Positions 1-64,000 of a DNA stretch of 64,000 bases are shown here, one piece after another. The stretch is taken from NCBI GenBank assembly GCA_903862935.1, contig CAIOZY010000040.1, positions 124,001-188,000 on the forward strand, written 5' to 3'. Position 1 is the stretch's first letter, and every line of letters begins with the position of its first letter. The notes beneath the pieces were generated by a model. That model was given only the letters and a program-made list of their open reading frames with translations. It did not search any database and was not told where the DNA came from. The stretch is from an uncultured Opitutaceae bacterium (GTDB lineage Bacteria; Verrucomicrobiota; Verrucomicrobiia; Opitutales; Opitutaceae). Made by a program: the position numbers and the translations under genes.

Positions 1-671
1 GGCATCCCGTCCATGAACTTGGCGATGACCGGCTCGACCTGCCGGCCGAGGACGCTCGCGTAGGGCCCGGTCATGCCCACGTCGCACAGGAACGCCGTCC
101 CCTTGGGCAGCACAGTCGCGTCTGCCGTGGGCACGTGGGTGTGCGTACCGAGGACCGCGGTCACCCGGCCGTCCAGATGCCAGCCCATGGCCTGCTTCTC
201 GGAAGTCGCCTCGGCGTGGATCTCCACGATGATCGCATCGGCCTGGCCCTTGAGCCGTTCAATCATCCGGTCCGCGCACAGAAACGGGCATTCCGCCTTG
301 AGGTTCATGTACTGCCTGCCCAGGACGGTGAAGACCGCGACCCGGAAGCCCCGAGACTGGATCACCACGTGGTCCCAACCCGGGCAGCTTGCCGGGAGGT
401 TAGCCGGGCGGCATACCCGGTCGATCTGCCCGATCTCCGACTCGAAGCCGCGCTGGTCCCACACGTGGTCGCCTAGGGTGATTGCGTCTATTCCGCAGTC
501 CAGGAGCGACTTGGCTATGACCCCGGTGATACCGGCTCCCGCGGCCGAGTTCTCGGCGTTGGCGATCACAAAGTCCAGCGCCAGGTCCCCCCTGAGCCTC
601 GGCAGCTGCGAGGCCACGATCTCTCGGCCCGGCCGGCCAACCACGTCCCCGATGAAGAGCAGTTTGAGCAT
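1..671 (-). CDS. YmdB-type metallophosphoesterase (TIGR00282), 3' end cut off
   Basis: Partial gene running off the left edge; about 223 codons are present. The start [15 protein letters not shown] and the metal-site motifs NAEN (about 38-41), GDHVWD (67-72), IHAE (151-154) and GTHTHV (175-180) identify the YmdB/TIGR00282 calcineurin-like phosphoesterase family. Characterised members hydrolyse 2',3'-cyclic nucleotides with a di-iron centre and affect RNA decay and biofilm choice in Bacillus. The protein is probably cytoplasmic, as no signal peptide is seen. It is divergent from ilvB with about 116 bp between the two starts. Family assignment is firm; the physiological role here is inferred from distant homologues. 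Confidence 0.88.
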
Positions 672-735
672 GGCTTTAGGGGAAGTTTGACCCGCGGGCC
701 GCGGCGGACGCCAGCCTTTATGCTGGCCTTACAGC

Positions 736-765
736 TTGCCAGCGCCTCAACCGCATCTATCTAAT
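736..765 (+). promoter_or_regulatory. Candidate sigma-70 promoter of ilvB
   Basis: TTGCCA at 736-741 and TCTAAT at 760-765 are separated by 18 bp, which would put the transcription start about 15 bases before the ilvB ATG at 788. The match is moderate and was judged by eye only. Confidence 0.4.
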
Positions 766-787
766 CGCAGGCTTTTTTCCTCCCGCT

Positions 788-2563
788 ATGAAAACCAAAG
801 CCTCCCGTGCGAAGACCGCAAAGGCCGACACCGGCCCCGAAATGAAGGGCGCCGAGGCCGTCGTCGAGTGCCTCATTCGCGAGGGGGTCGACGTCATCTT
901 CGCGTACCCCGGCGGCGCATCCCTCGAGCTGCACCAGGCCCTGGCCAAGACCGAGAGGATCCGCACGATCCTGCCCCGCCACGAACAGGGCGGCGCCTTC
1001 GCGGCGGGCGGCTACGCCCGGGCGACGGGCAAGGTGGGCGTGTGCATGGCGACCTCGGGCCCCGGGGCGACGAACCTGGTGTCGGGGATCGCGGACGCGT
1101 ACATGGACTCGATCCCGCTGGTTGCGATCACCGGGCAGGTGTACTCGAAGTTCATCGGGAAGATGGCCTTCCAGGAGACCGACTTCTTCGGGATGACGCT
1201 GCCGGTCGTGAAGCACTCCTACCTGGTGATGGACGTGCGGGACTTGCCGCGGATCTTCCGCGAGGCCTTCCAGCTGGCCCGCTCAGGCCGGCCAGGCCCG
1301 GTCGTGATCGACCTGCCCAAGGACGTCCAGCAGACGAAATTCACCCCCGTCTTCCCGGCCGCAACAAACTTCCGCAGCCCCTACGTGAGCATCGAGCACC
1401 GAGCGAGCGACGCCCAGCTCGAGGAGGTCATCGCCCTGGTGGCCGAGGCGAAGAAGCCCATGATCTACGCCGGGGGCGGCATTCTCTCTTCCGAGGCCCA
1501 CCGCGAGCTCAAGGCCTTCGCGGAGGCGGCGAACATCCCAGTCGCCACGACCCTGATGGGGGTCGGCGGCTTCCCGGAGTCGCATCCCCTGTCGATGCGC
1601 TGGTTCGGCATGCACGGCAGCGCCTACGGCAACTGGGCCGTGGACGAGTGCGATCTGCTGATCGGCCTGGGCGTGCGCTTCGACGACCGGATCACGGGCG
1701 ACACGCACAAGTTCGCCGCGCGTGCCAAGATCGTGCACGTCGACATCGACGCCTCCGAGCACCACAAGAACAAGCGGGTCAACTTTCCGATCCTAAGCGA
1801 CGTGCGTTACGCGCTGGGGCGGCTCAACGAGCTGCTCGCGGCCCGCAAGTTCAAGCCGCCGGTGACAAAGCCCTGGCACGACCAGCTAGACGCGTGGAAG
1901 CGCGACTATCCGTTTCGCTTCGACGACAGCCGCTACATCCAGCCCCAGGAGGCGGTGAAGCAGCTCTACGAGCTCACCAAGGGCGATGCGATCATCGTCA
2001 CTGGGGTCGGCCAGCACCAGATGTGGTCCGCCCAGTTCTACCAGTTTGATGCCCCGCGCCGCTTCATCAGCTCGCTCGGCCTGGGCGCGATGGGCTTCGG
2101 CTTTCCGGCAGCCCTTGGGGCCAAAGTCGGCCGGCCCGACAAGCCGGTCATCGACATCGACGGCGACGGCTCGTTCCTGATGAACATCCAGGAGCTCGCG
2201 ACCGCCCACATCGAGAAGATCGCGGCCAAGGCCATGATCCTCAACAACCAGCACCTGGGCATGGTCGCCCAGTGGGAGGACCGCTTCTACGGGAGCGTCC
2301 GCGGCAACACGATCCTGGGCGACGAGAATAGGATCGGCGGCCCCGACAACCCCGCCGACCTGTACCCGGACTTCGTCAAAATCGCCGAGGGTTTCCACGT
2401 GAAGGGCCGCCGGGTGATCCGCCGCTCGGACCTCAAGGCGGCAATCCGGGAGATGCTGGATTGGGACGGCCCGTACGTCCTGGATGTCATCGTCCCGTAC
2501 ACCGAGCACGTCCTGCCCATGATCCCAGCAGGCAAGTCCGTGAAGGACATGCTTTTGAAGTGA
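788..2563 (+). CDS. ilvB: Acetolactate synthase large subunit
   Basis: 591 aa, the usual length of the catalytic subunit. It condenses two pyruvates, or pyruvate with 2-oxobutyrate, in the first common step of valine, leucine and isoleucine synthesis, using TPP, Mg and FAD. The catalytic glutamate lies in RHEQGGAF near residue 66, and the TPP/Mg motif GDGSF lies near residue 459. The N-terminal tail ([12 protein letters not shown]) is basic and low in complexity. The ATG follows a C/T-rich leader rather than a Shine-Dalgarno sequence. No ilvN regulatory subunit follows; the next gene is glnA, 116 bp away behind its own promoter, so ilvN must lie elsewhere or be absent. IlvB is preferred over other TPP decarboxylases because the biosynthetic motifs are intact. 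Confidence 0.93.
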
Positions 2564-2587
2564 TTCCAGTCGCGTTAATAAAAAATT

Positions 2588-2603
2588 AACCGCCGGGGCG
2601 GTT
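2588..2603. promoter_or_regulatory. Perfect palindrome overlapping the glnA -24 element
   Basis: AACCGCC-GG-GGCGGTT is a 7-bp perfect inverted repeat. It sits directly after an A+T-rich repeat (TTAAT-A5-ATTAA, 2575-2589) and touches the first base of the sigma-54 -24 element. It could be an operator, or a hairpin ending ilvB transcripts, although no T-run follows. Confidence 0.4.
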
Positions 2604-2618
2604 GGCATCGGTCTTGCT
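2603..2618 (+). promoter_or_regulatory. Sigma-54 (RpoN) promoter of glnA
   Basis: TGGCATCGGTCTTGCT matches the sigma-54 consensus TGGCAC-N5-TTGCW. The GG of the -24 box and the GC of the -12 box are separated by exactly 10 bases. The expected start lies about 50 bases before the glnA ATG at 2680. RpoN control of glnA is well known in other bacteria; its use here is inferred. Confidence 0.72.
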
Positions 2619-2679
2619 ACATAAGCCTGCCTAGAACCACATCTCCTCGCACCGTCCCACAACCCACAAACCTTCACTC

Positions 2680-4101
<1,422 letters not shown>

Positions 4102-4121
4102 GGCGGCGCACGCATTCCTTC

Positions 4122-4155
4122 AGGCCGGCCCCCGAAACGGGGCCGGCCTTTTTTT
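4122..4155 (+). terminator. Intrinsic terminator after glnA
   Basis: An 11-bp stem (AGGCCGGCCCC with GGGGCCGGCCT) and a 6-base loop are followed immediately by a run of T (4149-4155). It lies 20 bases after the glnA stop codon. Confidence 0.92.
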
Positions 4156-4204
4156 CGTGCCGGATCCCATGGACCTGCGGCATACTCCGCCACTCCATCC
4201 TCCC

Positions 4205-5194
4205 ATGCGGAAATTTCTCCTGGTCCCGGCGCTGGCAGCAATCCTGGCGCACTCCGCCGCCGCGGCCCCGCGCCCCTACGAGCCGCAGCCGGTTGCCTTC
4301 CCCGCTGGCGCCGCCTATCTCTCCCCCACGGGGGAGATCTCGATCGTGGGCTACAATGACATGCAAGGTCTCTTCGAGGCCTGGGACCGGCTGTTCGCTC
4401 AGGCGCACCCGCAATTCCGGTTCAACCTGGTGCTCAAGGGGACTCGGACCGCCGCCCCCGCACTAGCCGCGGGGCGCTCTGCCCTGGCGCCGATGGGCGC
4501 CGAGATGACCGAGGCGGACCTGGCGGCCTGCCTTCGGGGCCTCAAGGCCTACCCGGTGCCGTTCCGCGTGGCCCACGCCGCGGTGGATCCCCGGGCACTC
4601 TCCTCTCCGATCGCCGTCTACGTGAACTCCGCGAACCCGCTCGCGCAGCTGTCCACGGACCAGGTTGCCCGCATCTTCACGGCCGGGAGCAAGACTGGGG
4701 ACCTCATCCTCTGGGGGCAGCTCGGCCTTACCGGGGATTGGGCCGGGCGGCTTATTCACCCGGTTGGGCTCGGAGCGGATACCGCACTCGGGGTCTACAT
4801 GCTCCGGCACCACTTCGGCGGGAGGCCCTTTGCGGCGCGCTTCCAGGCGCTGCGGCAGTCCCGCGCCGTCGTCCAGCAGGTGTCGGCCGATCCCCAGGCG
4901 ATCGGATTTGCCGACTTGAATCTCGCGCGCAGCGGGGTGGCCGTCGTCGCGGTCGACCCCGGGGACGGACGGACGCCGTCCCGGGGCTCGGCCGAGGACG
5001 TGGCCTCCGGGCGGTACCCCTACGACCGCCACCTGCTCGTCTACGCCCCCCGGCCCCTGGATCCCTGGGTGCGCGAATACCTGCGGATGGTGTATTCGAA
5101 GGAGGGCCAGGCGGCCGTCGCCGCAACCCCCCCGGGGTACATCCCGCTCAATCCGGGCGAGGTGGACGAGGAACTCGCGAAACTCGAGCGCTAG
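4205..5194 (+). CDS. PstS-like phosphate ABC transporter substrate-binding protein
   Basis: 329 aa from the ATG at 4205, chosen because it gives a clean signal peptide (MRKFLLVPALAAILAHSAAAA); an in-frame start at 4157 would put 16 proline-rich residues before it. The exported part resembles periplasmic binding proteins of the PstS/PBP-like family: an IVGYNDMQGLFEAW opening, a central IAVYVNSANPLAQLSTDQVARIFTAG-type segment typical of PstS-like domains, and SADPQAIGFADLN. No pst permease or ATPase genes are adjacent, so this is an orphan binding protein. Its stop shares the bases CTAG with the stop of the convergent galK. The phosphate ligand is inferred from the family. Confidence 0.75.
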   Translation: MRKFLLVPALAAILAHSAAAAPRPYEPQPVAFPAGAAYLSPTGEISIVGYNDMQGLFEAWDRLFAQAHPQFRFNLVLKGTRTAAPALAAGRSALAPMGAEMTEADLAACLRGLKAYPVPFRVAHAAVDPRALSSPIAVYVNSANPLAQLSTDQVARIFTAGSKTGDLILWGQLGLTGDWAGRLIHPVGLGADTALGVYMLRHHFGGRPFAARFQALRQSRAVVQQVSADPQAIGFADLNLARSGVAVVAVDPGDGRTPSRGSAEDVASGRYPYDRHLLVYAPRPLDPWVREYLRMVYSKEGQAAVAATPPGYIPLNPGEVDEELAKLER

Positions 5195-6348
5195 GATCCG
5201 GCCAGTCCAAGGATGAGCGAGGCTCCCTCGGCCGTCTCGGCCCGGAGCAGCAGGGGGTCGGACTTGAAGCGGGCCGCGTAGGCCGCGGCGACGCGGTCCG
5301 CCTCCGAAGCGCCGAAGCCGGACGAGGCGAGGGCCATCACGGCCCCGCCAAAGCCCCCGCCGCTCAGCCGGGCTCCGTGGACTCCGGGGGAGGCCGCCAG
5401 GGATTCGACCAGAAAGTCTAACTCCGGGGTGCTGTTCTCAAACCAATCCCGCGAACTCGCATGGGATTCGCACAGCAGTCTCCCGACTCCTGCCAGATCT
5501 CCCGAGCCCAGCAGGCGGACGGTTTCGGCCACCCGGGCGCATTCGCCGATAATGTGCCGCGCCCGCCGGTAGGCGGCCTCGCTCATGCGCGGCCTGGCCG
5601 ACGCGAGTCCCTCCTGCGTCGCCTCGGCGAGAAGCGTGACGCCCAGGGCACGCGCGGCCTCCAGGCACTCGCCGTGGCGCCGGGCGTAAAGCCCGTCGGA
5701 GAGGGCGTGCTTGGTGTGGGTGTTGAAGATCCACAACGCGCAGCCCAGCGGGACTGGCACCGTCGAGAACATGGGTCCCCTGCAGTCGATGTGGACCAAG
5801 TGCCCCGCGCGGCCGAATCCCGACACGGCCTGGTCGAGGATCCCCACGGGGACCCCGACAAACTCGTTCTCAGCCCGGCGCGCAGCGCGCACGAGGTCCC
5901 CGCGCGGCAGGTCCTGACCCGCAGCCTCGAGGAAGGCGAGACCCGAGGCGAGTTCCAGGGCGGCGCTGCTGCTTAAGCCCGCCCCGATCGGCAGGTCCGC
6001 CATCGTGAGGAGGTCAAATCCGGCGGGCACCACCAAGCCCATCTGGGCGAAAACGGCGAGCATGCCGACGCTGTAGTTGGTCCAACTGGCGCTCCCCGAC
6101 GCCCGCTCGACCCTGTCCGGCGGGAGCGAGACGACCGTTCCGGTCTCCCCGCTTGAAAAGCGCCGGGGCTGCCCCGGCCTCCGGGCAAGCGCCACCCACA
6201 CCTCCCGGCTGATCGCCGCCCCGAGGACGGGCCCGCCGTTATAGTCGGTGTGGTTCCCGATGAACTCGATGCGTCCGGGCGCCCGGGCAATGACCTCCGG
6301 GTCGGTGCCGTACAGCTTCCGGAACCGCGTGATAATCGGACCTGTCAT
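5191..6348 (-). CDS. galK: Galactokinase
   Basis: 385 aa. It phosphorylates galactose at C1 with ATP, the first step of the Leloir pathway. The galactokinase signature GRIEFIGNHTDYNGG lies at residues 25-39, the GHMP ATP-binding motif LPIGAGLSSSAALELA near 115-130, and the C-terminal GHMP motif GARLSGGGFGGAV near 335. The start at 6348 overlaps the stop of the upstream 69-aa gene (ATGA), suggesting translational coupling. An open frame extends further upstream, but it lies out of frame over the symporter and is not coding. With the SSS symporter two genes upstream, this looks like a hexose uptake and phosphorylation unit. No galT, galE or mutarotase gene is present. Confidence 0.93.
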   Translation of the reverse strand: MTGPIITRFRKLYGTDPEVIARAPGRIEFIGNHTDYNGGPVLGAAISREVWVALARRPGQPRRFSSGETGTVVSLPPDRVERASGSASWTNYSVGMLAVFAQMGLVVPAGFDLLTMADLPIGAGLSSSAALELASGLAFLEAAGQDLPRGDLVRAARRAENEFVGVPVGILDQAVSGFGRAGHLVHIDCRGPMFSTVPVPLGCALWIFNTHTKHALSDGLYARRHGECLEAARALGVTLLAEATQEGLASARPRMSEAAYRRARHIIGECARVAETVRLLGSGDLAGVGRLLCESHASSRDWFENSTPELDFLVESLAASPGVHGARLSGGGFGGAVMALASSGFGASEADRVAAAYAARFKSDPLLLRAETAEGASLILGLAGS

Positions 6349-6554
6349 TTCCCGTCGCCGTCCCTGCGCGCCCTCGCGACCAGGACCAGCATGGCCGCGG
6401 CGAAGGCGAGCATGACCAGTCCCCAGATCAGATTGATGTTGATCCCCAGGGAACGCGCGTTCAACGCCGGGTCGCCGAGGACCCCAGTGAGGACCAGGAG
6501 CAGGCCAAAGACGCCGAAGATGAGCCCGAGCGGAAGCCTCAAGTCGAAGTTCAT
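6345..6554 (-). CDS. Small two-helix membrane protein
   Basis: 69 aa with two hydrophobic helices (about residues 6-26 and 40-60) joined by a short polar loop, ending in a basic tail (RARRDGDGK). It lies between the SSS symporter (6-base gap) and galK (4-base overlap), so it is cotranscribed and probably coupled. Small membrane proteins beside SSS symporters can be accessory subunits, but no specific function can be read from this sequence. It is conserved-looking in codon use and is not a shadow of another gene. Confidence 0.7.
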   Translation of the reverse strand: MNFDLRLPLGLIFGVFGLLLVLTGVLGDPALNARSLGININLIWGLVMLAFAAAMLVLVARARRDGDGK

Positions 6555-6560
6555 GACGGT

Positions 6561-8270
6561 TTAAAGGAAGATCAGGTTGAGACCCAGGGTGGCCAGCAGG
6601 ACGATCGCTCCGAGGACGACCGGCCTCTCGAACCAGGGTTCGCCTGGATCCTTGGGCCGCGGCGTGAGCGAGTAGACCAGGCCCCCGAGCTCCGCATCGG
6701 AGCGGGTCGGCCGGGTCGCAAGCGAGACGCCGACCGTGACCAGGAAGCAGGCCGACCAGGCCCAGATCGCCGTCCAGAAGTTTTGCGCCATCTCGCTCGG
6801 GTAGAGGTGGAGCGCCGTCCCGAGCCAGGCGCCCTTGACTCCGGCCGCGGTGCCGGCGGGCAGCGTGAGCCCGTGGTGAGCGGCCGCCGCCAGGGTCCCC
6901 GTGACGAGCCCGACGAAGGCGCCGTGCCCCGTAGTGCGGCGCCAGAACATTCCCAGCAGAAACGTCGCGAAGAGCGGGGCGTTCACGAAGGCGAAGATCA
7001 GCTGCAGCAGGTCCATGATGTTGTTGAACCGCGAGGCGAAGTAGGCCGCTGCTACGCTCACCAAAATTCCGAAAACCGTCGCCGCCCGGCCCATCCACAG
7101 GTAGTGCGCGTCCGATTTGTCCGGCGCAACGTAGCTTTGGTACAGGTCGTACGTCCACACCGTGTTGAAGGCCGTGACGTTACCCGCCATGCCCGACATG
7201 AAGGAGGCCATCAGGGCGGTGAACCCGATCCCCAGCATGCCCGGGGGAAAGTACCGCACAAGCAGGGTCGGGATCACGAGATTGAAGTTGTACGAGGATC
7301 CGTCGGCCGGGAGCGTCAGCCCGCCCGACTGGACCAGGGCGATCGCGGCCATCCCCGGGAAGATAACGAGAAAGGGGAAGAGCATCTTCGGAAACGCGGC
7401 AATCAGCGGCGTGCGTCGGGCCGCCGAGACCGACTTTGCGGCCATAGCACGCTGAACAACCAGGAAGTCCGTGCACCAGTACCCGAACGACAGGACAAAT
7501 CCCAGGCCCATGGCCAGGCCGAACCACTCGATTCCCATCGGGTTCGCGGCGGGCGAGCCGAGGTGGCCCCACGACTGGGTCCAGGTCCCCGGGGCGAAGC
7601 CGGACTTCGCGGCGACGCCCCCGAGCTTCGCCTGGAGCCCGGCCCATCCGCCGGCGTCACGAACCGCCAGGTACGACAGCGGCGCGAAACCGAAGACGAT
7701 CATGAAGAACTGGAGCACCTCGTTGTAGATCGCCGAGGTGAGCCCGCCGAGGAAGATGTACACGAGAACGATCCCCGCGGACAGGGCCACGCTGAAGTTG
7801 AAGTCCCAGCCGAGGAGCAGCTCCAGCAGCTTTGCCAGGGCGTACAGCGAGATGCCCGAGGAGAAGACGGTCATCACCGCAAAGGAGACCGCGTTGAAGC
7901 AGCGGGTCTTCTCGTCAAATCGCAGCTTCAGGTACTCCGGGACCGACCGGGCCCGGGAGCCGTAGTAGAAAGGCATCATGAAGACGCCCAGGAACACCAT
8001 CGCCGGGATCGCCCCGATCCAGTAGAAGTGGCTCGTCATGATGCCGTACTTCGCGCCGGAGGCGGCCATGCCGATCACCTCTTGGGCCCCCAGGTTTGCG
8101 GACAGAAACGCGAGCCCCGTGATCCAGGCGGGAATCGAGCGGCCGGACAGGAAGAAGTCCGTGCTGCCGCGGACGCGGCGCTTGAGCGCCCAGCCGATTC
8201 CAATCACGGAGCCAAAGTAGATCAGCAGGATCGCGTAGTCTACGGGGCGGAAGGAGAGGACGCGGGTCAT
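6561..8270 (-). CDS. Sodium:solute symporter (SSS/SLC5 family), probably hexose
   Basis: 569 aa, about 14 predicted membrane helices, inner membrane. It opens with a helix (DYAILLIYFGSVIGIGWALKRR) and then the SSS core segments FFLSGRSIPAWITGLAFLSANLGAQEVIGMAASG and FLGGLTSAIYNEVLQFF. This pattern is close to SGLT-type sugar transporters; the family couples Na+ to uptake of sugars, amino acids or other solutes. Position immediately upstream of a 69-aa membrane protein and galK favours galactose or a related hexose as substrate. The stop at 6561 is 6 bases from the next start. Family is certain; substrate is inferred from neighbours. Confidence 0.9.
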   Translation of the reverse strand: MTRVLSFRPVDYAILLIYFGSVIGIGWALKRRVRGSTDFFLSGRSIPAWITGLAFLSANLGAQEVIGMAASGAKYGIMTSHFYWIGAIPAMVFLGVFMMPFYYGSRARSVPEYLKLRFDEKTRCFNAVSFAVMTVFSSGISLYALAKLLELLLGWDFNFSVALSAGIVLVYIFLGGLTSAIYNEVLQFFMIVFGFAPLSYLAVRDAGGWAGLQAKLGGVAAKSGFAPGTWTQSWGHLGSPAANPMGIEWFGLAMGLGFVLSFGYWCTDFLVVQRAMAAKSVSAARRTPLIAAFPKMLFPFLVIFPGMAAIALVQSGGLTLPADGSSYNFNLVIPTLLVRYFPPGMLGIGFTALMASFMSGMAGNVTAFNTVWTYDLYQSYVAPDKSDAHYLWMGRAATVFGILVSVAAAYFASRFNNIMDLLQLIFAFVNAPLFATFLLGMFWRRTTGHGAFVGLVTGTLAAAAHHGLTLPAGTAAGVKGAWLGTALHLYPSEMAQNFWTAIWAWSACFLVTVGVSLATRPTRSDAELGGLVYSLTPRPKDPGEPWFERPVVLGAIVLLATLGLNLIFL

Positions 8271-8306
8271 GGGGGTATCAGGGTTGGGATATAAAGGCGG
8301 GTTGTG

Positions 8307-9832
8307 TCAGGGGCCGGCTTGCCCCCCAACGCCGAAGCCCTGTTCAGCGGATTTGCGGCGCGGGGAGATTCTTCGGACCGCCGTGAATTTGGCCCGGAAA
8401 AGCTCGTCCAGGAGATTCCGGACCTCCCGCGGCACGCGCTCGACGAGGCCCCCGAGGGCGGGCAGCCCCGCCTCGGCCGCCTCCTCGTCCCGGGCGGGCG
8501 CGCGGTCCGCCGATTCGGAGGCCTGCTTCTCGGACGACTCCGCGAGGAAGGCGGCCTCATCCGTTTCCCCGGGCCAGGCCGGGGCGGCCTCATCCTCTTC
8601 GGCCCCGTTCGACTGGGGCGCACTCGCCAGAGGGCCGGCTTCGGGCCTCACCCCAAGGGCCGAGGCGAGCCGCTCCTCGAGCCGGTCAATCAGGTCTTTT
8701 TTTTTTCGTCCCCGGCCGGGGCCTCGTCCGCGAGGGCGGCGAGTTCCTTGATCAGCGTATCGATAGAGCGCGAGCGGCTGGCCTCGACTGCCTTGAGCAG
8801 CGTGACCTCGAAATTGATTTTCTCCGCAAGCCCCAGCTTGACCCCGCCCTCGCCCTCCCGGAGGGCGTCCAAGAGCCGGGTCAGTTGCTCGGTCGTGAGG
8901 GCGGACCCGAGGCGGTCGCTCTTGCCGCCCTTGGCGATCGCGTCCAAGAGGGCCGAGCGCACCAGGGCCTGCAGGTCGGTGAGGAGCCGGACCAGGTCCC
9001 GGCCGTTCTCGTCGAACTCGTCCACCAAGGCGATGAGCTTCCGGTCGTCGCCGGCGGCGACCGCCGCCGCGAGTTCAGCGACCTTCCCCTCGGCCACGAG
9101 CCCGTAGACGTCTAGGACATCGGCCTCCGAAATCTCGGTGCCGCAAAACGAGATCATCTGGTCGAGAATCGACTGGGCATCGCGCAAACCGCCGTCGGCC
9201 AAGCGCGCGATGCAGGCGAGGGCCCCGTCCGAGGCCTTGATCTTCTCGCTCTCGGCGATCCGGCGCAGCCGCTCGGCGATCAGCTCCTGCGGGATGGGCT
9301 TCAGGTCGAACCTCTGGCAGCGCGACAGGATCGTCGGGATCACCTTCTGCACATCCGTCGTGGCAAAGACGAACTTCACGTGAGCCGGCGGCTCCTCGAG
9401 GGTCTTCAGGAGCGCGTTGAAGGCCGAAGCCGACAGCATGTGGACCTCGTCGATGATGAAGATCTTGAACTTGCCCTGGGCTGGGGCATAGCGCGCGGTC
9501 TCCCTCAGGTCGCGGACCTGCTCGACGCTGTTGTTGGAGGCCCCGTCGATCTCGATCACGTCTAGGTGGCTGCCCTCGGCGATCGCCACCGCAGCCGGGT
9601 CGTCCAGGGGGAAGTCCACGCGCGGGCCCCCGGAGCAATTCAGGGCCTTGGCAAAGATACGCGCCATGGAGGTCTTGCCCGTGCCGCGCGGCCCGACGAA
9701 GAGATAGGCGTGCGCGATGCGGTTCTTCTGGATCGCGTTCTTCAGGGTCCGGACGACGTGCTCCTGGCCCACGACGTCGTCAAACGTCTGGGGCCGCCAT
9801 TTGCGCGCTATGACCTGGTAGGAGGAAGACAC
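8307..9832 (-). CDS. dnaX: DNA polymerase III tau subunit, full-length product by frameshift/slippage
   Basis: The 380-codon gamma frame ends at 8690 just after an A10 run (8697-8706). A -1 shift in that run joins it to a second frame that reads [15 protein letters not shown] and continues to a TGA at 8307, giving about 508 aa. The extension is acidic and Ala/Glu-rich, then ends in [20 protein letters not shown], which resembles a structured C-terminal domain and keeps a coding-like composition. In other bacteria tau binds the polymerase alpha subunit and the DnaB helicase, and dnaX makes a short gamma by recoding. Either transcriptional slippage (as in Thermus) or ribosomal frameshifting (as in E. 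coli) would fit. The start is GTG at 9832. An alternative is a homopolymer sequencing error that hides a single tau-only frame. Confidence 0.82.
8690..9832 (-). CDS. dnaX: DNA polymerase III gamma subunit (clamp-loader ATPase), unshifted product
   Basis: 380 aa read without a frameshift. It is the AAA+ motor of the clamp loader that places the beta clamp on DNA. Walker A GPRGTGKT is at residues 47-54, the Walker B-like IIDEVHMLS near 130, and sensor 1 ATTDVQK near 170. A single Cys (ALNC, residue 66) remains of the usual zinc module: the CxxC-type cysteines between it and the DVIEID segment are absent, replaced by a Pro/Asp-rich stretch. It ends EKKKT-stop directly after the slippery A run, as expected for a gamma made by recoding. 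It is divergent from the SRP RNA gene. Confidence 0.93.
8697..8706 (-). promoter_or_regulatory. A10 slippery run in dnaX (gamma/tau recoding site)
   Basis: On the coding strand GAA AAA AAA AAG ACC TGA puts ten consecutive A residues two codons before the gamma stop. A net -1 shift (or one added A in the mRNA) leads into the tau frame. Runs of A9 or more are the known signal for transcriptional slippage in Thermus dnaX; A-AAA-AAG is also the E. coli ribosomal heptamer. Confidence 0.78.
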
Positions 9833-9917
9833 CTCAGGACAGAGACGCTGGAAGCTGTTCGAAAAAAAAGGAAGCCGATTCTGGTTGCGCGAGACCCCTT
9901 CCGGGCCATGTTACGCC

Positions 9918-10018
9918 TCGGCCAGGTGCCATGCATGGGCAGGCGCGTGAACTCCGCCAGGGCCGGAAGGCAGCAACGGTAACGACGTTCTTCCAGTGCC
10001 GTGGAGTGCCTGGCCACT
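9918..10018 (+). ncRNA. ffs: Signal recognition particle RNA, small bacterial (4.5S) type
   Basis: About 100 nt. The universally conserved SRP helix-8 core is present: GTGAACTCCGCCAGGGCCGG then AAGGCAGCAACGGTAACG, with the GGAAG tetraloop region and internal-loop residues. The ends pair GGCCAGG (9920-9926) with CCTGGCC (10009-10015), followed by a short T-run (10020-10024) that could end transcription. It guides Ffh to nascent inner-membrane proteins. Exact ends are approximate (within about 10 nt). Confidence 0.9.
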
Positions 10019-10058
10019 ATTTTTCCGCCCCGTCACGGGGCTGGTGCGGGAGGCGGGC

Positions 10059-10532
10059 CTACGGGTCCTTGCGTTGGACGGTCCGCTGCGGCTCCGGGGC
10101 GCGGGACTGCTGCTGCTGCTGGATGTAGCGCCTCATCCGGTCCCGGGCGGCCTGGATCAACTCCTCAAACCTGGCCTTCTGCTCGGGAGTGAGAATTGCC
10201 GCGACCTGGTCTTGCATGCGCTCGATCTCGAGCTGCCCGGAGTGGAGGGCGTCGCGGCGGAGGCGGCGCAGGGATTCTGCCGTCTCCAGCACAATCGGCC
10301 GGACCTTCTCCCGCTGCTCGGCGGTGAGGGCGAGCTTGTCCGACTGCACCCAGCGGCGCATGAGCTGGACACTGAACTGCTCCGGGGCCGGAGGCTCGCG
10401 GCGCAGGAGGGCCGGGCGGGCGTACCGCAGGACGCAAACCGCCCCGACCGCGGCGCCGAAGAGGAAAACGGCGGCAAAGGCGGCGGCGACCCGCCAGCCA
10501 AATCTGGCGCGGACCTGGGGCTCGGCGGTCAT
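10059..10532 (-). CDS. Periplasmic LTxxQ/heavy-metal-resistance-like protein
   Basis: 157 aa. An N-terminal membrane anchor (about residues 13-36, WRVAAAFAAVFLFGAAVGAV) is followed by an all-helical, charged domain with two LTxxQ-type motifs (LTAEQREK and LTPEQKARF), like CpxP/Spy/ZraP and the heavy-metal-resistance (metal-sensor) family. A Gln-rich tail (YIQQQQQSR) follows. Such proteins sense or buffer envelope stress or metals in the periplasm. It is last of three overlapping genes after an ECF sigma factor; its ATG overlaps the previous stop (ATGA). A role in signal input to the sigma factor is inferred, not shown. Confidence 0.72.
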   Translation of the reverse strand: MTAEPQVRARFGWRVAAAFAAVFLFGAAVGAVCVLRYARPALLRREPPAPEQFSVQLMRRWVQSDKLALTAEQREKVRPIVLETAESLRRLRRDALHSGQLEIERMQDQVAAILTPEQKARFEELIQAARDRMRRYIQQQQQSRAPEPQRTVQRKDP

Positions 10533-10828
10533 GATCCCACCTCCAGCAGCTCCGCAACCGGATCGTCGTTTGCCTGCGGCTCGTCCTGGAAGAGCCGGGC
10601 GAGCAGCGCGTAGTTCGCGGCCGTCACCACAACCGCAAGGGCGCCTGCGACGATCATGGCCTTGAGCGAGATCGCCTCCGCCAGGCTCAGACGGGGGCGG
10701 CGGTCCTCGGCGGCGAGCGCAGCGACCCGGGACGAGAAGCCCAGCGGGGCTGAGTCCGGCCCCCCATCGGGGGCCCGGCGGGCGGCTACAATCAGGCGGT
10801 GCCAGGCGTGTTCGTGTCGGGTGTTCAC
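10529..10828 (-). CDS. Small single-pass membrane protein, possible anti-sigma factor
   Basis: 99 aa from the GTG at 10828, chosen because that GTG overlaps the sigma-factor stop (GTGA). It has a polar N-terminal half, one hydrophobic helix (about residues 57-80, LKAMIVAGALAVVVTAANYALL) and an acidic C-terminal tail. There is no zinc-binding HxxxCxxC motif of the ZAS anti-sigma class. Position between an ECF sigma and a periplasmic LTxxQ protein, with overlaps on both sides, and a single transmembrane helix are what a membrane anti-sigma factor would show. No family was recognised, so the role is inferred from context. Confidence 0.62.
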   Translation of the reverse strand: MNTRHEHAWHRLIVAARRAPDGGPDSAPLGFSSRVAALAAEDRRPRLSLAEAISLKAMIVAGALAVVVTAANYALLARLFQDEPQANDDPVAELLEVGS

Positions 10829-11415
10829 AGGGTTTCCTCGCTTTCCAAGGCCAAAAAGAGCTTCCGCAACTTCCGCCTCGCCCGGAAGGCGCGCACCTTG
10901 ACGAGCGGGCGGCTCCATCCGGTGAGGGCGCTCACTTCGGCGACGCTCTTCCCCTCGAGGTCGAGCAGCTGGACCACCGCCCGGTCTGCGGGGTTGAGCT
11001 GGCCCAGAAGCCGGCCCACCAGCTCGCGGGCGGCAAAAGCCTCCCCCGGCGCCTCGGCCTCGCCGTCGGCCATCGCCGCCTCCAAGGCAAGGCTCTCGGG
11101 CTCGGACAGGTCGGCCCAGCGAATCTCCGGCCTGCGTTTCTGAGCCCGGAGGTGGTCGATGCAGGTCGTGATCGCGATCCGCGACACCCAGTGGTCAACG
11201 GGGACCGCTCCGCTGTACTGTGCGATGCGGGTGAACATCTTCAGGAAGATCTCCTGGGCCAGGTCCTCTTCGGGGACCCTGCGGGGCAGGTGCGCGCGAA
11301 CGATGCGGATGACCCCAGGGTAGAGGTGTTCGACCAGCTCCCGCGCGGCAGCCTGCTCGCCGCGCCGGGCGCGCTCGAGACAGCCGGCCAGGTCGAAGGG
11401 CCGCTCATCAGGCAT
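10825..11415 (-). CDS. ECF-family RNA polymerase sigma factor
   Basis: 196 aa. The region 2 core (PEEDLAQEIFLKMFTRIAQYSG and VDHWVSRIAITTCIDHLR) and region 4 (LNPADRAVVQLLDLEGKSVAEVSALTGWSRPLVKVRAFRARRKL) are both complete, with a helix-turn-helix at the end. It recruits RNA polymerase to alternative promoters. It starts a three-gene unit with 4-base overlaps: a single-pass membrane protein, then an LTxxQ periplasmic protein. A TGTAAC-N16-CGTC promoter just upstream fits autoregulation. The target regulon and signal are unknown. Confidence 0.93.
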   Translation of the reverse strand: MPDERPFDLAGCLERARRGEQAAARELVEHLYPGVIRIVRAHLPRRVPEEDLAQEIFLKMFTRIAQYSGAVPVDHWVSRIAITTCIDHLRAQKRRPEIRWADLSEPESLALEAAMADGEAEAPGEAFAARELVGRLLGQLNPADRAVVQLLDLEGKSVAEVSALTGWSRPLVKVRAFRARRKLRKLFLALESEETL

Positions 11416-11450
11416 AAGGTGTCGAACTCACAGGCACTCACACGGTACAA

Positions 11451-11476
11451 GACGAACCGGCCGGAAAAGGGTTACA
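11451..11476 (-). promoter_or_regulatory. ECF-type autoregulatory promoter of the sigma operon
   Basis: On the minus strand TGTAAC (11476-11471) and CGTC (11454-11451) are separated by 16 bp, the classical -35/-10 pattern of ECF-dependent promoters. The start of the sigma gene lies 36 bases downstream. ECF genes commonly read their own promoter, so autoregulation is likely but inferred. Confidence 0.65.
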
Positions 11477-11503
11477 GCCGCCCGCCTCCCCCCAAGAGCC
11501 TCC

Positions 11504-11533
11504 TTGACTCCTCCGGGGGGGCGCCGGTACAAC
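11504..11533 (+). promoter_or_regulatory. Candidate promoter of the leuA leader
   Basis: TTGACT at 11504-11509 and TACAAC at 11528-11533 with an 18-bp spacer. Transcription would start near 11540, just before a short leucine-containing reading frame. A second, weaker candidate (TTGCGC-N18-CATAAT, 11674-11703) lies so close to the leuA ATG that it would give an almost leaderless mRNA. Confidence 0.45.
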
Positions 11534-11547
11534 CGCCCTCCCCAGAA

Positions 11548-11598
11548 ATGGAGAAGCTGCCTCAGGCCCTTCGACTTACGAACGCGCACGACCGCTAA
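11548..11598 (+). CDS. Possible leuA leader peptide (16 codons)
   Basis: ATG at 11548 begins MEKLPQALRLTNAHDR and stops at TAA 11596-11598. Three of 16 codons are leucine (CTG, CTT, CTT), and CTT is uncommon in the surrounding G+C-rich genes. It sits between the candidate promoter and leuA, and its stop codon lies inside a strong hairpin. This is the arrangement of amino-acid attenuators. Too short for statistical proof, so it is a hypothesis. Confidence 0.4.
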   Translation: MEKLPQALRLTNAHDR

Positions 11599-11625
11599 GG
11601 ACGCCGCCTAGCGGCGGGTCGTGCG
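11585..11625 (+). promoter_or_regulatory. Leader hairpin before leuA
   Basis: A 9-bp outer stem (CGCACGACC, 11585-11593, with GGTCGTGCG, 11617-11625) encloses a 6-bp inner stem (CGCCGC with GCGGCG) with a CTA loop. A competing pairing GCTA/TAGC exists. There is no T-run after it, so it is not a simple terminator; it may act in attenuation with the leader peptide or protect the mRNA. Confidence 0.45.
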
Positions 11626-11720
11626 TTGGCCTGAACTCCCCCCTTCCGCCGCCGCCCCCGGGCGAAGCCGGCGTTGCGCTCCCCTCCCCGTTTCAGCCAT
11701 AATCCTCAGACTCCGCAGCC

Positions 11721-13388
11721 ATGCAGCCCGCCCCCGTAACCAAGTACCGGCCATTTCCCCCCGTGGCCCTGCCCGACCGGCAGTGGCCCAACCGCACCCA
11801 CACGCGCGCCCCGATCTGGTGCAGCGTCGACCTGCGCGACGGTAACCAGGCCCTCGCCCAGCCGATGAGTGTCGAGGAGAAGCTCGAGTTCTTCGAGCTG
11901 CTGGTGAAGGTGGGCTTCAAGGAGATCGAGGTCGGATTCCCGTCGGCCTCCCAGATCGAGTTCGACTTCACCCGCCGGCTGATCGACGAGGGCCGCATCC
12001 CCGAGGGGGTCTCGATCCAGGTCTTGTGCCAGTGCCGGGAGGACCTGATCACGCGCACCCTGGAGGCGGTCCGGGGCGCCCGGAGCGTCATCTTCCACCT
12101 GTACAACTCCACCTCCCCGGCCCAGCGCAAGTACGTCTTCGGCCTGGAACGCCCCGCGATCCGCAAGATCGCGACCGACGCCGTGGCGCTGCTCAAGCGG
12201 GATGCGCCGGCCCTCGCTAAGGCGGGCACTGACATCAGGCTCGAGTACTCCCCGGAGAGCTTCACGAGCACCGAGCTCGATTTCGCGCTCGAGGTCTGCG
12301 AGGCGGTCACCGACGTCTGGCAGCCGACCGTTGAAGACAAGATCATCCTGAACCTGCCCGCCACGGTCGAATACGCGACCCCCAACGTCCACGCCGATCA
12401 GATCGAGTGGATGTGCCGGAACCTGACCCGCCGCGACCGGACGATCGTGTCGCTGCACACCCACAACGACCGCGGAACGGGGGTCGCAGCGACCGAGCTG
12501 GCCCTGCTGGCCGGGGCCGACCGCGTCGAGGGGACCCTCTGCGGAAACGGCGAGCGCACGGGCAACCTAGACATCGTGACGGTGGCCCTGAACCTGTACA
12601 CCCACGGGATCCACCCAGGCCTGGACCTGAGCGACATCAACGCGATCCGGGACGTCTACGAGCGGTGCACCCGCCTGGAGGTGCCGCCGCGCCAGCCCTA
12701 CGCCGGGGAGCTCGTGTTCACCGCGTTCAGCGGATCCCACCAGGACGCGATCAAGAAGTCCCTGTCCCAGCAGAAAAGCGGGTCCCCCTGGGACGTCCTG
12801 TACATCCCTGTTGACCCGGCCGACGTCGGGCGCAGCTACAAGGCGATCATCCGCATCAACTCCCAGTCGGGCAAGGGAGGGGTCGCCTACGTCCTCGAGC
12901 ACGACTTCGGCATGACCCTGCCGAAATTGATGCACAAGGAGATCGGCCGGATCGTGAACGACCTGGCTGACGCCAAGGGGACCGAGCTCACCCCGGCGGA
13001 GATCCACGCGGCCTTCGAGGCCGACTACCTCAATCGCACCTCCCCGGTCTGCCTGCAGCACTTCAAGACGGCCGAGCGCGACAGTACGGTGCACTGCGAC
13101 GCCCGGGTCTCGGTCGACGGCAAGGTCCACGCGCTGACCGGTTCTGGAAACGGTCCGATCGACGCCTTCGTGAAGGCGCTGGCCGGCACGCCCCTGCCTA
13201 AGTTCGACGTCGTCAGCTACTCCGAGCACTCGCTCGGCCGCGGGGCCGAGGCCCGTGCGGTCAGCTACATCCAGATCAAGACCGAGCGCGGCCGGGCCCT
13301 CTTCGGGGCCGGGATCGACACCAACATCGAGCTCGCCTCGATCAAGGCGATCGTGAGCGCGCTCAACCGGGCGCTGGCCAAGCGCTAG
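11721..13388 (+). CDS. leuA: 2-isopropylmalate synthase, long form
   Basis: 555 aa. It condenses acetyl-CoA with 2-oxoisovalerate, the committed step of leucine synthesis. It has an HMGL-like TIM barrel with DLRDGNQAL near residues 38-46, the metal-binding HTHNDRG near 247-253 and GNGERTGNLD near 275, followed by a linker and a C-terminal LeuA dimer/allosteric domain (from about 430), where leucine normally feeds back. The length and KYRPFPPVALPDRQWP opening match the type 2 (actinobacterial and proteobacterial) form. A possible leucine leader precedes it. rlmN follows 17 bases after the stop and may be cotranscribed. Confidence 0.95.
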   Translation: MQPAPVTKYRPFPPVALPDRQWPNRTHTRAPIWCSVDLRDGNQALAQPMSVEEKLEFFELLVKVGFKEIEVGFPSASQIEFDFTRRLIDEGRIPEGVSIQVLCQCREDLITRTLEAVRGARSVIFHLYNSTSPAQRKYVFGLERPAIRKIATDAVALLKRDAPALAKAGTDIRLEYSPESFTSTELDFALEVCEAVTDVWQPTVEDKIILNLPATVEYATPNVHADQIEWMCRNLTRRDRTIVSLHTHNDRGTGVAATELALLAGADRVEGTLCGNGERTGNLDIVTVALNLYTHGIHPGLDLSDINAIRDVYERCTRLEVPPRQPYAGELVFTAFSGSHQDAIKKSLSQQKSGSPWDVLYIPVDPADVGRSYKAIIRINSQSGKGGVAYVLEHDFGMTLPKLMHKEIGRIVNDLADAKGTELTPAEIHAAFEADYLNRTSPVCLQHFKTAERDSTVHCDARVSVDGKVHALTGSGNGPIDAFVKALAGTPLPKFDVVSYSEHSLGRGAEARAVSYIQIKTERGRALFGAGIDTNIELASIKAIVSALNRALAKR

Positions 13389-13405
13389 GGAAGACCCCGA
13401 GCCCC

Positions 13406-14503
13406 GTGAAGCCCGCGCTCACCGGAGAGACGCTGGATTCGATCTCCGCCCGGCTGGCGGAGCGGGGCGAGCCCGCCTTCCGCGCGGGCCAGATCCTGGA
13501 CTGGGTCTACAAGAAGCGCGCGCGCAGCTGGGAGGAGATGACGAACCTGCCCAAGGCCCTGCGCGGTTGGCTGGAGGAGACCTTCACCCTCATGCCGGCG
13601 GCGCTGGTCCTGACCCGCCAGTCCGTCGACGTGACTGACAAGCTTCTCCTGGAGCTTAGCGACCGCTCGCTCATTGAGACGGTGATCATCCGGGTGCCCC
13701 AGGACGGGGTGGGACTGGACCACTCCCGGAAGACGATCTGCATCTCGACGCAGGTGGGCTGCGCCATGGCCTGCGCCTTCTGCGCAAGCGGCCTGGCGGG
13801 CCTCAAGCGCGACTTGACCGCCGGGGAGATCGTAGCCCAGCTGCTCCAGGTGTGCTACCTCGAGGACGCGCGGACCCCGAGGGCGCGGGCGGAGCTGGCC
13901 TCCTTCGACAACATCGTCGTCATGGGCATGGGGGAGCCGCTCGCCAACTACGAGGAGCTCATCCGGGCCCTGACGATCGTCAACGCGGACTGGGGCCTGG
14001 GGTTCGGCGCCCGGCGCATCACGATATCCACGAGCGGGATCGTGCCCAAGATCCTGCGGCTGGCGGACGAGCCCCTGGGGTTCCGGCTCGCGGTTTCGCT
14101 CCACGGGGCAACCGACGAAGTGCGCGGGAAGATCATGCCGGTCAACCGCGCCTACCCCCTAGCAAAGCTTGTGCCGGCCGTGAAGGCCTTCTCCGAGCGG
14201 CACGGTCGCATGGTGACCTTGGAGTTCATCCTGATCGAGGGGGTGAACGACGGGCTGGATCAGGCGCGGGCCCTGCGGGACATCGCGCTCGACGTCCACG
14301 CCCACGTTAACCTCATACCCTACAACGCCGTGGAGGGGCTCCCCTGGAATCGGCCCACGCTGGAGCGCCAAGAGGCGTTCGCCCGGATCCTCGAGCAGGC
14401 GAGGCTGTCGGTTACGCTGCGCCGCGAAAAGGGGCACGACATCGACGCCGCCTGCGGGCAGCTGAGGCTGAAGACCGAGAGGGACCGCCCGGAGGCGGCC
14501 TGA
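13406..14503 (+). CDS. rlmN: Dual-specificity 23S rRNA (A2503)/tRNA (A37) C2-methyltransferase
   Basis: 365 aa, radical-SAM enzyme that methylates C2 of A2503 in 23S rRNA and, in known homologues, A37 of some tRNAs. The [4Fe-4S] motif lies in GCAMACAFCASG (CxxxCxxC, about residues 118-125); the C-terminal HDIDAACGQL carries the second, catalytic cysteine near 353. The N-terminal segment (RLAERGEPAFRAGQILDWVYKK) is typical of RlmN. Start is GTG at 13406 with a 17-base gap from leuA. RlmN is preferred over the antibiotic-resistance paralogue Cfr because of the standard N-terminus and genomic setting. Confidence 0.95.
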   Translation: MKPALTGETLDSISARLAERGEPAFRAGQILDWVYKKRARSWEEMTNLPKALRGWLEETFTLMPAALVLTRQSVDVTDKLLLELSDRSLIETVIIRVPQDGVGLDHSRKTICISTQVGCAMACAFCASGLAGLKRDLTAGEIVAQLLQVCYLEDARTPRARAELASFDNIVVMGMGEPLANYEELIRALTIVNADWGLGFGARRITISTSGIVPKILRLADEPLGFRLAVSLHGATDEVRGKIMPVNRAYPLAKLVPAVKAFSERHGRMVTLEFILIEGVNDGLDQARALRDIALDVHAHVNLIPYNAVEGLPWNRPTLERQEAFARILEQARLSVTLRREKGHDIDAACGQLRLKTERDRPEAA

Positions 14504-14600
14504 GGAACACATTTTCCTTGCCGAATCACCCCTCTCAACTACTTGGGAACATCCCGGGGCCTGCGCCCGTCTCAAGCGTTTCAGCCCCGGCACCTCTCTC

Positions 14601-15320
14601 ATGATCGAAGTCAAAGGCCTCGTCAAAAATTTCGGATCAAAACGCGCCGTCGACGGCGTCAGCCTCACCGTCCGCAAGGGCGACATCCTCGGATTTCTGG
14701 GGCCCAACGGGGCCGGCAAGTCGACAACGATGAAGATGATCACGGGGTTCCTGCGCCCGGACGCGGGCAGCGCCTGCGTCGACGGAATCGACGTCGCCGT
14801 CGATCCGGTCGGGGTCAAGTGCCGCGTGGGATACCTGCCCGAGAACGCGCCCGCCTACCCCGAGATGACCGTGGAGGAGTTCCTGGGCTTCATCGCTGAA
14901 GTCAGGGGCTACCGCGGGGCCGAGCACCGCGCCCGGGTCGACCGGGCCGTCGGGTTAACCCACCTCGGTCCGGTCCGCAAGCAGACCCTCGAGACCCTCT
15001 CCAAGGGCTACAAGCAGCGCGTGGGCTTCGCTCAGGCCCTCCTTCACGACCCGCCGACTCTGGTCCTGGACGAACCCACCGACGGCCTCGACCCCAACCA
15101 GAAGAACGAGGTCCGGACCCTGATCAAGAGCATGGCCTCCGAAAAGGCCGTGATCTTGTCCACCCACATCCTCGAGGAGGTGGAGGCCATCTGCAACCGG
15201 GTGATCATTATATCGCGGGGCCGGGTCGTCGTGGACGAAACCCCGGCAGAATTGCAGGCCCGCCAGCCCAGCGCGCGCCTGGACGAGATCTTCCGCAGCC
15301 TGACCCAAACCGATCAATGA
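14601..15320 (+). CDS. ABC transporter ATP-binding protein (GldA-like)
   Basis: 239 aa. Walker A GPNGAGKST (about 34-42), signature LSKGYKQRVGFAQALLHDP (an LSKGY variant seen in GldA/NatA-like exporters), Walker B LVLDEPTDGLDP and switch His in LSTHILEEV. It energises the permease and accessory proteins encoded next (15317 onward; ATGA overlap). Genes like these (gldA-gldF-gldG) were first described for Bacteroidetes gliding motility, but similar sets with a DUF4340 protein occur in many non-gliding bacteria. The substrate is unknown. Confidence 0.88.
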   Translation: MIEVKGLVKNFGSKRAVDGVSLTVRKGDILGFLGPNGAGKSTTMKMITGFLRPDAGSACVDGIDVAVDPVGVKCRVGYLPENAPAYPEMTVEEFLGFIAEVRGYRGAEHRARVDRAVGLTHLGPVRKQTLETLSKGYKQRVGFAQALLHDPPTLVLDEPTDGLDPNQKNEVRTLIKSMASEKAVILSTHILEEVEAICNRVIIISRGRVVVDETPAELQARQPSARLDEIFRSLTQTDQ

Positions 15321-16045
15321 AGCGGTCCCAAATTGCCCCTGTATTCAAACGCGAGTTCCTCGGATACTTCCGCTCGCCCGTCGCGTACGTCTTCCTCGTG
15401 GTCTTCCTCGTCGCGAGCGTGAGCCTGGGCTTCTTCGTGGGCCAGTTCTTCAAGGCGAACCTCGCGAGCCTGGAGCGCTACTTTGTCTTCTATCCCTGGC
15501 TGTTCCTGTTCCTGATTCCGGCAGCTGGCATGCGCCTGTGGTCGGAGGAAAAGCGTTCGGGAACGATCGAGCTGCTGTTTACACTGCCGATCACGACCGT
15601 CTCGGCGGTCCTGGGCAAGTTCCTCGCCGCATGGCTGTTTCTGACCCTCGCGATTCTCCTCAGTTTCCCCATGGCGATCACCGTGGGCTACCTGGGCAGC
15701 CCGGACTGGGGGGTCGTGGCAGCGAGCTACCTCGGAAGCATCCTCATGGCCGGCGCCTACCTGGGGGTGTGCTCGCTCATGTCCGCCCTGACCAAGAGCC
15801 AGGTTATCAGCTTCGTCCTGAGCGTCCTGGCGTGTTTCGTCCTACTCTGCCTGGGCTGGAACGTGTTCAGCGGGTTGCTGACCTCCGTCCTGCCGGTCCC
15901 TGTGGCCGACGCCTTGGCGAACTTCAGCTTCATCACGCACTTCGACCCGTTCACCAAGGGGATCGTCGACCTGAAGGACGTGGTGTTCTTCCTGTCGCTC
16001 ACCGGCTTCACGCTGTTTCTGAACGTCGCCGCCCTGGAGAAATAA
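15317..16045 (+). CDS. ABC-2 type permease (GldF-like)
   Basis: 242 aa, six predicted membrane helices, beginning with KRSQIAPVFKREFLGYFRSPVAYVFLVVFLV, the hallmark of ABC-2 exporters near the Gld system (MKRxxAxxxREFxxYFxSPxAY). Inner membrane partner of the upstream ATPase. It overlaps the ATPase stop by 4 bases and is one base from the next start, so the three genes form a tight operon. Confidence 0.87.
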   Translation: MKRSQIAPVFKREFLGYFRSPVAYVFLVVFLVASVSLGFFVGQFFKANLASLERYFVFYPWLFLFLIPAAGMRLWSEEKRSGTIELLFTLPITTVSAVLGKFLAAWLFLTLAILLSFPMAITVGYLGSPDWGVVAASYLGSILMAGAYLGVCSLMSALTKSQVISFVLSVLACFVLLCLGWNVFSGLLTSVLPVPVADALANFSFITHFDPFTKGIVDLKDVVFFLSLTGFTLFLNVAALEK

Positions 16046-16046
16046 C

Positions 16047-17939
16047 ATGAGACTCGGCAAGACAACCCTCCTGGTCGCCCTGCTCGCCGCGGGCCTGGTG
16101 TTCGTCAACTACCTCGCCTCCGTCGTGCCGGCCCGCTTTGACGCGACCGCGGCGAAGGTCTACACCCTGTCCCCGGGCACCCGGGCGATTCTGGGGAAGA
16201 TCAGCGAGCCGGTGCAGCTTGAATTCTACTTCTCCCGAAGCGCCCCGGGCGTGCGGGTCGAGATCAAGAACTACGCCGAGCGCGTGCGCGAGATGCTCCG
16301 CCAGTACGCGAGCGCCTCGCGGGGTCGGATCACGCTGACCGTCATCGACCCGGAGCCCGACACCCCCGAGGAGGAAAAGGCGACGGCCGCGGGCATCCAG
16401 CCGCAGCGCCCGCAGGTCGGGGCCGAGGCCTACTACTTCGGGGTGGTCGCGACCCTCGCCGACCAGCAGCGGGCCATCGCGGCCCTGACCCCGGACCGGG
16501 AGCAGTTCCTTGAGTACGACCTGTCGGAGCTCCTCTACCGGGTCCAGCAGGTCGACAAGAAGAAGCTCGGGCTGATTACGAGCCTCCCCCTGCAGGGCAC
16601 CGCGGGCAACCCCATGATGGGGCAGCAAGGACAGGAGGGGCAGTACATCGTGACCGAATGGGAGGACACCTTTGACATCGTGCCGGTGGAGGCTACGGCC
16701 ACCGAGCTGCCGGCCGGTCTCGACGTCCTGGCGGTCGTCCATCCGCAGAACCTCGCGCCGAGACTGCAGTTCGCGGTCGACCAGTTCCTGCTCTCCGGCA
16801 AACCCGTCTTCATCGCGGTGGACCCCTCCTCCCAGTACTTCAAGCGGATGGGCGCCCAGGCCATGATGTACGGCGGCCCCCCTCCCAACGTCTCGAGCGA
16901 CCTTCCAGCCCTCTTCGGGCCCTGGGGCATCCGATACGAGCCGGAGAAGGTGATCGGCGACAACGGCTCGGCCACCCAGGTCCAGCTGCAGAACGGCACC
17001 CTGGCGCGCGACCCCCTCTGGATCAGCCTGAGCCAGGCGAACTTCAATCCGAAGTCCCTGCCGACCGCTCAGCTCGCCTCGATGCTCTTCATCGAGGCGG
17101 GAAGCGTGGGGCTCAAGTCCGGCAGCGCCCTCACGCTGGTGCCGCTGGTCGAGACCTCCCCGCAGGCCGGGGAGGTGGAGTCGGCCTCGCTGCAGTTCGT
17201 CCAGCCCGACGACGTCGCCCGGCGCGTCAAGCCGTCGGGCAAGAAGACCGTGGCCGCCCTTGTCACCGGGAGATTCACGACGGCCTTTCCAGACGGCGCC
17301 CCGAAGGAGGACAAGCCCGCCGACAGTGCCGCGGCCAAGCCCGCCGAGGACAAGTCCAAGGGCAAGACGGCCGCACCGGCCCCGCTCAAGGCCTCCTCGG
17401 GCACCTCGACCCTGATCGTCGTTGCCGACACCGACTGGCTCTTTGACGACTACAGCCTGAGGAAGTTTAACGTCCTGGGAACGACGGCGGCCGAGCCCCT
17501 CAACGACAACCTCTCCTTCGCCGCTAACTCGCTCGACTTTTTGTCCGGGTCCCAGGACCTGATCTCGATTCGCGGAAAGGGCACCTCGATCCGGCCTTTC
17601 GCGGTCGTCGAGGCGATGGCCGCCCGAGCCGGGGAGAAGTATCGCGAAAAACTTGACGCCCTCGAAGCGCGGCTGAACGAGGTGCAGGCCAAGCTCTCGG
17701 AACTGCGGGACCGCAAAGGCGAGGCCGGCCGCCTGGTGGCAACGCCCGAGGCAGCGCGCGCGATCGAGGATTTCCAGAGGCAGCAGGCGACGCTTCGCGC
17801 CGAGCGCCGGCAGATCCGGCTCGCCCTCCGGGAGGGGATTGACGCCCTTGAGAACCGCCTGCTCGCGATCAACCTGCTCGCTTCCCCGATCCTGGTCTGC
17901 GCATTTGGCCTGTGGTTCTCGCGCCGGCGCAGGCGCTAG
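16047..17939 (+). CDS. GldG-like ABC transporter accessory protein
   Basis: 630 aa. A membrane anchor at the N-terminus (LVALLAAGLVFVNYLASVV, about 7-27) precedes a large extracytoplasmic domain of the GldG/ABC-type uncharacterised transport system family (YTLSPGTRAILGKISEPVQLEFYFSRS), a Lys/Ala-rich low-complexity linker (about 415-450, PADSAAAKPAEDKSKGKTAA) and a C-terminal coiled-coil region plus a final helix (LLASPILVCAFGLW) ending in a basic tail. The two anchors and the ABC neighbours fit a component of an exporter that acts at the envelope. Substrate is not known. Confidence 0.85.
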   Translation: MRLGKTTLLVALLAAGLVFVNYLASVVPARFDATAAKVYTLSPGTRAILGKISEPVQLEFYFSRSAPGVRVEIKNYAERVREMLRQYASASRGRITLTVIDPEPDTPEEEKATAAGIQPQRPQVGAEAYYFGVVATLADQQRAIAALTPDREQFLEYDLSELLYRVQQVDKKKLGLITSLPLQGTAGNPMMGQQGQEGQYIVTEWEDTFDIVPVEATATELPAGLDVLAVVHPQNLAPRLQFAVDQFLLSGKPVFIAVDPSSQYFKRMGAQAMMYGGPPPNVSSDLPALFGPWGIRYEPEKVIGDNGSATQVQLQNGTLARDPLWISLSQANFNPKSLPTAQLASMLFIEAGSVGLKSGSALTLVPLVETSPQAGEVESASLQFVQPDDVARRVKPSGKKTVAALVTGRFTTAFPDGAPKEDKPADSAAAKPAEDKSKGKTAAPAPLKASSGTSTLIVVADTDWLFDDYSLRKFNVLGTTAAEPLNDNLSFAANSLDFLSGSQDLISIRGKGTSIRPFAVVEAMAARAGEKYREKLDALEARLNEVQAKLSELRDRKGEAGRLVATPEAARAIEDFQRQQATLRAERRQIRLALREGIDALENRLLAINLLASPILVCAFGLWFSRRRRR

Positions 17940-17975
17940 CATAGCGAAGTCTCACCGCACCCGGGCAAACCAGCC

Positions 17976-19076
17976 ATGAAGCTCAAATCGATCGTCATCG
18001 CCGTGGCCGTACTCGCGATCCTCTCGGGGATCGCCTACCGGCTGAACCGCTCGCAGAAACCCGCGGAGTCCAACCCCCGCGTGGGCCGCCCCCTGGTCGA
18101 ACCCGCGGCAATTGCCGGGGTGCAGCGCATCCATTTGAGCGACCAGGGAAAGACCCTCAACCTCAGCCGGCAGCAGGACGGAACGTGGGTCGACGACGGC
18201 TACTTCGGCCTCCCCGCCGACTTTTCAAAGCTATCGAGCTTTGTGGCGGACCTGACGGGGGCGAAGGTCCAGCGCCTGGTGACGGAAAATCCCGCCCGCC
18301 TGGCCCGGCTCGAGTTCAAGGACAGCCGGATTGAGTTTCTGGACAGTTCCGGCCGCGCGCTGGCCTCGGTCACCCTGGGCAAGATGGGCGAGAGGGCCGG
18401 GCGCTTCGTGCGGTTCGGCAACGAGCCCCGGGCCTATTTTTCCGACCTGAACCTGTGGCTCGACCTCGAGCCCAAGGGATGGGCTCTGACGACGCTCGTC
18501 GACCTGAAGCCTGACGCGGTGAGCCGGCTCGAGATCGGGTTCTCCTCGGGGACCCCGGTCGTCGCCGCCCGCGAAAAGAAGGGCGGGGTCTGGAAGGCCG
18601 AACCTGCGCCGGCGGGGCAGGTCCTGAAGGAAGACAAGGTGTCCTCCGTTCTGGGCTACCTGGGCTCGCTGCGCTTCTCGGACACAAGCGAGCCGTCGGA
18701 CCCGAAGGCAATCGAGGCCCGCGCCCACAGCCGCACGTTAAAGGTGAGCACGTTCGACGGGACGATCTACACCGTGGTAATGGGCCGCAAGCCCGAGGAG
18801 AAGAAGCCGAAGGCTCCCGCGCCCAAGCCGCCCGAGGGCAAGGCGAAGGACCAGGCGACCGCAACCGCGAAGGAGCCCGAGTTCGAGACGATTCCCGCGG
18901 GGCCGGTTTATGTCTGGGTTACGAGCTCCGACGCCAAGGCCCCCGTCAATGCCCTGATGGCTCGGCGTTCCTTCCAGATCGACGACTATGTCTTCACAGG
19001 GCTCCCTGAGAAGGCCGCAGACCTGTTCGAGCCGGGTCCCTCCGCCCCGCCGCCGGAGCCGCAAAAGAAAGGCTAG
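17976..19076 (+). CDS. DUF4340 domain protein of the Gld-like ABC operon
   Basis: 366 aa, N-terminal anchor (SIVIAVAVLAILSGIAYRLN, about 4-23), then a DUF4340 domain with WVDDGYFGLPADFSKLSSFVADL and a repeated beta-rich pattern, and a Lys/Pro/Ala-rich stretch near 270-300. DUF4340 proteins are found directly downstream of GldG-like genes, probably as periplasmic partners of the same exporter. 36 bases after gldG stop. It ends with a proline-rich tail. No enzymatic motif is visible. Confidence 0.8.
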   Translation: MKLKSIVIAVAVLAILSGIAYRLNRSQKPAESNPRVGRPLVEPAAIAGVQRIHLSDQGKTLNLSRQQDGTWVDDGYFGLPADFSKLSSFVADLTGAKVQRLVTENPARLARLEFKDSRIEFLDSSGRALASVTLGKMGERAGRFVRFGNEPRAYFSDLNLWLDLEPKGWALTTLVDLKPDAVSRLEIGFSSGTPVVAAREKKGGVWKAEPAPAGQVLKEDKVSSVLGYLGSLRFSDTSEPSDPKAIEARAHSRTLKVSTFDGTIYTVVMGRKPEEKKPKAPAPKPPEGKAKDQATATAKEPEFETIPAGPVYVWVTSSDAKAPVNALMARRSFQIDDYVFTGLPEKAADLFEPGPSAPPPEPQKKG

Positions 19077-19114
19077 CACGCCCAGGTTCGGGTCCAGCGG
19101 CCGAAAGTAATTTC

Positions 19115-19151
19115 TTTACACATATCATTACTTTATTATATGTTGATATGT
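19115..19151 (+). promoter_or_regulatory. metF promoter with inverted repeat
   Basis: The region is unusually A+T-rich. TTTACA (19115-19120) and TATATG (19137-19142) are 16 bp apart. ACATATCA (19120-19127) and TGATATGT (19144-19151) form an 8-bp inverted repeat with a 16-bp spacer around the -10 element. It looks like an operator; an ArsR-type or methionine-related regulator is possible, but no regulator gene is adjacent. Confidence 0.5.
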
Positions 19152-19152
19152 T

Positions 19153-20031
19153 GTGGAAAAAGACCGGCCCATTTCTGATCTCTTCGCCCTCGGAAACCCG
19201 CTTCGCTCGCTCGAATTCTTTCCCCCGAAGGACGACGCCGGAATTGAGGCCCTCAGGCAGACGGCAACCGCGCTGAAGAAGATCAACCCCGACTTTGTCT
19301 CCGTCACCTACGGTGCCGGGGGCTCGACCCGGGACCGGACGGCCCGGATCAGCGCGATGCTGCGGCGGGACCTCGGCTTTACGGTGATGCCCCACCTGAC
19401 CTGCGTCGGGCACTCCCGTTCGGAGCTGAATGCTGTAGCAGACCAGATTCACGCTGAGGGCTTCCGCAACATAATGGCCCTTCGCGGCGACCCCCCAAAG
19501 GGCGGGGTGGGCTTCACCCCTGTCCCCGATGGACTGGCTCACGCGAACGAGCTGGTCTCCCTCCTACGCGCTCGGCATGGCGACTTCTGCCTGGGAGTCG
19601 CCGGCTATCCGGAGAAGCACCCCGAGGCGCTCTCTGCGGAGGCCGATCTCGAGGCCCTGAAACGCAAGGTTGATGCGGGGGCCGGCTTCATCACGACCCA
19701 GCTTTTCTTTGCGAACGAGATGTACTGGCGCTTTGTCAGCCGCTGCCGCGCCGCCGGCATCACGGTGCCGATCGTGCCCGGAATCATGCCGGTTCTCTCG
19801 CTCAAGCAGATCACCCACTTCACCGCGATTTGCGGGGCGACCCTTCCCGAAAGGCTGATCCGAAGGCTCCAGGCGGCCGGCGACAACGCCGATGTCGTCG
19901 AATCGATCGGAACCGACTGGGCGCTGACCCAGATCCGCGGCCTGCTTGAGCACGGGGCCCCCGGTTACCATCTGTACATCCTGAACCGGGCGAAGAGCGC
20001 CCTGGTCCTCGCCGCCGGACTCGCCGCCTAG
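19153..20031 (+). CDS. metF: 5,10-methylenetetrahydrofolate reductase
   Basis: 292 aa, FAD enzyme making 5-methyl-THF for methionine synthesis. Family motifs EFFPPKDD, VTYGAGGSTRDRT, PHLTCVGHSRSEL, NIMALRGDPP and FITTQLFF run in order through the TIM barrel. The start is GTG at 19153; an out-of-frame ATG at 19148 lies in the inverted repeat. The gene is alone on its strand and convergent with the SUI1 gene. Confidence 0.95.
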   Translation: MEKDRPISDLFALGNPLRSLEFFPPKDDAGIEALRQTATALKKINPDFVSVTYGAGGSTRDRTARISAMLRRDLGFTVMPHLTCVGHSRSELNAVADQIHAEGFRNIMALRGDPPKGGVGFTPVPDGLAHANELVSLLRARHGDFCLGVAGYPEKHPEALSAEADLEALKRKVDAGAGFITTQLFFANEMYWRFVSRCRAAGITVPIVPGIMPVLSLKQITHFTAICGATLPERLIRRLQAAGDNADVVESIGTDWALTQIRGLLEHGAPGYHLYILNRAKSALVLAAGLAA

Positions 20032-20043
20032 GGCGTCCCCCGC

Positions 20044-20433
20044 TCACCCGCCCGCGAACACGGGCCGGAATCCGGCCTCCGCGAGGATCCGCGCGACGGT
20101 CTCCCGCTGGTCGCCCTGGATCTCGATCCGGCCGTCCTTGACCGTGCCGCCGCATCCGCATGCCGCCCGCATCGCCTTCGCAAGCCCCTCCTTCTCGGGC
20201 CCCCCGATCCCGCAGAAGCCGGTGACGACCGTCACGGTCTTTCCCGCCCGACCGCCTGTCTCCCGGATGATATCTACCCGCCCGCGATTCCGCGGGGCAG
20301 CCGCGGCCGGGGCCGGCGGCGCGGGCCGGGGCTGGGTCGAGCCGGCGGGAAGCCCTGCACTGCTCAGGGCCCCGAAGGGATTATGGCCGAGTCCGGGACC
20401 CCCGTCCGTGGGAACATTGCCGGCGCCGCTCAT
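20044..20433 (-). CDS. SUI1/YciH-family translation initiation factor-like protein
   Basis: 129 aa. The C-terminal 80 residues form a SUI1 domain (GKTVTVVTGFCGIGG and LAKAMRAACGCGGTVKDGRIEIQGDQRETV), homologous to eIF1 and bacterial YciH. The N-terminal half is Pro/Ala/Gly-rich and disordered-looking. Bacterial YciH acts on the 30S subunit at start selection under stress, which may be relevant in a genome where many starts lack a Shine-Dalgarno sequence. The start overlaps the stop of the upstream 66-aa gene (ATGA), so coupling is likely. Confidence 0.85.
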   Translation of the reverse strand: MSGAGNVPTDGGPGLGHNPFGALSSAGLPAGSTQPRPAPPAPAAAAPRNRGRVDIIRETGGRAGKTVTVVTGFCGIGGPEKEGLAKAMRAACGCGGTVKDGRIEIQGDQRETVARILAEAGFRPVFAGG

Positions 20434-20630
20434 ACCCGCCCGCCCAGGAGGGCCAGGGCCTTCGAATAGCTGCGCCTCTCCAGGAAGTGCTCGAGCTGGG
20501 CGGGGAGCTTCCCGCGGCCCTGCGCAAGCAGCGTGTCGAGCCGGGCCGTCTCCGCTGCGACCACATCCCCATCAGAATGGTTGATGCCGCTCAATAACAG
20601 GATAAGGGATTCTTTGATCTGGGTCTCCAT
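20430..20630 (-). CDS. Small 66-aa protein coupled to the SUI1 gene
   Basis: 66 aa from the ATG at 20630 (METQIKESLILLLS onward), helical, ending in YSKALALLGGRV. The in-frame region upstream of this ATG lacks a plausible start and crosses the sucA promoter area, so the short form is chosen. No family was recognised. Its stop overlaps the SUI1 start, suggesting it is translated first and works with the SUI1 protein. The pattern HFLERRSYSKAL may form a helical hairpin. Confidence 0.6.
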   Translation of the reverse strand: METQIKESLILLLSGINHSDGDVVAAETARLDTLLAQGRGKLPAQLEHFLERRSYSKALALLGGRV

Positions 20631-20658
20631 GGGCAACACGCACAAATTCTTATCCTGG

Positions 20659-20686
20659 CTAGTACGCAGATTAAGACGGATTGCAA
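20659..20686 (-). promoter_or_regulatory. Candidate promoter of the 66-aa/SUI1 unit
   Basis: On the minus strand TTGCAA (20686-20681) and TACTAG (20664-20659) are 16 bp apart, about 29 bases upstream of the ATG at 20630. Moderate match only. It lies in the gap between two divergent genes, where sucA must also have its promoter; none stands out for sucA. Confidence 0.35.
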
Positions 20687-20754
20687 CCTCCCGGACAGGG
20701 GGAGCGCGCGCTTGAGTTTGCCCGCCGGATCGGCAGCTTTCCCCACCCCTTTCG

Positions 20755-23523
20755 ATGAACGCGACGACTTTCCCAACCCGTGCCAACGCTGAGCTGATCG
20801 AGGAGATGTACCGCTCCTGGCTCGAAAACCCCGATTCCGTGGACCCGACCTGGCGGGCGTTCTTCCAGGGATTCAACCTCGGAAGCGACGGCGCCGCCCT
20901 GTCGACGGCTCTCCGGGGGAGAGACTCCGCCGGCATCTCGATCGTCGACAGCCTCAAGCAGGCGCACGTTCTTTACCTGATCCGCGCGTACCGGACGATC
21001 GGCCACCTGCAGGCCCACATCGACCCCCTGAGCCCTCCCCCTCCCCCGTCTCCAAAGCTTGATCTCTCGGAGTTCAACCTGAAGGAGGAGGACCTGGACA
21101 CCTCGTTCGACGTCGGCACGTACCTGGGCGGGGGCCAGATGAAGCTGCGCGACATCATTTCGTCCCTGGCGGATACCTATTGCGGCCATGTCGGGGTCGA
21201 GTACGCCCACATCCAGGACAGGGAGTGCCGGACCTGGCTTGAGCACAGGATCGAGTCGACGCGGCTCAAGCCGGACTTTTCCACCGCCCGCAAGGTCAGG
21301 ATCCTGCGGCACCTGCACAAGGCGGAGCTCTTCGAGAAGTTCCTGCACACCAAGTACGTCGGCCAGAAGCGCTTCTCGCTCGAGGGCGGCGAGACGATCA
21401 TTGCGGCATTGGACGCCCTGATCGACCACTGCCCCGAGGTCGGGGTCGAGGAGATCGTCATGGGCATGGCCCACCGCGGACGCCTGAACGTCCTGTGCAG
21501 CGTGATGCGCAAGTCCTTCGAGAAGATGTTCGAGCAGTTCTCGGAGAACTACATCCCCGACTCCGTGGCCGGCGACGGCGATGTGAAGTACCACCTGGGC
21601 TACGAGTCGCTGATCCCGACCACGAGCGGCAAGAAGGTCGAGGTGCGCCTCTCCGCGAATCCCTCCCACCTGGAAATCGTGGGCCCCGTCGTCGAGGGAA
21701 AGGCCAGGGCGCGGGCGCGGATCCGAGGGGACATCGAGAGGCGACTGCTTGTACTGCCGCTCCTGATCCACGGGGACGCGGCGCTCGCCGGACAGGGGAC
21801 CGTTGCCGAGACGCTCAACTTCTCGCGGCTGGTGGGCTACCGCACCGGCGGCACCGTCCACTTTGTCATCAACAACCAGATTGGCTTCACGACCGACCCG
21901 TCGGATGCGCGCTCGTCGTACTACTGCACCGATGTGGCTAAGATGATCGAGGCTCCGATCTTCCACGTGAACGGCGACGACCCGGAGGCGGTCTGCATGA
22001 TTGCAAAGCTCGCGCTCGAATTCCGCGTGCAGTGGAAGCGCGACGTCTTCGTCGACATGGTCTGCTTCCGCCGCCACGGCCACAACGAGACCGACGAGCC
22101 CTCGTTCACCCAGCCGATGCTCTACCGGAAGATCTCGGCCCACCCGCTGGTCTCCTCAATCTACACCCGCAATCTCGTCAGCGAGGGCTCGATCACCGCC
22201 GCCAAGGGCGAATCGATCACCGCCGAATACTCGGCCGCCCTCGAGGATAACCTGGCGAAGGCCAAGGCGAAGGAGGCCGCCAGGGCCGCCAGGAACGCCA
22301 AGCCCAGCGACCCCTACAAAGGCTCCTCGGCCGTCTTCCAGCCGGCCTACGACCATACGCCCGTCGAAACGGCCGTCCCGGCGGCGGTGCTCGGGCGGGT
22401 CGCCCACACCCTCACCACGGTCCCGGAGGGCTTCAAGCCCCACCCCAAGATCAAGCGGATCCTCGCGGGCCGCGCCCGGGCGTGCCAATCCGGAGGTCCC
22501 ATCGACTGGGGGCTCGCCGAGGCGCTGGCCATGGGTTCCCTGCTCATCGAGAAGATCGCTGTCCGCCTAAGCGGACAGGACTGCGAGCGGGGCACCTTTA
22601 GCCACCGCCATGCGGTTCTCGCCGACGTGGAGACCGGAGAAAAGTACGCGCCCCTGAAGCACCTCGACCCCGACCAAGCCTACTTCTGCGTCTACAACTC
22701 GCTGCTGTCGGAGGCCGCCGTCCTCGGGTTCGACTACGGGTACGCTATGGACTACCCGGACATGCTCTGCCTGTGGGAGGCCCAGTTCGGGGACTTTGCG
22801 AACGGGGCCCAGGTCGTGATCGACCAGTTCATCGTCTCGGGCGAATCGAAGTGGCAGACGACCTGCGGGATCGTGCTGCTCCTGCCCCACGGCTACGAGG
22901 GCCAAGGTCCCGAGCACTCCTCGGCGCGGCTCGAGCGCTTCCTGCAGTCCTGCGCGGAAGGAAACATCCAGGTCGCGAACCTGACGACACCGGCCCAGTA
23001 CTTCCACATCCTGCGGCGCCAGGTGAGGCGCTCTTTCCGAAAGCCCCTGGTCCTGATGGCGCCCAAGTCGCTCCTGCGCCACCCGGCCGCGGTCTCGAAG
23101 ATGGCGGAGCTCACGGCGGGCTCCTTCCAGGAGATCCTCGATGACCCGCGATTCGGCGAGTCCGGCCCGGCTGCCTCCCGCCTGATCCTGTGCTCGGGCA
23201 AGGTGTACTATGACCTCGTGGAGTACCGCGAGAAGAACGGGATCGGCGACGCGGCGATCGTCCGGATCGAGCAGCTTTACCCGCTGCGGGATGACATTCT
23301 CGCGCAGATTGCCAAGCGCCACGCCGGCGCCCGGCTCGTATGGTGCCAGGAGGAGTCCCAGAACATGGGCGCCTGGTCCTGGATCGCCCCGCAATTGGAG
23401 GTGATCTTCGGACGCAAGCCCGCCTACGCGGGCCGAGACGCTTCCGCCTCGCCCGCCGTCGGCGTGCTGGCCCTCCACCGGCAGGAGCTCGCCGCGCTCG
23501 CCACGGACGCCTTTACACTCTAA
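20755..23523 (+). CDS. sucA: 2-oxoglutarate dehydrogenase E1 component
   Basis: 922 aa. It is the thiamine-dependent decarboxylase of the 2-oxoglutarate dehydrogenase complex (TCA cycle). The N-terminal peptide ELIEEMYRSWLENPDSVDPTWRAFFQGF is the E1o assembly region; VMGMAHRGRLNVL (near 237), GNIQVANLTTPAQYFHILRRQ and the LWEAQFGDFANGAQVVIDQF segment are specific for SucA. sucB and lpd follow in the same direction. The ATG follows a C/T-rich leader, not a Shine-Dalgarno motif. It is one of several TPP enzymes encoded here (with IlvB and the fused E1) that depend on the thi operon. Confidence 0.97.
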   Translation: MNATTFPTRANAELIEEMYRSWLENPDSVDPTWRAFFQGFNLGSDGAALSTALRGRDSAGISIVDSLKQAHVLYLIRAYRTIGHLQAHIDPLSPPPPPSPKLDLSEFNLKEEDLDTSFDVGTYLGGGQMKLRDIISSLADTYCGHVGVEYAHIQDRECRTWLEHRIESTRLKPDFSTARKVRILRHLHKAELFEKFLHTKYVGQKRFSLEGGETIIAALDALIDHCPEVGVEEIVMGMAHRGRLNVLCSVMRKSFEKMFEQFSENYIPDSVAGDGDVKYHLGYESLIPTTSGKKVEVRLSANPSHLEIVGPVVEGKARARARIRGDIERRLLVLPLLIHGDAALAGQGTVAETLNFSRLVGYRTGGTVHFVINNQIGFTTDPSDARSSYYCTDVAKMIEAPIFHVNGDDPEAVCMIAKLALEFRVQWKRDVFVDMVCFRRHGHNETDEPSFTQPMLYRKISAHPLVSSIYTRNLVSEGSITAAKGESITAEYSAALEDNLAKAKAKEAARAARNAKPSDPYKGSSAVFQPAYDHTPVETAVPAAVLGRVAHTLTTVPEGFKPHPKIKRILAGRARACQSGGPIDWGLAEALAMGSLLIEKIAVRLSGQDCERGTFSHRHAVLADVETGEKYAPLKHLDPDQAYFCVYNSLLSEAAVLGFDYGYAMDYPDMLCLWEAQFGDFANGAQVVIDQFIVSGESKWQTTCGIVLLLPHGYEGQGPEHSSARLERFLQSCAEGNIQVANLTTPAQYFHILRRQVRRSFRKPLVLMAPKSLLRHPAAVSKMAELTAGSFQEILDDPRFGESGPAASRLILCSGKVYYDLVEYREKNGIGDAAIVRIEQLYPLRDDILAQIAKRHAGARLVWCQEESQNMGAWSWIAPQLEVIFGRKPAYAGRDASASPAVGVLALHRQELAALATDAFTL

Positions 23524-23550
23524 GTCCAACCCCCGAACAATTTCCGAACC

Positions 23551-24735
23551 ATGCCTGTAATCGAAGTCAAGATCCCCCCGATGGGTGAGTCCATAACGAC
23601 GGGCTTATTGTCCCGCTGGCACGTCACCGACGGCGACTCGGTCGGCAAGGACCAGCCGATCTACGAGCTGGAGACCGACAAGATCACCTCGGAAGGCACC
23701 GCCGAGGCCGCCGGAAGGATAACCTTCAAGGTGGCCGCCGGGGCAGAGGTGAAGATCGGCCAGGTCGTGGCGTCGATCGATACCGACGCCTCCCCGGTCC
23801 AGGCGGGGCCCCAGAGGTCAGAGGCCGCTCCGCAGCCGGCCGCGGTCGCCTCTCCGGCGGTCCGGAGGATAGCCTCCGAAACCGGAATCGAGCCGGCCTC
23901 CGTGACCGGAACGGGCAAGGGCGGCCGGGTCACCAAGGGCGACATGCTCGCCGCATCATCGAAGGCGCCAGCGCCCTCCCCCGCCCCGGCTCCGCAGGCG
24001 GCGCAGCCGCCCGCGGCGGCCCAGCCCACGGCCGGGGCGCGCCAGACCCGGCGCAAGATGTCGCCCCTGCGCCAGCGGATAGCCGAGCGGCTTGTCACCG
24101 TGCAGCACGCCGCGGCGCTTCTGACAACCTTCAACGAGGTCGACATGTCGGCCGTGATCGCCCTGAGAGCCAAGTACCAGGACGACTTCGTCAAGAAGAA
24201 CGGCATCAAGCTCGGCTTCATGTCGTTTTTCACCAAGGCCGTCGTCGGGGCCTTGAAGGAGGTCCCCTCGATCAACACCCAGATCGATGGCGACACGATC
24301 GTCGAGAATCACTTCTACGACATCGGGGTCGCCGTCTCGACGGAAAAGGGCCTCATGGTGCCCGTGGTCCGGGGCTGCGACAGGCTCGGCATGGCCGACA
24401 TCGAGAAGGCGATCGCCGACGCGGCCAAGCGGGCGCGCGAGGGCAAGATCAAGCTCGAGGACCTCGACGGCGGGGTCTTCACCATCACCAACGGTGGGAT
24501 CTTCGGCTCGATGCTCTCGACCCCGATCATCAATCCGCCGCAGAGCGCCATCCTGGGGCTGCACTCCATCACCGAACGGCCGGTCGCCATCGCCGGCCAG
24601 GTCGTCATCCGGCCGATGATGTACCTGGCCCTCACCTATGATCACCGGCTCGTGGACGGCCGCGAGGCGGTCACCTTCCTCGTGAAGGTCAAGCAGGCGA
24701 TCGAGGATCCCGCACGGCTTCTGCTGGGCGTCTGA
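23551..24735 (+). CDS. sucB: Dihydrolipoyl succinyltransferase, E2 component
   Basis: 394 aa. The N-terminal lipoyl domain carries the lipoylated Lys in [10 protein letters not shown] (about residue 43). A short Ala/Pro/Gln linker follows, then an E3-binding segment ([28 protein letters not shown], about 107-133), another linker, and the catalytic domain with [11 protein letters not shown] (His near 365) near the C-terminus. It transfers the succinyl group to CoA. 27 bases after sucA; lpd starts 4 bases after its stop, so the three genes form an operon. Confidence 0.95.
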
Positions 24736-24739
24736 ACCC

Positions 24740-26113
24740 ATGGACACCTTTGACCTGATCGTGATCGGCGCGGGCCCCGGCGGCTACGTGTGCGCGTTCC
24801 GCGCCTCCCAGCTGGGCCTGAAGGTGGCCCTGGTCGAGAAGCGGCCCTCCCTGGGGGGCACCTGCCTGAACGTCGGCTGCATACCCAGTAAGGCGCTCCT
24901 GCACTCCTCGGAGCAGCTCGCCTTCGCCCGCGGCCATGCGGCTTCCCACGGGATCAAGCTTTCGTCGGTCGAGCTGGACCTCGTCGCCCTGATGCGGCGG
25001 AAGGACTCGGTCGTTGCGAAGCTGGTCGGGGGGATAGCCCAGCTTGCGAAGGCGCGCAAGGTGGAGGTCGTCCCCGGGGAGGCTTCCTTTGTCGCGCCCG
25101 GAACGGTGGCTGTGGGGGGCCGGAAGCTCTCAGCGAAGGCCGTCGTGATCGCGACCGGCTCGGCGCCGGTGGAGCTCAAGGCAGTCCCCTTCGACGGCAA
25201 GACGGTGGTCTCGAGCGACGAGGCGATCGCGTTCGGCCAGGTGCCGGGCCGCCTGGTGGTCGTCGGGGGAGGGGCGATCGGACTTGAGCTCGGGTCGGTC
25301 TGGGCGCGCCTCGGCAGCCAGGTTACCGTGGTCGAGTTCCTGCCGAAGATCGTCGCAACCTTCGACGACGACATCGTGCGGGCCTTTTCCCGCGCGCTTG
25401 AGAAGCAGGGCCTGAAGATCGAGACGAACGCGAAAGTGACCGGTTTTTCCAAGGGAATCCTCACCGCGGAGCGGGCCGGGCAGAAACTCGAGTTCGCAGC
25501 GGATAAGGTCCTTGTCGCCGTCGGGCGCCGCCCGTACACCGACAAGCTGGGCCTAGAGAAGGCCGGAATCGCGCTCGACGAAAAACAGCGGATCAAGGTC
25601 GACTCCCGCCTTCGCACCACCGCTCCCGGGGTATGGGCGATAGGCGACGTGGTCGCCGGTCCGATGCTCGCGCACAAGGCCGAGGAGGACGGAGTTGCAG
25701 TTGCCGAATGGATAGCCGGCAAGGCTGGACATGTGAACTGGGACCTCGTGCCAGCGGTTGTCTACACCGACCCCGAGGTCGCAAGCGTGGGGCTCGGTGA
25801 GGATGCTGCCAAGGCCAGGGGCCTGAGCGTCCGGGTGGGAAAGTTTAGCTTCGCAGCGAACGGACGGGCCATCGCCGCGGACGCGGCCGAGGGGTTCGTC
25901 AAGATCATCGCTGACTCGGCGACCGACCGAATCCTGGGAGCGCAGATCCTGGGCCGCGGCGCGAGCGAGCTCATCAGCGAGGTCGTGACCCACATGGAGT
26001 ACGGCGGCAGCGCGGAGGATCTGGGCCGGACGATCCACGCCCACCCGACCCTAAGCGAGGCGGTGCGCGAGGCGGGTCTTGCGGTCGGCAAGTCGGCTAT
26101 CCACGCCCTCTAG
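24740..26113 (+). CDS. lpdA: Dihydrolipoyl dehydrogenase, E3 component
   Basis: 457 aa flavoprotein that reoxidises the lipoyl arms of the 2-oxoacid dehydrogenases (and of the branched-chain E1 system, if it uses a similar E2). FAD motif [10 protein letters not shown] at 8-17; redox-active cysteines in [13 protein letters not shown] (about 42 and 47); NAD-binding [18 protein letters not shown]-terminal His-Glu motif in HAHPTLSEA near 434. It ends the suc operon; convergent with the lipoprotein gene 24 bases away. Confidence 0.96.
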
Positions 26114-26137
26114 GGGCCTCCGGGAAGCGGGCTCCAG

Positions 26138-26587
26138 TCAGGTCCCGAAATCCTGGCTGATCGCGAAGACCTTGCCGTCGCGGAACTCGACCCTGAAACG
26201 ATCGTAGGTTTGGACCGGGCCAATGGGATACGGGGCCGGGCCCCAGAGTCCGCCCCAGTGCCGGTGGCCCCATCCGCCCCAGTACGGGCCCCCGTACAGG
26301 TAGGCCCCGTCATAATACACCGTCTCCAGGTAGTGCCAGATCTGAGTTTGCCCCTTTCCGTCGGTCCTCACGGTGATCCGGTCGGGATCGCCCAAGGCAA
26401 GCTTGACGGCCTGCGGGGTGAAGCCCACGCCCACCTGCCCCGACTTGACCAGGGTCTGTTCCTGCGGGGTGAGCTGCGCGAAGATCTCGGGGTTGTTCTT
26501 GATGCGAGTTTCCGGGCTGGTGCAGCCGGCGAGCAGCACCGCGGCTGACGCCGCAGCGAGCGTGAAACAACGTCCGATCGTGTTCAT
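26138..26587 (-). CDS. Predicted outer-membrane lipoprotein
   Basis: 149 aa with a lipoprotein signal (AAASAAVLLAGC, lipobox LAGC near residue 22). The mature part has a SmpA/OmlA-like opening (TPETRIKNNPEIFAQLTPQEQTLVKSGQVGVGFTPQAVKLALGDPD-type sequence), then an aromatic- and Gly-rich middle (YYDGAYLYGGPYWGGWGHRHWGG). Proteins with the PQAVKLALGDPD pattern are common in Verrucomicrobiota and are often called BamE-like; function is inferred. Confidence 0.75.
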   Translation of the reverse strand: MNTIGRCFTLAAASAAVLLAGCTSPETRIKNNPEIFAQLTPQEQTLVKSGQVGVGFTPQAVKLALGDPDRITVRTDGKGQTQIWHYLETVYYDGAYLYGGPYWGGWGHRHWGGLWGPAPYPIGPVQTYDRFRVEFRDGKVFAISQDFGT

Positions 26588-26593
26588 AATGGT

Positions 26594-26622
26594 ATCCTAG
26601 TTCGGGGAACTTGATTCTGCAA
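26594..26622 (-). promoter_or_regulatory. Lipoprotein promoter with a perfect operator-like palindrome
   Basis: TTGCAG (26622-26617) and TAGGAT (26599-26594) are 17 bp apart on the minus strand. A perfect palindrome AGTTC-ggg-GAACT (26599-26611) fills the spacer next to the -10 box, where a repressor would block RNA polymerase. The regulator is unknown. Confidence 0.45.
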
Positions 26623-26656
26623 ACGTGTAGACGTATAGGATGGGGGTTTGTTTCAC

Positions 26657-27349
26657 ATGAAAATCCTGCTTCTCTGGGATATTGACGGGACGCTCACCAA
26701 TTCTGGCGGGGCGAGCAGGCGCGCCCTGACGGCGGCGCTTCTTAAGCAATTCGGAATCAGTGGCTTGTTAGATGACATTGACTTTGCCGGCAGGACCGAC
26801 CGCTGGATCATCCGCCAGATCTTCGCAAAGTTCGGGGTCCCCCCCACAGAGGAGAATTTCACCGGATACAGCGAGGCCTACCTCGGGCTCCTGCCGGCCG
26901 AGATGCACACCCCCCAGGCCAGGGTATTCCCGGGGGCCCGCGATCTGGTGGAGGCGGCCGGGCGCAGGCCCGGCGTGGCCCAGGGGCTCCTGACGGGCAA
27001 CTTCCGCCGAGGAGCCGAGGTCAAGCTCTCCCACCACGGGCTGTGGCGGCACTTTCCCTTCGGGGCCTTTGGCGATGACAGCGAGTTTCGAAACGAGCTC
27101 GGGCCCCACGGCCTGAGGAGGGCCCGCGAGACCCACGGGGTTGATTTCCACCCCAGCCGTGTCTGGGTGATCGGCGACACCCCCCACGACGTCGCCTGCG
27201 CCCGCGCGATCGGCGCCAACTGCCTCGCTGTCGCCACCGGCCGCCACAGCGCCGCAGACCTCGCGGGGAGCCGCCCCACGGCGGTGATGTCCGACCTCGC
27301 CGACTCGCAGGCTTTCTGGAACATCATCGATACCCCCTCTCCCGCATGA
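26657..27349 (+). CDS. HAD-superfamily phosphatase (phosphoglycolate phosphatase-like)
   Basis: 230 aa from the ATG at 26657; the codons before it (from 26648) lack support. HAD motif I WDIDGTLT (residues 7-14), a helical cap, motif II TGN near 112, and motif III/IV VIGDTPHDVACARA near 178. It probably hydrolyses a small phosphate ester such as 2-phosphoglycolate. Overlaps rpiB by ATGA, so it is coexpressed with a pentose-phosphate enzyme. Substrate cannot be told from sequence. Confidence 0.83.
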   Translation: MKILLLWDIDGTLTNSGGASRRALTAALLKQFGISGLLDDIDFAGRTDRWIIRQIFAKFGVPPTEENFTGYSEAYLGLLPAEMHTPQARVFPGARDLVEAAGRRPGVAQGLLTGNFRRGAEVKLSHHGLWRHFPFGAFGDDSEFRNELGPHGLRRARETHGVDFHPSRVWVIGDTPHDVACARAIGANCLAVATGRHSAADLAGSRPTAVMSDLADSQAFWNIIDTPSPA

Positions 27350-27786
27350 AGACCTTCACGATCGCGATCGGCTCCGACCACGCTGGATACAAGTACAAGG
27401 AGGCCATCAAAGCCTGGCTCTTGTCCGAGGGCCACACGGTCCGCGACTTCGGCACCAACTCCGATGCGGCCTGCGACTACCCCGACTTCATCCGCCCTGT
27501 CGCGCAGGCCGTGGCCCGCGGGCAGTTCGAGCGCGGGATCGTCATCGGGGGCTCCGGCAATGGCGAGGCGATCGTCGCTAACCGCATTCCCGGCATTCGA
27601 TGCGGGCTGTGTTGGACCGAGCAGGTGGCGTTGTGGAACCGGTCCCACAACGACGCCAACTGCCTGTCGCTGGGAGAGCGGACGATCTCACTCGAGCAGG
27701 CCCTTGCGATCGCGCGGGTCTGGCTTGCGACGGAATTCGAGGGGGGGCGCCACCTCACCCGGATCCGCAAGATCGACCAGCCCTGA
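27346..27786 (+). CDS. rpiB: Ribose-5-phosphate isomerase B, Mycobacterium-type
   Basis: 146 aa, RpiB/LacA/LacB family, interconverts ribose-5-P and ribulose-5-P. The opening IAIGSDHAGYKYKEAI and the CDYPDF segment are typical. The active site reads GGSGNGEAIVANRIPG: the catalytic Cys of the E. coli enzyme (GxCGTGIG) is a Ser, and the base is the following Glu, as known for the Mycobacterium form. The ATGA overlap with the HAD gene and the 24-base gap to the next gene suggest one operon. Confidence 0.92.
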   Translation: MKTFTIAIGSDHAGYKYKEAIKAWLLSEGHTVRDFGTNSDAACDYPDFIRPVAQAVARGQFERGIVIGGSGNGEAIVANRIPGIRCGLCWTEQVALWNRSHNDANCLSLGERTISLEQALAIARVWLATEFEGGRHLTRIRKIDQP

Positions 27787-27810
27787 GACTTTTTCCAAGT
27801 CTGTATTGTT

Positions 27811-28491
27811 ATGCGCATCACCTACCTCGGCCACTCCGGTTTCTCGGTCGAGACGGCGGGCTTGCGCCTGCTGATCGACCCGTTTTTGACGGGCAACCCG
27901 TCAGCTCCCGTCCTGGCTTCAAAGATCAGCTGCGACTACATCCTGTGCTCCCACGGGCACGACGACCACATCGGCGACGCCTTGGAGATCGCCCGCCGGT
28001 GCGGCGCCACCGTGATCTCGAACTTTGAGATCTCGGAATTCCTGGGCGAGCAGGGCGCAAAGACCCACGGCATGAATCCCGGCGGAACCCACGATTTCCC
28101 TTTCGGCCGGGTGAAGCTCACGCTCGCCCACCACAGCTCAAGCCACATCGAGGGCGGAAAGATCACCTATCTGGGAGAGCCCTGCGGGATCCTCATCAGC
28201 TCCGGGGCGCGGACTCTCTACCACGCCGGCGACACCGCGCTGTTTCTGGACATGCAGCTGATTGCCCGCGCGGGGATCGACGTCGCTCTCCTGCCGATAG
28301 GCGACAACTTCACGATGGGCCCGGCGGACGCCCTCGACGCGCTGGATATCCTCAGACCCAAGGTCGCGGTGCCCATGCACTACAACACCTGGCCCCTGAT
28401 CGCCCAGAACGGGGCGAAGTTCGCCGCCGAGGCGGCCGTCCGGGGGCACGCCGTCCGCGCCCTCAAGCCCGGGGAGTCCCTCGAGGTCTAG
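27811..28491 (+). CDS. UPF0173 metal-dependent hydrolase (beta-lactamase fold)
   Basis: 226 aa. The opening ITYLGHSGFSVE, DPFLTGNP and the metal motif SHGHDDHIGD (HxHxDH, near 49) identify the UPF0173/YtkL group of metallo-beta-lactamase-fold proteins, relatives of the L-ascorbate-6-P lactonase UlaG. Later metal ligands are YHAGDTALF and MHYNTWP. Enzyme substrate not known. The stop shares CTAG with the convergent symporter gene. Confidence 0.88.
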   Translation: MRITYLGHSGFSVETAGLRLLIDPFLTGNPSAPVLASKISCDYILCSHGHDDHIGDALEIARRCGATVISNFEISEFLGEQGAKTHGMNPGGTHDFPFGRVKLTLAHHSSSHIEGGKITYLGEPCGILISSGARTLYHAGDTALFLDMQLIARAGIDVALLPIGDNFTMGPADALDALDILRPKVAVPMHYNTWPLIAQNGAKFAAEAAVRGHAVRALKPGESLEV

Positions 28492-29735
28492 GCAGGGGGC
28501 TGGGGCCGGGAGGGAAACTCGCCCTCCCAGCGGGCAACGACCACGCAGGCCAGGCAGTTGCCGACGACGTTCACCGAGGTCCGCGCCATGTCCATAAGGG
28601 CATCAACCCCGAGGATCACCGCGACCCCCTCGGCAGGCAGGTTGAAGGAGCGCAGGGCCGCGATCAGGACCACGAGCGAGGCCCTCGGGACCGCAGCCAC
28701 CCCCTTGGAGGTGATCATCAGGGTGATCATCAGCATTAACTGCTGGCCGATTCCGAAATGGGGCGCCCCGGCCGTCTCCGCAGCCTGCGCCACGAACACC
28801 GAGGCGAGCGCCAGATAAAGCGTGCTCCCGTCGAGGTTGAAGCTGTAGCCGGCCGGAATCACGAACCCGGCGATCTGCCGAGGAACCCCCAGCTCGACCA
28901 TGGACTCCATCGCCTTGGGCAGGGCTGACTCGCTGCTTGCGGTCGCGAAGGCCAGGGTGAAGGGTTCGCGCACGGCCTTCCAGAAGGCCCGGATCGGGAG
29001 CTTTAGAACCAGCCCCGCCACCCCGAGAAGGATGACGAGGAAGATGACCAGAGCCCCATAGAGGGAGACGACGAGCAACCCCAGGTGGGTCAGGACCCCC
29101 GGGCCCTGGCGGGCGATCGTTACGGCGATCGCCGCCCCGACCCCGAGGGGCGCCAGGCGCATGATCAGGTCCGTGAACTTGAACATCACCTGCATCACCG
29201 ACTCGCACAGGACGACGACGGGCCGGGCCTTCTCGCCGACAGCGGCAACCGCGAGCCCGAAGATCGCGGCGAAGGCGACGATCTGCAGCACGTCGCCGGT
29301 GGCCATGGCCTCGACGACGCTCACGGGAAAGGCGTGCACCAGGGTCTGGGAGAGAGTCATCGGCCCGCGGGCCACGGCGGAGGCCGCCAGCGCGGACCCG
29401 GCCTGGAGGACCACTCCCCTGCCGGGGTGGACAACGTTGGCAACCGTCAGCCCGACCGCGAGGGCCAGGGTGGTGGCGACCTCGAAGTAGATGATCGCCT
29501 TAAGACCGAGCCGCCCCACTTTCTTTGCGCTGCCTCCACCCCCGATTCCCGCGACCACGCTCGAGAATATGAGCGGGGCGATTAGCGACTTGATCAGGTT
29601 CAGGAAGATGTCCCGCAGGAAGGCCGTGTGCAGGGCCCATGAGGGCTTCACGACGCCCAGAAGGCAGCCCAGCGCGAGGCCGAGCAGGATCTGCTGGGTG
29701 AGGGAGGGTCGCCAGGGCCGACGGGGGGGTTCCAT
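28488..29735 (-). CDS. Dicarboxylate/amino acid:cation symporter (DAACS, GltP/DctA family)
   Basis: 415 aa, eight membrane helices with two re-entrant hairpins. Diagnostic segments are FATASSESALPKAMESM (HP1 and SSxxxLP), the AGYSFNLDGSTLYLALASVF transmembrane-7 motif with NLDG, and DALMDMARTSVNVVGNCLACVVV near the end. It imports glutamate, aspartate or C4-dicarboxylates with H+ or Na+. Standalone gene, divergent from the E1 fusion gene. The exact substrate is not decided by sequence. Confidence 0.93.
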   Translation of the reverse strand: MEPPRRPWRPSLTQQILLGLALGCLLGVVKPSWALHTAFLRDIFLNLIKSLIAPLIFSSVVAGIGGGGSAKKVGRLGLKAIIYFEVATTLALAVGLTVANVVHPGRGVVLQAGSALAASAVARGPMTLSQTLVHAFPVSVVEAMATGDVLQIVAFAAIFGLAVAAVGEKARPVVVLCESVMQVMFKFTDLIMRLAPLGVGAAIAVTIARQGPGVLTHLGLLVVSLYGALVIFLVILLGVAGLVLKLPIRAFWKAVREPFTLAFATASSESALPKAMESMVELGVPRQIAGFVIPAGYSFNLDGSTLYLALASVFVAQAAETAGAPHFGIGQQLMLMITLMITSKGVAAVPRASLVVLIAALRSFNLPAEGVAVILGVDALMDMARTSVNVVGNCLACVVVARWEGEFPSRPQPPA

Positions 29736-29773
29736 GGGGTGGAGCCCGGCGAATCAACCGGATTTGGCGGCCC

Positions 29774-31909
29774 GTGGCGAGCCTGTTGCTTTCTTCGGAA
29801 AATCTCTCCTCTTGCCCACCCGGCGGCCCGCCGTCAGCTTTGGAGCGCTTGGACACGCAGTTCCCAACCCCGCCCGACATCCTGGCGGCGCGCCACCTGC
29901 TCCCCGCGGAGCTCGAGAAGAACACGGACGCCGCCCTCGTGCGTATCTTTGTCTGGATGCATTACGCCCGGACGGTCGACAACCGGATACTGGAGCTATT
30001 CCGACAGGGCCTGGTCAAGGGCACCGTCACCGGAGGCCAGGGGAACGAGGCGCTTATCATCCCGCTGGCCCTGCTGGCAGACAAGGGGATAGACATCGTG
30101 TCCTTCAGCCACCGGGGCCTCGGCGGGCACCTCATCTGGAGCGGGCACCTCTGCGATCACCTCAACCAGTATTTTGCCAACGCCGGCAGCCCCACCAAGG
30201 CCCGCGAGGGCAACGTCCACCGCGGCGACCCCTCCCACCGCTCGCTGCCGATGATCAGCCACCTCGGGGCGATGTGCGGGCCTGTCCTGGGCTCCACGGA
30301 CTCCCAGCGCCGCAAGGGGCTCAAGGCTGTGGGCTTCTCCTTCTTCGGCGACGGCGGATCCAGCACGGGCGACGTGCACGAGGCGATGAACCTAGCCTCG
30401 CTCCTGTCGCTTCCGGTCATCTTCGTCATCGAGAACAACCAGTACGCCTATTCGACCCCGGTCCGCGAGCAGTACGACCAGCGGGTCGAACTGTGGCAGC
30501 GCGCTGCCGGCTACGGGATCGAGGGCCGAGTGGTGGATGCGACCGATGCCGAGGCCTGCGCCCGCTCGCTTTGCGCCGTCATTCAGGAGGTCCGCGGGAC
30601 ATCGCGCCCGATCCTCGTCGAGGCCAGGACCCTGCGCCTGCGGGGCCACGCGGCCTACGACACAGGGGACTACCTTCCGGCGGGGGCCTTCGAGGAGTTC
30701 GCGCGCCGCGACCCCCTGCCCCGCCTGCGCACCCGCCTGGCGGCGGGCCTGGGCGAGGCCCGGATCGCCGGAATCGAGGCGGAGCTCGGGGAATTCATCG
30801 AGCGCTGCATCAAGGTCTCGCTCCCGACTGCCCGGCCGGACCCGGCCGGAATGGAAGCCGACGTCTTTGCGCCGCCGGCCCCGCCGATTGCCTGGGTGCC
30901 CCGGGTCGGCTCCGACCCCTCCGCACCGGCCTCCCCCGAGACCCTGACCTTCGCCCAGGCGATCAACAAGGCCCTCCGGAAAGTTCTCTCCGAGAGGCCC
31001 GAGTCCCTGATCATCGGCCAGGACATCGCCACCTACGGGGGCGCCTTCAAAGTGACGGAGGGGCTGCTCAAGGACTTCGGCCGGCCCCGGGTCTTCAATG
31101 CGCCCCTCGCGGAGAGCGCAACGACCGGCTACGCAATCGGGCTTGCGCTGAACGGCCATCGCCCGATCGAGGAGTTTCAATTCGCCGACTTCGCGACCGA
31201 GGCGATGACGCAGATCACGCTCAACGCCGCGACGATGCGCTTCCGGTCGGGGGCGGCCTGCCCCCTTGTCCTGCGGCTCCCCTGTGGAGGGGGGCTCACC
31301 TTCGGCTCGTTTCACTCCCAGGAGCTCGAGGCACTGTTCCTGTCGATGCCCGGGATCAAGGGGCTATACCCCAGCACGCCCCAGGACGCCTTCAACGCGG
31401 TCCTGGCCGCGTTCGAGGACCCCAACCCGGTAATTCTCTTCGAGCACAAGGCCCTCTACCGGCGGGGCAAACAGCCCGTGGCCTGGGATCCGAACTACCG
31501 CGACGTTTGGAAACCGAGGCTCGTGCGGGCCGGCGACTTCGCGACCCTGCTCACCTACGGGGAGATGACTCATGTCGCCGAGGAGGTCTGCGAGTACCTG
31601 GCGACCGAGTACGAGGTCTCGATCGAGCTTTTCGACCTCAGGGGGCTCGCTCCGCTCTCGCTCGGCCCGGTCGAGGCTTCTCTTGGAAAAACGGGACGCC
31701 TGATCGTTCTTCACGAGGGGCGCCTGACCCACGGTTTCGGGGCCGAACTCGTCGCACGCCTGGGTGAGGCTCACTTCGGGAGTCTGAAGGCCCCTCCGCT
31801 CCGAATCGGGTCGCTGGACATACCGGTCCCGTTCGCCCCCGAGCTGGAGGCAGCGTTCCGGCCGAACCGGGACAAGGTTATCGCCCGCATAACGGAGTGG
31901 ATGGGATGA
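29774..31909 (+). CDS. Fused 2-oxoacid (branched-chain-type) dehydrogenase E1 alpha-beta
   Basis: 711 aa. The N-terminal half is an E1 alpha (FGDGGSSTGDVHEAMNLAS, the TPP/Mg GDG-N motif near 197, and RGLGGHLIWSG) and the C-terminal half, from about 390, an E1 beta (LTFAQAINKALRKVL, IIGQDIATYGGAFKVTEGL, EEFQFADFATEAMTQI, FGSFHSQELEALFLSMPG). Separate chains are usual; single-chain fusions occur in some Bacteroidetes-like lineages. It decarboxylates 2-oxoisovalerate-type acids, probably with E2/E3 encoded elsewhere. The GTG start at 29774 is used. Its TGA overlaps the kdsC ATG (ATGA), so it is cotranscribed with LPS genes, an unexpected pairing. Confidence 0.88.
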   Translation: MASLLLSSENLSSCPPGGPPSALERLDTQFPTPPDILAARHLLPAELEKNTDAALVRIFVWMHYARTVDNRILELFRQGLVKGTVTGGQGNEALIIPLALLADKGIDIVSFSHRGLGGHLIWSGHLCDHLNQYFANAGSPTKAREGNVHRGDPSHRSLPMISHLGAMCGPVLGSTDSQRRKGLKAVGFSFFGDGGSSTGDVHEAMNLASLLSLPVIFVIENNQYAYSTPVREQYDQRVELWQRAAGYGIEGRVVDATDAEACARSLCAVIQEVRGTSRPILVEARTLRLRGHAAYDTGDYLPAGAFEEFARRDPLPRLRTRLAAGLGEARIAGIEAELGEFIERCIKVSLPTARPDPAGMEADVFAPPAPPIAWVPRVGSDPSAPASPETLTFAQAINKALRKVLSERPESLIIGQDIATYGGAFKVTEGLLKDFGRPRVFNAPLAESATTGYAIGLALNGHRPIEEFQFADFATEAMTQITLNAATMRFRSGAACPLVLRLPCGGGLTFGSFHSQELEALFLSMPGIKGLYPSTPQDAFNAVLAAFEDPNPVILFEHKALYRRGKQPVAWDPNYRDVWKPRLVRAGDFATLLTYGEMTHVAEEVCEYLATEYEVSIELFDLRGLAPLSLGPVEASLGKTGRLIVLHEGRLTHGFGAELVARLGEAHFGSLKAPPLRIGSLDIPVPFAPELEAAFRPNRDKVIARITEWMG

Positions 31910-32415
31910 AGCCGCGCCCCGTAACCCGCTCCCAGTGGGCCGCCATCCGACTCCTTGCGATGGATGTTGACGGGGTCCTGACGGACGGAACAGTCGGGAT
32001 CGGCCCGGGCGGGGAGGTGAAGTTCTTTTCGGTTCTGGACGGAATGGGGCTGGCCCGGGTCCTGAAGGCGGAACTGGCCGTCGCGTGGATCAGCGGCAGG
32101 CCGAGCCAGGCGACCTCGATCCGCGCGCGGGAGCTGAAGATTCCGCACGTCATCCAGGGACGAGTGGACAAGAAGGAGGCCCTGAGCGAACTCGTAGCCC
32201 GACTGGGCTTGGCCGCGGACCAGTGCGCCTACATCGGCGACGACGAGATCGACGAGCCGGCCCTGCGCTGGGCGGGGATCGGAGTCGCTGTTCCCGGGGC
32301 CACAGCGGGCCCTCTCCGGGCGGCGCGGTACGTGACCTCCCGGCCCGGGGGCCGCGGCGCCGTCCGCGAGGTCTGCGACCGGATTCTGGCGGCACGGGGG
32401 GCCGCGCGTCCGTGA
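31906..32415 (+). CDS. kdsC: 3-deoxy-D-manno-octulosonate 8-phosphate phosphatase
   Basis: 169 aa HAD phosphatase. Motif I MDVDGVLTDG near 20-29, then LDGMGLARVLKA, ISGRPSQAT and IGDDEIDEPAL, matching KdsC (C0-type, no cap). It releases KDO from KDO-8-P, a precursor of the lipid A inner core. The ATG overlaps the upstream E1 stop; the stop overlaps the next gene (GTGA). The kdsC-lptC-lptA-lptB order repeats the enterobacterial LPS cluster. Confidence 0.9.
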   Translation: MKPRPVTRSQWAAIRLLAMDVDGVLTDGTVGIGPGGEVKFFSVLDGMGLARVLKAELAVAWISGRPSQATSIRARELKIPHVIQGRVDKKEALSELVARLGLAADQCAYIGDDEIDEPALRWAGIGVAVPGATAGPLRAARYVTSRPGGRGAVREVCDRILAARGAARP

Positions 32416-32879
32416 CGTCTCCTGCAGCCCTGCTGGGGCTCGCCCTGCTCGCCGCGCCTGGATTTGCGCTGCTCGCCGCACCCCCGGCGCCCGCGGCCGA
32501 GGACTCGAGTGTCGCGGGGCTCGCACCCGCGAAGAACTGGGTCCTGCCTCTTTTCACCAAGGAGGGCTACCATTCCCTGACTCTGAGCGGCGACGAGGTG
32601 CACCCTGTGAGCGCTGAGCGGATCGACGTCGTCAATATCCTGATAACGGCGTTCGCGGGAGGGGCTGCCCCGCGGGTCGACTATGTCCTGGTGAGCGCGG
32701 CGGCGAGCTACTTTCCCAAGCAGGGGCGGGCGAGCGGGCCCACCCGCGTGAGGCTGATTCGCGACGACGGCGAGGTCACCGGCGAGGACTGGAGCTACGA
32801 GCAGAAGGGGGAAAAGATTTCCATACGCCGCGACGTGCGCGTAGTTTTCAAGGAAAAGGTGACCGACATCCTCCGATGA
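32412..32879 (+). CDS. LptC-like LPS export protein
   Basis: 155 aa from a GTG that overlaps the kdsC stop. An N-terminal signal/anchor (ALLGLALLAAPGFALLAAPPAP) precedes a domain with NWVLPLFTKEGYHSLTLSGDEV and VRVVFKEKVTDIL, similar in size and placement to LptC, which relays LPS from LptB2FG to LptA in the periplasm. Sequence is divergent from E. coli LptC; the call rests mostly on the kdsC-lptA-lptB context. lptA follows with an ATGA overlap. Confidence 0.7.
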   Translation: MTSPAALLGLALLAAPGFALLAAPPAPAAEDSSVAGLAPAKNWVLPLFTKEGYHSLTLSGDEVHPVSAERIDVVNILITAFAGGAAPRVDYVLVSAAASYFPKQGRASGPTRVRLIRDDGEVTGEDWSYEQKGEKISIRRDVRVVFKEKVTDILR

Positions 32880-33433
32880 GACCTGCATCCTTGCCCCTCA
32901 GAGCCCTCGCTTTCCTCGCCCTTCTTGGGGTCCGCGCCCTGGCCGCGGCGGAGGAGACCCAGCCGACCGTCATCACCTCGGACAGCCTGGAGGCCCGCAG
33001 CACCGATACTCGGACCTACTCGACCTTCTCCGGCCACGTCGTCGTGGCCGGCACCAACATCAAGATCACCTGCGACCGGCTGGAGGTCATATCTACCCGG
33101 TCCGGAGGGAAGGCGGAGGCGATCGGCACCCAGTCACAGTTCGAGCATCTCGAGGCCATCGGGCACGTGCTGATTGCGCAGGGCGACCGCGAAGCGACCT
33201 GCGGCAGGGCCGAGGTCCTCCCCCGGGAGGACCGGATCGTCCTGACCGACAGCCCCGTGGTGACTGACCACAGCAACGGGACCCGCTGGACGGGAGAGGT
33301 GATCACGATGCTGCGCAACGAGCGGCGGGTTATCGTGGGCCATCCCAAGGTGATCGGACCGCCGATCAAGGACCTGGGATTTGACAAGAAGGAGCCGGCC
33401 CCGCCGCAGCCCGCGCCTGCCCAGAAGCCATGA
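32876..33433 (+). CDS. lptA: LPS transport periplasmic bridge protein (LptA/OstA domain)
   Basis: 185 aa. Signal peptide (LPLRALAFLALLGVRALAAAE), then an OstA-like beta-jellyroll: VITSDSLEARSTDTRTYSTFSGHVVVAG, ITCDRLEV, and repeated short beta strands such as EAIGHVLIAQGDREATCGRAE. Forms the periplasmic bridge for LPS. The tail is Pro/Ala-rich (EPAPPQPAPAQKP). lptB overlaps by 4 bases. Confidence 0.85.
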   Translation: MRPASLPLRALAFLALLGVRALAAAEETQPTVITSDSLEARSTDTRTYSTFSGHVVVAGTNIKITCDRLEVISTRSGGKAEAIGTQSQFEHLEAIGHVLIAQGDREATCGRAEVLPREDRIVLTDSPVVTDHSNGTRWTGEVITMLRNERRVIVGHPKVIGPPIKDLGFDKKEPAPPQPAPAQKP

Positions 33434-34155
33434 CGAGCTGCATTCAGACCGAGGGCTTGGTCAAGACCTACGGGGAGCGCTCGGTGGTCGACGGCGTGAA
33501 CGTGCGCTTCGGCGCCGGGGAGGTCGTGGGGCTGCTGGGACCCAACGGGGCCGGAAAGACGACGACCTTCTACATGATCGTCGGACTCATCCCCGCGACC
33601 GCCGGGCGCGTGCTGCTCGACGGGCGGGACATCACGGCTCTGCGCATGCACGAGCGGGCCCGCCACGGGATCGGCTACCTGCCGCAGGAGCCGTCGGTTT
33701 TCCGGAAGTTGACCGTCGCCGAGAACATCCTGGCGATCGTCGAGACCCAGGGGATCCGCCGGCCGGAGCGCGCGGCCGTGGTCGCGCGCCACCTTGAGGA
33801 GCTGAACCTCGCCCATGTCGCCCACCAGAAGGCCTACACCCTGTCCGGCGGCGAGCGCCGCCGCCTCGAGATCGCCCGGACCCTGGTGACCCAGCCCAAG
33901 TTCCTGCTGATGGACGAGCCCTTCGCCGCCATCGACCCGATCTCGGTCGCGGAGGTGCAGAAGATCATCCTGCAGCTGAAGAGCCGCGGAATCGGGGTCG
34001 TCGTGACCGATCACAACGTGCGCGAGACCCTCCGGATCGTCGACCGGGCCTACCTGATCCACAAGGGCAAGGTCCTGTCCGAGGGGACGGGGGAGTTTCT
34101 CGCGCAGGACGAGAAGGCCCGAAAGTTCTACCTCGGGGAAGACTTCAACCTGTGA
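33430..34155 (+). CDS. lptB: LPS export ABC transporter ATPase
   Basis: 241 aa, Walker A GPNGAGKTTT near 36, Q-loop LPQEPSVFRKLTVAENI, signature LSGGERRRLEIARTL near 138, Walker B LLMDEPFAAIDP and switch TDHNVRETL. All match LptB. It powers extraction of LPS from the inner membrane. lptF/lptG permeases are not in this window. Ends the E1-kdsC-lptC-lptA-lptB run. Confidence 0.95.
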   Translation: MTSCIQTEGLVKTYGERSVVDGVNVRFGAGEVVGLLGPNGAGKTTTFYMIVGLIPATAGRVLLDGRDITALRMHERARHGIGYLPQEPSVFRKLTVAENILAIVETQGIRRPERAAVVARHLEELNLAHVAHQKAYTLSGGERRRLEIARTLVTQPKFLLMDEPFAAIDPISVAEVQKIILQLKSRGIGVVVTDHNVRETLRIVDRAYLIHKGKVLSEGTGEFLAQDEKARKFYLGEDFNL

Positions 34156-34168
34156 CGCGGCCCGGGCC

Positions 34169-34615
34169 TCAGCCCTTGCCGCCAAAGCTCACGTAGTCGT
34201 CGAGGTCGAGCCTCTCGAAGAAGGTCGAGATGTCGGACCGTTCCGGGGCGAGCTTCGAGATCATGTCCTTGAATCGGCCATGGGCATCGGCTGCTCCGGG
34301 GCCCCGGTTCTCCATCCATGAGGACCATTGCACGACCTCCTGCGGCAGGCGCTTGGTGTGAGCGTTCACCCAGGCGAGCAGCTGCGAATCCGACTTGCCG
34401 GACTTGACCGCGGTCAGGAACGGCTTTTCGCCGATCCCGGTGAAGTCGAAGAACAGCCGGTCCAGGGGGCAGTTGTAGTTGTACTCGCCGTTCTTTTTCG
34501 CGGCGAAGGCCCGGGCCTTGTCGATCAAGCGGGGCAGGTGCACGTAGCCGCCCAGGCGGACGCGGGGGCTGCGAGGCGGAAACTGGGTGAGGTCGGGAGA
34601 GAAGAGTTTGAACAT
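34169..34615 (-). CDS. DUF5069 domain protein
   Basis: 148 aa with the DUF5069 opening (DLTQFPPRSPRVRLGGYVHLPRLIDKARA) and the pattern GEYNYNCPLDRLFFDFTGI, followed by WVNAHTKRLPQEVVQWSSWMENRGP. The family is mainly Verrucomicrobiota/Planctomycetota and has no known function. Transcribed toward lptB; divergent from hprK. Confidence 0.85.
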   Translation of the reverse strand: MFKLFSPDLTQFPPRSPRVRLGGYVHLPRLIDKARAFAAKKNGEYNYNCPLDRLFFDFTGIGEKPFLTAVKSGKSDSQLLAWVNAHTKRLPQEVVQWSSWMENRGPGAADAHGRFKDMISKLAPERSDISTFFERLDLDDYVSFGGKG

Positions 34616-34727
34616 GGTTGGAGGGGGGGATGGGACAGCATGCTAGCCGGCCCTGGGTCTTTAGCAACCGCGCCCCGGCCTTCTTTTGGCGTGCCAACCG
34701 GGGGGGCCTTGTGCTGGACTGCCGCTC

Positions 34728-35744
34728 ATGCAACAGGCCATCCATGGCATCACGGTCGCCCACTTCTTCGAGACCTACCGCGACAAGCTGAAGCTGGAGA
34801 TGGTGACCGGAGAGGGGGGAATGCACCGGCTGATTCGCGAGGGAAGCATCAACCGCCCGGCCCTGGCGCTAACAGGCTTCTTCAAGTATTTTGCCAACAA
34901 GAGGATCCAGGTCATCGGGGCGGCGGAGATGACCTACCTTAAGACGCTCGATACCGACCATCAGACCCAGATCCTCAGGCAGATGGTCAAGCGCGTGATC
35001 CCGTGCCTGATCCTCACCCGCCACTACAATCCCACGCAGTCCATGCTCACCGTTTCCCGGGAGATGCGCCTGCCCATCATCCGCACGCCCATGATCACGA
35101 TGAAATTCGTGAACATGGCCACCCTGTGCATCGACAACGAATTCGCGCCGAGTTCGATCGAGCACGCGTCGGCGATGGACATCCGCGGTGTGGGCGTGAT
35201 GCTGCGCGGCGATTCGGGCGTGGGAAAGAGCGAGTGCGCCCTGGCCCTGATCGAGCGCGGACACTCGCTCGTCGCCGACGACCTGACCGTCATCAAGCTG
35301 CTGGATGAGCGCGAACTGATGGCGTCGAGCCGACCGCTCAACCGCGGGTACATGGAGTGCCGGGGGATCGGGATCATCAACGTGGCGGAGATGTTTGGTG
35401 TGAAGTCCGTGCGGCGGGAGAAGCGGATCGACCTTGTGGTCACCCTGCGGGAGTGGACCCCGGAGGTGATCGAGGAGCGGACGGGGCTCGAGGAGCACTA
35501 CTACACGGTCCTCAACATGAAGGTGCCCCACATCGAGCTGTACGTGCGGCCCGGCCGCGACATGGCGCGGCTGGTGGAGGTTGCGGCCCTCACGCAGGCC
35601 CTAAAACGCATGGGCCACGACCCCGCGAAGGACTTTAACGACCGCCTGATCGCCGCCATGTCCGAGCAGGGCGGCGAGGCAACGACCCAGGTCAAGCCCG
35701 TGGAGCGCGAGGAGCGGATCCCGGGGAACCTGCCGGCCGATTAG
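34728..35744 (+). CDS. hprK: HPr kinase/phosphorylase
   Basis: 338 aa from the ATG at 34728. P-loop GDSGVGKS (about 161-168) follows a catalytic histidine in SIEHASAMDIRGVG; the family signature near the end reads VRPGRDMARLVEVAAL. It phosphorylates a Ser on HPr, linking carbon state to gene control. No HPr, EI or sugar PTS gene is in the window, so it may act on a PTS-like regulatory partner elsewhere. rph begins 4 bases after its stop. Confidence 0.95.
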   Translation: MQQAIHGITVAHFFETYRDKLKLEMVTGEGGMHRLIREGSINRPALALTGFFKYFANKRIQVIGAAEMTYLKTLDTDHQTQILRQMVKRVIPCLILTRHYNPTQSMLTVSREMRLPIIRTPMITMKFVNMATLCIDNEFAPSSIEHASAMDIRGVGVMLRGDSGVGKSECALALIERGHSLVADDLTVIKLLDERELMASSRPLNRGYMECRGIGIINVAEMFGVKSVRREKRIDLVVTLREWTPEVIEERTGLEEHYYTVLNMKVPHIELYVRPGRDMARLVEVAALTQALKRMGHDPAKDFNDRLIAAMSEQGGEATTQVKPVEREERIPGNLPAD

Positions 35745-35748
35745 ACTC

Positions 35749-36504
35749 ATGACCCAGACCCCAGAAACCCGCATCGACGGGCGCCGAGCCGACCAGATGA
35801 GGCCCGTGTCGTTCCAGGCCGGGGTCGCCCCTCACGCGACTGGCTCGGTCCTCGTGCGCTTCGGCGCCACCCAGGTGATCTGCGCTGCCACGATTGAGCC
35901 GAACGTGCCGACCTGGATGAAGCAGCAGGGGGTGAAGGGCGGCTGGCTGACAGCCGAGTACTCGCTGCTGCCCTACTCCACCCTCGAGCGGAAGCCCCGG
36001 GACATCAGCAAGGGCCGCCTCGACGGCCGCACGGTCGAGATCCAGAGGCTGATCGGCCGAGCGCTGCGCGCGGTGCTCGACCTGGGCAGGCTCGGCACCA
36101 ACACCTTGTGGATCGACTGCGACGTCCTGCAGGCGGACGGCGGGACGCGCACCGCCGCCATCACCGGGGCCTACCTCGCGGCCCGGCTCGCCGTACAGAA
36201 GCTGATCGACGCTAAGCGAATCCCGGAGAACCCCCTGGCCGACTCAGTCGCGGCGGTGAGCGTCGGGATCTGCGGCGGCAGGGAGCTTCTGGACTTGGCT
36301 TACGTGGAGGACAAGGACGCCGAGGTCGATTGCAACGTCGTCATGACCGGTCAGGGCCGCTACGTTGAGGTGCAGGGCTCGGGTGAGGAGTCGACCTTCT
36401 CCCCGCAGGAACTGGCGGGGATGCTTGAACTGGCCCAGAAGGGCATCCGGGAGCTCGCCGGACTGCAGGCTGCATTCCTGGCCAAAGAGCTTCTAAGGAC
36501 CTGA
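35749..36504 (+). CDS. rph: Ribonuclease PH
   Basis: 251 aa phosphorolytic 3' exonuclease for tRNA precursor trimming. Motifs RIDGRRADQMRPVSF, GSVLVRFGATQVICAATIE, GWLTAEYSLLPYSTLERKPR and VEVQGSGEESTFSPQELAGML are typical. Begins 4 bases after hprK and is probably cotranscribed with it. Confidence 0.97.
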   Translation: MTQTPETRIDGRRADQMRPVSFQAGVAPHATGSVLVRFGATQVICAATIEPNVPTWMKQQGVKGGWLTAEYSLLPYSTLERKPRDISKGRLDGRTVEIQRLIGRALRAVLDLGRLGTNTLWIDCDVLQADGGTRTAAITGAYLAARLAVQKLIDAKRIPENPLADSVAAVSVGICGGRELLDLAYVEDKDAEVDCNVVMTGQGRYVEVQGSGEESTFSPQELAGMLELAQKGIRELAGLQAAFLAKELLRT

Positions 36505-36535
36505 TCCGAAACGCGATGGACTAGATTTCCGACCC

Positions 36536-36552
36536 TGGGACGATAAGTCCCA
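36536..36552. repeat. Hairpin palindrome between rph and sucC
   Basis: TGGGAC-gataa-GTCCCA, a perfect 6-bp inverted repeat with 5-base loop, 32 bases after rph. No T-run follows, so termination is uncertain. The rest of the 159-base gap holds no other clear signal except TTGACT at 36601 without a good -10 partner. Confidence 0.5.
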
Positions 36553-36663
36553 TGTGGTCGGTCGTATGGGCGGTCAAACGATCCCTTCTAACGTGGGGCT
36601 TTGACTCGTTTTCGCGTGTCCTTTGGCAGGTCTTTTTTGCACAATCGGCCCTTTCTCACCTCC

Positions 36664-37845
36664 ATGAACATCCACGAGTATCAGGCAAAGGCCCTCTGCG
36701 AAAAATTTGGCGTGCCCGTCCCCAAGGGCGCGGCCGCGACCTCGGTGGCCGACTTTCCGACCGCCCTCGCCCAACTCCCTGAAGGTCCAACCATGGTCAA
36801 GTCCCAGATCCACGCCGGCGGGCGCGGCAAGGGCACCTTCACCAACGGCTTCAAGGGCGGGGTGAAGTTCTGCAAGACCAAGGCCGAGGCCCGCGAGATG
36901 GCCTCCGCCATGCTCGGCAACACCCTAGTGACGGTCCAGACCGGGCCTGCGGGCCGCAAGGTGCAGACCGTTTACTTCACGGTCGCGAACGACATCAAGA
37001 AGGAGTATTATCTGGCGATCCTCCTGGACCGGCGCACGTCGCGGCCCGTGATCATTGCCTCGACCGAGGGCGGCGTTGAGATCGAGAAGGTCGCCAAGGA
37101 GACCCCCGAGAAGATCTTCAAGGTGTTCATCGATCCGGCGTACGGGCTGGCGGACTACCAGGTCCGCGAGCTCGTTTTCGGGCTTGGCTTCAATCCCGCT
37201 GAGGCAAAGAACGCCTCCAAACTGATCCGCTCCCTGTACGCGATGTACTGGGCGACCGACGCGGCGATGGTGGAGATCAACCCCCTCGTGACGACCCCGA
37301 CCGGAGAGGTCCTCGCCCTGGACGCCAAGGTGTCGTTCGACGACAACTCGCTGTTCCGCCACCCGGAGATCCTCTCCCTGCGGGACCTGAACGAGGAGGA
37401 CCCCAAGGAGATCGAGGCCTCGAAGCACGAACTGAACTACATCGCCCTGGACGGCAGCATCGCCTGCCTGGTCAACGGAGCTGGACTCGCGATGGCCACG
37501 ATGGACATCGTCAAGCACTTCGGCGGCAACCCCGCCAACTTCCTCGACGTCGGCGGAGGCGCCTCGAAGGAGCAGGTCGTTGCGGCCTTCAAGATCATCC
37601 TCGGAGACAAGAACGTTAAGGGGATCCTCGTGAACATCTTCGGCGGGATCATGGACTGCGACGTGATCGCCAACGGAATCGTCGAGGCGGCCAAGGAGGT
37701 GGGCCTGAGCCTGCCGCTGGTCGTCCGGCTCGAGGGCAACAACTCGGTCGCAGGCAAGGCGACCCTCTCCAAGAGCGGGCTCGCAATCACCACGGGCGAC
37801 TCGATGGCCGACGCCGCCCAGAAGATCGTAAAACTCGTCGCATAA
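36664..37845 (+). CDS. sucC: Succinyl-CoA synthetase beta subunit (ADP-forming)
   Basis: 393 aa from ATG 36664; a longer in-frame upstream start gives an unrelated N-tail. ATP-grasp domain with [17 protein letters not shown] and the C-terminal CoA-ligase part [17 protein letters not shown] and [13 protein letters not shown]. Works with SucD to make ATP (or GTP) from succinyl-CoA. Five bases before sucD. Confidence 0.96.
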
Positions 37846-37850
37846 CTCCC

Positions 37851-38774
37851 ATGGCTATCCTCGTCACTCCACAAACCAAGATCATCATCCAGGGCATCAC
37901 CGGGGACTTCGGCGGCCGGCATGCCGGCCTGTCGCTCGACTACGGCACCCAGGTGGTCGCCGGCGTCACCCCCGGCAAGGGGGGTAAGTTCTTCGAGTAC
38001 AAAGACCAGAAAGTGCCCGTCTTCAACTCGGTCGCCGAAGCGAAGAAGGCCACCGGGGCCACCGTTTCGGCGATCTTCGTGCCGCCGCCCTACGCCGCAG
38101 ACGCGATCCTCGAGTGCGTCGACGCCGGGCTCGACCTGGTCGTTGCGATCACCGAGGGGATCCCGATCAAGGACATGGTCCGGGTGAAGCGCGCGATGCA
38201 GGGCAAGCCCACGCGGGTCATCGGCCCGAACTGCCCCGGAGTCGTGACCCCGGGTGCGGGGAAGGACTCGACCGGCGGCTGCCGGATCGGCATCGCCCCG
38301 GGCTACATCCACAAGAAGGGCCACGTCGGCGTGGTCTCGCGCTCGGGCACCCTCACCTACGAGGCGGTCTACCAGCTGACGACCCGCGGAATTGGGCAGA
38401 CGACCAGCGTCGGGATCGGCGGCGACCCCGTCAACGGCTCGTCCCACCTCGACATCATCAAGATGTTCAATGAGGACCGCGACACTCGCGGCATCATCAT
38501 GATCGGCGAAATCGGCGGGACGGCCGAGGTCGAGGCCGCGCGCTGGATCAAGGAGAACTGCAAGAAGCCGGTGGCCGGGTTCATCGCCGGGGCGACGGCC
38601 CCAGCGGGGCGCCGCATGGGCCATGCCGGAGCCATCATCGGAGGCGCCGAGGACACCGCGGCCGCGAAGATCGCCGTGCTCAAGGAGTGCGGGATCGAGG
38701 TCGCCGCGACGCCCTCGGACATGGCCGACGCCCTGATCCGCGCCGCCAAGGCGAAGAAGGTCAAGCTGAGCTAG
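37851..38774 (+). CDS. sucD: Succinyl-CoA synthetase alpha subunit
   Basis: 307 aa. CoA-binding Rossmann start [36 protein letters not shown] and the phosphohistidine motif [10 protein letters not shown] with His near 258. Carries the phosphoryl intermediate. It ends with a strong terminator. Confidence 0.97.
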
Positions 38775-38802
38775 TTTCACCCTCAGGGGTGGCACGCAAA
38801 AC

Positions 38803-38839
38803 GGGGCGCCCGCTTCACAAGCGCGGCGCCCCTTTTTTT
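38803..38839 (+). terminator. Intrinsic terminator after sucCD
   Basis: GGGGCGCC-CGCTT-cac-AAGCG-C-GGCGCCCC stem with a 3-base loop followed by seven T (38833-38839), starting 29 bases after the sucD stop. Confidence 0.92.
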
Positions 38840-38905
38840 GGCCTCTACCGGCTCCCCCACTCTGGGGTGGGCTCAGATCTCGTCTGGGATGATGAGCGGA
38901 ATCCT

Positions 38906-39019
38906 CTACCAGCGGTAGCGCCGGCAGCCGCGAAAGCGCTTGTCCAACGTGAGGACGACCGAGTCGGCCGGCTGCCATCTGAACGCGTATTCGCTCGTAG
39001 CAGACAACGATTGTAGCAA
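38906..39019 (-). other. Short coding-like reading frame or gene remnant
   Basis: In the 230 bases between the sucD terminator and the end of thiD a minus-strand frame, TTG to TAG, reads SATSEYAFRWQPADSVV then LTLDKRFRGCRRYRW (37 codons). Third positions are G/C-rich as in real genes. There is an in-frame stop about ten codons upstream and no good start or Shine-Dalgarno sequence, so it may be a decayed gene end. Otherwise this gap holds nothing clear. Confidence 0.25.
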
Positions 39020-39068
39020 GGTTGCGCGGTGGCCGCCTCCCCGAAATCAGTCTCCGCCTCCCTAACGG

Positions 39069-39872
39069 TCAGGGAAGGGCCGGTCCCGAACCTCTGCCCC
39101 AGTGGAGGCTCCCTCCCCCAAGAAGACCCTTTCGGAGCAGACGTCTTGCGCTCCCCACAGCGGCCTCGAGGGTGCGCCCCTGCGCAAGCCCGGCCGCGAT
39201 GGCCGAGGCAAGCACGCATCCGGTTCCATGCGTGTTGCGGCTGCGGATGCGCCTTCCGGAAAACCGCTGAACTCCCCCCCCCCGGGTAGCGAGAATGTCG
39301 ACGCAGGACCCGCCCTTTCCGTGGCCGCCCTTGACAAGGACCGCTCCGCACCCCGTCTCAAGGATCTTCACTGCCACCCTCTCGGCGTCCCGGAGGGTGC
39401 GGACGGCAAACCCTGAGATCGCCGCGGCCTCGGGCCAGTTGGGTGTGACCAGGGCCGCACGCGGCAGGAGCCTGCGCTTCAATTCCCGGACTCCGGAGCG
39501 GTCGAGAAAGCGCGTCCCGCTCGAGGACCCGAGGACGGGATCGATCACCAGCGGCAGCCGGGGGTGCGAGCCAAGGGCACGGGCCACTGCGCGGACCGCC
39601 GCGGCTCCGGGGAGAAGCCCGGTCTTCACAGCTCCCACCGAAAAATCCTTCAAGACCGCGGTCATCTGCCGTGCAATCAGGGAGGGCGAGACCGGATCCC
39701 AGGCCTCGACGCCCCGGGTGCTTTGGGCAGTGACGGCGGTGATTGCCGTGAGGGCGTGGCAGCCCGAAGCCCGGATCGCCCGGGCGTCCGCCTGGACCCC
39801 CGCGCCGCCGCCGCTGTCAGAGCCGGCAACCGCTAGGACGCAGCGCGGCCTCAGCTTGCGGACTTTTCCCAT
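39069..39872 (-). CDS. thiD: Hydroxymethylpyrimidine (phosphate) kinase
   Basis: 267 aa from the ATG at 39872. Ribokinase-like fold: VAGSDSGGGAGVQADARAI, SSGTRFLDRSG, LVTPNWPEAAAISG and NTHGTGCVLASAIAAGLAQG (catalytic Asp/Cys region). It phosphorylates HMP and HMP-P for thiamine. Last gene of the thi operon; its start overlaps the previous gene by 22 bases. The C-terminal tail (SARRLLRKGLLGGGSLHWG) is slightly extended. Confidence 0.92.
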   Translation of the reverse strand: MGKVRKLRPRCVLAVAGSDSGGGAGVQADARAIRASGCHALTAITAVTAQSTRGVEAWDPVSPSLIARQMTAVLKDFSVGAVKTGLLPGAAAVRAVARALGSHPRLPLVIDPVLGSSSGTRFLDRSGVRELKRRLLPRAALVTPNWPEAAAISGFAVRTLRDAERVAVKILETGCGAVLVKGGHGKGGSCVDILATRGGGVQRFSGRRIRSRNTHGTGCVLASAIAAGLAQGRTLEAAVGSARRLLRKGLLGGGSLHWGRGSGPALP

Positions 39873-41026
39873 GAGCTGAAGCCCCCGCGCAGGCTCTTTG
39901 CCTCCTGGAAGCCGTGGTGCTCGCGAAGCGCGCGGGCGGCCCGGATGCTGCGGTATCCCGCCGCGCAATAGACTACCGTCAGAGCCTTGGGGTCCAGCTT
40001 CGCCAGGGCGGGACTCCCTTTCCCGAGTTCGCCGAGCGGGATATGGACCGAACGTTCGATCGAGCCCTGGGTGCGCTCCCAGCCCTCCCGAACGTCGACC
40101 AGCTGAACCGCTCCGGACGAGGCGATCCTCGCCCGCAGTTCCGCGACATCGATTTCCTCACCGGGCTTGGGGCCGAACAAAAATCTGAACATAGGCGAGC
40201 CAGCCTGAGCGATTCCCGGGCTGCCCGTCGAGTCCGGGGTTTGCACCCCGCAGGTCTCGCCGTAGCCCTCCGGGGGAAGATCCCTGATGCCGCGGCTCTT
40301 GGGATCGGCCGGGATGCCGATGGTTTGGACGGAGCCCGACAGGGCGTCCCAAATGAGAAGCCTCCCGCTCAAGGGCTCGCCGATCCCCGTGATCAGCTTT
40401 ATCGCCTCGCACGCCTGCGCAGTCCCCACAAGTCCGGGGAGGACCCCGAGGACCCCGGCCTCGGCGCAGTTGGGCACCGCGCCGGGTTCCAGCGGCTCGG
40501 GGAAGAGACAGCGGTACGTGGGCCCACCCCTCCAGTTGAAGACGCTCACCTGCCCCTCAAAGCCCTGGACTGCCCCGTACACAAACGGCTTTCCCTCGAG
40601 GACGCAGGCGTCGTTGACCAAGTAGCGGGTGGCAAAGTTGTCCGATCCGTCGACCACGACGTCGTGCCGGGCCACTAGGGCCCGCGCGTTTGCCCGGCTG
40701 AACCGCTCCGCCAGGGCCTCGACCGAGACGAGCGGGTTCAAGTCCCTGAGGCGCCGCGCGGCCGCCTCCGCCTTCGGCTGGCCCTCGTCCGCAGTGCCGA
40801 AGAGCACCTGCCGCTGCAGGTTGGAAATCTCGACGCGATCAAAGTCGACGACCGTGATCCGGCCGACCCCGGCGGCCGCCAGATAGAGCAGCGCCGGGCA
40901 GCCAAGCCCCCCGGCTCCGATCACGAGGACCGATCCGGCCCTGAGCCGCTCCTGGGCCTCGGGACCGAACCCGGCAAGTGCCAGGTGGCGCTGGTAGCGG
41001 CGGACCTCGTCCCGGGAGAACGTCAT
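39851..41026 (-). CDS. ThiF/MoeB adenylyltransferase fused to a rhodanese domain
   Basis: 391 aa. E1-like ATP-binding domain with GAGGLG at 37-42, DFDRVEISNLQRQVLF, GSDNFATRYLVND and a C-terminal rhodanese domain with the catalytic Cys in YCAAGYRS near 354. MoeZ/MOCS3-type fusions activate the C-terminal Gly of ThiS-like proteins and hand on sulfur from the rhodanese. With thiS here, it probably forms ThiS thiocarboxylate; it could also serve MoaD. Cys-rich zinc loops (YRCLFPE and NCAEAGVLG) are as in MoeB. It starts 5 bases after thiH. Confidence 0.9.
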   Translation of the reverse strand: MTFSRDEVRRYQRHLALAGFGPEAQERLRAGSVLVIGAGGLGCPALLYLAAAGVGRITVVDFDRVEISNLQRQVLFGTADEGQPKAEAAARRLRDLNPLVSVEALAERFSRANARALVARHDVVVDGSDNFATRYLVNDACVLEGKPFVYGAVQGFEGQVSVFNWRGGPTYRCLFPEPLEPGAVPNCAEAGVLGVLPGLVGTAQACEAIKLITGIGEPLSGRLLIWDALSGSVQTIGIPADPKSRGIRDLPPEGYGETCGVQTPDSTGSPGIAQAGSPMFRFLFGPKPGEEIDVAELRARIASSGAVQLVDVREGWERTQGSIERSVHIPLGELGKGSPALAKLDPKALTVVYCAAGYRSIRAARALREHHGFQEAKSLRGGFSSWEKSAS

Positions 41027-41031
41027 GGGCT

Positions 41032-42180
41032 TCAGGCCCCGGCCGCGAGGCGGCAGCCGTCATAGGTCGGGTCCCAGTCTTTCCAGACCGGCTCGTAACC
41101 CTGGCTTCGGAAGAACTCGGCGACCTCGCGGGGGCTTCGGCTGTCGTCGACCGCAAACTGCTCGAGGGTCTCGGGGGCGATCGCATAGCCGCCGGGGTTG
41201 GTCTTGGAGCCCGCGCTCATCGAGGTGAATCCAAGCTTGAAGGCCCGGTTGCGGAAGGCCGAGCTCTCGCGGGTCGAGAGCGACAGCTCAGCCTCGGGGC
41301 AGATCAACCGGAAGGCGCAGGCCGCCTGGACAAGGTCGCGCTCGTTAAACGGCGTGAGCGCGATGTCGCCCCCCTCGTGCGGCCGGAGCCGCGGGAAGGA
41401 CACGCTCATGCGCGACCTCCAGTGGTGCTTTTCCAAGTGGCGCAGGTGCAGGCCTACAAACCAAGCCTCGGTCCTCCATTCGCTCAGGCCGTAGAGGGCG
41501 CCCAGCGCGATCTTCTTGATCCCAGCCCGCCCCGCGCGGTCGGGCGTGTCGAGCCGGTAGGCCATGTCCGCCTTCGGTCCCTTCAGGTGGTGCTTGGGGT
41601 AGGTCTGCGCGTCGTAGGTCTCCTGGTAGACCGCGACTGCACTCACCCCCTCCGCACACAGGGCGACGTAGTCACCCTCATCGAGGGGCTGGACCTCGAT
41701 CGAGATGTTGGAAAAGTGCGGCCGCAGCAGCCGGGTCGCGTTCGCCAGATACGGCACTCCGACCCGGCCCGCCTCGCCGGTGACGAGCAACACGTGGTCG
41801 ATTCCGAGCCCCTTCAGCGCCGCCGCCTCGGCCCCTATTTCCGGATCGCTGAGGATCTTCCGCGGAATCCTGTTCTGGGCGCTGAAGCCGCAGTAGGTGC
41901 AGATGTTGGCGCAGACGTTCGACAGGTACATCGGCGCGTAGAGCTGCATCGTGCGGCCGAAACGCTCCACCGTGCGCTGGTGGCTCAGCTGCGCCATCTG
42001 CTCCAGGTGCGGCACGGCCGACGGCGACAGCAGGGCAGCCAGGTCGTCCAGGCTGAGCCCGGCGCGCACGCGCTCCAGGGCGCGGAGGACGTCGGCCTCC
42101 GTCTTGGACTGGATCGCCCGCCCGGCCTCGCCGAAGTCGTGGCGCGCCCAGACCTTTGAGAATGTCTCCGGGCCGCTCAC
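41032..42180 (-). CDS. thiH: 2-iminoacetate synthase (tyrosine lyase, radical SAM)
   Basis: 382 aa, with [13 protein letters not shown] giving CxxxCxxC near residues 88-95. It cleaves tyrosine to dehydroglycine for the thiazole ring. Its use, in place of the oxygen-dependent ThiO, fits anaerobic or facultative life. GTG start at 42180 overlaps the thiG stop (GTGA). Confidence 0.95.
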
Positions 42181-42968
42181 AGCGGTGCCTCCGTCAGAAA
42201 CGCTGTGAGGGGCGAGGTGGCCTGGGCCCGGCCCCCACCCTCCCTCGCCGGCAGTCCCGCCTCAAAGGCGAGCCGGCCGGCCTCGACCCCGCGGCGGAAG
42301 GCCTCGGCCATGGCGACCGGGTCGGCCGCAGCCGCAATCGCCGTGTTCACGAGGACCGCGTCTGCGCCCATCTCAAGGGCAGCCGCCGCATGCGACGGGG
42401 CCCCAAGTCCTGCGTCGACAACCACGGGGATCCGCGCCTGGGCGATGATGATCTCAAGGAAGGCCCGGGACTCGAGTCCGCGGTTCGTGCCGATCGGGGC
42501 CCCGAGAGGCATCACGGCCGCTGCGCCGGCCTCCTCGAGCTGCTTGCACAGGACCGGGTCGGCGTGCACGTACGGCAGGACCACGAAGCCCCGCTTGGCG
42601 AGCTCCTGGGTCGCCCTCAGGGTCTCGCCGGGGTCGGGCATCAGGTACTTCGGGTCGGGGTGGATCTCGAGTTTGAGCCAGTTCGTCTCCAGCGCCTCGC
42701 GCGCCAGCTCGGCGGCAAGGACGGCCTCCTTTGCGTCGCGGACCCCCGAGGTGTTCGGCAGGAGCCGGTAGCGGGCGGGCTCGAGGTGGGAGACGAGGTC
42801 GTCAGGCGCCCCGTCGGTCCTGACGCGCCTCAGGGCGACGGTCACCAGCTGGGTGCCCGAGGCCGCGAGGCTTTTCCTCATAATCTCCCCGGAGCTGAAT
42901 TTTCCCGTCCCGACGAAGAGTCGAGACTCGAAGGTTACTCCGGCGATGACGAGGGGATGGGCGCTCAT
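42177..42968 (-). CDS. thiG: Thiazole synthase
   Basis: 263 aa. TIM barrel: [33 protein letters not shown] with the Schiff-base Lys, [19 protein letters not shown], and [31 protein letters not shown]. Assembles the thiazole phosphate from DXP, ThiS thiocarboxylate and dehydroglycine. Start overlaps thiE stop (ATGA). Confidence 0.96.
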
Positions 42969-43624
42969 GGATTGAAGGGGGTTGCGGGCACTGTGGCCCA
43001 GGCCTCGAGAAAGGCCCGCACGTTCTTGTCCACCGTTCCGTCGCGCAGAAGGGCCGAGCAGACGGCGCTGCCCGCGACCCCGAGGCTCTTCAGGACCGGC
43101 ACATCGGAGACCTCGATCCCCCCGATCGCCCAGCCCGGGATGTCGCCCAGGATCGCAACGAGGCCCTTGACGCCCTCGTAACCCTGCAGCGGGGCGAGCT
43201 CTTTCTTGGTGCGCGTGAAGCGAAGAGGCCCAACGCCCACGTAATCGAGGCAGCCGGCCTTGGCCGCCTTCTCCGCCTCCCAAGTGTAGTTGACCGTTCC
43301 GCCCAGAATCCGGTCGGGGCCGAGCCTTTTGCGGGCTTCGCGCCAGTCCAGGTCGGTCCGGCCGAGGTGGGCTCCGTCGGCGCCGACCTCGAGGGCGATG
43401 TCGACGCTGTCGTTGATGATGCAGATCGTCCCGTGCCTGCGGCAGATCGCGGCGACCTCCCGGGCCGTCTCGAGCCACAGCGGGCGGGGAGTGTCCTTCA
43501 TCCTCATCTGGATCCAGCGGACCCCCGCGGCGCACAGCCGCGAGACCTGCTCGGCCTGGGGCATGGGATCCCCGCTCTGGGTGATGGCCATCAGGCGCTG
43601 GCGGCGTGAGGGATCGAGGGCCAT
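42965..43624 (-). CDS. thiE: Thiamine-phosphate synthase
   Basis: 219 aa. [51 protein letters not shown] and [13 protein letters not shown] match ThiE, which couples HMP-PP with thiazole phosphate. The usual RxKD motif is present as RMKD. Seven bases after thiS; overlaps thiG. Confidence 0.92.
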
Positions 43625-43631
43625 GGAAGTC

Positions 43632-45937
<2,306 letters not shown>

Positions 45938-45964
45938 CTTGGATGACAGACCATGCCCCAAACT

Positions 45965-45990
45965 CCGGCGTTTTCAACCGAAAACCCCGG
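45965..45990. repeat. Hairpin between the 463-aa gene and the riboswitch
   Basis: CCGGGGTTTTC-ggtt-GAAAACGCCGG, 11 bp with one mismatch. It follows the 463-aa gene stop at 46001 on the minus strand. No T-run, so termination is uncertain; a TTGAAA sits in it that could belong to a thi promoter. Confidence 0.45.
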
Positions 45991-46000
45991 ATTCGTCGCG

Positions 46001-47392
46001 TCAGGCGATCCGGCACGGCAGGAGCGCGGCGTCCTGCATGCCGTGGATGATCTTCTTGTCCGGGGGGCAGAACGTGGCCAGGGCCCCGGAAAGCCGGGCC
46101 TGTCCGTCGGAGACAAAGTAGTACGGGCAGAGGCGGAGCCGGCCCTCGACCTCGGCGGCCGCTCCCGAATCGTCGTAGAGGCGGTGCTTGACCCGGCTCG
46201 GCTTCTTGTAGGCCTGGAGCACGTGCAGGTTTGTAGGCGCCATCTCCACCGCCCGGGTGATCCCCTCCTGCCACTGTTCTCGGGAGCAGTCGCTCCCTAG
46301 GATGACGCTCCGGGCCCCCCAGGCCGTCTCATGGTGGCCGCTGATCTTGATGATCAGATCCCGCTCCCTCTGGGAGGCGCCCGCAAGGTCCCGCCAGTCG
46401 GCGATCGGGCGCCCGCCCGCGTGCGGGCCGTCGAGAATCGCCCCCGGGGGCAGCGGGGCGGGGTCCATGATCCAGGAGTGGGGGATCAGGGCCCCGAGCA
46501 GTTTCGAGGTCCGCGAGCCCAGGGCCTCGGCCCAGTAGTCCTTGAGGGCGTGGTGGTGGAAAAGGGCAAACGCGAGCTTCTCCTCCTGGAAATGGCGCAT
46601 GGGCGGCGCCACGGCCACTTCGCCCGACGCCCAGGCGTCCCGGATGAACGGGGCCGTGGAAATGTTAGGGAGGTCGAACAGCTCGAAAAACCGGTAGATG
46701 ACGTCGATCTTCTCCGGATTCCCGCCGCTGTCGAAGAAGAGGGCTCCTCCCAGCGGGAAGACGTCCTGGGGCCTCAGGGCGAAGACGCGCTTGCCCTGGA
46801 GTTGCAGCTGCAGGGCGAGCCACTCCATCTCGGGCCGGTAGGTTGAGGCTTCGTCGCTCACGACGAGCGCGACCAGGGGGTTCGCCTGCCCCGGCCGCAG
46901 CGCCGCCAGCGGCGCATAGAAATTGCGGACCATCAGATCGTCCGCGCCAACAATCGCGCCCGACCCGGCGTAGAGGCGGTTCAGGAAGGCGGTCAGCCCG
47001 ATTCCGCCCGGAACCGAATCGAGCTCCGTCATGACGAAGCCCTTTTCAGTCAGGAGGAGATCGGGCCGCAGCACCGTGGGAAACGCCCCCCGGCTCTTGG
47101 GATCCCGTGAGTGTGCAAGGAGCTCGGCGGGTTTGCCCCGGTCGAGGTAGTCGGCGACCCACGGGGCGAGCAGGGGCTTGTTGCGCAGCAGGTTCCTCCC
47201 GGCGGCCGAGCGCAGGTACAAGGTCTCCAGGGCCTGGTGGAACTCGAGGCAGGCCGCCCCGATCTCCCCCAGTTGGGCCGCCTGCTCCGCGGAAAGCGGC
47301 CAGGCCTCGGGGGATAGTCTCCAGGTCTTCGCCTCGAACAGCGGCTGGGCCTCAAGGGCCGAGCGGATGTGCGCGTGGGTCAAGTCGGGCAT
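46001..47392 (-). CDS. Conserved hypothetical protein, possible ATP-grasp fold
   Basis: 463 aa, not confidently recognised. The layout resembles the circularly permuted ATP-grasp/glutathionylspermidine-synthase group: LRPDLLLTEKGFVMTELDSVPGGIGLTAF is like their EINS/D motif, RDLIIKISGHHETAWGARSVILG could be the ATP-grasp lysine and glycine loop, and the NLHVLQAYKKPSRVKHRL segment is conserved-looking. No signal peptide or membrane helix. It starts 6 bases after prfB and is probably cotranscribed with it, and lies directly upstream of the thi riboswitch. Function is unknown. Confidence 0.55.
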   Translation of the reverse strand: MPDLTHAHIRSALEAQPLFEAKTWRLSPEAWPLSAEQAAQLGEIGAACLEFHQALETLYLRSAAGRNLLRNKPLLAPWVADYLDRGKPAELLAHSRDPKSRGAFPTVLRPDLLLTEKGFVMTELDSVPGGIGLTAFLNRLYAGSGAIVGADDLMVRNFYAPLAALRPGQANPLVALVVSDEASTYRPEMEWLALQLQLQGKRVFALRPQDVFPLGGALFFDSGGNPEKIDVIYRFFELFDLPNISTAPFIRDAWASGEVAVAPPMRHFQEEKLAFALFHHHALKDYWAEALGSRTSKLLGALIPHSWIMDPAPLPPGAILDGPHAGGRPIADWRDLAGASQRERDLIIKISGHHETAWGARSVILGSDCSREQWQEGITRAVEMAPTNLHVLQAYKKPSRVKHRLYDDSGAAAEVEGRLRLCPYYFVSDGQARLSGALATFCPPDKKIIHGMQDAALLPCRIA

Positions 47393-47398
47393 CCGAAT

Positions 47399-48542
47399 CT
47401 ACTCCTCCATCTGGATGTCCTTGTTGCGGTGGCGGGGCGAGCCCGCGCGCAGCCACGCGTAGATGAACCGGTCGATGTCGCCGTCGAGGACGCCCTGGGT
47501 GTCGCTCGTGCTGACCCCCGTCCTGAGGTCCTTCACCATCTGGTAGGGCTGCAGGACGTAACTGCGGATCTGGCTTCCCCACCCGATCTCGCCCTTCTCG
47601 CCGTAGAAGCGTTCCATCTCGCTGCGCTGCTCGTCGAGGCGTTTCTCGTAGAGGCGGGCCTTCAGAACGTTCATCGCGCTCGCCCGGTTCTTGATCTGGG
47701 ACCTCTCGTTCTGGCAGACGACGACCATCCCGGTCGGGATATGGGTGAGCCTGACGGCCGAGTCGGTTGTGTTGACTCCCTGGCCCCCCTTTCCGGAGGA
47801 CCGGTAGACGTCGACCCGGATGTCGATCTCCGGGATCTGGATGTCGATCTCCTCGGTGATCTCGGCGATCACGTCCACGGCGCAAAATGAGGTGTGGCGG
47901 CGCTTGTTGGCGTCGAACGGGCTGATCCGGACGAGCCGGTGGACGCCGCGCTCGGCCTTGACGTAGCCGTATGCGTTCTCGCCCTTCACCAGGAGGGTCG
48001 CCTTCGTGATCCCGGCCTGGTCCCCGACCTGCACGTCCTGGACCTCGACTACGAAGCCCCTGCGCTCGGCCCAGCGATTGTACATGCGGAAGAGCATGTC
48101 GGCCCAGTCGCACGACTCGGTGCCGCCGGCCCCGGCCTGTATCGAAAGGATCGCGTTGTTGTGGTCAAACTGACCCGCCAGGAACGAGGCGATCTCCAGG
48201 CGGTCGAGTTCGGCCCCGAGGACATCGACTGTCGCGTCCACCTCCCGGGCGTGGGCCTCCTGCTGGTCGGCGGGGGCGGCATCCACCAGTTCGACCATCA
48301 CTGAGGCGTCATCAACCTTGCGCTGCAGGGCGACGACCGGGAGCACGATCCTCTTCAGACCGTTCAGCTTGCCGATGTGCTTCTGCGCACGCTCGGGGTT
48401 GTCCCAGAAGTTGGAGGCGCCCATCTGGGCCTCCATGGCCTCTATCTCGCGCTGCTTTTGTTCGACGTCAAAGAAACCTCCACAAGTGCCCGGCCCTCTT
48501 CTTGATGTGCTCGATCTGGTTCAGCGTTTCGGTGGAGATCAT
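47399..48542 (-). CDS. prfB: Peptide chain release factor 2, expressed through a programmed +1 frameshift
   Basis: About 380 aa. The ATG at 48542 opens a 24-codon frame [16 protein letters not shown] onward that ends at CTT TGA (48473-48468). A +1 shift (CTTTGAC) continues with [16 protein letters not shown] and the complete RF2 body, including SPF ([10 protein letters not shown]) for UGA/UAA and the GGQ (SGKGGQGVN) catalytic motif. A GGAGG element three bases before CTT is the known stimulator. The feedback lets RF2 control its own synthesis. tatC precedes, the 463-aa gene follows. Confidence 0.96.
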
Positions 48543-48622
48543 GGAGGAAAGGAGGAAAAGGTGAGAGGCAATCGGCCCAAACACAAGCCGGCGGGGCGGA
48601 CGGAGCGGCCTCCTTTTTTGCC

Positions 48623-49612
48623 TTAGGCCGGCGCAATCTCGCCGCGGCGCCTCTTCTTCCACTCCCAATACCAGGCAATCCAGATGCAGATCTCGTACAG
48701 GAGGTAGAGCGGGACCGCCATTGCGACCTGGGTGACCACCTCGGGGGTGGTGAGCACCGCCCCGAGGATCAGCGACAGGACGATCACGTGCCGCCGGAAG
48801 TGCGCAAGCTGCTTGTGGGTGAGGACTCCGAGCTTCACGAGAAACAGGACGACCAGCGGAAATTGGAACCCGATCCCCATTCCCATGAGGAATTTACAGA
48901 CGAAGCTGATATACTCGTCCGCCCTCCAGTCCGAGGCGTTGAAACCGAGGATCTCGGAATATTTGATCGATGCCCGGAGCGCGACCGGCAGCAGGACAAA
49001 GTACGTGACCAGGACCCCGGTGATCGCCAGGGCCACGCCCCAGGCCACCCAGGTGAGGATCCCCCTCCTCTCACGTTTCCTCAGGGCAGGCACGATGAAG
49101 CTACCCAGGAAGTACAGCCAGAATGGGGCCGAGATGATGATCGCGGCGTAGACGGCGACGTGGAAGGCGACGAAGAAGGCTTCGGCCGGACTCAGGTTGT
49201 GGAGCCGCACCTCGACCGGGGCGACCGCAGGGGCGTCCGGGTCGAGCTTGAGGGTGACAACCTGCTCCTCGCCTATCTTGGTCGTTCCGATCCGGAAGAC
49301 CGCGTTCGGGGCCGCGCCCGGGGGAAGCCCCGCGAACTGCTCGCGCGTGACGGGAAACGGCCCGAGCTTGGTCGATCCAATCTCCAGGGTCACCGTCGGC
49401 TTCGGAGACTCGAACATGTGCATCCTCTGGAGCGGATACTCCAGAATCCCGACGATCTGCGCGTCGAGGAGCAGGCACACCATCACAGCGATCCCGATCG
49501 CGGTCACCGAGCGGATAACGGCCGTGCGCAGGTCTTGGACGTGCTCCCAGAACGACTTGCGCGGCCCCCCCTCGTCGGGTTCCGGTGCGGCTTCTGGGGT
49601 GTCGGTCGCCAT
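48623..49612 (-). CDS. tatC: Sec-independent protein translocase TatC
   Basis: 329 aa, six membrane helices; the first near 30-50 after FWEHVQDLRTAVIRS (TatC N-terminal E/L motif region). The conserved SPAEAFFVAFHVAVYAAIIISAPF and FEFPLVV-like FQFPLVVLFLVKLG segments follow. The first periplasmic loop (about 60-135) is much longer than in E. coli, with beta-rich content (TVTLEIGSTKLGPFPVTREQF). The C-terminus is basic. Twin-arginine signal receptor; tatA and tatB are not in the window. Confidence 0.93.
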   Translation of the reverse strand: MATDTPEAAPEPDEGGPRKSFWEHVQDLRTAVIRSVTAIGIAVMVCLLLDAQIVGILEYPLQRMHMFESPKPTVTLEIGSTKLGPFPVTREQFAGLPPGAAPNAVFRIGTTKIGEEQVVTLKLDPDAPAVAPVEVRLHNLSPAEAFFVAFHVAVYAAIIISAPFWLYFLGSFIVPALRKRERRGILTWVAWGVALAITGVLVTYFVLLPVALRASIKYSEILGFNASDWRADEYISFVCKFLMGMGIGFQFPLVVLFLVKLGVLTHKQLAHFRRHVIVLSLILGAVLTTPEVVTQVAMAVPLYLLYEICIWIAWYWEWKKRRRGEIAPA

Positions 49613-49653
49613 GGGGCGGTAATCCTAGAGCGGGCCGGAGGCGCCGTGATGCC

Positions 49654-50589
49654 TCAGCTCCGGAGCGTTCCGGCCGCCTTCTCGGACAGAAAGCTTTGGT
49701 AGGTGGCGGCGACTCCCTGGGCGAGCCCGATCCGGGCGCTCCAGCCGAGGGCCTTCAGTTTCGACACGTCCATTAGCTTGCGCGGCGTGCCGTCGGGCTG
49801 AGACGAGTCCCAGACCGTGCGGCCCCGGAAACCAACCGTGAAGGCGACGGTCTCCGTGAGCTCCCGGATCGTCACGTCGGTCCCCGTCCCGACGTTGATC
49901 CAGTCCGGCGGGTTGGCCGCCTTCAGCAGGAAGGCGCTGGCATCCGCCAGGTCGTCGACGTGCAGAAACTCGCGCCTGGGCGAGCCCGTGCCCCAAGCTG
50001 TAACCTCCGGTCGGCCGGCCTCCCTGGCCTCGTGGTACTTGCGGATCAGGGCCGGCAGCACGTGGGAATTCTGCAGGTCATAGTTGTCGCCCGGCCCGTA
50101 GAGGTTGGTGGGCATTGCCGAATGGAACAGGACTCCGTACTGCCTGCGGTGGTACTGGCAGAGCTTCAGGCCGGCGATCTTCGCCACGGCGTACGGCTCA
50201 TTCGTCGGTTCCAGGGCCCCCGTGAGCAGGCATTCCTCGGGCATCGGCTGGGGCGCAAGCTTCGGGTAGATGCAGGAGCTTCCGAGGTAGAGCAGGCGCC
50301 GCACCCCGTGCCTGTGGGCGGAGCCGATCGTGTTCGCCGCGATCGCGAGGTTCTGGAGAATGAACTCGGCCCCGTAGGTGGCGTTCGCATGGATTCCGCC
50401 AACTTTGCCGGCGGCGATGAGCGCCGCGTCCGGCCTCTCGGCCGCGTAGAACCGGTCGACCGCCGCCTGGTCGCACAAGTCGAGCTCCCTGCGGGTCCGC
50501 AGCACGAGCTCGACGCCCGGCTCGCCCCGAAAACGGCGGACGATCGCCGCTCCGACCATGCCCTGATGCCCTGCGATGAACAGCTTCAA
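49654..50589 (-). CDS. fcl: GDP-L-fucose synthase
   Basis: 311 aa, SDR epimerase/reductase. NADP motif [14 protein letters not shown], active YxxxK in [19 protein letters not shown], and [20 protein letters not shown]. It makes GDP-fucose from the gmd product. Starts 6 bases after gmd, and lies next to tatC; the pair supplies surface glycans. Confidence 0.94.
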
Positions 50590-50595
50590 GGCTTG

Positions 50596-51627
50596 TCAGC
50601 CCGGCAAGGCCCCCCGTCCGACGACCTTGGCGATCTGCATTTCCTGCCTGGCCAGTTCAAGGTCGTGCTCGACCATGATCTTCACCAGCTCCTTGAAGCG
50701 AACCTTCGGCTCCCAGCCGAGCTGTCGGCGGGCCTTCTCGGGGTCGCCGATCAGGAGCTCAACCTCGGAGGGGCGCTCGTAACGGGAGTCATGCTTGACG
50801 TGCTTCTTCCAGTCCAGCCCCAGCAGGCCGAAGGCCTCCTCGCAGAAGTCCCGCACGCTGTGGGTCTCGTTCGTCGCCACGACATAGTCGTCTGGGCGCT
50901 CCTGCTGGAGCATGATCCACATCATCTCCACGTAGTCCTTCGCGTAGCCCCAGTCGCGCCGGGCCTCTAGGTTGCCCAGGTACAGCTCATCCTGCATGCC
51001 CAGCTTGATGCGGGTGGCGGCTCGGGTGATCTTGCGGGTGACGAAGGTCTCCCCGCGGCGGGGAGACTCGTGGTTGAAGAGGATTCCGTTGCTGGCGTGG
51101 AGGTTGTAGCTCTCGCGGTAGTTCACCGTCAGCCAGTACGCGTAGACCTTCGCGCAGCCGTACGGGGACCGCGGCCAGAACGGGGTCTTCTCAGTCTGCG
51201 GCACCTCCTGCACCTTGCCGAACATCTCCGAGGAGGAGGCCTGATAGTAGCGCACGTTCTTGATGAGCCCCGCCTCGCGGATCGCCTCCAGGATGCGCAG
51301 AGCCCCGAGGCCGTCCACGTCCCCGGTGTATTCCGGGATGTCGAAGGAGACCCGCACGTGGGACTGCGCCCCCAGGTTGTAAACCTCGTCGGGCTTGAGC
51401 TCGTAGAGCAGCTTCACCATCTGCACCGAGTCGGCGAGGTCCCCGTAATGCAGGAAAAGCCGCGTGCCGTTGACGTGGGGATCCCGGTACAGGTGGTCGA
51501 TCCGGCTGGTGTTGAAGGTCGAGGCGCGGCGGATGACGCCATGGACCTCGTAGCCCTTGGACAGGAGCAACTCGGCCAAGTAAGAGCCGTCTTGGCCGGT
51601 GATGCCGGTGATCAGAGCCCGTTTCAT
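50596..51627 (-). CDS. gmd: GDP-mannose 4,6-dehydratase
   Basis: 343 aa from the ATG at 51627. NADP motif [47 protein letters not shown] with the YxxxK dyad, [19 protein letters not shown] and [12 protein letters not shown]. Starts GDP-fucose synthesis. fcl follows. Confidence 0.96.
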
Positions 51628-51703
51628 GCTGGTGTAGGGTCCAATCCAAGTGCCGGCCGGCGCTTGACGCAAGCCGCGATCCTCTCCGGGCGGCCCGGGG
51701 CCT

Positions 51704-52705
51704 CTATTTGAGAGCTGGATTTGTGCGCGCGAGGTGGTTGGCGAGGATCCCGTTGGCGAGCAGCTGCAGCGGGTGGTAGAACATGATCGGCAGGAGGATC
51801 AGACCCAGGTTTGCGCTTCGGCCGAATATCAGGACCGCGAGCGGGATGCCCATCGCCAGGGTCTTCTTGACCGAGCAAAAGTACACCGCAATCGAGTCGG
51901 CGCGCCCGAGGCGGTTCAGGCGGGAGGAAGCGTAGGCCAGCAGCGAAATTGCGACAAAGAGCAGGACCACGATCAGGAGTACCTTCAGCGTGAGGCCCGC
52001 CCCGTAGGTGACCCAGATCCTCCCGGTCACCGAGTCGCAGAAGGCCATGTAGACCATCAGCAGGATTACCGCGTTGCAGATGCGCGAGTTCCAGCGCTTG
52101 TGGGCCTCGACGGCCTCGCGGCAAAACGGCCTCACCGCGGCCCCGGCGGCGAACGGCAAGAGTGTCAGCATCGTGATCTGCAGCAGAAGCGGGCCCAGCG
52201 CGCCGTGGCCCCCCGACACGTGCATCAGGAAGCTCACCAGAAGGGGCGTCAGGACGACCCCCATGATGTTGGAGAGCGCCGCGCTGATGACCGCCGCGGC
52301 GGTGTTGCCGCCGGCGACCGCCGTCAGCACAACCGAGGTCGAGACGGTCGACGGCAGGACACACAGGAAGAGCAGCCCTCCCCGGATCGCCGCCGGCTCG
52401 CCCGTCCACAGGACCGAGAGGATCGCCTGCAGGATGAGCCCCACGATCGGGAAGATGACAAAGGTGAAGCTTTGGATCAGGGCGTGCAGCCGCCAGTTCC
52501 CGGCCCCGCCCCGGATCCTCTCCAGGGGGATCGTGAGCCCCTGGATAAAGAGGATGAGGGCGATCCCGACGTTCGCGAGGATCTCCGGGTGGAGCCACCC
52601 CTGCCGGGACCCGGCCTGCGGGAGCGCAAAGGCGAGGACCACCGAAAGGAACATCCCGAGGATGAACCCGTTCGAGCGGATCCAGCTGGGGGCCGGCGCG
52701 CTCAT
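51704..52705 (-). CDS. Bile acid:sodium symporter-family transporter (SBF-like)
   Basis: 333 aa, about nine to ten membrane helices. [48 protein letters not shown]-type segment and [15 protein letters not shown] match the YfeH/SBF_like group. Substrate unknown. ATG overlaps the upstream NYN gene stop (ATGA). Confidence 0.87.
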
Positions 52706-53184
52706 GGGCGGGGCCGGCTCCACGCCGCCTCGTTGTCCCGCCGACGCTCTTCGACCCGGGCCCGCTGGCGCCCACCCGCCCGGGACACCCAGCTGGCGAG
52801 GTCCTCCGAGGAGACCGCGCTGCCGCCCAGGGCCTCCACGGCGTTTCGTTCCGCCCGGTCGTCGGTCGCCACCACGCAGGCGCCCGGGCGCCCGGACCGG
52901 CCGACAATCCCCTCGATGACCTGGTCGGCCGTAGTGCCGGCGGGGGTGTACACGTGGGAGAAGGTGACGTGTCCCGAGGGGCGCTCAACCAGCATCTCCG
53001 GGCCCCTCCCGTCGAAGACGAGGGACACCCGCAGGTGCTCGGCGTCGTGGAGCACGCTCAGGGCGGCCGACAGGCGCGATCGCGCGGCATCCCGGTCACG
53101 CTTGAGGAGCGTTCGCAGATCGGGCCAGGCGTGCATGATGTTGGAGCCGTCAACCAGAAGGTGCCTCTCAAAGTCCTGGCTCAA
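52702..53184 (-). CDS. NYN-domain (YacP/Rae1-like) nuclease
   Basis: 160 aa. LLVDGSNIMHAWPDL near the start, DGRGPEML and VVATDDRAERNAVEALGG give the PIN-like acidic residues of the YacP family (Rae1 cleaves mRNA on ribosomes in Bacillus). Sits 12 bases after the DUF2721 gene. Confidence 0.88.
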   Translation of the reverse strand: MSQDFERHLLVDGSNIMHAWPDLRTLLKRDRDAARSRLSAALSVLHDAEHLRVSLVFDGRGPEMLVERPSGHVTFSHVYTPAGTTADQVIEGIVGRSGRPGACVVATDDRAERNAVEALGGSAVSSEDLASWVSRAGGRQRARVEERRRDNEAAWSRPRP

Positions 53185-53196
53185 GGGGTGCCGGCC

Positions 53197-53643
53197 CTAG
53201 TCGCGGGTGAGCTCGAAGCGGACCGCCTCGAGTGAGATGTGAATCTCCCGGATGAAGGCGATCATCGAGCCGATCAGCGCGAGCTGACCCACGGCGAAGA
53301 TAAGGACGAGCAGCAGCCCCAACTCGAGCCGGAGGAGGGCGGCAAGGAAAAGGACGAGGATGAGGACCGCCGCCAGCAGCACCGTGACGGCGGCCAGCGT
53401 GATCGAGATCTTCAGCAGCGTCGCTCGCCGCTGGAGGATCCCGATCTGGGCGTTGAGCTTGGCCATCCCGGAGCCGTCGGGCTCCCGGGACATCTCGCCT
53501 TTGAGGGCGCGGGATCGGTCGAGCATGCGGCCAAAGCGGTTTGTCAGGGTGAGCAGCAGCAGGCCCACACCAGAAATCAGGATAACCGGCCCAATTGAAA
53601 GCTGCAGGATCGGAACGAGGGAGCTCAGGGAGATCGTGGTCAT
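53197..53643 (-). CDS. DUF2721 membrane protein
   Basis: 148 aa, three membrane helices, with LSIGPVILISGVGLLLLTLTNRFGRMLDRSRAL, the DUF2721 signature. Function unknown. First gene of a minus-strand run that extends to the thi operon; divergent from the aldo/keto reductase. Confidence 0.86.
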   Translation of the reverse strand: MTTISLSSLVPILQLSIGPVILISGVGLLLLTLTNRFGRMLDRSRALKGEMSREPDGSGMAKLNAQIGILQRRATLLKISITLAAVTVLLAAVLILVLFLAALLRLELGLLLVLIFAVGQLALIGSMIAFIREIHISLEAVRFELTRD

Positions 53644-53758
53644 GGTCTTTGCAGGCGCCAGGGCCCGCTCCCCTCAACTATCGCCGCCGCGGCCGGGCGA
53701 AGGCAAGCGCTTCAATGCTCGCCTAACAGACGCCACCTATCCATAATCACAGACAGCC

Positions 53759-54697
53759 ATGGACTTACCCTCGATCCTGCGTCAACCGCCATCCCGGCTC
53801 ACGGTGGGAACCGTGCAGTTTGGGATGTCCTACGGCGTTGCCAACCAGACTGGAAGGCCCTCCTTCGACACGGTCTGCGCCATCATCCGGGAGGCCTGGG
53901 ACCACGGGGTCGACGTCCTCGACACCGCCCCGGGCTATGGGGAGAGCGAGGAGTGCATCGGCCGGGCCCTCGAGAAGCTGGGGCTCAGGGGCCGGATGCG
54001 GATCGTCACCAAGGTGTCTCCCCTCCCCCTGGACCTGCCGAGCGCGGAGGCGGCCCGGAAGATCGAAGAGGGCGTGTCGCAGTCCCTGAAGAGGCTCGGG
54101 CTGGACCGGGTGCCGCTGTGTCTTTTCCACCACCAGACCAACATCTGTTATGCCGAGGAGCTGTTGCGCCTCCGAGCCAAGGGAATGATCGAGGCGGCCG
54201 GCGTGTCGCTGGTCGACGCGGAGTACGGCTGGAAGGCCCTCAAGATTCCAGAGCTCCAAGCATGGCAGTTCCCGACCAATGTCCTGGACCGGCGCTTCAC
54301 GCACTCGGGACTGACGGCCGCGGCGATGAAGGCGAACGTGACCGTCTTCGTCCGCAGCGTCTATCTGCAGGGCCTGATCCTGATGGCCGACGAGGCCACC
54401 CCGCCCCACCTGGCCGAGGTGATCCCCGCCCGGCGGAAGATCCGCGAGATAGCGGCCCACTTCGGCCTGCCGATGCCCGAACTTGCGATGCGGGCGGTTC
54501 TGAGCCGCCCGGAGGTCCGCTCGGTTGTGGTGGGCGTCGAGACCCTCGAGCAGATGCGGGAAAACGCCGCCCTGTTCGCCAAGGGGGCACTGCCGTCCGA
54601 GGTCATGGCGTCCCTGGAGGCCTACGACCCCAAGATGCCCGAGCGGATCGTGTCTCCCGTGGGCTGGGAGAAGGCGAAGGCGGCCTACAAGGCCTGA
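53759..54697 (+). CDS. Aldo/keto reductase
   Basis: 312 aa. GTVQFGMSYGVANQTGRPS, LDTAPGYGESEECIGRALEKLG with the catalytic Tyr, KVSPLPLD with Lys, and LCLFHHQTN with the active His. NADP(H) oxidoreductase of uncertain substrate, similar to sugar-nucleotide-associated AKRs. Convergent with the CDGSH gene. Confidence 0.9.
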   Translation: MDLPSILRQPPSRLTVGTVQFGMSYGVANQTGRPSFDTVCAIIREAWDHGVDVLDTAPGYGESEECIGRALEKLGLRGRMRIVTKVSPLPLDLPSAEAARKIEEGVSQSLKRLGLDRVPLCLFHHQTNICYAEELLRLRAKGMIEAAGVSLVDAEYGWKALKIPELQAWQFPTNVLDRRFTHSGLTAAAMKANVTVFVRSVYLQGLILMADEATPPHLAEVIPARRKIREIAAHFGLPMPELAMRAVLSRPEVRSVVVGVETLEQMRENAALFAKGALPSEVMASLEAYDPKMPERIVSPVGWEKAKAAYKA

Positions 54698-54704
54698 GCC
54701 CTAA

Positions 54705-54941
54705 TCAGAGCTTGTGGTGACTGCCGTCGCAGTACGGCGGGTTCTTCGTTTGCTTGCACCCGCACCAAGCCACCTTCTGCGGCTGCGCCAGCTCGACCTT
54801 CTTCGGGGCAAACCCGGTTCCCTTGTGGGAGCCGTCGCAAAACGGCTGTCCTTTGGAGTGTCCGCAAGCGCACCAGTAGTAGGTGCCGGCGGGCATTTCG
54901 CGCACAATCGGTGATTTCTGGGCGATATGGGGGGTGCTCAT
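54705..54941 (-). CDS. Double CDGSH iron-sulfur protein
   Basis: 78 aa from ATG 54941 with two CxC...PFCDGSH modules (CACGHSKGQPFCDGSH and CGCKQTKNPPYCDGSH), each binding a labile [2Fe-2S] by three Cys and one His. MitoNEET-like class; bacterial role not settled (redox or iron-sulfur transfer). Confidence 0.93.
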   Translation of the reverse strand: MSTPHIAQKSPIVREMPAGTYYWCACGHSKGQPFCDGSHKGTGFAPKKVELAQPQKVAWCGCKQTKNPPYCDGSHHKL

Positions 54942-55058
54942 GGGTGAGGTATTGAGTTTAACCGTCGCTGGGCAGAACGCAAGGTGCGGCGGGCGTTGAC
55001 CGCAAGTCCGGGCCAAGCCATCGTCCGCTCCGGCGGAATCCGGAAACACCCACGCCTA

Positions 55059-55961
55059 ATGAACATGATACTACGCCTGATCGCGCTCGTTCTAGCCCTG
55101 GCCGCAGGGGCCCCTCTACGGGCCGGTTCTGGCCCCTCAGTCCCGATCACGATCCTGAGGCTGCCGGACGGCACCCGGTTCGGGTTGATCGGCCCCCGGC
55201 CCTCACGGCCGGCCCCCACCGTTTTTCTGCTGGCCCACGGCCTGGAAACGATGGCCGACGAGCCCCACTACACGGACGCGGGCCGGCTCCTCACTCCCCA
55301 CGGGTTTCTCGGGGTCGTCCTCGACCCGCCCGCGCACGGGAAAGACGTGAGACCGGGTGAAACCGGGGCATTGGACGGCGGGTTGAAGGGCTGGCGCCAA
55401 AGGCTGGACAACGGAGAGGATTTTGTGGCGCCGTTTGTGGCCCACTGCCGGGGGGTTCTCGACTACCTTGTCAGGGAAAAGCTCGCCGATCCGGACCGGG
55501 TCGGAGCGATCGGCATCTCCCGCGGGGGTTTCCTCGCCATCCATCTTGCGGCGGCCGAGCCCCGGATCCGGTGCGTTGTTGGGCTGTCGCCCGTTGTGGA
55601 TGTCATGGTCCTGAGGGAATTCAACGGCACGCCGCGGACCGATCTGGCCGCGCAGCTGTCGCTCGCCGCGGCCATTCCGAGGCTTGTCGGGCGCCCCTTG
55701 TGGATCAGCATCTCGAACAACGACGAGAGGGTCGGCGCGGATCGGGTGATCGCATTTTCGAGGGCCCTTGTCGCCGCCTCGATTGGGGGCAGGGCGGGAA
55801 ATCCGATTGTTCCCGTGGAGCTGGTCGTCGGTCCGGCCGTGTCTGCGGGCGGTTCCGGCCACTATTCGGTCCAGGAGGCCGACGCCCTTGCCGCGAACTG
55901 GATCCTGCGGCAGTTCGGGATGCCGGAAACGGCGCCCCTCGGCGACGCGCCCCATCGGTGA
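55059..55961 (+). CDS. Secreted alpha/beta hydrolase
   Basis: 300 aa from the ATG at 55059, giving a signal peptide (MILRLIALVLALAAGAPLRA). FLLAHGLETMADEPH oxyanion/entry region, nucleophile elbow GISRGG, and a late His in GSGHYSVQEADAL. Probable esterase or peptidase of the dienelactone-hydrolase/prolyl-oligopeptidase-like group. Substrate unknown. Confidence 0.8.
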   Translation: MNMILRLIALVLALAAGAPLRAGSGPSVPITILRLPDGTRFGLIGPRPSRPAPTVFLLAHGLETMADEPHYTDAGRLLTPHGFLGVVLDPPAHGKDVRPGETGALDGGLKGWRQRLDNGEDFVAPFVAHCRGVLDYLVREKLADPDRVGAIGISRGGFLAIHLAAAEPRIRCVVGLSPVVDVMVLREFNGTPRTDLAAQLSLAAAIPRLVGRPLWISISNNDERVGADRVIAFSRALVAASIGGRAGNPIVPVELVVGPAVSAGGSGHYSVQEADALAANWILRQFGMPETAPLGDAPHR

Positions 55962-56029
55962 TGCAGCCCGCGGCGATCGCGGCCGGGTCCGGACCTGCGC
56001 CCGGATCCCGGGATGGGGTTCCGCCGCCG

Positions 56030-56638
56030 CTAGGTCCCGCCCGGCCCGGCAGTACGCGGTTTTCTGCCCCATCGTCCGATCGGGCCGATCAGGCGGCGGT
56101 GGGCCGAGTCGTCGATGAGCGTCTCCAGCCGCTTCCTGCGGGTCTCCTCCCTCTTGCCGCTTACAACCCAGAATGCTGCGGTCCTCTGGTACCACGGCGC
56201 CTGGGCCCTGAAGAAGGCCCAGGCCCCGGCATGGGCGCGCAGTTCCCCGGCAAGGGATGCCGGGAGCCGCCTCGGCCGCCGCTCGTAGGAGTAGCCCACC
56301 CGGTTTGCCGTGCCGCGGGCCTTGAACGCCGCCAGTCCCGCCGGCCTCATCAAGCCCGCCTTCACGAGGGCCCGGACCTTGCCCACGTTGACCCGGCTCC
56401 AGCGGCTCCCCCTCCGCCTCGGAGTGAACCGGATGGTAAAGCATTCCTCGTCCACACTCCTCCGAACCCCGTCGATCCAGCCGTAGCAGAGCGCCTGGTC
56501 GAGGGCCTGCGCATAGGTGAGGCCGCCCCGGGCCGTGCCGGCCCTGTGGAATCCGACCAGCACCTCGACCGAATTGGCATGGTTTCGCTCAAGCCACGCC
56601 CGGAACCGGGGAGGGGAGGCGAAGAAGGTGGCTTTCAT
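56030..56638 (-). CDS. YdeI/OmpD-associated-family protein
   Basis: 202 aa. FRAWLERNHANSVEVLVGFHR, QALDQALCYGWIDGVRR and RRRGSRWSRVNVGKVRALVKAG match the YdeI family (bacteriocin-protection-type). Function uncertain. Divergent from the lyxose isomerase. Confidence 0.85.
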   Translation of the reverse strand: MKATFFASPPRFRAWLERNHANSVEVLVGFHRAGTARGGLTYAQALDQALCYGWIDGVRRSVDEECFTIRFTPRRRGSRWSRVNVGKVRALVKAGLMRPAGLAAFKARGTANRVGYSYERRPRRLPASLAGELRAHAGAWAFFRAQAPWYQRTAAFWVVSGKREETRRKRLETLIDDSAHRRLIGPIGRWGRKPRTAGPGGT

Positions 56639-56748
56639 CGCAAGCCATGGGAAGCGGCAGGCCGGGACAAAGGCAATGCTTGCCTCACTCCCCCGGGGCC
56701 GCGGCCCCTTGCGTCGGATCCGTCCGCAGCTTTTAATGCCCTCATCCC

Positions 56749-57330
56749 ATGAAACGGTCCGCCCTGAACCGAGCCTACCGCGACGCCCTGTCCTGCTTCA
56801 CCCTGCACCATTGGGCGCTGCCCCCCCGCCCCGCCTGGGACATCACCGACTTCGGTCTGGGAGACTTCCCCCGGTTCGGTCTCGTCCTCGTGAACCTCGC
56901 GGCCGAGCCCGAGTACTGCGAGAAGCTGATGTACGCCCGCAGGGGCCAGGCCACCCCGTGCCACAAGCACGCCCGGAAGAAGGAGGACATCATCTGCCGG
57001 GTCGGGGAACTCACGATCCTCCTGTGGCCCGATCGCCCGGATCACGGGGCCGCGCTGCCCCCCGCGGTTACCGCCGCCTTCGACGGACGGCCCCGTTCGG
57101 TGCCCACCGGAAAGCCGGTGGCCCTTCCCGCGGGGTCCCGGGTCACGCTCACGCCGGGCCTGTGGCACGAATTCTTTCCGTCGAGCGAGGAGTGCATCAT
57201 CGGAGAGGTGTCCACCGCCAACGACGATCTCCATGACAACTTCTTCCTCAATCCCGCGGTCGGCAGGTTCCCGGCTATCGACGAGGACGAGCCCCCGGCG
57301 GTGAGGCTCCTGTCGGAGGGTGCTCCGTAG
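56749..57330 (+). CDS. D-lyxose isomerase-like cupin protein
   Basis: 193 aa. The cupin metal-binding pattern (TPCHKHARKKEDIICRVGEL and TPGLWHEFFPSSEECIIGEVST) matches the D-lyxose ketol-isomerase family (PF07385). It would convert D-lyxose to D-xylulose, or act on related sugars. A promoter with an operator for the next gene lies just after the stop. Confidence 0.85.
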   Translation: MKRSALNRAYRDALSCFTLHHWALPPRPAWDITDFGLGDFPRFGLVLVNLAAEPEYCEKLMYARRGQATPCHKHARKKEDIICRVGELTILLWPDRPDHGAALPPAVTAAFDGRPRSVPTGKPVALPAGSRVTLTPGLWHEFFPSSEECIIGEVSTANDDLHDNFFLNPAVGRFPAIDEDEPPAVRLLSEGAP

Positions 57331-57347
57331 GCGGCGGCAAAAAAAGC

Positions 57348-57391
57348 TTGAACGGCATTTGGAAATCCACTACCTTGCTTGATAAAGGTAG
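57348..57391 (+). promoter_or_regulatory. PadR-operon promoter and operator
   Basis: TTGAAC (57348-57353) and TACCTT (57371-57376) are 17 bp apart. The -10 box is part of CTACCTT-N8-AAGGTAG (57370-57391), a perfect 7-bp inverted repeat. A repressor bound here would cover the -10 element, suggesting autoregulation by PadR. Confidence 0.68.
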
Positions 57392-57409
57392 CTTGTAACG
57401 AAACACCCC

Positions 57410-57745
57410 GTGAGTCTCGACGAGAAGTTCAACGCCATCCGCAAGGGCCTGCTGGAGTTCGCCGTGCTGCGGATCATAGCCTCGGAGAAGGTTTACGCCG
57501 CGGACATCCTGCGGCAGCTCGCGGGGACGGACTTCGCGACCCAGGAGGGGACTCTCTATCCCCTGCTCAGCAAGATGCGCCGGGAGGGCCTGCTCGACTA
57601 CGAGTGGAAGGAGTCCGAGGCCGGGCCCCCGCGGAAGTACTACGAGCTCACCGCAAAGGGCCGCTCCCAGCTGCGCGAGACCGGCGAGTATTGGCAGCAG
57701 ATCGACTCCACCCTCAAGAGCCTGGGACCCAAGCCCCCTCGGTAG
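57410..57745 (+). CDS. PadR-family transcriptional regulator
   Basis: 111 aa from the GTG at 57410. The wHTH (GLLEFAVLRIIASEKVYAADILRQLAG, EGTLYPLLSKMRREGLLDYEWKES and RKYYELTAKG) is typical of PadR repressors. The operator lies upstream and a PspC protein follows 22 bases later, the usual pairing. Ligand unknown. Confidence 0.92.
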   Translation: MSLDEKFNAIRKGLLEFAVLRIIASEKVYAADILRQLAGTDFATQEGTLYPLLSKMRREGLLDYEWKESEAGPPRKYYELTAKGRSQLRETGEYWQQIDSTLKSLGPKPPR

Positions 57746-57767
57746 AATTTCCGACCCAAACACCCCC

Positions 57768-58934
57768 ATGAACAAGGTCATCGCCATAAATCTCAACGGG
57801 AACGCATACCAGGTCGAGGAGGCCGGGTACGACGCTCTGCGGGCCTACCTCGAGAACGCCTCCGGCCAGCTCGCAAGCAACCCCGACAAGGACGAGATCC
57901 TCGCCGATATCGAACAATCGATCGCGGACAAGTTCCGGGCCCTCATGGGGCCGCACAAGACGGTGCTCCTTGAACGGGAGGTCCAGTCGGTGATCGCCTC
58001 GATGGGCCCAGTCGAGGACGCCTCGACGCCCGCGGGATCAAGCACGCCGGGATCCCCCCCGGAGGCCGCGCCGAAGTCGGCCGGCACCCCGCCCCGCAGG
58101 CTGTACCGGATCAACAACGGGGCGATGGTCGCGGGCGTCTGCAACGGGCTCGCGGCCTACCTGGACGTTGACCCGGCAGTCGTCCGGCTCTCCTTCGTGA
58201 TCCTGTCGTTCATCACCGCCGGCGCCACGATCCTCGCGTATTTCGTCCTAACCCTTGTCATCCCCGCAGCCGACACGCCGGCCCAGCAGGCCGCCGCCCG
58301 CGGGGCGCCCTCGACGGCCCAGGACTTCATCCGGAGGGCCCGCCAGGGCTACTACGAGGGGATGCGCACCTGGGGCGACCGCCAGGCGCGCCGGGAGTGG
58401 AAGCGCAAGTTCCGCCAGGAGATGCGCGGCTGGCGCACGGCGTTCCGGAGCGACCTGAGCGGCAGCGCTACCCAGTGGCGCCAGAACTGGGAACACTACT
58501 GGGCCGAGAATCCGCGGCCCGTTGGGACACTCCTGTTTGCCCTGCCCTTCATCCTTCTGCTTCGCGCCCTTCTCGCCTTCGCGCTTGTGTTCGCCCTCCT
58601 GTCGCTTTTCACGACCGGGGCGCTCTTCGGGCTGTTGCTGCCCTCCGGATTGCCCCTGTGGGTGGCGATCATCCTGCTGGTCTTCGTCTACAGCTTGCTC
58701 GTGTGGCCCCTTCGCATCCTGCGGCACGCCTGCTACCACTATGGCTTCGGGGGGCCGCGCTATGTCTTCCCGCTGCTCGGGCCCTGGGACGCCGCACTGT
58801 GGCTGGGTTCCCTCATGCTCCTGATCTGGCTTGCGAACCGCTACGTGCCGCAGGCCCACCAGGCCCTGGTGAAGCTGCCCCCGGTAGTTCACCATGCAGC
58901 CGATTCGATCCGCGAGTGGTGGGGCAGGCGGTGA
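57768..58934 (+). CDS. PspC-domain membrane protein
   Basis: 388 aa. N-terminal cytoplasmic part (INLNGNAYQVEEAGYDALRAYLENA, HAAS-like DEILADIEQSIADKF), PspC domain YRINNGAMVAGVCNGLAAYLDVDPAVVRLSFVI, then a charged linker and three to four membrane helices (LLFALPFILLLRALLAFALVFALLSL). Envelope-stress type; may be controlled by the adjacent PadR. Confidence 0.9.
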   Translation: MNKVIAINLNGNAYQVEEAGYDALRAYLENASGQLASNPDKDEILADIEQSIADKFRALMGPHKTVLLEREVQSVIASMGPVEDASTPAGSSTPGSPPEAAPKSAGTPPRRLYRINNGAMVAGVCNGLAAYLDVDPAVVRLSFVILSFITAGATILAYFVLTLVIPAADTPAQQAAARGAPSTAQDFIRRARQGYYEGMRTWGDRQARREWKRKFRQEMRGWRTAFRSDLSGSATQWRQNWEHYWAENPRPVGTLLFALPFILLLRALLAFALVFALLSLFTTGALFGLLLPSGLPLWVAIILLVFVYSLLVWPLRILRHACYHYGFGGPRYVFPLLGPWDAALWLGSLMLLIWLANRYVPQAHQALVKLPPVVHHAADSIREWWGRR

Positions 58935-58943
58935 TCCGCCGGG

Positions 58944-59474
58944 TCACCAGCTCTCGCGGTGCACGAAGGCCGGGTTAAACCGGGTCCTCGGCTCCTTCGA
59001 CTCGCCGGGCATGCCGATCGCGACAGCCGAGACGGGGATCACCCCTGGGGGAAGCCCGAGGATCTCCGTTAGCTTCTGAACACGGTCCTCCCTGGGGTGG
59101 ACCCCGAGCCAGCAGCCCCCCAGGCCCAGCGCGTGGGCGCACAGGAGCAGGTTCTCGATCGCCGCCGAACAGTCCTGCAATAGGTAGCTCAGCTGCCCGC
59201 TGTGGGCCGCGCCAAGGTCCCCGCAGACAACAAAGCCGACCGCCGCGTCGGCCATCATGCCCCCAAACGGGAGCGCCGCCGCGATCCGCGCGCGCGTATC
59301 GGCCTCCCGGAGGACCACGAAGCGCCACGGATCCTTGGCCCCGGCTGATGGGGCGGCCATCGCCGCCTTGAGCATCAGGTCGACCTCGGCATCGCCGACC
59401 GCGCCGGGCGCGAACTTGCGGATGCTCCGCCGCCCGAAAATGAACCGCAACCTCTCGTCAGCCAGTGTGTGCAT
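58944..59474 (-). CDS. Nitroreductase-family protein
   Basis: 176 aa from the ATG at 59474; longer in-frame starts add an unrelated N-tail. FGRRSIRKFAPG, MAAPSAGAKDPWRFVVLREADTRARI, and GLGGCWLGVHPRED are typical FMN-binding nitroreductase segments. Function broad. Confidence 0.9.
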   Translation of the reverse strand: MHTLADERLRFIFGRRSIRKFAPGAVGDAEVDLMLKAAMAAPSAGAKDPWRFVVLREADTRARIAAALPFGGMMADAAVGFVVCGDLGAAHSGQLSYLLQDCSAAIENLLLCAHALGLGGCWLGVHPREDRVQKLTEILGLPPGVIPVSAVAIGMPGESKEPRTRFNPAFVHRESW

Positions 59475-59574
59475 GAAAATGAGCTCCGAGACCCGGATAA
59501 CCCGCAGGCCGGACCCGGGCAAACGCAATCGGCCTCCGGGGTAAAATCTTGAAAGGGCCCGCTCCACAACCGAT

Positions 59575-61902
59575 ATGTCGGGCATGGATCGACCCGCCCC
59601 AAGACTGCGCGCCACCGCCGCGTGCGCGGCGATCTTCGCGGCGGCCTTCGCCGCGTACGTGCCGGCAATCCGCGGCGGATTCATCTGGGACGACGACGCG
59701 CACGTGACCAAGGCCGCCCTGCGCTCGGTCGAGGGCCTGGGCCGGATCTGGTTCGAGATCGGGGCGACCCAGCAGTACTACCCGGTCCTCCACAGCGCGT
59801 TCTGGATCGAGCACCGCCTGTGGGGCGACTCGGCCCTCGCCTACCACCTGCTGAACGTGGCGCTGCACGGGACGGCGGCCTGCCTGCTCGCCTTCGCCCT
59901 GATGCGGCTGTGGCCCAAGCGCGAGGGCAGATGTCCCGGGGCCGCCGCCTGGCTCGCGGCGGCGCTGTTCGCCCTGCACCCGGTCTGTGTCGAGTCGGTT
60001 GCCTGGGTCTCCGAGCAGAAAAACACCCTCTCGGCGGTCCTCTATCTGGGATCGGCCCTCGCCTACCTCGGATGGACTGCGGACCGGGAGACGGGGGCCG
60101 CGCGACCCCGACGGTACTGGATTGCAACCGGGCTCTTCGCCCTGGCGCTGTTGACAAAGAGCGTCACGGCGACCCTGCCTGCAGCGCTGCTGGTCATCGC
60201 TTGGTGGCAGCGGGGAAGTCTGTCGTGGCGGCGGGACGCCCGGCCGCTTGCGCCCTGGTTTGGGATGGGCGCAGCAGCAGGACTTTTCACGGCCTGGGTT
60301 GAGCGGGTGGTGCTCGGGGCCGAGGGCGAGGGGTTTTCACTGGGGCTCCTGGAGCGGTGCCTCCTGGCGGGCCGGGTGGCCTGGTTCTACCTGGGCAAAC
60401 TCCTGTGGCCGGCGGACCTAGTCTTCATCTATCCGCGCTGGACCGTGGACGCGTCGCAGGCCTGGCAGTACCTCTTTTCGGCCGCAGCGGTCGTTCTCCT
60501 TGCGGGCCTGTGGGCCGCGGCTCGCCGGGGCCGGAGGGGACCGCTTGCGGCAGCGCTGGTGTTCGGGGGGACACTGTTCCCCGCGCTCGGGTTCTTCAAC
60601 GTCTACCCGTTCCTCTTTTCCTATGTCGCCGACCACTTCCAGTACCTGGCCAGCGCCGCCGTGATCGGCCTAGCCGCGGCGGGCTGGGAAGCCTGGCGAT
60701 CCCGCTCCGCCAAGGCAGGCCGGACCCTCGCCCCGGACGCCACCGCCCTGGCGCTTGTCGCAGTCCTCGGGTTCCTTGCGAACCAGCAGTGCCGGATCTA
60801 CAAGGACGCCGAGACCCTCTACCGCTCGACCCTGGCGGGCAACCCCGCCTGCTGGATGGCCGAGTACAATCTGGGCGTCACCTTTCACAACTCGGGCCGG
60901 GCGGACGAGGCGCTCGCCTCCTACCGCGCCGCCCTGCGGCTAAGGCCCGATTTTCCGCAGGCCCGCAACAACCTTGGGGTCGTCCTTGCTGGCCGCGGGC
61001 GGAACGCTGAGGCGCTGCCCCAGTTCGAGGCAGCGATCGCTGCCTACCGGAAGAACCCGCGGCTCGCCCCGGAAAACGCCGAGGCCGAGGGAAACCTGGC
61101 CCGGGCCCTCCAGGCCCTGGGCCGCAACGCCGAGGCGGCCACCCACTTTGAGGCCGCCCTGCGCCTCAAGCCCGACATGCCGGCAGTCTCAAGTTCCCTC
61201 AGCCGGATGCTGGTCGAGTTCGGTCGGGCCGGCGAGGCGATCCGCAGCACCGAGCGGGCCCTTCTTCTGAGCCCGGAGGATCCCGAACTGCACAACAACC
61301 TCGCCGTCGCCCTGTGCGCGGCGGGCCGCACTGCGGAGGCGATCCCGCACTACAAGCAGGCCCTGCGATTCAAACCCGACTACCCGGACGCCGTCCTGAA
61401 CCTGGCGATGGCGCTGCGGCAGGAGGGAAGGATCCCCGAGGCGGTGGCGAGCTACCAGGAGGCGCTCAGGCTCAAGCCCGACTTCGCCGAGGCGAGCGCC
61501 GGGCTCGGGGTGATTCTGGCCCAGTCGGGCCGGCCCACAGAGGCGGCGGCATGCTTCGAGCGAGCGATCCGCTCGGGTCTCGCCACAGCCGACGTCCACT
61601 ACGACCTGGGGATCGCCCTGCGCGAGAGCGGCAGAACGGCCGAGGCGATCGCCCAGTACGTCCAGGCCCTGCGGATCCGGCCCGACTACCCGGAGGCCGA
61701 GAACGACCTGGGGATCGCGCTGGCGCAGTCGGACCGCCTCGAAGAGGCGGTCGCGCACTTCCGGGCGGCCGCGCGCCTCAAGCTCGACTACGCCGATCCC
61801 CACAGCAACCTGTCCGTGATCCTGCGGCAACTCGGTCGAACCCGCGAGGCCCAAGCCGAGGCCGCCGAGGCGGCGCGCCTCGGGGCCCCGCCGGCCCGCT
61901 GA
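59575..61902 (+). CDS. TPR-containing multi-pass membrane protein (TMTC/PMT-like)
   Basis: 775 aa. First about 400 residues: 10 or more membrane helices with GFIWDDDAHVTKAAL and QYYPVLHSAFWIEH motifs like protein O-mannosyltransferase-related TMTC proteins. From about 420 to 765 follow about ten TPR units (e.g. EAIPHYKQALRFKPDYPDAV, EAIAQYVQALRIRPDYPEAE). Probable membrane glycosyltransferase-like protein that docks partners through the TPRs. Activity not certain. Confidence 0.82.
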   Translation: MSGMDRPAPRLRATAACAAIFAAAFAAYVPAIRGGFIWDDDAHVTKAALRSVEGLGRIWFEIGATQQYYPVLHSAFWIEHRLWGDSALAYHLLNVALHGTAACLLAFALMRLWPKREGRCPGAAAWLAAALFALHPVCVESVAWVSEQKNTLSAVLYLGSALAYLGWTADRETGAARPRRYWIATGLFALALLTKSVTATLPAALLVIAWWQRGSLSWRRDARPLAPWFGMGAAAGLFTAWVERVVLGAEGEGFSLGLLERCLLAGRVAWFYLGKLLWPADLVFIYPRWTVDASQAWQYLFSAAAVVLLAGLWAAARRGRRGPLAAALVFGGTLFPALGFFNVYPFLFSYVADHFQYLASAAVIGLAAAGWEAWRSRSAKAGRTLAPDATALALVAVLGFLANQQCRIYKDAETLYRSTLAGNPACWMAEYNLGVTFHNSGRADEALASYRAALRLRPDFPQARNNLGVVLAGRGRNAEALPQFEAAIAAYRKNPRLAPENAEAEGNLARALQALGRNAEAATHFEAALRLKPDMPAVSSSLSRMLVEFGRAGEAIRSTERALLLSPEDPELHNNLAVALCAAGRTAEAIPHYKQALRFKPDYPDAVLNLAMALRQEGRIPEAVASYQEALRLKPDFAEASAGLGVILAQSGRPTEAAACFERAIRSGLATADVHYDLGIALRESGRTAEAIAQYVQALRIRPDYPEAENDLGIALAQSDRLEEAVAHFRAAARLKLDYADPHSNLSVILRQLGRTREAQAEAAEAARLGAPPAR

Positions 61903-61938
61903 GGGGCCATGGAGCCGCCACCGCATGAACTTTTTCCC

Positions 61939-62952
61939 ATGAATCCCCGACCCAAGGTCGTTAACATCGACTCCCGCCACGCCTACTACGCCCAGGAGCA
62001 GGCCCAACTCGCCGCCATCGGCGCCGACATGGTCCTCGCCAAGACCAAGGGCGACGACGACGTCATCCGAGTCTGTGCGGACGCCGACATCGTGCTGGTT
62101 GAGGCCTCCCCCGTCACGGCCAAGGCAATCGAAGGAATGACCCGGACCCGGGCCATCATCATCTACGCGGTCGGCTACGATAAGATCGACGTCGCCGCCG
62201 CCACGCGGCAGGGGATCATCGTCGCCAACATCCCCGACTACTGCACCGAGGAGGTTTCCGACCACACCGCGGCTCTGCTGCTCGCCGCATCCCGGCGGGT
62301 TGTCATCATGGACCGGAACATCCGGGCGGGCGGGTGGTTTGACTTCCCCAAAAACGGGCCGATCCACCGGATGAAGAACCTCACTCTGGGACTCGTCGGC
62401 CTGGGCCGGATCGGCAGCGGGGTCGTGCGCAAGCTCTCCGGATTCCAGATGAGAACCCTTGTCGCCGATCCCTTTCTGAAGCCCGCCGACGCCCCCGCCG
62501 GGGTCGAGCTGGTGTCGCTGGAACGGGTGCTCAGGGAGTCCGACCTGATCTCCGTCCACGTGCCCCTCGGGCCTCAGACCCGCGGCATGTTCAGCACGGC
62601 CCAGTTCCGGGCGATGAAGCCAAACGCGATCTTCGTCAACACAAGCCGCGGGCCGATCGTCGACGAGGAGGCCCTGGCGACAGCCCTTCGGGAAAAGTGG
62701 ATCGCCGGCGCAGCCTTGGACGTGACGGTGAAGGAGCCCCTCGACGCCTCGAGCCCCCTTCGCGGCTTGGATCACCTGATCATCACGCCCCATTACGGGG
62801 CCTCCTCCGAGGAGTCCGTCCCCCAGCTCAGGGCGACCGTCATGGACTCAGTCAGGGCCCTCCTGGCGGGCCACTGGCCCCCCTACCCCGTGAATCCCTC
62901 CATGTCGCCCCGTGTCCCGCTCAAGCCCTGGTCGGACTTCGGGCGGGCCTAG
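61939..62952 (+). CDS. D-2-hydroxyacid dehydrogenase (C-terminal-binding-protein-like)
   Basis: 337 aa from ATG 61939. NAD motif LGLVGLGRIGSGVVRKL, NTSRGPIVDEEALATALREKW with Arg/Glu, and late His HYGASSEES. PGDH/CtBP family; substrate unknown. Convergent with the lipoprotein gene. Confidence 0.88.
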   Translation: MNPRPKVVNIDSRHAYYAQEQAQLAAIGADMVLAKTKGDDDVIRVCADADIVLVEASPVTAKAIEGMTRTRAIIIYAVGYDKIDVAAATRQGIIVANIPDYCTEEVSDHTAALLLAASRRVVIMDRNIRAGGWFDFPKNGPIHRMKNLTLGLVGLGRIGSGVVRKLSGFQMRTLVADPFLKPADAPAGVELVSLERVLRESDLISVHVPLGPQTRGMFSTAQFRAMKPNAIFVNTSRGPIVDEEALATALREKWIAGAALDVTVKEPLDASSPLRGLDHLIITPHYGASSEESVPQLRATVMDSVRALLAGHWPPYPVNPSMSPRVPLKPWSDFGRA

Positions 62953-62954
62953 GC

Positions 62955-63719
62955 TCAGCGGGAGCCGCTCTCGGTCACGAGCTGACGGAAAAGGGTCTTG
63001 TCCTCCTCGGACATCGAGTTCCAGTCCGCGAAGAGGGCCTTCTCCTCGTCGGGCAGGGTGCCCCAGCGCTCCAGAAGCTCGCGCATCTTCGCCTTGGCCT
63101 CGCCTGAGGAGGCCGCCCAGTGCTTGAGCAGCGTCTTCAGGTCGCCGGCCGCGGGCTCGGGCCTAGGGGCCTGCGCGTACGCCGGGGACGTCCCCATGGC
63201 CGTGGCTGTTGCGGGAGCCTGGGGCAGCTCCGCCACCGCCGGTCTGCGCAAGGGGGCGGGGCCGCCGCCGCCCTCAGAGACGTCGAGCTTCTTGTCCAGC
63301 CAGGACTGGGCCAGGTCGCGCTGGTCTTCCCTCAGGACCGCCTTCTTGCCGTAGGGCACCACGGCGAGGCCGTCGACGAGCAGGATCTTGCCCGAGTTCA
63401 CGTCAACCGATGCGACGGCACCGCGGATCGTGCCCAGGAACATCGCATCGTGCCCCTTGTCCAGGTCCGGGACTTCGCCGGGGAAGGTGACCTCGAAGAC
63501 ATAGGCGTAATTTGGGGTCGCCAGCTGGAAGACCGTGGAGCCGTCGGCCTCGCGGACCTGGACGACCGAGCCAAAGGAGGCCACGAGTTCGCCGGTGTGC
63601 CGGTAGGTGTTTCGGGAGGCGTCGCTCAGAAAGCTGGCCGAAGTGCGGGAGGGATTCATGTGGCATCCCGCCATCAGAATCGCGAGAACCGCCGCAACAA
63701 GGTCGAGTCGGAGTTTCAT
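62955..63719 (-). CDS. Predicted lipoprotein, unknown function
   Basis: 254 aa from the ATG at 63719. Lipobox AILMAGC near residue 19. Middle region (TGELVASFGSVVQVREADGSTVFQLATPNYAYVF) has repeated beta strands, followed by a Pro/Ala-rich linker and a helical C-terminal third (LLKHWAASSGEAKAKMRELLERW). No family was recognised. Divergent from the partial dehydrogenase. Confidence 0.65.
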   Translation of the reverse strand: MKLRLDLVAAVLAILMAGCHMNPSRTSASFLSDASRNTYRHTGELVASFGSVVQVREADGSTVFQLATPNYAYVFEVTFPGEVPDLDKGHDAMFLGTIRGAVASVDVNSGKILLVDGLAVVPYGKKAVLREDQRDLAQSWLDKKLDVSEGGGGPAPLRRPAVAELPQAPATATAMGTSPAYAQAPRPEPAAGDLKTLLKHWAASSGEAKAKMRELLERWGTLPDEEKALFADWNSMSEEDKTLFRQLVTESGSR

Positions 63720-63852
63720 GGGGTGATTGGCTGGGGATATTCTCCGCGGCCGGGCGCGAGGCAACGCATTTCCTTCGGGCCCGCCCGGCCGCCGCACGCA
63801 CGCATTGCCGAAACCTGCCTTTTGGGCTATACCCGCAATCGACCCGGCCCCC

Positions 63853-64000
63853 ATGCCCCCTCCCCTTCGCCTACTGGTCTTCAACGACGGCTACTCCGCC
63901 GAAGCGTTCTCCGACATTTCCCATCCCGCGATCGAGTTCACCTGCGTCCCAGACGGGGATCGCGCCCAGCTCCTCGAGATGATCCCGGGTTACGACGCCT
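63853..64000 (+). CDS. D-isomer 2-hydroxyacid dehydrogenase-like protein, 3' part missing
   Basis: First 49 codons only; the gene leaves the window on the right. Opens MPPPLRLLVFNDGYSAEAF then SDISHPAIEFTCVPDGDRAQ, like the N-terminal catalytic part of 2-hydroxyacid dehydrogenases. It would form a neighbour of the complete family member at 61939. Weak evidence from a short stretch. Confidence 0.5.
   Translation, partial: MPPPLRLLVFNDGYSAEAFSDISHPAIEFTCVPDGDRAQLLEMIPGYDA

Follow-up and report, generated by a model that had tools for sequence, protein, structure and literature searches.

In Thermus thermophilus, dnaX undergoes transcriptional slippage at a run of nine A's (Larsen et al. 2000, via PMC3711429, PMC5009743), where tau is the standard and gamma the slipped product. 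Gamma is also the shifted product of E. coli dnaX, which relies on ribosomal -1 frameshifting and carries a Shine-Dalgarno-like sequence upstream of the site and a hairpin downstream of it. A reversed layout, in which dnaX consists of two ORFs and tau is the product that needs recoding, has been known since 2013, with 17 genes from 12 genera, nine of them with ten A's (Antonov et al. 2013, PMC3711429); these nine may include an Opitutales gene. The same study takes a varying shift direction among orthologues as a sign of transcriptional realignment. A single nucleotide can reverse the roles in dnaX, and a Thermus-like set of tRNA-Lys UUU plus CUU may favour slippage by the polymerase over slippage by the ribosome (Atkins et al. 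2016, PMC5009743). Insertion sequence elements with A9 are likewise reported to use slippage (PMC1088944). Judging by titles and the openings of abstracts, neither dnaX of Opitutales nor a dnaX frame that flips within a single order is described among the open-licence matches listed.

The DNA analysed here, referred to as the window, is a stretch of 64,000 nucleotides comprising bases 124001-188000 of contig 40 in a 3,345,969-base (~3.35 Mb) assembly. Table 1 presents the features of its dnaX gene. The gamma ORF matches the NCBIfam models PRK05563 (444 bits, cut-off 400) and TIGR02397 (415 bits, cut-off 250) and contains the Pfam domains DNA_pol3_delta2, DNAX_ATPase_lid and DNA_pol3_gamma3, which are the N-terminal domains of DnaX. 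Inspection of its end reveals the residues GDEKKKT*, with the stop codon two codons downstream of the ten A's, exactly as claimed in a preliminary description of this DNA. That description further proposed that one -1 step leads to a plausible tau end, and this is supported. The -1 frame opens with an 18-residue segment and later reaches a 20-residue segment, which is followed by 22 further residues and the stop. Tau, as predicted from the gamma frame, one -1 step and the tail, measures ~508 aa. In the window, tau is the non-standard product and gamma is encoded in the standard frame, a point that the preliminary description leaves unmentioned, as it does the earlier publication of this layout. 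A search of the assembly for a second full-length dnaX returned none, the three other matches being partial and 33-38% identical.

Table 1. Coordinates of dnaX features, counted from the first base of the window.
Feature	Position	Strand	Basis and remarks
dnaX standard frame = gamma, 380 aa, GTG start	8690..9832	-	ORF and domain matches; stop TGA at 8690-8692
A10 run, candidate slippage site	8697..8706	-	T10 on the + strand; gamma-frame codons GAA AAA AAA AAG
tau-specific tail, -1 frame, 129 codons after the run	8310..8696	-	homology and purifying selection; stop at 8307-8309
Conserved C-terminal motif of the tau tail, 32 residues	8370..8465	-	consensus over 48 f1 tails
+1-frame stop, few codons past the run	8686..8688	-	read from sequence; product end EKKRPD*

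Comparison of the window with the described systems shows features shared with each. Like the dnaX genes of Antonov et al. 2013 (PMC3711429), the window has two ORFs, where an ORF for the DnaX N-terminal part closes directly after the run and the tau tail lies in another frame; the -1 join falls at the poly-A, gamma ends in the standard frame and the arrangement is kept in relatives. With Thermus dnaX it shares a long run of at least nine A's, nearby stops in both frames not used for tau and two tRNA-Lys, as tRNA-Lys UUU and tRNA-Lys CUU are both present in the window's genome. In contrast to Thermus, the window and its family have the roles reversed, with tau in the -1 frame. The likeness to E. 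coli dnaX lies in the strongly shift-prone heptamer A_AAA_AAG, which is in phase inside the A10 run. Here, however, tau rather than gamma is the shifted product, and stimulators of the E. coli kind are weak or unclear.

The family of the window, f1, appears to be the Opitutaceae (Verrucomicrobiota), given that the named dnaX sequences closest to the window's come from Opitutaceae MAGs. Among 50 f1 loci the run is A10 in 40 and A9 in nine, and one (G030) is cut by a contig end but seems to resume on a second contig, where it has A10 and the layout of the others. The preliminary description had suggested comparing related dnaX genes for a conserved run with split frames, and this is what they contain: all 48 interpretable f1 loci combine an A9 or A10 run with a tail in the -1 frame. 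The layout is found in the single-contig genomes G015, G016, G025 and G032, in three further genomes (G378, G381, G382) and in four named Opitutaceae or Opitutae MAG loci (L034-L037), where L035 is identical to L012 in site and tail and the two may be one species. In the nine A9 loci the run begins one base later in the codon, which leaves the frame relation unchanged; throughout f1 the codon phase of the run end is constant. The base that follows the run in the 49 loci that have one is G in 40 (A_AAA_AAG) and C in nine (A_AAA_AAC). Shine-Dalgarno cores lie just upstream of the run in 19 of 48 f1 loci versus 2954 of 16311 (18%) same-phase in-gene windows, which is a roughly twofold enrichment, and a looser Shine-Dalgarno score gives 33 of 48 versus 25 of 96 controls. 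Downstream folding has a mean z of -0.53 in f1 (n=48) versus -0.09 in controls (n=96), with -0.44 for the window; no strong conserved hairpin was seen downstream of the run in this folding test of 48 f1 loci.

The tail was next to be assessed as a coding part in its own right. In the six closest f1 pairs, the -1 frame tail has a pN/pS of 0.15-0.43, and differences per site reach 0.43 at the third codon position versus 0.17 and 0.14 at the other two; pN is smaller than pS in 1121 of 1128 f1 tail pairs. The tail is under purifying selection. The consensus end of the 48 f1 tails reads LP.ld.Lv.riPa..re.ldeLFRAkF..VrR. A tail profile, seeded with these 48 tails and built only on sequence downstream of the run, was iterated for eight rounds, which matched 85 (seed profile alone, including the 48 seeds), 123, 145, 155, 158, 162, 161 and 158 order loci; the last round was used. 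An iterated HMM with the gamma end included in the segments had been discarded, as its profile drifted into gamma. The final profile matches 158 of 172 loci in the order, 109 of 122 outside f1, with no reverse-strand match and none in 60 outgroup loci. Of the 155 loci with a run, 153 have the match in their longest frame; the remaining two have it in frame 0, which falls a few codons short of the longest. The homology of the tail to other DnaX proteins, on which the preliminary description had made its reading depend, is found in 37 matches outside f1 that lie in gamma's own frame, where the tail is the ordinary C-terminus of a single-frame DnaX. Pfam and NCBIfam gave no match for the tail up to E 1. 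Aligned by hhalign, the end of the f1 tail and that of the outgroup tau match weakly (16 columns, probability 49.5%), which is at most suggestive of a likeness between the two.

The run itself is rare. Runs of A9 or longer occur on either strand in only four places of the window's assembly, where dnaX is the sole A10. The f1 gamma genes use AAA for 238 of their 934 lysines and GAA for 283 of their 1068 glutamates; GAG and AAG are preferred, and an unbroken A run therefore goes against their codon bias. The dnaX site nonetheless has an unbroken A9 or A10 in 49 of 50 f1 loci. Exactly one A10 is present in 17 of the 31 family genomes searched, and this is the dnaX site in 16 of the 17 (13 assigned from positions, three from separate inspection); the dnaX run of the 17th genome (G021) is an A9. 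Of ten further regions taken up, L356 is an A10 outside dnaX, and L353 and L354 were left out.

To understand how the site behaves beyond the family, 172 dnaX loci from 171 genomes of the order were compared, namely 143 of the 207 matching order genomes together with 28 f1 genomes. Families f6, f7 and f25-f28 (small genomes) and parts of others, such as f2, f4, f16, f18 and f21, were left out, and L154 was dropped as a duplicate of G056. A run of at least nine A's is present at the site in 166 of 172 loci (A10 in 122, A9 in 39, A11 in four, A13 in one). The remaining loci have A8 in two cases and no run in four, one of which is a contig end, so that three uncut loci lack a run of seven or more A's. 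The run starts in all three codon phases (0, 1 and 2) among these loci. In 149 of 164 loci neither closed frame extends beyond 15 codons, and in 157 neither extends beyond 30; in the other seven, one non-tau frame stays open for more than 30 codons.

The frame of the tail is less constant. Relative to gamma it is -1 in 93, 0 in 38 (including L030, which is unreliable) and +1 in 27 of 158 loci; outside f1 the counts are 45, 37 and 27. It is -1 in f1, f3, f4, f11 and f21, +1 in f16, 0 in f2, f5 and seven one-locus families, and mixed in f8, f19, f20, f22 and f24. In contrast to the dnaX genes in the cited portions of Antonov et al. 2013 (PMC3711429), which are -1 only, this one order contains -1, 0 and +1 layouts. 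Loci with the run and a tail in frame 0, for example in f2, f5, f19 and f20, have the Thermus layout. Two gene trees, with 167 order rows given a state, indicate at least 15 frame changes. This number falls to 11 once states seen once per family are dropped and to six among the 23 genomes in ~10 contigs or fewer, and the same six remain without G017 (22 genomes). L030 (NN ahead of the run, apparent frame 0), L023 (contig end) and L228, L230 and L242 (which end soon after the run) were left without a frame state, and ten of the 13 non-f1 loci without a tail match took their tree state from the longest frame. Changes are also seen between some fairly close relatives. In f8, G132 (A11, -1) and G112 (A10, +1) have gammas that are 93.8% identical, and in f20, G137 (A9, 0) and G103 (A10, +1) have gammas that are 90.3% identical; these four are many-contig drafts, where single one-A differences may be errors. 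The combination of a run conserved across the order with a flipping frame may be the new part of these results.

Relatives with A9 or A11 and a single intact frame, which the preliminary description named as evidence against its reading, do exist, as many f19 and f20 loci have A9 and G106 has A11. Most of them, however, keep the run and the fast-closing other frames, and they are therefore read as a Thermus-like arrangement of the same device rather than as a contradiction of it.

Outside the order the site looks different. The outgroup consists of 60 loci from 123 matching genomes of the same class, three of them cut by contig ends; the 57 uncut loci each have one frame, 442 aa or longer. Runs of A8 or longer at the site number zero in the 59 outgroup loci that reach it (L333 ends before it), and longer A runs lie elsewhere in two outgroup loci (A8 near aa 542, A9 near aa 553). 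On the tree, the order forms one side of a branch with an SH-aLRT of 100, under a long-branch warning that includes L333 at that very split. The candidate slippage site in dnaX is probably ancestral to the order. In the phylum outside the class, 76 genomes were covered and six with short open frames inspected. In family f77 of another class (L359, L360 and L361 from G398, G392 and G444), all three loci combine A10 with a gamma in frame 0 and a long frame in -1, an arrangement that is probably independent of the order's and is likened to it by layout. Of the other three, two lack a run and have one frame of 427 aa, and one is cut.

The layout, its conservation, the selection on the tail, the frame flips and the rarity of the run are observed directly at these loci. 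We consider it likely that they reflect programmed slippage, mainly transcriptional, which would make two clamp-loader subunits from the one dnaX. The run is conserved and the frame is not, which points to slippage by RNA polymerase, as in Thermus. Transcriptional slippage needs a long run and is indifferent to codon phase and direction, and this matches what is conserved. In the window, RNA polymerase would slip on the A10 run and yield mRNAs with varying numbers of A's, where faithful-type copies (A10, A13) would encode gamma and those longer by one A or shorter by two (A11, A14, A8) would encode tau. Copies with A9 or A12 would reach a stop within a few codons and yield a further protein of gamma length. 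Selection would then act on a run of ~9-11 A's with one open and two soon-closing frames, leaving the standard frame free to change. Slippage, its mainly transcriptional nature, the ratio of its products and what tau and gamma do are our inferences from these sequence comparisons. The A9 at a transposase orfA/orfB junction elsewhere in the assembly and the two tRNA-Lys are counted in favour of transcriptional slippage. Counted against the favoured reading are the constant -1 frame, the prevalence of A_AAA_AAG, the upstream Shine-Dalgarno enrichment and the slightly stronger downstream folding in f1, as well as the three uncut run-less order loci, one of which (G197) has its tail in -1, the two A8 loci and the seven of 164 loci with an open non-tau frame. 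Transcriptional slippage and ribosomal shifting may both act.

A ribosomal origin of tau in f1, by programmed -1 frameshifting at A_AAA_AAG in the manner of E. coli with the roles reversed, is the most substantial rival, although we regard it as unlikely. The constant -1 direction, the constant phase of the run end and the heptamer, present in 40 of 49 f1 loci with a run, fit ribosomal shifting as well, as do the Shine-Dalgarno cores enriched upstream; a Chlorobium candidate of the reversed kind has E. coli-like stimulators (Atkins 2016, PMC5009743). Ribosomal shifting, however, needs only 7 nt, yet the run is kept at 9-10 against the preference for GAG and AAG, and nine f1 loci have A_AAA_AAC, which is much less shift-prone in E. 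coli (PMC5009743). The homologous site in other families calls for a +1 shift or none, a strong conserved hairpin was not seen at the f1 sites and the second tRNA-Lys (CUU) in the window's genome also speaks against it. A different ribosomal route, in which ribosomes slide along the poly-A run and exit in any frame, could serve every layout in the order, and ribosomes have been documented to slide on A runs (Koutmou et al. 2015, PMC4363877). In vitro, though, A11 gave robust product and A9 or A10 little (PMC4363877), whereas 161 of the 172 loci here have A9 or A10, which leaves this route very improbable.

Changes at the level of the DNA were considered alongside these. Under phase variation, tract length would change at replication and cells would switch tau on and off; long homopolymers do mutate, and the run differs by one base in the fairly close pairs G132/G112 and G103/G137. 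Random switching should nevertheless leave other states in f1, where the -1 state holds in all 48 interpretable loci and each of the nine A9 runs is shifted at its start with the frame relation kept, and we accordingly give phase variation very little credence. The preliminary description regarded a sequencing error as the main alternative, where a miscounted run, or a pseudogene, would have broken one true frame. Homopolymers are indeed prone to such errors. The recurrence of the arrangement in independent genomes, some of them single-contig, excludes this explanation for practical purposes, and the purifying selection on the tail and the assembly's single full-length dnaX match speak against it further.

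Building on transcriptional slippage as the favoured reading, we put forward, with slightly less than even confidence, that the dnaX A-run may be a frame-agnostic splitter. The run and its one open and two closed frames would be kept by selection and the default frame would flip (at least 15 times) by small changes at the site, each layout setting its own tau:gamma ratio with tau drawn from faithful, +1-A or -1-A transcripts. Should this hold, the full-length replisome subunit of Opitutaceae would be made only from mis-transcribed mRNA. Full-length DnaX in many families of the order is unreadable in one genomic frame, and a plain gene caller would be expected to show only the short form in such families. 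The occurrence of tau in -1, 0 and +1 at one homologous site constitutes a natural series that can separate transcriptional from ribosomal recoding and allows a test of the tau:gamma ratio that is needed. The order's dnaX also bears out a statement made by Atkins et al. 2016 (PMC5009743).

Several further observations concern individual loci. L165 (G197, f21) has lost the A run (CTA AAA AAC GCC TGA) and its homologous tail still lies in -1 behind A_AAA_AAC, which could mean that ribosomal shifting has taken over, or could be due to decay or a fault in the assembly. A plasmid search with gamma gave 203 matching records, all below 60% identity. Adjoining dnaX in the window and divergent to it is a bacterial small SRP RNA gene at 9920-10018 on the + strand.

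The other A9 runs of the assembly each have a setting of their own. In L349 (G000:C23:56400-58300) the run occupies contig bases 57365-57373 of the minus strand, at the junction between orfA, with HTH_Tnp_1 at its cut-off, and orfB, with rve, of a transposase that we take to be IS3-like; the long frame is +1 relative to orfA. The A9 in L348 (G000:C2, run 45897-45905) adjoins a short GC-rich hairpin, and that in L350 (G000:C48, run 16837-16845) serves, on the opposite strand, as the T-tract of a strong terminator-like hairpin with 15 pairs.
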